This document shows, piece after piece, positions 1 through 32,220 of a stretch of 32,220 nt of DNA. The position numbers and the translations under genes were made by a program. The DNA is taken from contig SLSJ01000158.1 in the NCBI GenBank assembly GCA_007130525.1, positions 1 through 32,220 of the forward strand, read 5' to 3'. The notes beneath the pieces were generated by a model, which saw only the letters and a list, made by a program, of their open reading frames with translations, did not search any database and had not been told where the DNA came from. Positions within the stretch are counted from its first letter, which is position 1. The number at the start of each line of letters is the position of its first letter. The DNA comes from Ectothiorhodospiraceae bacterium. Lineage in GTDB: Bacteria > Pseudomonadota > Gammaproteobacteria > Nitrococcales > Aquisalimonadaceae.

Positions 1-49
1 CGGCATCTCGACGCCCTCGCGACGAACGGCGGTGAGATATGCGGGCTAG
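1..49 (-). repeat. Partial copy 1 of the CTAG-terminated ~180-bp inverted-repeat (MITE-like) element, cut by window edge
   Basis: cggcatctcgacgccctcgcgacgaacggcggtgagatatgcgggctag is the reverse complement of the left end of the copies at 13435 and 18257. Confidence 0.9.
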
Positions 50-468
50 TGTATCCGTCGTTCCGCCGGCACCGACTTGCTGCTTGCGGATTCGGGTCGT
101 GGTGAGGCATGGTGCATGATCATGCGCCATTCACCCGCTTCACAACGGAATATGTTCGTGGCAAGGACCCCCGAAGGAGAACCCGTCTGTCCCTCGACGT
201 AGATGATTTCCTGGAGGGTCTGGATTGCAATATCACGGTTGACGATGAAGCGTTCCCGGGTGTTGTGGAAATGCATGGCCGGAGCGTTACCGAAGATCTG
301 CTTCCAGGTTTCACGGATGGCATCGTAACCGTCAAGCCGATGCCCCATCGGATGAATGCATACGGTGTCGGGAGCCGTGGACCAGACTGCCATCATGTCA
401 TCCAGATCACGACGTTCGAATGCCCGGTAAAAGGCCGCTGCGGCGTGTTCAGGTGTATCCGCGATCAT
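46..468 (-). CDS. SnoaL-like / NTF2-fold protein
   Basis: 140 aa ORF; AAAAFYRAFERRDLDDMMAVW...HPMGHRLDGYDAIRETWKQIF is typical of SnoaL/NTF2-like proteins; stop codon lies in the repeat terminus. Confidence 0.8.
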   Translation of the reverse strand: MIADTPEHAAAAFYRAFERRDLDDMMAVWSTAPDTVCIHPMGHRLDGYDAIRETWKQIFGNAPAMHFHNTRERFIVNRDIAIQTLQEIIYVEGQTGSPSGVLATNIFRCEAGEWRMIMHHASPRPESASSKSVPAERRIH

Positions 469-593
469 CCTTCCACCCCTGGGTCTCCCTAAACGCTGCT
501 CCTTGTTGCCAGCCCCCAGGATGTTTCCAGCAACGTCATTCCGTACATCGAAGCGAACGGTACGGCGTACTCGGACCCGTGCCCGTTCGGGGA

Positions 594-1358
594 TCAGCCG
601 TGCGTTCTCGCCATGAAATCGTGAATCTGGTAGACCATGTCATCGGGTTGCTCCAGCGGCAGTTGATGTCCGGCAGGGGCGATGACAGCGAGGCGGGCGT
701 CGGGCATGCGATCTTCCAGAAACTGTGCATGCTTGAGCGGGGTCATGCGGTCGATATCACCGCTGATGACAAGCGTACGTTGGGTGATCTGGTGCAGATG
801 CCGTGTGGCATCGAAGCTGCCCCAAGCCGTGAAGTCCGCAAGGCAGGTCTGCGCACCCACATCGAGAAGGTGAGTGCGGTAGGCTTCCACGAGGGCGCCG
901 GGTGCGCCGGGGGCAAAGCTTGCGAATGTCAGCCGCTCCACCGCGGAGTCGAAGTCGTGCCGGATAAGTTCCATGAGTTCATCCATGTTCTCGACGCGCG
1001 CGCCGGTACAGGCAAGAATCAAGGCCTGCGGACAGTCCGGATACTTGAGCGCGAGCGCCTGAACGATGGCTCCGCCCATGGAGTGGCCGGCCAGCACCAC
1101 ATTGTCGAGATCCAGGGCATCGATGAAGGCGGAGATGGCCTCCACGTGGTCGTCAAGGCGCTCCGGCGGTGGCCCGCCGGAGCGGCCGTGCCCGGGGAGG
1201 TCCGGCAGCCACGTGTTGCAGTCAGGAATATCTCCGAGTCCGGCCGGCCAGACGCGATGATCGGCCGCAGCGCCGTGAACGCACACCAGATTGCGCCGGG
1301 CGTCCTGGTCATGGGCCGAGTAGAAGAGCTTGTCTTCGCCCAGATCGATAAATGGCAT
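594..1358 (-). CDS. alpha/beta hydrolase
   Basis: 254 aa; nucleophile elbow GHSMGG, LPDLPGHGRSGGPP, C-terminal APAGHQLPLEQP His. Confidence 0.9.
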   Translation of the reverse strand: MPFIDLGEDKLFYSAHDQDARRNLVCVHGAAADHRVWPAGLGDIPDCNTWLPDLPGHGRSGGPPPERLDDHVEAISAFIDALDLDNVVLAGHSMGGAIVQALALKYPDCPQALILACTGARVENMDELMELIRHDFDSAVERLTFASFAPGAPGALVEAYRTHLLDVGAQTCLADFTAWGSFDATRHLHQITQRTLVISGDIDRMTPLKHAQFLEDRMPDARLAVIAPAGHQLPLEQPDDMVYQIHDFMARTHG

Positions 1359-1447
1359 CGCTGATCTCTGTCGTGTCTGCAGGGAAGCCTACACTACGGG
1401 GAGGCCCTTTGCAGTTCCTGCTGGCGCACGTGAAGCGGTCCCTGCCG

Positions 1448-4400
1448 TCACGATTGTTCAACCTCCGCATACTCCCGGCGCCGCCACAGCCAGAACAGCA
1501 CCGGCACGAGCAGCAGCGAGACCAGCGGAGCGGTGATCATGCCGCCCACCATGGGTGCCGCAATACGCTGCATGGCTTCGGCACCAAGACCGTCGGCAAC
1601 GAGCAGCGGACTTAGCCCCAGAACCACAGTCAGGGCGGTCATGGTCAGGGGCCGAACCCGCATCACCGCGCCTTCTATGATGGCCGCCCGCAACTCCGCC
1701 CACGATGCCGGTTGACGTCTGTCCACTGCCTCGCGGATGTACATCAGCATGACCACCGCGAATTCTGCAGCCAGGCCAAGCAGTAGAGCGAAGCCCGCGA
1801 ACACCGCGACCGAGACGTTGAGCCCCATGAGGTAGAGGATCCAGATGCCGCCGACTGCCGCGAAGGACAGGGACCCCATCAGCATCAGAGCCTCGGCGCC
1901 GCTGCGGAAGCACAAGTAGAGCAGCAGGAAGATCAGCACCAGTGTGACCGGCACCACCAGGGAAAGCCGCTCGCGCGCACGTTCCAGGTGTTCATACTGC
2001 CCGGCCCACGCGATGGAGTACCCCGCCGGCAGGTCTACTTGCGCGCGCACCGCGTCGCGGGCGGCCGCCACATAGGAACCCAGATCACGGCCGCGCACGT
2101 CTACCGTCACCAGGCCGTTGAGTCTTGCATTCTCGGTGCGGATCATGGCCGGGCCGTCGGTGATCTCCACCCGTGCCAGCGCCTCCAGCGGCAGGTGGTT
2201 CCCGTTCGCCGTGACCACCGGAAGCTCGCGCAGGCGTTCGATCGAGCCGCGCCAGTCCTGCGGATAGCGCAGGTTGACAGGATAACGCTCAAGGCCTTCG
2301 ACGGTATCCGTCACATCCATGCCGCCCACCGCCGTCTGGATCACCGACTGCAGGTCGGTGACGGTGACACCATGACGGGCGGCCTGCCGTCGATCCACTT
2401 CGATCTCGATGTAGCGCCCTGTGCCGGTGCGCTCGGCATAGGCCGAGGCGGTACCGGGCAACTCGCCCAGCACCCGCTCCACGTCACGGCCGATGCGCTC
2501 GATCTCGTGCAGGTCCGGGCCGGCGATCTTCACGCCCACCGCTGAGCGTACCCCGGTGGAAAGCATGTCGATGCGGGTCTTGATGGGTGGCACCCAGACG
2601 TTGGAGGCACCGGGAATCTGCACCACCTCGTCCAGTTCCCGGATCAGGTCGTCCTTGGTCAGGCCCTCACGCCACTGGTCCCGGGGCTTGAACCGGATCA
2701 CCGTCTCCAGCATGCCGATGGGTGCCGGGTCCGTTGCGGTTTCCGCTCGGCCTGCCTTGCCGAACACCTGGTCCACCTCGGGTACGGTCTTGATCAGCCG
2801 GTTGGTCTGTTGCAGGAACTCACGGACCTTGCCGATGGATGCTCCGGGGTTGAGCGTGGGCATGTACATCAGATCGCCCTCGTCCATGTCGGGCATGAAC
2901 TCGGTGCCGAGTCGGCTGGCAGGGTAGACCATGCTGGCTGCAAGCAGCAGTGCCAGCAGCAGCGTTACCCAGGGGTACCGGAGCAGGCCTTCCAGGGCGG
3001 GGCGATAGAGGGCGATCAGGCTGCGGCTGACCGGATGTGCGGATTCGGGGCGGATGCGGCCGCGTACCAGATAGCCCATCAGCACCGGTACCAGGGTGAT
3101 ACCGAGCCCGGCGGCCGCCGCCATGGCGTAGGCGCCGGTGAACGCCAGCGGGTGGAACAGTCGACCCTCCTGTCCTTCGAGGGTGAACAACGGCAGGAAG
3201 CTCACCACGATAATGAGCAGTGCGAAGAAAAGCGGCCGTCCCGTCTCCTTCGCCGCGATGGCAACCGTGGTCCAGCGGTCCTCTCCGGGGGGCGCGCGCT
3301 CCAGCCGCTTGTGCAGGTTTTCCACCATCACGATCGCGGCGTCCACCATGGCGCCGATGGTGACCGCTATCCCGCCCAGGGACATGATGTTGGCATTGAT
3401 TCCCTGCTGCTGCATGATCAGCAGCGCCGCCATGATGCCGATTGGCAGACTGACGATGGCCACCAGCGCCGAGCGCAGGTGCAGCAGGAACACGGCGCAT
3501 ACCAGTGCGATGATCAGAAACTCCTGTACCAGCTTTTCGGACAGATGGCGCACGGAACCCTGGATCAGTTCGGAACGGTCGTAGGTCTCCACGACCTCCA
3601 CTCCGTCCGGAAGACCGGGCTGGAGTTCTTCCAGGCGTTGCTTCACCCGTTCAATGGTGGCGAGCGCGTTCTCGCCGTGGCGCATGACTACGAAGCCGCC
3701 CACCACCTCGCCTTCGCCATCCAGTTCGGCGATGCCGCGTCGCGCCCTCGGGCCCGTGCGTACTTCGGCGACGTCCTCCAGCAGTACAGGGGTTCCGTCT
3801 CCGGCACGACCCACAGGCACCAGGCGCAGGTCCTCGATTCCCTTCAGAAAGCCCAGGGACCACACCATGTACTCGGCCTCGGCCATCTCCACCACTGAGC
3901 CGCCGGCCTCACGGTTGGCTGCCCGGATCGACTGGCGGATTTCATCCAGGGTGAGGGCGTAGGCACGGGCCCGGTTGGGGTCAAGCAGCACCTGGTATTG
4001 GCGCACCATGCCGCCCAGGGGAGCAACCTCGGCAACCCCTTCCACCGACTGCAGTTCGAAGCGGAGGAACCAGTCCTGTAGGGAACGCAGTTGTGCCAGG
4101 TCATGGTTGCCGGTGTGGTCCACCAGCACATACTGGTAGACCCAGCCAACGCCGGTGGCGTCCGGTCCCAGCGCAGGCCGCGCTTCCGGCGGCAGATCCG
4201 GGGCAACCTGGCTCAGGTACTCCAGTACCCGGGCACGGGCCCAGTACGGGTCGGTGCCGTCCTCGAACAGCACATAGACAAAGGAGTCACCGAACATGGA
4301 GAAGCCACGCACGTCCCGGGCCCTGGGAACCGAGAGCAACGCGGTGGTCAACGGGTAGGTTACCTGGTCCTCCACCACCTGGGGCGCCTGACCGGCGAAA

Positions 4401-4555
4401 CCGGTATGCACGATGACCTGGACGTCGGAAAGATCGGGGATCGCATCCAGCGGCGTCTGCCGCAGGCTGAACACGCCCCAGAGCACGAACACCCCCGTGA
4501 GCAGAATCACCAGCAGGCGATTGTCCAGCGACCACTGCACAATGCGGTCAATCAT
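1448..4555 (-). CDS. cusA: HME-RND Cu(I)/Ag(I) efflux pump CusA-like (module 1)
   Basis: RND protein of about 1035 aa; GAMVDAAIVMVEN proton-relay motif; Met positions matching the CusA Met triad in EGDLMYMP, APIGMLET and TRIDMLSTG; start at MIDRIVQW (4555). Confidence 0.95.
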   Translation of the reverse strand: MIDRIVQWSLDNRLLVILLTGVFVLWGVFSLRQTPLDAIPDLSDVQVIVHTGFAGQAPQVVEDQVTYPLTTALLSVPRARDVRGFSMFGDSFVYVLFEDGTDPYWARARVLEYLSQVAPDLPPEARPALGPDATGVGWVYQYVLVDHTGNHDLAQLRSLQDWFLRFELQSVEGVAEVAPLGGMVRQYQVLLDPNRARAYALTLDEIRQSIRAANREAGGSVVEMAEAEYMVWSLGFLKGIEDLRLVPVGRAGDGTPVLLEDVAEVRTGPRARRGIAELDGEGEVVGGFVVMRHGENALATIERVKQRLEELQPGLPDGVEVVETYDRSELIQGSVRHLSEKLVQEFLIIALVCAVFLLHLRSALVAIVSLPIGIMAALLIMQQQGINANIMSLGGIAVTIGAMVDAAIVMVENLHKRLERAPPGEDRWTTVAIAAKETGRPLFFALLIIVVSFLPLFTLEGQEGRLFHPLAFTGAYAMAAAAGLGITLVPVLMGYLVRGRIRPESAHPVSRSLIALYRPALEGLLRYPWVTLLLALLLAASMVYPASRLGTEFMPDMDEGDLMYMPTLNPGASIGKVREFLQQTNRLIKTVPEVDQVFGKAGRAETATDPAPIGMLETVIRFKPRDQWREGLTKDDLIRELDEVVQIPGASNVWVPPIKTRIDMLSTGVRSAVGVKIAGPDLHEIERIGRDVERVLGELPGTASAYAERTGTGRYIEIEVDRRQAARHGVTVTDLQSVIQTAVGGMDVTDTVEGLERYPVNLRYPQDWRGSIERLRELPVVTANGNHLPLEALARVEITDGPAMIRTENARLNGLVTVDVRGRDLGSYVAAARDAVRAQVDLPAGYSIAWAGQYEHLERARERLSLVVPVTLVLIFLLLYLCFRSGAEALMLMGSLSFAAVGGIWILYLMGLNVSVAVFAGFALLLGLAAEFAVVMLMYIREAVDRRQPASWAELRAAIIEGAVMRVRPLTMTALTVVLGLSPLLVADGLGAEAMQRIAAPMVGGMITAPLVSLLLVPVLFWLWRRREYAEVEQS

Positions 4556-6278
4556 GGTCCATCTCCCTCTGGTCATCCAGCGGTTCGATGGCGGTGACCT
4601 CGTAACCGAATGTGTCGGCCTCCCGGGCCCGGAAACGGATTTTCATATGCGGCTGGACCTTGTCGAGATCCACCCCCTCGGCGACCAGGAAGTTCATGGT
4701 CATACCCGGCATGTCCAGGTCCGGGATCGGACCGTGGGAGATGTTTATCTCCCGGTTCTCCCGATCGACGCTGTTGACCACCGCCTCAGCCCAGTCATCC
4801 GACCCCGAACCTTTCCCGTTGCCGTTGACGGCTTCGATACCCGTAACCCGGTACACGCCGGGTTCCGGTTCCGTAATCCGGAAACGCACTTCTGCTCCGG
4901 GCTCGATGCCCTCTAGATCAAGGTCCGCCGCGAGTTCGAAGTCCATGGTCATTTCCGGCCAGTCCAGTTCCGGGATCGGTTCATGGGAGAGGTTGATGGT
5001 TTCGGCATCCGCATCTACCGCATTCACCACGCCCCTTGACGTGATTTCCTGCCTTTCATCGTCCGACTCCACCGCTTCCATGCGGCCGAGTTCGGCCACG
5101 ACATCGGACTCCGAGTCGATCAGGAACTGACCGGATGTCACTACCCGCTCGCCCTCTTCCAGACCATCCAGGATCTCCAGCCGGTCGCCGGCATTTTGGC
5201 CCACACGGATCTCCCGGGCCTGAAAGCGGCCTTTCCCCCTGTATACGATCACCCGGGTCTGATGACCGGTGCGGATAACCGCCTCGGCCGGCACGTGCAC
5301 CACGTCGTTGATGGGTTCCGCGTCCAGACGTACGGCCGCATACATGCCCGGCTTCAGCTGTTCATCGGGGTTGTCCAGCGCCAGTCGGGCCCGCACTGTC
5401 CGGGTCGGTGACGCCAGCGAGGGGTAGATGTAGTCGATGCGCCCCTGCAGGCTTTCACCCGGATGGTAGGGCAGCAGAACCTCCGCTGCCTGACCGACGG
5501 TGACGCCGTTTGCCTGCTGTTCGAAGAGATCGGCCAGTACCCAGACGCGGGATAGATCGGCGATGGTCATGATGGAGTCCGCGGGCCTGACGAACATGCC
5601 ATGGCGGACGTGCAGTTCCTGCACCACGCCAGCGTGTCTGGCACGGACCGAGATCGTCTGTCGTACCTCGCCGCTGCGCTCCACCCCGGCTATCTCGTCG
5701 GGGCCCATGCCCAGTGCACGCAGCCTTTGTCGTGCCGATTCGACGCCGCCGCCACGCCGAACGGCCTGCAGGAACTCCTCCTGGGCATTGACTAGCACGG
5801 GTGAGTACAACCGGAACAGCAGTTGTCCGGCCTCCACGCGCTCGCCGGTTGTGCGCACGCGCAGTTCTTCGATCCAGCCGTCGACACGCAGGTGGACGTG
5901 CGACAGACCGGCCTCGTCGTAGTCCACGAATCCGAAGGCGTCCACCTGCCGGACAAGCTTGCCGCGTTCGGCAGGTGCGGTGCGCAGGTTCATGTTCTGC
6001 AGGACTGCCGTCCGGATACGAACCGTCCCGGGTTCTTCCTCTGCATCATCGTCGTCGGCATAGACCGGGATGTAATCCATGCCCATATGATCCTGGCGGG
6101 GCTCCGGCGAGGTGATGGAGGAGTCCATGGGGTTGCGGTAATAGAGGATCTCGCGGTCGTTGTCCGAAGCCTCGGCCTGTTCGTGGTCCATATCGTGGTG
6201 CAGATACCACCAGGTTGCGCCGCTGCCGGTCACTGCGCCGAGGAGCAGCAGGATCAGCGTTATCAATGGTGTCTTCAT
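4548..6278 (-). CDS. cusB: CusB-like periplasmic adaptor with two C-terminal CusF-like domains (module 1)
   Basis: 576 aa; YYRNPMDSSITSPEPRQDHMGMDYIPVY metal-binding domain, membrane-fusion core, then two copies of an IxHxPIPxLxxPxMTM CusF-type domain. Confidence 0.93.
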   Translation of the reverse strand: MKTPLITLILLLLGAVTGSGATWWYLHHDMDHEQAEASDNDREILYYRNPMDSSITSPEPRQDHMGMDYIPVYADDDDAEEEPGTVRIRTAVLQNMNLRTAPAERGKLVRQVDAFGFVDYDEAGLSHVHLRVDGWIEELRVRTTGERVEAGQLLFRLYSPVLVNAQEEFLQAVRRGGGVESARQRLRALGMGPDEIAGVERSGEVRQTISVRARHAGVVQELHVRHGMFVRPADSIMTIADLSRVWVLADLFEQQANGVTVGQAAEVLLPYHPGESLQGRIDYIYPSLASPTRTVRARLALDNPDEQLKPGMYAAVRLDAEPINDVVHVPAEAVIRTGHQTRVIVYRGKGRFQAREIRVGQNAGDRLEILDGLEEGERVVTSGQFLIDSESDVVAELGRMEAVESDDERQEITSRGVVNAVDADAETINLSHEPIPELDWPEMTMDFELAADLDLEGIEPGAEVRFRITEPEPGVYRVTGIEAVNGNGKGSGSDDWAEAVVNSVDRENREINISHGPIPDLDMPGMTMNFLVAEGVDLDKVQPHMKIRFRAREADTFGYEVTAIEPLDDQREMDHD

Positions 6279-7525
6279 TGTTCCTCTCCCAGCAGGTACA
6301 GGAGTTCCGCCTGCGTCTGGCGCCGGTCGCTGAACACCCGCAGGCTGTCAAGACGTGTCTGCAGGTTCATGACCCGGGCCCTGATCAGGTCGGAGAAGGC
6401 GATGGTGCCGGCGCGGTAGGCCTGGTCGGCCGCCTCCGCGTTGGCGCGGGCGGATTCGAGCAGGCGATCACGGAAACGTGTGTCGCGCTCGTCGAGCCGG
6501 TGCAGCCGGCTGAGGATGGCCGCGTGCCGTGCGTCCAGATCCCGCGCCTGTTCCGTGAGAGCCAGCATGGCGGCGTCCCGTTGATGCTGGCTTGCAGCCA
6601 CTTCGCTGTCCTGGCGTTGCCGACTGAACAGAGGCAGATCCACCATCAACATGCCGGACAATCGGTCTACGCCGCCCTGAGCACGGGCGCCGGGCGCGCG
6701 GCCGTAGCTGAGTTGCAGACTCCACTCGGCTCTGTAGCCCTGACGGGCGAGCTCGATGCCCTGGCGGCCGTCCTCCACCGCCGCCTCTTCAGCCCGGAGC
6801 AGGGGATGCGCCCGGATACCGTCCTCGTGCGGCAAGGGGAGTTCCGGGAACGTCCCGGTCAGCGGCCTGGCGGCGACCTCGTGGCCGACCCAGCGAGCGA
6901 GTTCCGCCTCGGCCGCCGATTCGGCCGCATGCACCGTGCTGATGCGGTCTTCCAGGCGCTCGAGTTCAAGCTCCACCTCCAGTACGGCCTGTTGCGTGCC
7001 ACGCCCGGCAGCGAATTCCCGTTCGGTGATCTCCAGCAGCTCCTGGAATAGCTCACGTGTCTCCGCCAGTACCGCAAGCGCCCTTCGCTGGTAAAGCAGT
7101 TCCAGGTAGGCCTGGCGCACACCGCGCAGGGCCGTGCGTCCCGCGTCACGCGCCCGGGCCAGTTCGGCCGTGGCCCGGGTGCGCTCGCGGGCGCTGGAAA
7201 GCGCCCGGGTATCGCCGCGTGGAAAGGTCTGGCGCAGACCGATGGTGATCTGGGTCATTGGTGTCCGGTCGAGTCGGAATCCGTCGTCGATGGGCAGGTT
7301 CATGGCCTCGCCGATCAACACGGGGTTGGGTAGACTGCGGGCCGCCTCGGCCGAGTTTTCCCGTGCTGCGGCCAGTTCGTGATAACGGGCGGTGGTCGGG
7401 TCTCGCTCCAGCGCGAGATGTTCGGCCTGTTTAATGGACAACGGCGCCGAGGTCAGCTTGGCGGGACTGGCCAGCAGCAGTATCAGGAGCAGGCAGAGCC
7501 ACCCCCGGGTCGGGTTCGGAGACAT
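6275..7525 (-). CDS. cusC: CusC-like outer-membrane efflux protein (TolC superfamily, module 1)
   Basis: 416 aa with signal peptide and heptad-rich OEP repeats; 4-bp overlap with cusB. Confidence 0.9.
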   Translation of the reverse strand: MSPNPTRGWLCLLLILLLASPAKLTSAPLSIKQAEHLALERDPTTARYHELAAARENSAEAARSLPNPVLIGEAMNLPIDDGFRLDRTPMTQITIGLRQTFPRGDTRALSSARERTRATAELARARDAGRTALRGVRQAYLELLYQRRALAVLAETRELFQELLEITEREFAAGRGTQQAVLEVELELERLEDRISTVHAAESAAEAELARWVGHEVAARPLTGTFPELPLPHEDGIRAHPLLRAEEAAVEDGRQGIELARQGYRAEWSLQLSYGRAPGARAQGGVDRLSGMLMVDLPLFSRQRQDSEVAASQHQRDAAMLALTEQARDLDARHAAILSRLHRLDERDTRFRDRLLESARANAEAADQAYRAGTIAFSDLIRARVMNLQTRLDSLRVFSDRRQTQAELLYLLGEEQ

Positions 7526-7623
7526 GGTTTGCTTCCTCGCTGCGAGACCGGACGTGGCCGGCCAGCGCGTGGGTCACGTTTCCCTGCATGCGGCCCGGAG
7601 GCGCGCGTCAGGACGACCATGGA

Positions 7624-7950
7624 TCAGAGGAAGAAGACGCGTTTGGGAGGTTGCAAGTCGGGGGAGGGGTGTGCCGGCTTTGCCGGGAAGCCATGGTGGT
7701 TCGGAGAATGACCGATAATCAGGGGCTCGCTGTCCGTGCGGGCAGACACGCCGGCTATACAACCTATGCAGTCGGGGCAGACGCCGGATTCGGCGTTGGT
7801 GTGACAATCCGAGCCAGTGCCATTCGTCGCCTCGGCTACCTCGGAGCCGACGAACTCTGGGTTCTGGTAGTCGCCCATGACGTGCGATGGCGCAACAAAG
7901 AACGCTGCAATCAGGACAAGACAGAGCAGCAGATAGGATGGCGAGCGCAT
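7624..7950 (-). CDS. Small secreted Cys-rich protein heading cus operon 1 (CzcI/DUF2946-like position)
   Basis: 108 aa; signal-peptide-like N-terminus, CHTNAESGVCPDCIGC cluster, PPK near C-terminus; same place and layout as the ORF at 27668. Confidence 0.65.
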   Translation of the reverse strand: MRSPSYLLLCLVLIAAFFVAPSHVMGDYQNPEFVGSEVAEATNGTGSDCHTNAESGVCPDCIGCIAGVSARTDSEPLIIGHSPNHHGFPAKPAHPSPDLQPPKRVFFL

Positions 7951-8055
7951 GACAGTTCCAAACTAGCCTTATGGCCGGATGCGGTCAAGCGGCATCATTC
8001 CGCGACCGGACCGATGCATCCTTGCGTGGCCCGGTCAACAGAGCCTGACAGTGTT

Positions 8056-9282
8056 TCAAACATAGAAGTCCAGATCTTCCTGATGCTTCAGCAGATCCCG
8101 CAGCTTGTGCGGATTGTCGCCGAAGAAATAGACCAGCCCCCAGTGGGTACCAAAGGCCGTGCGCTTGGTTACGGTTTCCTCCACGGGCGGCGTCAGTTCA
8201 TGGAAATCGAAGTACTCGTGATCCTCGGTTTCCTCGGGAATCTGCAGCCTGCTGACAACACGCAGCCTCGGATAGACCCCGAAGCAGCCGGCGTAGCCCC
8301 GGGCATCGACCACGGGCTGCGGGAAAAACGCGTCGATTTCCTCGTCCGTCGCCTTGGGATCAAAGGCGAGCACCAGCCCCTGATAGGCGTTGAAGCCGTA
8401 TGCGCGCTCCAGCAGTTCAAAGACCTTGAAGCCCGGCGGCCGGTACGCCACCTCGCCGAAGTACAAGGTGCCGTCGCTGGTCACGAAGTATTCGGGGTGT
8501 ACGAAGCCGAATTCGATATCGAAGGTCTTGATCAGTTTCTCGATTTCCTTGGTGATCAGGGGCCGCCAGCTTTCCAGTTCCGGTGTGGCCGGCACGAACA
8601 CCGAATAGCCGAGGGTCACGTACTCGGAAATGTTGAGGAAACGGATCTTGCCCTTGTGGATCCATGCTTCGACCGCGAACTCCCAGCCGTCCAGGTGGCT
8701 TTCCATGAGTACGGGAAATTCCTCCTCGGGGATGTTATCCACCTCGTCCGGAGTGCGAATCACCCGATGGCCCAGGCAACCGGCCTTGTCGAAGGCCTTG
8801 AGGTGGATGGGGTCGTTGGGGTCGCCATCGAGTTTGAGCAATGTCTGGTTGACGCGTTTCAGAAAGCGGATTACATCGCTCCTGTCATGCGCTTCCTCGA
8901 AAATGCCCACGCGGATCCCGCCGAGTTGGGCGCGCCGTTTCATCAGCGCCTTGTCACGGAACAGCATGGCCTGGCCATGCAGCCTCGGGTTTTTCATCAA
9001 CACGGCGTTGATGGCGCCCGCCCATTCCACCGTTTCCTCGAACAGGGGGATGGCCACGTCAACGCCTTCCTCCTTGAGGCGCTCGGCGATGTCCAGCGAG
9101 GTGTCATTGAGGCGCTCGAAATCCCACTTGATGTAGGGGATGTCGTGTTTTGTGGCGTATTCCTCGGCCCACTTCGGGGCTACCACGACGTAGCGCCGGT
9201 CGAAACGATCCAGCGCGTCTATGGCGTTGAGACTCCAGCCCAGCAGGGCAATATAGCCCTTATCCGGATTCTTCTCCGTCAT
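8056..9282 (-). CDS. ATP-grasp domain protein
   Basis: 408 aa; FRDKALMKRRAQLGG, PVLMESHLDGWEFAVEAW, FGFVHPEYFVTSDGTLYFGEVAYRPPG typical of ATP-grasp ligases. Confidence 0.8.
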   Translation of the reverse strand: MTEKNPDKGYIALLGWSLNAIDALDRFDRRYVVVAPKWAEEYATKHDIPYIKWDFERLNDTSLDIAERLKEEGVDVAIPLFEETVEWAGAINAVLMKNPRLHGQAMLFRDKALMKRRAQLGGIRVGIFEEAHDRSDVIRFLKRVNQTLLKLDGDPNDPIHLKAFDKAGCLGHRVIRTPDEVDNIPEEEFPVLMESHLDGWEFAVEAWIHKGKIRFLNISEYVTLGYSVFVPATPELESWRPLITKEIEKLIKTFDIEFGFVHPEYFVTSDGTLYFGEVAYRPPGFKVFELLERAYGFNAYQGLVLAFDPKATDEEIDAFFPQPVVDARGYAGCFGVYPRLRVVSRLQIPEETEDHEYFDFHELTPPVEETVTKRTAFGTHWGLVYFFGDNPHKLRDLLKHQEDLDFYV

Positions 9283-9855
9283 TGATTGACTCCTGACTCG
9301 GTTGCGAATGTGGGGGTGTGGCGCATCCGGCGCGCACCGCCCCTGTTACCATGGTGTGGAGAGGTTGTGTTGGATGGGGTTGGCGCGTTGATCTTTCCAC
9401 TTCCCGGTTGTGTGGCTGCTCGCTTCCGGCTGGTAAGTGCATGGTCAGCTAAGCCCTTGATCGCGCATTTGCGAGTGGTGTTGTGTCCCTCATGGAGAGG
9501 GAAGTTCAGGCTACCGAACCCGCGGCGCCTCTCCCCGCGCTTCCCGGCTTGGACCGGGCGCGTACGTTTGAATGGATCAGTGTCTCCCTAAAGCCTAGAC
9601 CATCAATACCCGAGTCGAAGTCCGTATGCGAAAACTGCAATACTCCGGTTCGGGGAATGCTGGTCTGTTCACGTGTTCGCGCTCTAGTCAATGCTGGCAG
9701 CCTGGCGCACTTGCGGCGCTTGACCGTAAAGTTAAGTACCGCGCGGTGCATCGCGGCGGGCAGCCTACCCGCTGCACGGCCGTCGCGTACGTGAGAATTG
9801 TCGATATCTCGACCGTCAGAACCGTGCTGAAGTCCGGCCGCATAAGGAGTACGTG

Positions 9856-11130
9856 ATGAAGTTCGAAACCAAGGTCATACATTCCGGTTATCAGCCAGAA
9901 CCTACCACCAAGGCGGTTGCAGTCCCCATCTACCAGACGACGTCCTATGCCTTCGACGACACACAGCACGGCGCCGATCTGTTCGATCTCAAGGTGGAAG
10001 GCAACATCTACACCCGCATCATGAATCCCACCAACGCGGTACTGGAGCAGCGGGTCGCGGACATGGAGGGTGGTATTGCAGGGCTGGCGGTGAGTTCGGG
10101 CATGGCCGCGATCGCCTATGCCATCGAGACCATTGCCGAGGCTGGCGACAACATTGTCACCACCAGCGAACTCTACGGAGGCACCTATAACTTCTTCTCG
10201 CACGCGCTGCCGCGCCGGGGTGTGGAAGTGCGGTTCGTCGCCCACAACGACCTGGAAGGAATGGCGGCACGCATTGACGAGCGCACCAAGGCGGTGTTCT
10301 GCGAGACCATCGGAAATCCGTCCGGGAATGTCATGGATATCGAGGCCATGGTGGCCCTCGCCCATGACCGTGGAGTCCCGCTGATTGTCGACAATACCGT
10401 ACCCACCCCATACCTGTGGCGTCCCATCGAACAGGGCGCGGATATCATCATCCATTCACTGACCAAGTTCATGGGTGGTCACGGCACCACGGTAGCGGGT
10501 GTGGTGGTGGACTCCGGGCGCTTTCCCTGGGCCGAACACGCGAACAAATTCAGCATGCTCACGCAGCCGGATCCGTCCTACCACGGAGTGGTGTACACCG
10601 AGGCGCTGGGTGCGGCGGCCTTCATCGGCCGTTGCCGAGTGGGGCCGCTGCGCAATACCGGCTCCGCGTTGTCGCCCTTCAACGCCTTTCAGATTCTGCA
10701 GGGGATAGAAACCCTGCCGTTGCGTATGGACAGGCACTGCGAGAATGCCATGACCGTCGCCCGGCACCTGGAGGCCCACGAACAGGTTACCTGGGTCAAG
10801 TATGCTGGCCTGGAGAACAGTCCGGATCACCGCCTGGCGCAGAAGTACATGGGTGGCCGCGCATCCGGGATTCTCAGCTTCGGCATCCGGGGTGGCGCAG
10901 AGGCGGGGGCGAAGTTCATCGATGCGCTTCAGCTGATTACCCGTCTGGTCAACATCGGCGACGCCAAGTCCTTGGCCTGTCATCCTGCGACCACGACGCA
11001 TCGCCAACTCAGCGAAGAGGAACTACTGACGGCCGGGGTGACGCGTGACATGGTGCGGATCTCGGTGGGACTCGAGCACGTCGACGATATTCTGGGAGAC
11101 ATCGATCAGGCCCTCCACGCGGCCCGCTAG
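9856..11130 (+). CDS. metY: Cys/Met metabolism PLP-dependent enzyme, O-acetylhomoserine sulfhydrylase-like
   Basis: FETKVIHSGYQPEPTTKAVAVPIYQTTSYAFD; PLP-Lys region IIHSLTKFMGGHGTT; C-terminal MVRISVGLEHVDDILGDI; taaggagt RBS; alternative GTG start at 9853. Confidence 0.88.
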   Translation: MKFETKVIHSGYQPEPTTKAVAVPIYQTTSYAFDDTQHGADLFDLKVEGNIYTRIMNPTNAVLEQRVADMEGGIAGLAVSSGMAAIAYAIETIAEAGDNIVTTSELYGGTYNFFSHALPRRGVEVRFVAHNDLEGMAARIDERTKAVFCETIGNPSGNVMDIEAMVALAHDRGVPLIVDNTVPTPYLWRPIEQGADIIIHSLTKFMGGHGTTVAGVVVDSGRFPWAEHANKFSMLTQPDPSYHGVVYTEALGAAAFIGRCRVGPLRNTGSALSPFNAFQILQGIETLPLRMDRHCENAMTVARHLEAHEQVTWVKYAGLENSPDHRLAQKYMGGRASGILSFGIRGGAEAGAKFIDALQLITRLVNIGDAKSLACHPATTTHRQLSEEELLTAGVTRDMVRISVGLEHVDDILGDIDQALHAAR

Positions 11131-11272
11131 GGAGACGCCGATTCATTTCCGCAATCGCGCTCGAGTCGCATGGCAGCCTGGCAGGCGCGGTGCCGGTTCG
11201 GTAGCTCGGGCTACCGGGCCGGCGACGCAACACCGCAAGGCGGCCATGCGGCCGAGCCCCGGGGTTGGCACC

Positions 11273-11337
11273 GCACGCCCCGTCACGGCGAGCAGATCGG
11301 CGTGCGCAGTAGAAGGGCAGTAAGATATGCGGGCTAG
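11273..11337 (+). repeat. Copy 2 of the CTAG element, right half only
   Basis: cgcacgccccgtcacggcgagcagatcggcgtgcgcagtagaagggcagtaagatatgcgggctag; no left half recognisable upstream. Confidence 0.85.
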
Positions 11338-11410
11338 AACCCGCCGCTGGTGGGTGGCGACGTCGGGGCCCCCTATCGGGAGGTTGTCGACTGCGAGTGG
11401 GGGCAGCGCT

Positions 11411-12490
11411 TCACGTTCGGGCGGGCGCCTCGCGATCCAGCAGCGCGCGTTTGCGTTCCACGCCCCATCGATAACCGGACAGTCCGCCGTCATTGCGTAC
11501 AACCCGGTGGCAGGGGATGGCGACTGCCAGCGGGTTGGCGGCGCAGGCCCCGGCCACGGCCCGGGCCGCCGCCGGTGACCCGATGCGCCTGGCAATCTGC
11601 GTGTAGCTCATGGTCTCGCCGGCCGGTATTTCGCGCAGTGCCTGCCAGACACGCTGCTGGAAGACGGTGCCCTGTATGTCCAGCGGCAGATCGAGGCCCA
11701 GCCGGGGCGCTTCCACGAAGCCCACTACCCGGGCCACCAGCTGCTCGAAACCCGCCTCACCGCCGATCAGGTTGGCGCGCGGAAAGCGGTCCTGGAGATT
11801 GCGGGCCAGCGCATCGGGGTCATCGCCGAGGCTGATGGCACAGACGCCGCGCGAGCTTGCGGCGACAAGAATCGCCCCCAGCGAGCACTGGCCGATGGCA
11901 AAGCGGATGTCGGTATTCGCGCCGCCGGCGCGGTAGTTCCTGGGTGTCATTCCGAGTACCTGGTCCGATGACTCGTAGAACCGCCCGCTCGAGTTGTAAC
12001 CGGCGGCGTAGATGGCGTCCGTCACTCCCCGGCCTCGGTCCAGCTCTTCACGGAGGCGTTTGCTTCGGTGTGCGGCGGCATAGGCCCTAGGGGTCAGACC
12101 GGTGACAGCCTTGAAAACGCGATGGGTGTGGTATGTGCTGAGCCCCGTGTGTCGCGCCAGCATTCCGAGAGTGGGCGCTTCGTCGGCTGTTTCGATAAGC
12201 CGGCAGAGTCCGGTAACGGTGGCCGCATGCTGTTCGGCAAGTGACGGTTGGTCCGGCCTGCAACGTCTGCATGGACGAAACCCCGCCTCTTCGGCATCCC
12301 GCGCGGTTCGGTGAAACCGAACGTGTTCGGGTCTGGCGGTGCGCGATGCACAGGACGGGCGACAGTACACCCCGGTAGTTTTCACCGAATAGTAGAAGGT
12401 GCCGTCAGCACTGGCATCGCGGCTGACCACAGCCTCCCAGCGGCGATCGTTCCGAGTCGCTTCGGCCAGCAAGAGATTCCTGTTGTACAT
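11411..12490 (-). CDS. ada: Ada: AraC-type activator and methylated-DNA-[protein]-cysteine S-methyltransferase
   Basis: Ada Zn domain YCRPSC...CRRC, AraC HTH, MGMT active site IPCHRVV; start MYNRNLLLAEATRNDRRWEAV at 12490 with gggagg RBS. Confidence 0.93.
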   Translation of the reverse strand: MYNRNLLLAEATRNDRRWEAVVSRDASADGTFYYSVKTTGVYCRPSCASRTARPEHVRFHRTARDAEEAGFRPCRRCRPDQPSLAEQHAATVTGLCRLIETADEAPTLGMLARHTGLSTYHTHRVFKAVTGLTPRAYAAAHRSKRLREELDRGRGVTDAIYAAGYNSSGRFYESSDQVLGMTPRNYRAGGANTDIRFAIGQCSLGAILVAASSRGVCAISLGDDPDALARNLQDRFPRANLIGGEAGFEQLVARVVGFVEAPRLGLDLPLDIQGTVFQQRVWQALREIPAGETMSYTQIARRIGSPAAARAVAGACAANPLAVAIPCHRVVRNDGGLSGYRWGVERKRALLDREAPART

Positions 12491-12668
12491 GATCCGGTGA
12501 ACCTCCCGGTCATCGTGCCATGCCGGTAGTCCGGAGGCTATGCCCATTCCGGGAGTCGCACACTCCGGGACTTGCTCTCGAATCCGAAGGTGCCGCAATA
12601 CATCCGCGGGGCACGCATGCCGGCTGACTTGTGGCTCCCTACCTGTAGTGACGTGAACATGCGATGCT

Positions 12669-12722
12669 TGTGGAAACACTGAAGTATTCACGCGGCCGCT
12701 TGAATACTTCAGTGTTTCCACA
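12669..12722. promoter_or_regulatory. 54-bp near-perfect palindrome, candidate operator
   Basis: TGTGGAAACACTGAAGTATTCA-CGCGGCCGCT-TGAATACTTCAGTGTTTCCACA; 22-bp perfect arms, NotI core, ends 37 bp before the MBL start codon. Confidence 0.75.
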
Positions 12723-12759
12723 TGGTTCCCTGTGTGGCGCCGGCAGCGAGGAACGCGTC

Positions 12760-13392
12760 ATGAAGCACATCTATCTCGACCTCTGGCAGACTCGGGCCGA
12801 ACATCCGTTCCCCGGGCTGACCACCCATGCCTACCTGCTTATTCGCGAGGCGGGCAACGTCTTGTTCTACAACACGGGCCACACGGATGAGCTGGAGCAC
12901 ATGGGGGAACTTGGTGGCGTCGCCCGGCAGTATCTGAGCCACCGGGACGAGGTCGGACCCTCGCTGACCCGGATAAGGCAGATGTTCGGCGCCACCCTGT
13001 ACTGCCACCGCATCGAGGAAGATGCGGTGCGGGGGGTTACGCCGGTCGACGTGACGTTCGAGAGCAGGGAGGTTCACCCGGGGGGTATCGAGGTCATCCC
13101 CACACCCGGCCACACACCGGGGAGCGCATGCTTTCTGGTGAAATCGCCGCACCAGAAAACCTACCTGTTCACGGGCGACACCATTTACATCGGCGATGAC
13201 GGCTCCTGGAGGAACGGTTTTCTGCCCGGCACCAGCAACAAGCCTGACCTGGTGGAAAGCCTCAGGCTGCTGCGAGAGCTGGAACCGGACGTGGTCATCT
13301 CCAGCGCTACCGGAGGGCGTTACCCCTACCGTGAAGTCCGCCCCGGCGCATGGAAGCTGGCGGTGGACGAGGCCCTGGCGTCGTTGCTGTAG
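12760..13392 (+). CDS. MBL-fold hydrolase-like protein with degenerate HxHxDH region
   Basis: 210 aa from MKHIYLDLW; IPTPGHTPGSACF and FTGDTIY are MBL-fold motifs; SHRDEVG replaces the canonical HxHxDHxG. Confidence 0.8.
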   Translation: MKHIYLDLWQTRAEHPFPGLTTHAYLLIREAGNVLFYNTGHTDELEHMGELGGVARQYLSHRDEVGPSLTRIRQMFGATLYCHRIEEDAVRGVTPVDVTFESREVHPGGIEVIPTPGHTPGSACFLVKSPHQKTYLFTGDTIYIGDDGSWRNGFLPGTSNKPDLVESLRLLRELEPDVVISSATGGRYPYREVRPGAWKLAVDEALASLL

Positions 13393-13434
13393 GGTGCCGC
13401 GTTGGCACCTTATCGCACGCTGTCGGTCCTTGCC

Positions 13435-13615
13435 AGCCCACATATCTCACCGCCGTTCGTCGCGAGGACGCCGAGATGCCGCTGTGGCGGGGCGCACGGA
13501 CCGGAAGACGGCGAAGGCGTAGCCGACACTACGTCGAGCCGGCTGCAGGGAGTACGCCCCGTCACGGCGAGCAGATCGGCGTGCGTAGTAGAAGGGCGGT
13601 GAGATATGCGGGCTA
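13435..13615 (+). repeat. Copy 3 of the CTAG element, complete (~181 bp)
   Basis: agcccacatatctcaccgccgttcgtcgcgagg...gtagtagaagggcggtgagatatgcgggcta; terminal inverted repeats. Confidence 0.93.
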
Positions 13616-14908
13616 GCGACGAGGAGCCACCCTTGTCACGGCCACTGCCGCCAGTAACGAGGCCAGTACCGCGTAGACGGCAAACAGTTGAGCCACGCCG
13701 GATGGCCTTGCCCCTGCATCGAGGAGCAATCCCGCCAGTACGGGGGACAGGGCTGTCATCATTACCATGATCGCCTGGACCACGGCTCGAATCGCGCCCA
13801 GGTGTCTGGTGCCATAGAGTTCGGCCCACAGGGCGCCCATAAGCGTTCCTGCCGCACCGACGCTCAGACCCGCGAGAATCAGGTAGGCAGGCGCCACCCA
13901 GGGTCCGGTCGCCATCGCGAGCAAAGCGAGGCCCGTCGTCATAGGTAGCAGATAGACGGGTACCAGGCGGCGTGCGCCGAATCGGTCCACGAGCGGACCG
14001 GTGAGCAGGAGCGACAGGACATGGGCCGAGGCGAAACCGAGAAAGCTGAAGGCAAGCCACCGCAGGCTCCAGCCCTGCTCCTCCGCCAGCGGCACCTGGT
14101 GGAAGAACAGCGCGGTAATGATGAATGGTGGTGCCATTATTGCTGGCAGCATTGCGTAGAAGAATGGATGTCGCAGCACCTCCCCGCGCCGCCAGTCCCG
14201 CATCCGGTCGTTGTCATCCGTGTCCGCCAGGCGCGCGGCATACGCCGCCTGGCGCTGTTGGTGGCCCCGAAGCAGGGTAAGCGCGGCCGGCATCATGACC
14301 GCCGCCACCACGGTGGCCGTGATTAACCAGGTTTCCCGCCAGCCCAGTACCGAAGCACTGTTCACCATGATCAAGGGCACGATGCCCTCGGCGAGAGGGA
14401 GTCCGAGCATGGCGATGCTTATCGCCTTGCCGCGAGCGGTCGTGAAGTAACGGGCCATGCTCGTCTGGGCGATATGCACCATCATTCCCTGGCCGCTGAG
14501 ACGGAGCATGAAAAAGGCGAGGGCGAGGACGCCGATACCCTGACTGCCGGCCAGCAGAAGGCAGCCCAGACCGGCAGTGGTCAGAACGCCGGTGGTGAGC
14601 ACACGCAGGTCGACCGAGTCCACCAGCCGTCCTATCCAGATCAGGCTGACGGCGCTCGCGACAGTGGCCAGGCCGTATAGCAGGCCGAAATCGGCATTGC
14701 TCAGATCGAACTCTTCCCGGAGGTGGCCGCCGAACAGCGAAATGACAAACGTCTGTCCGACGCTGGAGAGTCCGGCCAGCAACACGCCGAAGCCCAGGAA
14801 TCTCGCGTTGCGGAGTATGAAGCGCAAATAGTCCAATCCGGTGCAACCGTCGCTCGGGATCAGGCGGCGAGGATAGCCGCGATCCGCGTTGGCAGAAACC
14901 CCGGCCAT
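13613..14908 (-). CDS. MFS transporter
   Basis: 431 aa, about 12 hydrophobic segments, FGLLYGLATVASAVSLIWIGRLVDS; TAG stop lies in copy 3 terminus; start may be internal. Confidence 0.88.
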   Translation of the reverse strand: MAGVSANADRGYPRRLIPSDGCTGLDYLRFILRNARFLGFGVLLAGLSSVGQTFVISLFGGHLREEFDLSNADFGLLYGLATVASAVSLIWIGRLVDSVDLRVLTTGVLTTAGLGCLLLAGSQGIGVLALAFFMLRLSGQGMMVHIAQTSMARYFTTARGKAISIAMLGLPLAEGIVPLIMVNSASVLGWRETWLITATVVAAVMMPAALTLLRGHQQRQAAYAARLADTDDNDRMRDWRRGEVLRHPFFYAMLPAIMAPPFIITALFFHQVPLAEEQGWSLRWLAFSFLGFASAHVLSLLLTGPLVDRFGARRLVPVYLLPMTTGLALLAMATGPWVAPAYLILAGLSVGAAGTLMGALWAELYGTRHLGAIRAVVQAIMVMMTALSPVLAGLLLDAGARPSGVAQLFAVYAVLASLLAAVAVTRVAPRR

Positions 14909-15066
14909 GCCTGTCCTGTCGCCCGGGTTCGGTCACGACGCTGCCCGGGCGTCGGACCTGGCGGGTCGAATTGGCCGGTCGGGCCACGCCGGCTCCCGAT
15001 GCCCGGGAGAGGGGCTGTCGATGGAAGGGACGGACCATCAGGCACCATCCGCTGGCGGGCCGAGAT

Positions 15067-15080
15067 TTGACGGCCGTCAA
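15067..15080. promoter_or_regulatory. FNR/Anr-family-type box (perfect palindrome)
   Basis: TTGACGGCCGTCAA, 61 bp upstream of ATG 15142. Confidence 0.5.
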
Positions 15081-15141
15081 TGGCGGTTCCCCCGAATCCG
15101 GATACGGTTGAATGCGGCAGGTAATTTCCGGGGGGGACACC

Positions 15142-16446
15142 ATGCACAGGCGCGGGACGGCCATCATCGTGCTGGTACTGATCCTGCTGCTGCCGGGGTT
15201 GTTGGCGCTGTGGCTGTATCCGCTCCCCGTCGACGACGCCGGGGACCGGCTGCGGTGGGCCGGGCGCATTGTCGGTGTTCTCGGTCTGAGCTGTCTTCTG
15301 GTGAACGCGGCCCTAAGCAGTCGTCTGCCCGGATTTGATCCGTGGTTTGGCGGTCTCACCAGGCTGTGGAGGCTCCACCACTATATCGGTGCCGCAAGTT
15401 TTGTGTTGCTCATGCTGCACCCGCTTCTCCTGGCCTACGGCGCACTTCCCGCGTCCACTGGCGCCGCCGTTGGCACGCTGTTCCCGCCGCTCGCCGATCT
15501 CTGGGTATGGGTTGGCTGGCTTGCGCTGCTTGGCATGATGGTGTTCCTTGCTCCCTCGTTCGCCTTTTTCGGCGCGCCGCACTACCAGCGCTGGAAGGGG
15601 CTGCACCTGGTCTCCGGCGCGGTGCTGGTGCTTGCGCTGATCCATGCACTGCCGCTCAGTGCCATGCTGCCGCCTGTCTGGGCCTGGAGCATCTGGATGC
15701 TCTTCGGGCTGGTTGCGGCAAGCGCCTTCGCCTACCGCGCACTGTTCTCGCGGCGCCTCGCCCGGTTTCCGTGCCGCGTGAGCGAAGTGAAGCCGCTCGC
15801 CAGCGACGTGGTCGAGATCGGCCTGCGGCCGGAGGGATCACGGCTGGACTACCGGCCAGGGCAGTTCGTCTACCTCGCCCACCTGGATCGGGAACTGGGC
15901 ATCGGCTACAACGAACAACATCCGTTTACCCTCAGTTCGGCACCGCAGGAGGACGGACTGCGGCTGGGCATCAAGGATCTGGGCGATCTCAGTGGCGCCC
16001 TGCAGAATATCCGTCCCGGTGCCGAGGTCACCGTCGAAGGCCCCTACGGCGATTTCTTTCCCCCCGACCTCGATGACCGGGCCGCGCTCTGGCTTGCCGG
16101 TGGCATCGGTATTACTCCCTTCGTTGGGCGTGCCCGCGCGCTTGGCCACCTTGGCGGCCCGCCGGCGCAGACCACGCTGGTTTACTGCGCGGAGAATCCG
16201 AGCCGTTCCTACTATCTGGACGAGCTTCGGCAGATCGCCGACAGCGTGCCGAATTTCCAGGTCGCCTCCCATCTGTTCGAGCGCGAGGGGGCACTGACGG
16301 CAGACTACCTCGACACGGTCTGCCCGGACTGGCGCCGGCGCGAGGTCTTCCTCTGCGGTCCGCCAGGCATGCTTGACCACTGCCGCCGTATGCTGCGCAG
16401 GGCCGGCGTCCGCCGCTTCCATACCGAGGAGTTCGATCTGTTGTGA
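15142..16446 (+). CDS. Ferric reductase-like transmembrane protein with FAD/NAD(P)H reductase domain
   Basis: N-terminal TM region with His residues (RLHHYIG, LMLHPLL, LHLVSG, LIHAL), FAD motif HPFTLSSAP, NAD motifs GGIGITPFVG and FLCGPPGM; longer start 15112 possible. Confidence 0.88.
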   Translation: MHRRGTAIIVLVLILLLPGLLALWLYPLPVDDAGDRLRWAGRIVGVLGLSCLLVNAALSSRLPGFDPWFGGLTRLWRLHHYIGAASFVLLMLHPLLLAYGALPASTGAAVGTLFPPLADLWVWVGWLALLGMMVFLAPSFAFFGAPHYQRWKGLHLVSGAVLVLALIHALPLSAMLPPVWAWSIWMLFGLVAASAFAYRALFSRRLARFPCRVSEVKPLASDVVEIGLRPEGSRLDYRPGQFVYLAHLDRELGIGYNEQHPFTLSSAPQEDGLRLGIKDLGDLSGALQNIRPGAEVTVEGPYGDFFPPDLDDRAALWLAGGIGITPFVGRARALGHLGGPPAQTTLVYCAENPSRSYYLDELRQIADSVPNFQVASHLFEREGALTADYLDTVCPDWRRREVFLCGPPGMLDHCRRMLRRAGVRRFHTEEFDLL

Positions 16447-16805
16447 ATCGACTCGTCTACACGGTGTTCGTTTTCTTCTGGGGCGGCATTGCGACGCTGC
16501 TGATCGTGCACTGGCTGTCTGCTCCGCCGGTGCGGGTTCCGGCCGAACTGCCGACCTTTACCCTTGATGAGGTGGCCGAACATGATTCCCTGGACGATTG
16601 CTGGATGGCCATTCGGGGCAAGGTCTATGACCTGACTGAGTACGTTCCGGAGCATCCGACTTCACCGCGGGTCCTGGAGCGGTGGTGCGGACGGGAGGCA
16701 ACGGAGGGGATGGAGACCAAGGGAATCGGGCGGCCGCATAGTCGGTATGCCTGGGAGTTGTTGGAAAAGTATCTGATCGGCCGACTTGAAGCGGATCGGC
16801 ATTGA
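16443..16805 (+). CDS. Membrane-anchored cytochrome b5-like heme-binding protein
   Basis: 120 aa; one TM then FTLDEVAEHDSLDDCWMAIRGKVYDLTEYVPEHP...GRPHSRYAWELLEKYLIGRL; GTG start overlaps upstream TGA. Confidence 0.82.
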   Translation: MNRLVYTVFVFFWGGIATLLIVHWLSAPPVRVPAELPTFTLDEVAEHDSLDDCWMAIRGKVYDLTEYVPEHPTSPRVLERWCGREATEGMETKGIGRPHSRYAWELLEKYLIGRLEADRH

Positions 16806-16815
16806 TGCGGGTCAA
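16802..16815. promoter_or_regulatory. FNR/Anr-family-type box
   Basis: TTGATGCGGGTCAA, overlapping the cyt b5-like stop and 66 bp upstream of ATG 16882. Confidence 0.55.
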
Positions 16816-16881
16816 TGACAAGATCCAGGCAGGTGTTATCGTGCCGTCATGATCTCGTGACAGTCTCCACGGGGGCAGTTC

Positions 16882-17292
16882 ATGTCGGAGCAGGCGAGGC
16901 CACGGCTGCCAACCACCGGGACGTACCAAGCCGTACGATTCTCGTGGGTGTTCCTGTTCGTGCTCGTGATCCTAGTCGCTTGCAGTGCGGCGCACGCGAC
17001 ATCCGTGCTTGCCGGGCAGTCCCCGGAGCGTGCAGCGGAAGCGGCGCACACCCACGGCCACCCGGAAACACCCGTCTGCCACCACGTTCGCGGCCCCGGT
17101 CCCTGCGTTGCGATACCTGCGGAGGCACGTGATCGCGATGAGCCCACCTTCACGGACGCCGTTGCGGCGGTCCTCCTTCATGCCCCCCCGCAGGGACCGC
17201 GGCTTGTGTACCTTGCCACCGCCGGTCAGGAGCCGGATCCTGCGGACGTCTCCAGCCCGGTCTATCTGATCACGCAGCGCCTGCGACTCTGA
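16882..17292 (+). CDS. Hypothetical secreted His/Cys-containing protein
   Basis: 136 aa; signal-like VFLFVLVILVACSAAHA; HTHGHPETPVCHHVRGPGPC; gggggc RBS. Confidence 0.55.
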   Translation: MSEQARPRLPTTGTYQAVRFSWVFLFVLVILVACSAAHATSVLAGQSPERAAEAAHTHGHPETPVCHHVRGPGPCVAIPAEARDRDEPTFTDAVAAVLLHAPPQGPRLVYLATAGQEPDPADVSSPVYLITQRLRL

Positions 17293-17364
17293 TCCGAACA
17301 TCTCCCCCGCACGCCTGTCCTGTCGGGCAGGAGGAAGCCACGCTGGTTATCGGGAGACTCACGG

Positions 17365-17619
17365 ATGCACACGATGATGCACGACACGGGAGCCGGACAT
17401 TGGTTCGGGCACCCGCTCATGCTGATCCTCATGGTCGCTTTTCTTGCCCTCATCTTCGCCTGGGCTCATCTGCTGGCGATCGCCCTGAAAGCGTGGCGAA
17501 AACGCTGCGCCAGCGGCCACATCGACCGTGAGGCATACTTGAGGCGCCACCAGTACCGGGCGGATTCCAAGTCTGGCGCGAATTACGGAAGCCACTGGCT
17601 TCAGGAGGGAACATCATGA
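17365..17619 (+). CDS. Small His/Met-rich membrane protein (SHOCT-like tail)
   Basis: 84 aa MHTMMHDTGAGHWFGHPLMLILMVAFLALIFAWAHLL...HIDREAYLRRHQY; overlaps next ORF. Confidence 0.65.
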   Translation: MHTMMHDTGAGHWFGHPLMLILMVAFLALIFAWAHLLAIALKAWRKRCASGHIDREAYLRRHQYRADSKSGANYGSHWLQEGTS

Positions 17620-18215
17620 TGAATCGCACACGCAGGGCAACAATCGGTCTGGCGCTGCTTCTTGGTGCCGGAATGGTCGGCATGGCCGGTGCCCAGGGCA
17701 TGCACGGCGGCGGTATGCATGGGGGTGGTCATGGAGGGGTGGCCAAGGGCGGCATGATGGAAAACTGCCCAATGATGGGCAGTCAGTCCCGCACCGGCAA
17801 GAGGCATGGAAAGGGCCCCGGGAGCATGCGCGGCGGTGTGATGGATCCAAGACACGGTGAAAAGGAAATGATGCGACGCCTCGATCTTGATGACGATCAG
17901 CGCATGCAGTTCCGGGAACTCCGCAGTGAGCACCGTCGTGAGGAGTTCGCGCGCAAGGCGGACATGATGGATTTGCGCGACGAAATGCAGGAGCTCATGG
18001 CCGGGGACCGCCCGGATCCGGAACGCGTCAGGGAGCTGCATGGACGCATGGCGGATGTGCATGGGGACATGCTGGCTGACCGCATCAGGTTGCGTAACGA
18101 GATGCGGGATCGGCTTACCGACGAGCAGCGTGAGCAGTTGCGGGAGCGACGTCATCGACCGGGCGGAATGATGCATGGCCGCCCCGGCATGCGCGGCGAC
18201 ATGATGCAGCAATAG
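17616..18215 (+). CDS. Spy/CpxP/ZraP-like periplasmic protein, Met/His-rich
   Basis: 199 aa; signal peptide, MHGGGMHGGGHGGVAKGGMMENCPMM, helical LDLDDDQRMQFREL and LTDEQREQLRERR. Confidence 0.8.
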   Translation: MMNRTRRATIGLALLLGAGMVGMAGAQGMHGGGMHGGGHGGVAKGGMMENCPMMGSQSRTGKRHGKGPGSMRGGVMDPRHGEKEMMRRLDLDDDQRMQFRELRSEHRREEFARKADMMDLRDEMQELMAGDRPDPERVRELHGRMADVHGDMLADRIRLRNEMRDRLTDEQREQLRERRHRPGGMMHGRPGMRGDMMQQ

Positions 18216-18256
18216 CTCCGCTGCCATGACTCCCTCGGGCGTGAGCGTGAGAATGG

Positions 18257-18440
18257 CTAGCCCGCATTTCTCACCGCCGTTCGTCACGAGGGCGTCGAGA
18301 TGCCGCTGTGACGGGGGGCACGGACCGGAAGACGGCGAAGGCGTAGCTGACACTACGGCGAGCCGGCTGGAGGGAGTACGCCCCGACACAGCGAGCAGAT
18401 CGGCGTGCGTAGTAGAAGGGCGGTGTGATATGCGGGCTGG
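18257..18440 (+). repeat. Copy 4 of the CTAG element, complete (~184 bp)
   Basis: ctagcccgcatttctcaccgccgttcgtcacgag...gtagtagaagggcggtgtgatatgcgggctgg; close match to copy 3. Confidence 0.93.
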
Positions 18441-18538
18441 GATGTCCCCTGGCGACGCGGAACAGCCCGGCGCGGGTGGGATGCCCGCGTCGGGCAGTCT
18501 TCACGGAGTCCCGGGGAGAACGATCATGAGGAAACCTG

Positions 18539-21013
18539 ATGGCCAGCAATGACGTGCGGTTGACTGTCCCTGGCATGGGAAGCGATCACTGTGCCGGCAT
18601 CATCGCCTCATCACTTCGGCGTCTGGACGGGGTGCTCGACGTGCAGACGAATATTGCAGCGCATCGCGTTCAGGTCACTTACGAGCCCGGCAAGCTGGAC
18701 GATGGGGGTATCCGTCGTGCTGTGGAAAGGGCGGGCTATGACGTCGCGGCCATATCCGGCGGCGGCGTGCAGCGTGTGCAGTTGACGGTGCCCGGCATGG
18801 GCTCCGACCACTGCGCGGGAATCATCCGCAGCACGCTGGAGCGGCTGGACGGTATCGAAGGGATCGAGACCAATATCGCCAACCACCACGTCACGGTAGC
18901 CGTGGCCGCCGGCGGCCCGGATACCGAGGTACTGCGGCAGGCGGTGGAGAAGGCCGGCTACGACGTGGCGACGGTCAGCACGCAGGGAGCAGCGGATGCG
19001 GGCTCCGAAGCGGAGATCGAGGAAGCCTACCTGAGCCAGGCCTGGAAGCGGCTGTGGATCGCGGCCATTCCCACCACGCTGATCATGATCCTGATGATGC
19101 CGCACATGTTCTGGCAGCCCATCCCGGGGTACCTGGCGATCATTGCGGTCCTCGCCTTTCCCGTGGTGTTCCTCTATGGCGGCGCCGCCACGCACAAGGC
19201 CTCCTGGCGGTCGCTGACCAATCGCAACGCCAACATGGATGTGCTGATATCGATGGGCAGTCTGCCGCCCTACCTGATCGGGCTCGTGGGCTTCCTCTAC
19301 CCCATGACCTCGTTCATCGAGATGGCCGCCACCATCATGACTTTCCACCTGCTCGGCCGTTATCTGGAAAACAAGGCCAAGGGACGGGCCTCCCAGGCCA
19401 TTCGCCGGCTACTGACCATGGGGGCGAAGACCGCACGCGTTGAGCGCGACGGCGAGGAAGTGGAAGTGGCGGTGAAGGAACTGCAGCCGGGCGACATCAT
19501 GGTGGTGCGCCCGGGAGACAAGATCCCCACCGATGGCGAAGTGGTGGAGGGCGAAAGCCACCTGGACGAATCCATCGCCACCGGCGAATCCATACCCGTC
19601 TACAAGAGCGCGGGTGACGCTGTCATCGGCGCAACCATCAACAAGGAGGGCAGGCTGCGCGTCAAGGCAACGCGGGTCGGCGGCGATACCTTCCTGTCCC
19701 AGGTCATCCGCCTGGTGGAACAGGCCCAGGGCTCCCGGGTGCCGATCCAGGAGTTCGCCGATCGCATGACAGGCCGTTTCGTGCCACTGGTCATCCTGAT
19801 CGCAATGGCCAGCCTGGTAGCCTGGTTGCTGATCCCGGAGACCCTGCGCCCGATCCTGGACTGGGGCGCCGGTTTCCTGCCATGGGTCAATCCGGAGGCG
19901 GCCGTGCCGGTGCTGGCCATACTCGCTGCGGTCGCCGTGCTGGTCATCGCATGCCCCTGTGCGCTTGGGCTGGCCACACCAACGGCGTTGATGGTGGGTT
20001 CGGGTCTTGGGGCCGAACGCGGCATTCTGATTCGCTCCGGCGAGGCCATCCAGACCTTCAAGGACGTCAAGGTCATGGTCCTGGACAAGACGGGCACCAT
20101 TACCCGCGGTGAGCCGAAACTGACCGAGGTCGTAGTAGCCGCTGATACCGACGAGAACGCTCTGCTCACCCTTGCGGCCTCGGTGGAGAATGCCTCGGAG
20201 CATCCCATTGCCCGCGCCATTGTCGACGGCGCCCGCGAGCGAGGCGTGCAGCCGGGCGAGGTCAGCGAATTTCGCTCCACCGGCGCGCGGGGCGTTTCCG
20301 GCAGGGTGGGCGGCGAAAGCGTGCTGATCGGCAACCGCCGCCTGCTGGAGGAGGAGGGTGTTTCCGGTCTCGGTGCGCTGGACGACGCGCTCCAGGACCT
20401 GGAGATGCAGGGCCGCACCGCGGTCATCGTCGCCTCCGATGGTCAGGCGCGCGGAATCGTGGCCGTCGCCGACACCATCAAGGATGAATCCGTCGGCGCC
20501 ATTCGCGGCATGCATGAACTGGGCTTGTACGTAGTGATGGTCACCGGCGATAACGAGCGCGCCGCGCGCGCTGTTGCCGATGAGGTAGGTATTGACGAGG
20601 TTCAGGCCGGTGTGCTGCCGGAGGGAAAGGTGGATGCCATCCGCGCGCTGCAGGAGCGCTACGGTGATCACGTGGCCATGGTGGGCGACGGCATCAACGA
20701 CGCCCCCGCGCTCAAGCAGGCCAACGTGGGCATTGCCATCGGCGCCGGTGCCGATGTGGCCATCGAGGCGGCGGACGTGACCCTGGTGCGGGGGGAACTG
20801 ACCGGCGTGGTCGAGTCCATGCGGCTTTCCAGGGCCACCTTCCGCAAGATCGTGCAGAACCTGCTCTGGGCCAGCGCCTATAACGTCGCGGCAATCCCCA
20901 TCGCCGCCGTCGGCCTGCTGCACCCGATGATCGGTGTGATCGCCATGACCGTGAGTTCGCTGTCGGTCATAGGCAACTCGATCCTGCTCAAGCGGACCCG
21001 CCTGGCATCCTGA
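18539..21013 (+). CDS. copA: Cu(I)-exporting P1B-type ATPase with two non-canonical HMA domains
   Basis: 824 aa; CPCALGLATP, DKTGTITRGEP, GDGINDAPAL, HP motif SEHPIA, MTVSSLSVIGNS; two HMA-like repeats with GMGSDHC. Confidence 0.95.
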   Translation: MASNDVRLTVPGMGSDHCAGIIASSLRRLDGVLDVQTNIAAHRVQVTYEPGKLDDGGIRRAVERAGYDVAAISGGGVQRVQLTVPGMGSDHCAGIIRSTLERLDGIEGIETNIANHHVTVAVAAGGPDTEVLRQAVEKAGYDVATVSTQGAADAGSEAEIEEAYLSQAWKRLWIAAIPTTLIMILMMPHMFWQPIPGYLAIIAVLAFPVVFLYGGAATHKASWRSLTNRNANMDVLISMGSLPPYLIGLVGFLYPMTSFIEMAATIMTFHLLGRYLENKAKGRASQAIRRLLTMGAKTARVERDGEEVEVAVKELQPGDIMVVRPGDKIPTDGEVVEGESHLDESIATGESIPVYKSAGDAVIGATINKEGRLRVKATRVGGDTFLSQVIRLVEQAQGSRVPIQEFADRMTGRFVPLVILIAMASLVAWLLIPETLRPILDWGAGFLPWVNPEAAVPVLAILAAVAVLVIACPCALGLATPTALMVGSGLGAERGILIRSGEAIQTFKDVKVMVLDKTGTITRGEPKLTEVVVAADTDENALLTLAASVENASEHPIARAIVDGARERGVQPGEVSEFRSTGARGVSGRVGGESVLIGNRRLLEEEGVSGLGALDDALQDLEMQGRTAVIVASDGQARGIVAVADTIKDESVGAIRGMHELGLYVVMVTGDNERAARAVADEVGIDEVQAGVLPEGKVDAIRALQERYGDHVAMVGDGINDAPALKQANVGIAIGAGADVAIEAADVTLVRGELTGVVESMRLSRATFRKIVQNLLWASAYNVAAIPIAAVGLLHPMIGVIAMTVSSLSVIGNSILLKRTRLAS

Positions 21014-21172
21014 GCGTTACCTGCTCCGGCTTCCCTTCCGGGCAGGGGCCGTATATGTGTTCGCGCCGGCGGGCGGGATACGGTCAATGCGGGACGATGG
21101 GTTGGCGATACAGTGCAGCCATGCGCGGACGAGGCGGTCCGGTCACCGGCGGCGCTGCGTCACTCTTGCGGA

Positions 21173-21230
21173 AAAAAGGGGGAAGAAAAAGGCCCAAGGA
21201 GACGCAACGTATCAATCGGCATCTCCTTGG
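21173..21230 (-). terminator. Rho-independent terminator of cus operon 2
   Basis: minus strand: CCAAGGAGATGC-loop-GCGTCTCCTTGG followed by cctttttcttcccccttttttc, downstream of cusF stop. Confidence 0.8.
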
Positions 21231-21252
21231 ACGGAGGCGCGCGGCCGGGTGC

Positions 21253-21618
21253 TCAGTCCAGTGCGCGGATTTCCGTAATCTCGTAGTCCGTTTCCCCCGT
21301 CTGCTCCAGGGTGAAGGCCACCGGGTCGCCGGGTTCGAGCTCACTGGCAAGCTCCGGGTCCCGCAGCGGCAGGTCCATCGTCATGGCCGGCCACCGCAGG
21401 TCCGGGATGGGGTCGTGGCTCAGGGTTACATGCCTGCCATCGGCGTCAATCGCCTCAAGCACCCCCTCGGCTTCCGCGGTGACACGATCAGAGTCGCCAC
21501 CGTGGTGCCGGTCATGAGCCAGCACCGGCACCGCGGCCATGGCCAGGCCGGTTGCCAGGACGAGCGATTTCAAAAGAACTCGAAACAATATGCCTGATGT
21601 CGAATGAAGCGTTTTCAT
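21253..21618 (-). CDS. cusF: CusF-like periplasmic Cu/Ag-binding protein (free-standing)
   Basis: 121 aa with signal peptide; LSHDPIPDLRWPAMTMDL retains the His, Trp, Met, Met set. Confidence 0.9.
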   Translation of the reverse strand: MKTLHSTSGILFRVLLKSLVLATGLAMAAVPVLAHDRHHGGDSDRVTAEAEGVLEAIDADGRHVTLSHDPIPDLRWPAMTMDLPLRDPELASELEPGDPVAFTLEQTGETDYEITEIRALD

Positions 21619-24600
21619 GGTGATACTCCCTGGTTTGCTGTATCGATTTGCTCGTCAGTCGTGGATAGACGGTTGCGCTGCCAGAGCCAGTAGAGGACCG
21701 GGATGAGCAGCAGCGAAACGAGGGGGGCGGTGATCATGCCGCCGATTACCGGGGCCGCGATCCGCTGCATGGCTTCCGAGCCCAGACCGCCGCCGAGCAG
21801 CAACGGCGACAGGCCCAGGACGACCGTGAGCGAGGTCATGGCCTTGGGCCGGACCCGCATCACCGCGCCCTCGATGATCGCCGCCTCCAGCTCCGCCCGT
21901 GTACCGGGCTGCCGTTGCTCGACCGCATTGCGAACATACATGAGCATCACCACGGCGAACTCGGTGGCCAGCCCGATGAGCAGAATGAAGCCGGCGGCCA
22001 CGGCCACGGAGACGTCATAGCCCAGCAAGAAGATCAGCCAGACGCCCCCCACTGCCGCGAAAGGCAGCGCACCCATGAGCATCAGTGCCTCGGCGGAGCT
22101 GCGGAAACACAGGTAGAGCAGCAGGAAGATGAGCACGATTGTTACCGGGACCACGTAGCTCAGCCGCTCCTGTGCCCGCTCCATGTGCTCGTACTGGCCC
22201 GACCAGGTGATGGAATAGCCGGGTAGCAGCTCCACCTGGTCGGTCACGGCCTGCCGCGCTTCCGCCACGTAGGAGCCGAGATCCCGGTCGCGGATGTCCA
22301 CCACCACCCAGCCGTTCAGGCGGGCATTCTCGGTGCGGATCATGGACGGCCCGTCGACAATGTCCACGCGGGCCAGGGATTCCAGCGGCAGGTTGGCGCC
22401 GTTGGGGGTGACCAGCGGCAGTTCGCGAAGCTGCTCGACGGAGTTCCGCCAGTCCTGCGGGTAACGCAGATTGACGGGGTACCGTTCCAGGCCTTCCACG
22501 GTCTCGGTCACGTTCATGCCGCCCACCGCGGTCTGGATGACCGACTGCAGTGCCTCGACGCTGACGCCATGGCGCGCCGCGCGCGCGCGGTTTACTTCCA
22601 CTTCGATGTAGCGGCCCGTCGCGGTGCGGTCGGCATAGGCGGAGGCGGTACCGGGAACCGTTTCCAGCACCTTTTCAACCTGCCGGCCGATGCGCTCGAT
22701 TCCCTCCAGGTCCGGGCCGGCGATCTTGACACCCACCGGCGACCGGATGCCGGTGGCCAACATGTCGATACGGGTCTTGATGGGTGGCACCCAGACGTTG
22801 GCCACGCCGGGAAACCGTACGGTCTCGTCCAGCTCCCGGATGATGTCGGCCTTGGTGATGCCGTCACGCCATTGATCCCGGGGCTTGAACCGGATCACCG
22901 TCTCGAGCATGCCCAGAGGCGCCGGATCGGTGGCGGTTTCGGCCCGGCCCGCCTTGCCGAAAACCCGGTCCACCTCAGGTACGGTCTTGATCAGGCGGTC
23001 AGTCTGCTGCAGAAACTCGCGGACCTTGCCGATGGAGGCACCCGGTTCCAGCGAGGGCATGTACATGAGATCCCCTTCGTCCAGTTCGGGCATGAACTCC
23101 GTTCCCAGCCGTGAACCCGGTACAATCATGCTCGCCGCCAACAGCGCCGCCACGGCGACGGTCGTCCACGGATACCGCAGCAGCGAGCTCAGCACCGGGC
23201 GATAGCCCGCGATCAGGAGGCGGCTGATGGGATGTCCGGCCTCGGGGCGGATGCGGCCGCGCACGAGATAGCCCATCAGCACCGGCACCAGGGTAATGCC
23301 GAGCCCGGCGGCGGCGGCCATGGCGTACGTGCCGGTGAAGGCCAGGGGCTTGAACAGACGCCCTTCCTGGCCTTCAAGGGCGAACAGCGGCAGGAAGCTC
23401 ACCACGATGACGAGCAGGGCGAAGAACAGGGGCCGCCCGGTTTCCTTTGCCGCCATGGAAACCGTGGTCCACCGATCCTCGCCCGGGAGCGCCCGCTCCA
23501 GGCGCTTGTGCAGGTTCTCGACCATTACGATGGCGGCATCCACCATGGCGCCGATGGTGACCGCTATCCCGCCCAGGGACATGATGTTGGCATTGATGCC
23601 CTGCTGCTGCATGATCAGCAGCGCCGCCATGATACCGATCGGCAGACTGACGATTGCGACCAGCGCCGAGCGCAGGTGCAACAGGAACACCAGGGAGACG
23701 GCGGCGATTATCAGGAACTCCTGGACCAGCTTGACGGAAAGATTTCTGACCGACTCCTGAATCAGCACGGAACGGTCGTAGGTTTCCACGAGCTCCACAC
23801 CGTCCGGCAGGCCGCGCTCCAGTTCCGCCAGGCGTTCCTTTACCCGGTTGATGGTGGCCAGCGCGTTCTCGCCGTGGCGCATGACCACGAAGCCGCCCAC
23901 CACCTCGCCCTCGCCGTCGAGTTCGGCGATGCCGCGCCGGGCCTGCGGGCCGATGCGGATCTCGGCCACGTCTTCGAGCAGTACGGGCGTGCCGTCCTCG
24001 CCGCTGCCAACGGGTATGTGGGCGAGGTCGGAAATGCCCGTGAGATAGCCGCGCGAGCGCACCATGTGCTCGGCCTCGGCCATTTCCACCACCGAGCCGC
24101 CCGCTTCCCGGTTGCCGTCCTGAATCGCCTTGCGGATCTGTGCCTGGGTCAGGCCGTAGGCGCGGGCCCGGTTGGGGTCCAGCACCACCTGGTACTGCCG
24201 CACCATGCCGCCGAGAGTGGCGACTTCGGCAACGCCCTCCACCGACTGCAGTTCGAACCGAAGGAACCAGTCCTGCAGGGCGCGCAGCTCCGAGAGGTCG
24301 TGCGCGCCGGTACGGTCAACCAGCGCGTACTGGTAGACCCAGCCAACGCCGGTGGCGTCCGGGCCGAGGGCGGGGCGGGCGCTGTCCGGAAGGTTGGGTG
24401 CCACCTGGCTCAGGTACTCCAGCACCCGGGAGCGAGCCCAGTACGGGTCGGTGCCGTCCTCGAAAAGCACGTACACATAGGAGTCGCCGAACATGGAGAA
24501 GCCGCGCACGTCCGCCGCTCCGGGCACTGCCAGCATGGCCGTCGTCAGGGGGTAGGTGACCTGGTCCTCCACCACCTGGGGCGCCTGTCCGGCGTAGGAG

Positions 24601-24752
24601 GTGTGGATGATGACCTGCACGTCCGACAGATCCGGAATGGCGTCCAGGGGAGTCTGCCGTAACGAGAAGATGCCCCATGCGATGAACACGCCAGTGAGCA
24701 GCAGCACCAGCAGGCGGTTGTCCAGGGACCACTGAATGATTCGCTCGATCAT
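21615..24752 (-). CDS. cusA: HME-RND Cu(I)/Ag(I) efflux pump CusA-like (module 2)
   Basis: 1045 aa; same motifs as module 1 CusA (EGDLMYMP, APLGMLET, TRIDMLATG); ATGA overlap with cusF. Confidence 0.95.
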   Translation of the reverse strand: MIERIIQWSLDNRLLVLLLTGVFIAWGIFSLRQTPLDAIPDLSDVQVIIHTSYAGQAPQVVEDQVTYPLTTAMLAVPGAADVRGFSMFGDSYVYVLFEDGTDPYWARSRVLEYLSQVAPNLPDSARPALGPDATGVGWVYQYALVDRTGAHDLSELRALQDWFLRFELQSVEGVAEVATLGGMVRQYQVVLDPNRARAYGLTQAQIRKAIQDGNREAGGSVVEMAEAEHMVRSRGYLTGISDLAHIPVGSGEDGTPVLLEDVAEIRIGPQARRGIAELDGEGEVVGGFVVMRHGENALATINRVKERLAELERGLPDGVELVETYDRSVLIQESVRNLSVKLVQEFLIIAAVSLVFLLHLRSALVAIVSLPIGIMAALLIMQQQGINANIMSLGGIAVTIGAMVDAAIVMVENLHKRLERALPGEDRWTTVSMAAKETGRPLFFALLVIVVSFLPLFALEGQEGRLFKPLAFTGTYAMAAAAGLGITLVPVLMGYLVRGRIRPEAGHPISRLLIAGYRPVLSSLLRYPWTTVAVAALLAASMIVPGSRLGTEFMPELDEGDLMYMPSLEPGASIGKVREFLQQTDRLIKTVPEVDRVFGKAGRAETATDPAPLGMLETVIRFKPRDQWRDGITKADIIRELDETVRFPGVANVWVPPIKTRIDMLATGIRSPVGVKIAGPDLEGIERIGRQVEKVLETVPGTASAYADRTATGRYIEVEVNRARAARHGVSVEALQSVIQTAVGGMNVTETVEGLERYPVNLRYPQDWRNSVEQLRELPLVTPNGANLPLESLARVDIVDGPSMIRTENARLNGWVVVDIRDRDLGSYVAEARQAVTDQVELLPGYSITWSGQYEHMERAQERLSYVVPVTIVLIFLLLYLCFRSSAEALMLMGALPFAAVGGVWLIFLLGYDVSVAVAAGFILLIGLATEFAVVMLMYVRNAVEQRQPGTRAELEAAIIEGAVMRVRPKAMTSLTVVLGLSPLLLGGGLGSEAMQRIAAPVIGGMITAPLVSLLLIPVLYWLWQRNRLSTTDEQIDTANQGVSP

Positions 24753-24765
24753 GGGATGCCTCCGT

Positions 24766-26241
24766 TCAGTGGTCGTGCCCCAGGGGCTCGATGGCGGTAA
24801 GCTCGAACACGTATTCCTCGCGTTCGCGGATACGGATACGGACGCGGTCGCCCTTCGACAGCCCTTCCAGGCTCACCCCGTCGGCAACGGTGAAGTCCAT
24901 GGTCATCGCCGGCCAGCCCAGCGCCGGAATCGGTTCGTGGTCCAGGTTCACTTCGCGCGCGTCCCGGTCCACGCTGTTGATCCGGCCTTCGGCCTCCACG
25001 TCCTCGTCGCCGTCAACCTGCTCGGTGGATGGATGCTCGCCATTGGCCATGCGCGCCAGTTCCACCGTCACGGAAGACTCGGAATCGATCAGGAACTGAC
25101 CCGAGGTGACGATGAGGTCCCCTTCCTCCAGACCTTCCAGCACTTCCATTCGGTCACCGATCCGTCGTCCCATGCGTACCTCGCGCGCCTGGAAGCGGCC
25201 ATCGCCGAGGGCGGCTATGACCCGATCCTGGTGGCCCGTCCGGATCACCGCCTCGGCGGGAACGTGGGTCACGTCCCCGGTGGCCTCACCCTCGATGTGA
25301 ACATCGGCCCACATACCAGGCTTCAGACGTCCGTCCGGGTTATCGAAACTCAGGCGCGCCCGTATCGTGCGCGTGGGAGACGCCAGGGTGGGGTAGATGT
25401 AACCAACGCGACCGTTGAGCGTTTCACCGGCGCGAAACGGTAGGTGGACCTCCGCCGCCAGGCCTTCCCGGACAGCATCCGACTGGTGTTCGAAAAGGTC
25501 GGCAATGACCCAGATACGCGACAGGTCGGCGATGCTCATCACCTCGGTGCCGGGCTGTACGTACATCCCCTCCGCCACGTTAAGGCTCTGGACAATGCCA
25601 TCCTGGGCGGCCCGTACCGGCACCAGTTGCAGTACCTCGCCGCGTTCTTCCAGCGTGCGGATTGCGCTATCGTCCATGCCCAGCGCGCGCAGGCGTTGCC
25701 GCGCGGGATTCAGGTCGGACCCGCGCCGCATGATCTGCAGCAGCTCCTCCTGCGCATTGACCAGCACCGGCGAGTAAAGCCGGAAGAGTACCTGTCCCGC
25801 CTCTACACGTTCCCCCGTGGTCCGAACCTGAAGGTCCTCGATCCAGCCTTCGGTGCGGAGATGGACATGGGACTGGGTGGCCTCGTCCACTTCCACGAAA
25901 CCGACCGTGCGGATCCCGCGGGCAAGGCTGCCGCGTTCCACCGTTGCCGTGCGAACCCCCATGTTCTGAATCACCGCGGGGGTGATGCGGACAATTTCCG
26001 GGTCGACGTCATCGTTGTCCGCGTCGGCATAGACGGGGATGTAATCCATGCCCATCTCGTCCTTGCGCGGTTCGTCGGACCGGATGGACGGGTTGTGTGG
26101 ATGCTGGTAGTACAGCACCTCGCGCTCCGCGCGCGCGTCGGTGCCGAGGGACAGGGGGATTCCGCCCTGGTAGAGTGCCAGCGCGCCGACGCCGGCACCG
26201 GCACCCACGAGAAGAAGAACGACAGTTGCGAGGGGCGTCAT
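24766..26241 (-). CDS. cusB: CusB-like adaptor with one C-terminal CusF-like domain (module 2)
   Basis: 491 aa; DEMGMDYIPVYAD, adaptor core, C-terminal LDHEPIPALGWPAMTMDF. Confidence 0.93.
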   Translation of the reverse strand: MTPLATVVLLLVGAGAGVGALALYQGGIPLSLGTDARAEREVLYYQHPHNPSIRSDEPRKDEMGMDYIPVYADADNDDVDPEIVRITPAVIQNMGVRTATVERGSLARGIRTVGFVEVDEATQSHVHLRTEGWIEDLQVRTTGERVEAGQVLFRLYSPVLVNAQEELLQIMRRGSDLNPARQRLRALGMDDSAIRTLEERGEVLQLVPVRAAQDGIVQSLNVAEGMYVQPGTEVMSIADLSRIWVIADLFEHQSDAVREGLAAEVHLPFRAGETLNGRVGYIYPTLASPTRTIRARLSFDNPDGRLKPGMWADVHIEGEATGDVTHVPAEAVIRTGHQDRVIAALGDGRFQAREVRMGRRIGDRMEVLEGLEEGDLIVTSGQFLIDSESSVTVELARMANGEHPSTEQVDGDEDVEAEGRINSVDRDAREVNLDHEPIPALGWPAMTMDFTVADGVSLEGLSKGDRVRIRIREREEYVFELTAIEPLGHDH

Positions 26242-27488
26242 GGCTGGTTTTCTCCGAGCAGGTAAAGCAACTGGGCCTGGGCCAGGCGCCGATCCGTGGA
26301 AACGCGGGCGGCGTCAAGGTGTGTATCCAGGTGGGTAATGCGGGCACGCATCAATGCGGTGAATTCGATCATGCCGGCGCGGTATGCCTCTTCCGCCGCT
26401 TCGGCGTTTTCCTCGGCGGCAGCGAGCAGGCGCTCCCGGAAGCGTGCCTCCCGCTCCCGTAGCCGGTACCAGCGGGCCTGGGTCGACGCCAGTCCCTGCT
26501 GCAATGCGCGATGCTGTTCCTCCCGCGCATACTCCGCGGCGTGCCTTTCCCGGCGGCTGGCGGCCACGTCCCGGTCCTGCCGGTTCCGGGTGAACAACGG
26601 CAGATCCAGCATGACCATGGCGGACAATCGGTCCGGGTTATCCTCGCCGGACGCCGTCGCGCGTCCGTAGGTGACTTCGAGGGACCACTCGGGCCGGTAA
26701 CCTTGCCGCGCGAGTTCAATGCTGCGCTGTCCGGCCGTGACCGTCATATCCTCCGCCACCAGTAGCGGGTGAGCGTCAATGGCCTCGCCGTTTGCGGAGG
26801 AAATCTCCGGGATCGCTTCGGGCAGGGGTCTGTCTGCCGCCCGGGGTCCCACCCAGCGGGCCAGGTCCGCCGTGGCGGCGGCGGCTTCCGCGCGGGCCGC
26901 GGAGAGTCGGTCTTCCAGCCGGTCCAGCTCCAGTTCCGCCTGGATAACGTCCTGTCGTGAGACGCGTCCGCTTGCAAACTCCCACTCGGCCACCTCCAGC
27001 AGATCCTGGAAATGCCGGCGATTGTCTTCCAGCACGGCTACCGCCTGACGCCTGTAGTGCAGTTCCAGGTAGGCTGCGCGTACCCCGTTCAGCGTGGCCC
27101 GCTCGGCCGCATCGGCGCGGGCGTGTTCGGCGGCGGCGCGCAGTTCTTCCCTGCTCCGGGAGAGCGCGCGGGTCTGCCCGCGCGGAAAGGCCTGGCGGAC
27201 GCCGACGCGAAGTTGCGTCATGGGGTCTTCATCGAGACGCGGTCGATCTGCAGGGACGTCCATCAACTCGGTGATCAGCATGGGATCCGGGAATGCACCG
27301 GCCGATACGGCCGATTCCTGCCGAGCCGCCGCCAGTTCCTGGTAACGACCTACCGTGGGTTCATCCTGTAAGGCCAGTTGCTCGGCGTCCTCGAGGGTCA
27401 GTACCGGCCCGGCCGCGACCAGAGGCGCAGCCGTCAGCAATGCGGCGGCCAGCAGACCGTGCAGCTTGCCAAAGGTTGGAAACGGCAT
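26238..27488 (-). CDS. cusC: CusC-like outer-membrane efflux protein (module 2)
   Basis: OEP family; start MPFPTFGKLHGLLAAALL at 27488; ATGA overlap with cusB. Confidence 0.9.
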   Translation of the reverse strand: MPFPTFGKLHGLLAAALLTAAPLVAAGPVLTLEDAEQLALQDEPTVGRYQELAAARQESAVSAGAFPDPMLITELMDVPADRPRLDEDPMTQLRVGVRQAFPRGQTRALSRSREELRAAAEHARADAAERATLNGVRAAYLELHYRRQAVAVLEDNRRHFQDLLEVAEWEFASGRVSRQDVIQAELELDRLEDRLSAARAEAAAATADLARWVGPRAADRPLPEAIPEISSANGEAIDAHPLLVAEDMTVTAGQRSIELARQGYRPEWSLEVTYGRATASGEDNPDRLSAMVMLDLPLFTRNRQDRDVAASRRERHAAEYAREEQHRALQQGLASTQARWYRLREREARFRERLLAAAEENAEAAEEAYRAGMIEFTALMRARITHLDTHLDAARVSTDRRLAQAQLLYLLGENQP

Positions 27489-27667
27489 GTGCGTGTTCCT
27501 CGCATGGGGATCGAATGACGATCCCGGTAGACCATGGTGGTCGACCGTGTTCCGCCCCGGCTGCATGCCACGGTGACTGGTGGAATGGGCGGACTATCCG
27601 GAGTGCGTGAAACCATCCGGATGACACGGAAACGACCGACCTCAGGCGGCATCAGGCCGCCGGCCGA

Positions 27668-28027
27668 TCAGGCGAGGGTGGGTTTCGGAGGGCGTGGTTC
27701 CCGGGAAGGCACCCGGGACAAGGTAATCACGATTCCGGCAGTCGGCGCCGGGTCTGGCGGCATCGCGACCGAACCGGAGCGATGGGTGAGTGCTGATACG
27801 CACATGGAACAGGTGGGGCAGTCATACGGTGCCACGGAGCCACTACGCTCCCCGCAGCCCGCGCCGGTGCTCGCATCGGCAAGGGCCCCCGGCTCCGCGT
27901 CCAACCCGACGGCCAGGTGGTCGTCATGGGAGGCCATACCCGCATTGGCCGCCACCTGATGCATGGGCAGCAGCAGCAGTGAGGCGATCACCAGCAGGAC
28001 AACGGCAATGGCGCGTGGAGTCGACAT
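27668..28027 (-). CDS. Small secreted Cys-rich protein heading cus operon 2
   Basis: 119 aa from MSTPRAIAVVLLVIASLLLL; CGERSGSVAPYDCPTCSMC cluster; PPKPTLA C-terminus; parallels ORF 7624..7950. Confidence 0.65.
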   Translation of the reverse strand: MSTPRAIAVVLLVIASLLLLPMHQVAANAGMASHDDHLAVGLDAEPGALADASTGAGCGERSGSVAPYDCPTCSMCVSALTHRSGSVAMPPDPAPTAGIVITLSRVPSREPRPPKPTLA

Positions 28028-28061
28028 GTGTGCATCATCCCGGTCTGGCGGGAAACCGGCA

Positions 28062-28075
28062 TTGACCTCGATCAA
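28062..28075. promoter_or_regulatory. FNR/Anr-family-type box upstream of cus operon 2
   Basis: TTGACCTCGATCAA (reverse TTGATCGAGGTCAA), 34 bp upstream of the start codon at 28027. Confidence 0.55.
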
Positions 28076-28172
28076 GTAAGGATGCACCAGGGCCAATGCA
28101 TTGTCGAATCGGCGTCCTCACAAGCGTTGGAGTGGCCGCCTTCATGGCGCGGTGGGGGCAACGTCCACCGTT

Positions 28173-28688
28173 CTATTCTTCCGCCAGCGGCACGATGCGT
28201 TGCGCCTCGGTGGATGAGACCGCATCCGTGCAGCGTCCGTCGCGGAACTGGAAGACGCTTACCAGGTGAGGCTCCTCATGCACGCAGAAGCCTACCTGAC
28301 CTGCCACCCAGATCGGTGTTATCGGCACGACCTGTCCCGGCCCCGTGTCACGCGACTGCGGCAGGCACCGGAGCGCCTCCGCCCGTTGCGCGTTGTCCGC
28401 CTGGTGCAGTTCTCCGGTCGCGGCTCCGGGATCGATTCGGCCCTGTAGCGAGAAGCGGGAGACGATGTCCAGGGCCTCGGGCTGGTCGTCCGGTGCATTG
28501 CGTATCAGTACCACGGCGTCATCGTTCGTGAACAGGAGATACAGGGGGCCGCTGTATTCACCCGTGGTGGCCCGGTAGGAATCGGCAACGGCGGCGAAAC
28601 GCCACCCCGGCACCAGCCAGTCCAGTGTTGGGGCGAGGAAGGAGTTGATCCGATAGAAGCGCGTTTCCATCACACCCGTATTAGCCAT
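28173..28688 (-). CDS. Hypothetical protein, coupled to the upstream c-heme gene
   Basis: 171 aa; start overlaps upstream stop as TAATG; no family recognised. Confidence 0.7.
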   Translation of the reverse strand: MANTGVMETRFYRINSFLAPTLDWLVPGWRFAAVADSYRATTGEYSGPLYLLFTNDDAVVLIRNAPDDQPEALDIVSRFSLQGRIDPGAATGELHQADNAQRAEALRCLPQSRDTGPGQVVPITPIWVAGQVGFCVHEEPHLVSVFQFRDGRCTDAVSSTEAQRIVPLAEE

Positions 28689-29296
28689 TACTCCCGCTCC
28701 GCCTCGGGCATCGGTTGAATCACGGTAAAGGCGCCTCGCAGTTCGCCGACCTCGTAGCCGAATGCCCGGTCATGGGGGTAGCGTTCCTCCAGGATTCGGC
28801 GAACAGGGGCATCCATCTGCTCACGCGCTCCGTGGCAGGCGAGGCAGTTGCTCTGCACGCCTATTCCGCGCATGTAGCGGAAGTACCGTTTCTCTCCCGC
28901 TTCGACCACTTCCGCGTGGGTGAGGTCGGTTATCGGCTCGCCCGTCCCGATACGGCGTTCGAAGTCATCAAGGACCGAGCGCTCCCATGGATCCGGCGTA
29001 CCCAGCAGCGGATTCCGGACACGGGTACCGACGCGGGAGATATGCCAGCCGTGCTCCAACGAGAGGCGGGTCTTGATTGCCGGCGCCTCGTCCCGACAGA
29101 CGCGGATCGCTGCCGAGTGATCTCCCTCGCTCAGCGCCGAATTCAGGCGGCCGGACAGTTCGTCAAAGAGTTCACTGGTCACGGCTTCTGCCGCGGCGAT
29201 GCGTTGCTCGAACGTGAAATCCGACTCGGCGGTCTGAGCAGTTGGTGCCGCACTCACGGCGAGCAGCGCGGTGAGCGGTATCGCGAAATACTTCAT
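28688..29296 (-). CDS. DUF3365-like periplasmic c-type heme protein
   Basis: signal peptide MKYFAIPLTALLAVSAAPTAQTA; CLACHG; FRYMRGIGVQSNCLACHG; GELRGAFTVIQPM; start at 29296. Confidence 0.8.
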   Translation of the reverse strand: MKYFAIPLTALLAVSAAPTAQTAESDFTFEQRIAAAEAVTSELFDELSGRLNSALSEGDHSAAIRVCRDEAPAIKTRLSLEHGWHISRVGTRVRNPLLGTPDPWERSVLDDFERRIGTGEPITDLTHAEVVEAGEKRYFRYMRGIGVQSNCLACHGAREQMDAPVRRILEERYPHDRAFGYEVGELRGAFTVIQPMPEAERE

Positions 29297-29515
29297 TTCG
29301 GGGTCTCCGTTTGCCCGGTTGAGGGAATGCCGGGGGCGGGTCCCCGGAATCTGCTCTTGCCATGTACCATCGTCCGACATTCAGCCGATTGCGTACAGAC
29401 CTCCCGTGCGCTGCGGCCGAATCCGTATCGCGGCGATTGGCCGCGCCGGTCCGGCACGGCCGGCTCTACCGGCGATGGTGGCCGCAAGGCGGCCTGAAAT
29501 GCACGCCCTTTACTC

Positions 29516-29540
29516 AGATAGTATCGAAGCGATACTATCT
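29516..29540. promoter_or_regulatory. Operator-like palindrome overlapping the marR-like promoter
   Basis: AGATAGTATCG-aag-CGATACTATCT, perfect 11-bp arms, ends 5 bp before ATG 29546. Confidence 0.75.
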
Positions 29541-29545
29541 CCAGC

Positions 29546-30145
29546 ATGGCCACAGAATCACATGACCGGCCCGAAACGCTCGCGGCGATGCTCCGCCACC
29601 TTGTTCGATCGAATGAAATCGAGACGAATACCGGGGGGCTGACACCCGTTCAGTGGTGTGCGCTGCAGTATTTCTCGCTCGCCAACCGCATGTCCCGCAC
29701 GGTGTCGGGGTTTGCAGCGTATAACGCCACCTCCAGGGGGACCGCCTCGCAGATCGTCAAGGGTATAGCGGCCAAGGGGTATGTGGTGCGCGTGCCGGCG
29801 CCCGATGACGGCCGCAGTGCCGAGATCGTGGTCACTCGACGCGGCCGGGAGAAGTTGGCGGAGTATCCGGCAACGGGTCTGGTGCGGGCCATCCAGCGAC
29901 TCACGCAGTCTGACAAAGCCGCGCTTGAGCGGGTGCTCGAGGCATTGCTGGGTGACCCGCAGTTGAAGGCGGGAAGAACACGGATCGGTACCTGCCATGA
30001 CTGTGCATGCCTGGAACAGTGTCTGGGCGGCTTCGGACAGGGAGATTACTGTCGTCACTCGGGACGGCGTATTGATCCGCGGGATTCCGATCTGCTTTGT
30101 GTAGTGCATGAGGCCTCCTGGGAAGCGACTCGAACCCGGGACTGA
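29546..30145 (+). CDS. MarR-family-like regulator with Cys-rich C-terminal extension
   Basis: 199 aa; wHTH region GTASQIVKGIAAKGYVVRVPAPDDGRSAEIVVTRRGREKL; tail GTCHDCACLEQC...YC...LLC. Confidence 0.85.
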   Translation: MATESHDRPETLAAMLRHLVRSNEIETNTGGLTPVQWCALQYFSLANRMSRTVSGFAAYNATSRGTASQIVKGIAAKGYVVRVPAPDDGRSAEIVVTRRGREKLAEYPATGLVRAIQRLTQSDKAALERVLEALLGDPQLKAGRTRIGTCHDCACLEQCLGGFGQGDYCRHSGRRIDPRDSDLLCVVHEASWEATRTRD

Positions 30146-30323
30146 CGCTGATGCCCGCAATGCGGTTGGCCGCAATCCGATTGCCTGGTTATGGCAACAA
30201 ATGCCGCCAGAGAAAGCAAAGCAGTGGCTGTAATGGTTTCGAAACAGAACTGTATGCTGCGTGTCACGGACTGTGAACAAGATGACGGTCACGCCGCATC
30301 CGCAACACGGGGGATTACCGACC

Positions 30324-31025
30324 ATGAAACAGTTGCCAAGTGATGTGCTCTCCGGTCCCGCCGACGACATGACCATAGACGCACGGTTCCTGGCTTCACG
30401 CCTTGGTGTCACCGAGGACACCCTGAAACGGGCCATGCGGAATGGGCACATGGCGGGACGGCTGGAACGGGGGGACGGTGCTGACGCCGGCAGGCTCCGG
30501 GTGACTTTCGGCAACGGCCAATGGTCCTGGTCCGCCGTGATGGAACCGGATGGTCGCTGCTACGAGGTCGATGCACCACCGCCAACGGCGACTGTCGGGC
30601 AATCGGGCGGTGCGCGGCCGGGTCGGCGAAGGTCGAAGCGGCTGCGCGCCACGTACGCGAAGCCGGCGGCGCGCAGGCTCAACATCATACGGGTTCTGGT
30701 GCGATCGCTGCTCATATTCATCGCCGGACGGAACCGGGTGGTCGATGGTGGGTTCATCACCCGGACCCTGAAACCGGTGGTGCCCGGGATCACCGTGGAT
30801 CAAGTGCACCGGGCGCTGTCGATCCTGATGCACGAGGATGAAAGGCATGAGCGCCCCTTCATTTCGGCGCTGGTCCGTCGCCGCACTGCGGTGAAGGCCT
30901 GGCCGGGCTTTATCGACACGGCCCGACGTTGCCGGCGATGGCAGGGCGGCTCCGGTGTTGCCGAAACCACGGCCTTCTGGAAGCATGAGCTTGGAGAGGC
31001 GATGGCGTTCTATGCACGCCGATGA
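30324..31025 (+). CDS. DUF6522-like N-terminus fused to an unknown C-terminal region
   Basis: MTIDARFLASRLGVTEDTLKRAMRNGHMAGRLERGDGADAGRLRVTF resembles DUF6522; start MKQLPSDV with ggggga RBS. Confidence 0.6.
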   Translation: MKQLPSDVLSGPADDMTIDARFLASRLGVTEDTLKRAMRNGHMAGRLERGDGADAGRLRVTFGNGQWSWSAVMEPDGRCYEVDAPPPTATVGQSGGARPGRRRSKRLRATYAKPAARRLNIIRVLVRSLLIFIAGRNRVVDGGFITRTLKPVVPGITVDQVHRALSILMHEDERHERPFISALVRRRTAVKAWPGFIDTARRCRRWQGGSGVAETTAFWKHELGEAMAFYARR

Positions 31026-31289
31026 CCCCTCGGTTATGTGCAGGTGAGGACAGTGGCGTGCTTTCGCCGTTTCATGGCATGGCGTTGGTGGTGAATCGAC
31101 AGCGCAAGCATGCCGGGAAACCCGACTGCGGAGGCTGAACCCGAGCGGCGACGTCGATTGAATGCCGGGCGTGCCGGGCGCTTCAGCGTCACCCTGGAAT
31201 TCCCGCATGGTTGTGACGGCCAATTAGGTCTTCGGCCGGCTCTCCGGGAATCGCGTCGGGCAACGGAAACGGGTGAAGGAGCAGCGAGT

Positions 31290-31991
31290 ATGGCAGAGAC
31301 GGCATTGATAGTTGGTGTCGGGCCGGGGCTGGGCTCCAGCCTGGTCCGGATGTGCGCAGGGGAGGGCATGACGGTTGTAGCGGCGGCGCGCAACGCGCAA
31401 CAGCGGACCGACCTGCGTTCGGGGGCAAGTGCTGATCGGGTGCATCTGCATGATTGCGACGCCACATCGCCGGAGGCGGTTGCAGAGCTGTTCCGGTTCA
31501 CGGACCGGCTCGGGGCACCGGACCTTGTTGTCTTCAACGCCGGCGTATTTGAGCAGGGGACGGTGCTGGAAACCGACCCGGCCGACTTCGAGCGTTGTTG
31601 GCGCACAGGCTGTTTCGCCGGTTTTCTCGTAGCGCAGTCGGCGGCTCGCCGCATGGTGGACAAAGCCAGCGGCACGATAATATTCACCGGGGCTACCGCG
31701 TCACTGCGCGGCAGCGCCGGTTTCGCCAATCTTGCTTCACCGAAGTTCGCACTGCGCGCGCTCGCCCAGAGCATGGCGCGAGAACTGGGACCCAGGGGCG
31801 TCCACGTCGCCCACGTCGTGATCGACGGTCAGATCCGTTCTCCGCGCTACGAGCAACTTGTCGACGAACGGGGTCCGGATTCCCTGCTGGAGCCGGATCA
31901 GATCGCCAATGCCTACCTTGGCCTGCACCGCCAGCATCGCAGTGCCTGGACGCTCGAACTCGATCTTCGTCCCTGGGTGGAACGCTTCTAA
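31290..31991 (+). CDS. SDR-family oxidoreductase (atypical)
   Basis: Rossmann start MAETALIVGVGPGLGSSL, VVFNAGVFEQG, LASPKFALRALAQSMARELGPRGVHV. Confidence 0.85.
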   Translation: MAETALIVGVGPGLGSSLVRMCAGEGMTVVAAARNAQQRTDLRSGASADRVHLHDCDATSPEAVAELFRFTDRLGAPDLVVFNAGVFEQGTVLETDPADFERCWRTGCFAGFLVAQSAARRMVDKASGTIIFTGATASLRGSAGFANLASPKFALRALAQSMARELGPRGVHVAHVVIDGQIRSPRYEQLVDERGPDSLLEPDQIANAYLGLHRQHRSAWTLELDLRPWVERF

Positions 31992-32087
31992 CACCGTTTT
32001 CCGGGATAGTCTCGCGGGGCGCCGTTCAAATACCGTGGTTGCGGGCAGGTGATCCTCGTGAGCCGACATGCGCCGTGCGCATCCCGT

Positions 32088-32220
32088 CTAGCCCGCATGT
32101 CTCACCGCCCTTCTACTACGCACGCCGATCTGCTCGCTGTGACGGGGCGTACTCCCTCCAGCCGGCTCGACGTAGTGTCAGCTACGCCTTCGCCGTCTTC
32201 CGGTCCGTGCCCCCCGCCAC
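32088..32220 (-). repeat. Copy 5 of the CTAG element, reverse orientation, cut by window edge
   Basis: ctagcccgcatgtctcaccgcccttctactacgcacgccgatctgctcg... is the reverse complement of the right end of copies 3 and 4. Confidence 0.93.

Follow-up and report, generated by a model that had tools for sequence, protein, structure and literature searches.

Correia/NEMIS, ERIC and RUP are bacterial MITEs of less than 200 bp that have terminal inverted repeats, duplicate their target, lie between genes, reach high copy number and form long stem-loops in transcripts (PMC2229807). The 176-bp element described here is likewise built and distributed, but it is G+C-rich, uses a 4-bp YTAR target rather than having TA termini, and occupies most of the stop codons written C-TAG (preceding base, then stop codon). 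Close to it among autonomous elements is a 1784-bp insertion sequence of the IS1380 family (DDE_Tnp_1_4, NF033539), which has the same 15-bp terminal sequence and CTAG duplications. In contrast to that insertion sequence, the element has no transposase, nor is its interior visibly derived from the insertion sequence. Target duplications of 5 bp have been reported for IS1247 of the same family (PMC3281130). The eukaryotic piggyBac transposons, to which IS1380 is the outgroup, duplicate the 4-bp sequence TTAA, with TTAG and CTAA as rare variants (PMC10813416); CTAG is instead the dominant target of the present element, and membership in that group is not claimed. A target-site stop codon also meets a transposon end in ISPsp10 (IS427 group of IS5), where the TAA of the target serves as stop codon for the transposase (PMC4133298). 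There the target ends the transposon's own gene, whereas here it ends a host gene.

The 176-bp element and its target

The window, which is the whole stretch of DNA analyzed (32,220 nucleotides), is a complete contig (C105) of a fragmented MAG of 2.65 Mb in 287 contigs, estimated at 87% completeness (G000). It holds two full copies of the element, one truncated copy and, at either edge of the contig, a copy that is cut off (Table 1). Two related efflux-type gene clusters (window 1448-6278 and 21615-26241) are also present, with 75-82% identity over 300-bp stretches.

Table 1. Element copies, target-site duplications and adjoining genes in the window.
Feature	Position	Strand	Remarks
Element right end	1..45	+	Copy cut by contig edge; 45 bp present
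CTAG target-site duplication	46..49		TAG within it is the stop of the SnoaL-like gene
SnoaL-like protein gene	46..468	-	140 aa; stop inside duplication; PF13474 E=2e-23
Truncated element copy	11275..11333	-	One end only
CTAG adjoining truncated copy	11334..11337		Not at a predicted stop codon
Distal target duplication	13433..13436		Of 13437..13612 copy; decayed to CCAG
Full element copy	13437..13612	-	176 bp; strand is the orientation of alignment A2
Gene-side target duplication	13613..13616		CTAG, intact; TAG is the MFS gene stop
MFS transporter gene	13613..14908	-	431 aa; MFS_1 E=2e-30
Intergenic CTAG duplication	18257..18260
Full element copy	18261..18436	-	176 bp; ~40 bp past stop of gene 17616..18215
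Other target duplication	18437..18440		Of 18261..18436 copy; decayed to CTGG
Intergenic CTAG duplication	32088..32091
Element copy	32092..32220	+	Cut by right contig edge

The element is short and non-coding, runs from CCCGCATATCTCACC to GGTGAGATATGCGGG with inverted ends of ~20 bp (end sequences CCCGCATATCTCACCGCC and GGCGGTGAGATATGCGGG), and has no transposase inside. Its terminal motifs are dispersed throughout the genome at high copy number, with 327 and 337 occurrences at no more than two mismatches, as compared to one each for a reversed control pattern. Copies and stop codons were surveyed in 1.107 Mb on 91 contigs (~42% of the genome), containing 1023 predicted genes, 100 full copies and 84 single ends. 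Genes were predicted with a home-made hexamer-based caller, which recovered the genes of the window. Element termini did not rise above background in the three available congeners, and the element was not found in the plasmid records searched.

Identical 4-bp flanks were present in 42 of 92 full copies. These include CTAG (32 copies), TTAA (four), TTAG (three), and CTAA, TTAT and CCAG (one each). The unmatched pairs mostly combine CTAG with CCAG or CTGG, which are single transitions from CTAG. A flank that changes from site to site yet is the same at both ends of a copy is target rather than element sequence. CTAG, taken as the terminus of the element in the original prediction made from the window, is thus a 4-bp target-site duplication outside the element sequence, and pairs such as TTAA, TTAG, CTAA and TTAT take its place elsewhere. 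The accompanying claim that the element recognizes CTAG was borne out, and extends more generally to YTAR. No extended target consensus was detected beyond CTAG, as flank positions -6 to -1 are without strong base preference. CTAG is also rare, as supposed (13 observed in the window versus 44 expected). A Vsr-like repair bias would produce changes of the kind mostly seen in decayed duplicates, CTAG to CCAG or CTGG, as well as a rarity of CTAG.

Given its terminal inverted repeats, target-site duplications of several types, high dispersed copy number and ends in common with an autonomous element, we class it as a MITE, very probably a DNA transposon of the non-autonomous kind. In the open-access papers searched, neither the 176-bp element nor a MITE that saturates stop codons was reported.

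Candidate mobilizer and hairpin structure

Scanning genome contigs for the end sequences returned at least 83 stretches, including ones from Thioalkalivibrio, other Gammaproteobacteria, Acidobacteriota, Gemmatimonadota and Myxococcales. A complete genome from another family of the same order (G038) has 97 and 116 matching termini, and its loci L091-L120 contain 176-bp elements with the same ends together with 54-bp miniature forms flanked by CTAG duplications. An Arenicellales genome has a 1784-bp element in two identical copies, with CCCGCATATSTCACC at the ends and CTAG duplications outside, each copy encoding a 475-aa IS1380 transposase (NF033539 E=6e-117, PF13701 E=6e-152), so that in the 1784-bp element (loci L139 and L167) a transposase of this family is linked to these ends. 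In the window's genome a degenerate IS1380 fragment lies behind the same end, and no intact IS1380 transposase was found in this 87% complete MAG. No IS1380 transposase over the cut-off was detected in the complete genome with ~100 related copies. On the basis of the shared ends, the likely mobilizer is an IS1380-family transposase acting in trans. Two other candidates were rejected: IS701-type transposases (PF13546), which also use a YTAR target, had no match in either genome searched, and the DDE_Tnp_1 genes of the complete genome are not bounded by the element's ends.

Other phyla have versions of exactly 176 bp that are 48-90% identical to the local consensus and fold end to end into a single hairpin. 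The hairpin is far more stable than shuffled sequences (z of -8.7 and -12), compensatory changes are found in 25 of 47 consensus pairs across phyla, and the asymmetric loops CTRCGG and CCTCGC, which lie opposite one another, are nearly invariant. This loop asymmetry gives the element a direction. In the window's genome, copies at stop codons divide 13:1 by orientation between tandem genes and 6:16 between convergent genes (p=1e-4), in a post hoc test on that genome alone, as other genomes contribute few copies.

These properties could mean that the element works as a hairpin at mRNA 3' ends, in the manner of a REP-type mRNA stabilizer or a terminator, and is kept behind stop codons for the benefit of the host gene. 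Stability, compensatory change and context-dependent orientation are all consistent with such a role. However, bacterial MITEs in general have stable stems (PMC2229807), the element is absent from all three congeners, stop occupancy is explained by target sites (see below), and the orientation result carries the limits just given; we consider a host function unlikely. The compensatory changes may have arisen by conversion between the arms of the palindrome, and may also reflect RNA function. No Rfam match was obtained for the element in the window or at L124, L146 and L109, even at E<=1. It is similarly doubtful, if conceivable, that the element is more than a parasite: a polar, structured RNA hairpin with conserved length and asymmetric loops, spread across several phyla, that turns into a strand-specific 3'-end element when placed directly behind a stop. 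Opposite orientations would in that case be tolerated in two settings, one between co-directional genes and the other where genes converge.

Occupancy of stop codons and other CTAG sites

The SnoaL-like and MFS genes both end in xxC TAG followed directly by CCCGCAT(A), the element terminus, as was originally described. The same arrangement recurs genome-wide: in the 1.107 Mb surveyed, 57 element ends lie at distance 0 from a stop codon, with three or fewer at any other distance within 60 bp. Loci pooled from other genomes gave a similar picture, with 26 of 139 element ends exactly at a stop and no more than three at any other distance. When stops were sorted by context (the preceding base plus the stop codon), 44 of 69 C-TAG stops, about two-thirds, were occupied. 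The other YTAR stops were occupied in 11 of 47 cases (C-TAA 6/21, T-TAG 3/13, T-TAA 2/13), and stops of all remaining contexts in 2 of 874. Tabulating the copies therefore revealed the excess at TAG stops that had been anticipated. Gene ends are thus a main habitat of this mobile element, and a very stable hairpin stands directly behind dozens of host stops.

It had also been suggested that the element lands on stop codons and that these are safe sites. CTAG sites were occupied or free, respectively, in 30 and 23 cases at stops, 43 and 63 in intergenic DNA, and 0 and 62 within coding sequence. Safety is well supported, as 73 non-coding CTAGs were occupied and 86 free while none of the 62 coding CTAGs was occupied (p=8e-14). 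The excess at TAG stops likewise stands, but an active preference for them does not. Active targeting of stop codons or gene 3' ends beyond CTAG recognition, for example via DNA structure or transcription termination, would fit the higher raw occupancy of stop CTAGs (30/53) than of intergenic CTAGs (43/106, p=0.06), and also the finding that convergent gene ends are the most filled (27 occupied and 7 free, versus 29 and 49 for tandem and 8 and 20 for divergent contexts). Within convergent or tandem context, though, occupancy does not differ between stop and intergenic CTAGs (CMH p=0.55), stops outside YTAR are almost never occupied, and a convergent excess is expected if insertions near promoters or between operon genes are selected against. 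We regard active targeting as very improbable. Since CTAG occupancy is equal within context and coding sites are excluded, target supply and purging suffice to account for stop occupancy, with no stop-seeking needed. A four-letter target thus lets a transposon fill most of one stop-codon class without harm to proteins.

Origin and fate of the duplicated stop codon

The original prediction held that the element terminus provides the stop codon of the genes it adjoins. This is not supported: the TAG belongs to the duplicated target. In ten gene families that could be resolved across up to three congeners free of the element, moreover, orthologues terminate at precisely the same residue. These families include RadA-like, rRNA methylase-like, serC-, serA- and pstC/pstA/phoU-like genes, named by sequence resemblance only. 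Two further homologues, assigned with less confidence (queries 32 and 35, one congener apiece), end 10 and 3 residues off. Homologues of the SnoaL-like and MFS genes of the window have their ends no more than a few residues away; in L322, whose genome is free of the element, the end of the SnoaL-like homologue is displaced by a single residue and has an unoccupied CTAG stop. At pstC, what follows the distal duplication (CCACGGCAAGAA) can be aligned to the bases just past the stop of the orthologue (CCACGGCAGGAA), which shows a simple insertion between two neighboring co-directional genes.

On the suggested check, whether empty orthologous sites carry CTAG, the outcome was mixed: the orthologues end at the same residue, but many now end in TGA or TAA instead of C-TAG. 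Orthologous stops are TAR in 15 of 29 cases, versus 34% of all stops in the element-free congener G002. Several families have TGA in all congeners, and there the C-TAG present before insertion is deduced from the duplication. C-TAG is as common in G002 (20 of 318 stops, 6.3%) as in the window's genome (69 of 990, 7.0%), so the element created no stops, and because the target is duplicated, an xxC-TAG in frame at the junction must have been a stop beforehand. A TAG carried by the element, cutting short the genes that it enters in the right frame, would fit the stop at its edge in every such case. For the families compared this is scarcely credible, given that the four bases differ from target to target and are identical on the two sides, that orthologues end at the same residue, and that C-TAG is in no excess over the element-free congener. 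We conclude from these sequence comparisons that the host stop pre-existed and was duplicated, not supplied, by the element.

The two duplicates have decayed unequally, with the gene (stop) side changed in 1 of 37 copies and the distal side in 17 of 37 (p=2e-5), as expected if selection holds the gene-side stop. Among the 92 full copies, no gene was found that had lost its stop on the gene side and read on into the element. The duplicated target thus amounts to a built-in experiment, in which one copy is selected as a stop and its twin is free to decay, making selection on the stop measurable.

Taken as a whole, we consider the following MITE model highly probable; that transposition happens in trans, that selection purges insertions and in which order the events took place are inferred from the patterns above. 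An IS1380-family DDE transposase would mobilize the element in trans, inserting it at YTAR, chiefly CTAG, and duplicating the 4 bp. YTAR on one strand reads as a pyrimidine plus TAA or TAG, so any natural stop of this kind preceded by C or T would present a target. Insertions inside genes would be purged, while those in intergenic DNA or straddling a stop would leave the protein unchanged, the latter because the gene-side duplicate keeps xxC-TAG. Hundreds of insertions would then use up much of the supply of harmless CTAGs, above all between convergent genes, with the outcome that two-thirds of C-TAG stops carry the element. Selection would hold the gene-side duplicate as a stop codon, and the distal copy would decay.

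At locus L213:4866-8893, a phosphate-uptake cluster has one copy exactly at the stop of each of its phoU-, pstA- and pstC-like genes, three in all. The window also contains a second palindromic MITE-like repeat (12672-12719) with ends GGAAACRCTGATTTATTC, which occurs in forms of ~270 bp and 48-50 bp and has YTAR duplications, e.g., CTAA/CTAA and CTAG/CTAG. In a sample from the congener G002 (loci L295-L314), seven ends of this repeat adjoin a stop codon exactly, and the stop-codon effect thus recurs with another YTAR element.

Follow-up and report, generated by a model that had tools for sequence, protein, structure and literature searches.

A CusB-type pump adaptor with two fused CusF domains, one of them with methionine in place of the capping tryptophan

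CusF of Escherichia coli is a free, single-domain protein of the PF11604 fold (PDB 1ZEQ, 2VB2, 2QCP), in which the ligands His36, Met47 and Met49 are accompanied by a tryptophan, Trp44, that caps the metal through a cation-pi contact. This cap must flip open before metal can be exchanged with the adaptor CusB (PMC6235853). Replacing the tryptophan by methionine increases the affinity for Cu(I), and the role of the residue is not clear (reviewed in PMC7558416, section 6.1); a W44A variant is available as PDB 3E6Z. SilF (PDB 8BBZ, 8BHU), a periplasmic Cu(I)/Ag(I) chaperone that also belongs to PF11604, is likewise a free protein of the Trp type, and its tryptophan has been termed strictly conserved (PMC10656224). 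CusF-like domains are also found at the C-terminus of pump adaptors, as in SilB of Cupriavidus metallidurans (PDB 2L55) and in CusB-CusF fusions from 22 gammaproteobacteria (PMC3548706). SilB and the fusions described to date contain one CusF domain, and no description of tandem CusF fusions on CusB was found in the literature searched.

The window analysed here (the whole stretch of DNA, 32,220 nucleotides) contains a minus-strand pump operon with overlapping cusC, cusB-F-F and cusA genes (Table 1). Its adaptor resembles SilB in having CusF at its C-terminus, but carries two such domains (D1 and D2) with unlike metal-site types. The protein is a CusB adaptor as judged by its HlyD_D23 barrel-sandwich, its alpha-hairpin and the adjacent cusA and cusC genes; Pfam also matches the CusB hairpin and, in two stretches, CusF_Ec (3.8e-50), and the match to the NCBIfam CusB subfamily (7.6e-63) falls below that model's cut-off. 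The neighbouring CusA can be aligned over its full length with E. coli CusA (PDB 3k07), and the alignment of all three triad methionines (YMP, M-ET, IDML) assigns it to the Cu(I)/Ag(I) class of HME-RND pumps.

Table 1. Features of the two Cus loci discussed in the text, in window coordinates
Feature	Position	Strand	Evidence or remark
CusA RND pump, overlaps 3' end of cusB-F-F	1448..4576	-	TIGR00914, 1166 bits
CusB-type membrane fusion protein with two C-terminal CusF domains	4548..6278	-	576 aa; HlyD_D23, 4.5e-76
CusF domain 2 (D2), Met-type	4581..4796	-	PF11604, 86.0 bits
D2 Met-Thr-Met codons, equivalents of CusF Met47 (4703-4701) and Met49 (4697-4695)	4695..4703	-	alignment
D2 Met codon (ATG) at CusF Trp44 position, residue 523	4710..4712	-	sequence; kept in G001
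D2 His ligand codon, residue 515, equivalent of CusF His36	4734..4736	-	alignment
Short linker, D1 to D2	4797..4832	-	about 18% identity between two congeners
CusF domain 1 (D1), Trp-type	4833..5045	-	PF11604, 89.9 bits
D1 ligand codons	His 4985-4983, Trp 4961-4959, Met 4952-4950, Met 4946-4944	-	sequence
CusC-type outer membrane efflux protein, first gene of operon	6275..7525	-	PF02321, 3.5e-33
Free CusF of second Cus operon, Trp type	21253..21618	-	PF11604, 89.4 bits
CusB2, one fused CusF domain, Trp type	24766..26241	-	PF11604, 95.4 bits

Both Cus operons in the window are complete; that at 1448-7525 has the tandem fused CusF and lacks a free CusF, and that at 21253-27566 has a single fused domain together with a free CusF. 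Just upstream of each cusC gene lies a small ORF (7624-7950 and 27668-28096, both on the minus strand) whose start resembles a signal sequence and which contains a run rich in Cys (CPDCIGC and CPTCSMC, respectively); neither has any Pfam match. A CopA-type copper ATPase is encoded at 18539-21013 on the plus strand, and both of its N-terminal heavy-metal domains read GMGSDHC, so that the usual CxxC has Ser instead of its first Cys.

D1 and D2 both lie far above the PF11604 cut-off of 27 bits, and D2 aligns with the solved structure of E. coli CusF (PDB 2qcp). Read on the minus strand, residue 440 of D1 is a tryptophan (TGG; context SHEPIPELDWPEMTMDF) and its counterpart in D2, residue 523, is a methionine (context SHGPIPDLDMPGMTMNF), as the sequence-only reading of this DNA had reported, and its statement that CusB2 and the free CusF have tryptophan at this position is borne out by their sites, LGWPAMTM and LRWPAMTM. 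The equivalents of His36, Met47 and Met49 are intact in D2, so that the ligand sets are His/Trp/Met/Met in D1 and His/Met/Met/Met in D2. Exactly four PF11604 domains in the genome score above threshold, all inside the window; D2 is the one with Met, and the remaining three have Trp. The free CusF also matches the NCBIfam CusF model (2.3e-14), under its cut-off. D2 is best read as a putative His-Met3 site for Cu(I)/Ag(I). With the other ligands all kept and a Trp site in tandem with it, D2 does appear to be the natural counterpart of the engineered Trp44-to-Met variant that the same reading had proposed.

When the tandem region and PF11604 were searched against 54 genomes of the order, a tandem CusB-F-F was found in only one other genome, that of a congener (G001), with an adaptor 73% identical over the protein. 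Its domains read LDWPEMTMDF (D1) and LDMAAMTMNF (D2): the suggested check for methionine in relatives thus finds it in D2 of the sole relative that carries the tandem, and its presence in an independent congener rules out a sequencing error or drift as the source of the residue. His/Met/Met/Met is retained in the D2 of G001, although the two residues after the methionine have changed from Pro-Gly to Ala-Ala. Between the congeners D1 is 79% identical, D2 73% (85% in its site loop) and the linker, which is free to change, only about 18%; dN/dS, estimated over aligned codons in a single comparison with dS near saturation, is about 0.14 for D2 and 0.07 for D1, against 0.16 for the whole protein. 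The methionine of D2 is maintained by selection in G001, as judged from two genomes and one comparison. The other close CusF domains of the order all have tryptophan, and methionine at the Trp44 position recurs there in three remote PF11604 members from two other genera (G007, G008).

How unusual such a site is in the family was assessed with CusF domains taken from an even sampling of genomes across the class and across the phylum (Pseudomonadota), supplemented with loci from closer relatives; the figures that follow are numbers of sequences, not of independent events. At the Trp44 column 118 free CusF comprise 65 Trp, 52 Met and 1 Leu (about 44% Met), and 80 single fused domains comprise 71 Trp, 8 Met and 1 Lys. 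Methionine is therefore the second main type of the CusF family at this position, and the description of the tryptophan as strictly conserved is not borne out by this wider survey. The Trp44 cap does not define the family, since it is absent from so many free members as well as from D2, and His-Met3 can serve in nature as a CusF site, because such sites are widespread and nearly all keep the histidine and both other methionines. Named examples of the Met type include copper-binding proteins of Rhizobium etli and of a Comamonadaceae plasmid. The sequence-only reading had treated the methionine as exceptional, which is true when close relatives are compared but not for the family as a whole, and the rarity of the Trp-to-Met change that it implied is contradicted by the counts; D2 is one of very many natural W44M counterparts.

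The two types differ in the genomic company they keep. RND pump genes lie within about 2 kb of 46 of the 65 Trp-type and 13 of the 52 Met-type free CusF, and genes for multicopper oxidases, cupredoxins or DUF411 proteins lie within the same distance of 4/65 and 31/52, respectively (L323 and L324 being examples of the Met type; Fisher p 1.7e-10 for oxidase-group neighbours, kinship ignored). This association is real in the sample, yet it tracks deep clades and is not demonstrably independent of descent. The neighbours of Met-type proteins being mostly oxidase genes, D2, with a Met-type site arising inside a pump adaptor, is unusual in that respect. The types also differ beside the metal site, with Gly following the histidine in 83% of Met-type and 33% of Trp-type domains, and Gly two residues past the Met/Trp position in 54% and 9%. 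A general pairing within operons of a Trp-type fused domain with a Met-type free CusF was considered and rejected, the partners of single-Trp fusions being 8 Met and 9 Trp.

If tryptophan and methionine were equivalent caps, exchanged neutrally, the methionine of D2 would be one switch among many and without consequence for the pump. The abundance of methionine in the survey and the approximately 12 Trp/Met changes needed on the tree of all domains (6 among free CusF) lend themselves to this explanation, but those changes are far fewer than in shuffled data (mean above 50), so strongly are the types clustered, and the gene neighbourhoods of the types differ, albeit with descent ignored in that comparison. 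Moreover, G001 retains the methionine although the two residues next to it have been replaced, and the engineered Trp-to-Met exchange does alter affinity (PMC7558416). We therefore regard neutral interchange as unlikely, though it is the strongest of the competing explanations.

Adaptors with several CusF domains were sought in named genomes, in a scan aimed at tandem fusions. CusB proteins of one alphaproteobacterial clade (the Roseobacter group, Roseibium and some Rhodospirillales) contain four or five CusF domains, arranged Trp-Trp-Met-Met(-Met) (L177, L178, L180-L182, L186, L188, L189, L192, L195, L196, L200, L201, L203, L204 and L325), with one deviating site in occasional arrays, such as a Thr in the fourth domain of L196. 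An adaptor of this kind is also found on a Roseobacter litoralis plasmid, and in WP_013959883.1 of R. litoralis (L325) the Trp domains come first and the Met domains last, as they do here. These arrays have more domains than the tandem adaptor and belong to a separate adaptor lineage, and their first domain lacks the Met49 equivalent, Ser (WPAMTS) or Thr standing where the second Met ligand should be; their free CusF partners are of the Trp type. Many Alteromonadales and their relatives have a Trp domain first and, in the second domain, Arg/Arg/Ala at the His/Trp/first Met positions (L036, L043, L125-L129, L132, L135-L138 and others); this distal domain (NISRGPIEKWDRPAATMDF) is conserved and non-canonical. 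A Met-type domain ahead of a Trp-type one was not seen in any array of the scan. The Trp-then-Met order is unproven as a rule, because the adaptor-core tree requires only two or three independent origins of it, which are too few.

The ligand-less distal domains of the Alteromonadales raise the possibility that D2, too, is a spare domain that has been relaxed and drifting since a second domain was gained. Across 89 distinct multi-domain adaptors the canonical His/Trp/Met/Met set is present in 73 first domains but only 16 last domains, the distal domains being non-canonical in the other 73, and D2 evolves slightly faster than D1, both as such decay would predict. D2 has nevertheless kept all its other ligands, its dN/dS is low and its site loop well preserved between the congeners, and the change from TGG to ATG took two base changes that landed precisely on a ligand residue. 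Decay of D2 is accordingly improbable.

On a tree of the membrane fusion protein core, the two tandem adaptors are sisters (support 99) and are nested among single-Trp fusions of their own genus, family and order, in a clade with support 98; the second CusF domain was therefore gained within the genus. On a tree of the CusF domains, D2 clusters with the CusF domains of single-domain fusions, namely CusB2 and those of G005, G011 and G020 (90/89, and 93/92 with the site loop omitted), and D1 falls outside, while in an AU test a topology with D1 and D2 as sisters is not rejected (p 0.22). Moderate evidence thus suggests that D2 is the older fused domain, inherited and switched from Trp to Met, and that D1 is the newcomer. 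By descent D2 stands with Trp-type fused domains and apart from the Met-type subgroup linked to multicopper oxidases. A free Met-type CusF as the source of D2, with no Trp-to-Met change at all, is very improbable: the Gly after the histidine of D2 and the Gly two past its methionine are the commonest Met-type residues at those positions, but neither the trees nor the nearest-neighbour scores support such a derivation, the closest relatives of D2 over the whole domain being fused domains of the Trp type from the same family even when the site loop is left out.

On balance we favour the explanation that the protein is the adaptor of a CusCBA-type Cu(I)/Ag(I) pump bearing two tethered copper-chaperone domains, of which D2 would be the tighter, His-Met3 site. 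D2 would bind Cu(I), and Ag(I), through a fourth, thioether ligand, giving four-coordinate His-Met3. Because the Trp-to-Met exchange raises the affinity of CusF (PMC7558416), an affinity difference between the domains is a reasonable prediction, and by analogy with the engineered protein D2 probably binds Cu(I)/Ag(I) more tightly than D1. A division of labour may be envisaged, in which metal exchange would take place at D1 under a movable Trp cap, and D2, as the terminal domain of the adaptor, would capture or hold metal and hand it on either to D1 or straight to the Met sites of CusB and CusA. Tethering would stand in for the soluble CusF that operon 1448-7525 lacks, the second domain having been gained in the genus and the Trp-to-Met switch having presumably fallen in the older of the two. 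Transfer from a tighter distal site to D1 would be uphill, so a simple one-way relay is not implied by the affinities; a tighter end site fits better with capture or buffering than with a simple downhill relay.

A broader reading can be offered only tentatively: CusF may fall into two classes, Trp-capped domains that feed RND pumps and Met-capped (His-Met3) domains that hold metal or are linked to oxidases, with some adaptors forming a graded, tethered relay. The same tentative reading would place Trp sites closest to the pump and Met sites at the greatest distance from it, here and, independently, in the alphaproteobacteria.

What is notable in the present adaptor is the ordered pairing of Trp then Met on one pump protein, found separately in the alphaproteobacteria. 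With Trp-capped and Met-capped copies on one chain, the role of the CusF tryptophan becomes testable in place. Close to half of the sampled free CusF lack the cap, and the two types occur in different genomic settings. The occurrence of two to five CusF domains on CusB adaptors suggests that these pumps are supplied with metal in a more elaborate way than by a single soluble chaperone.
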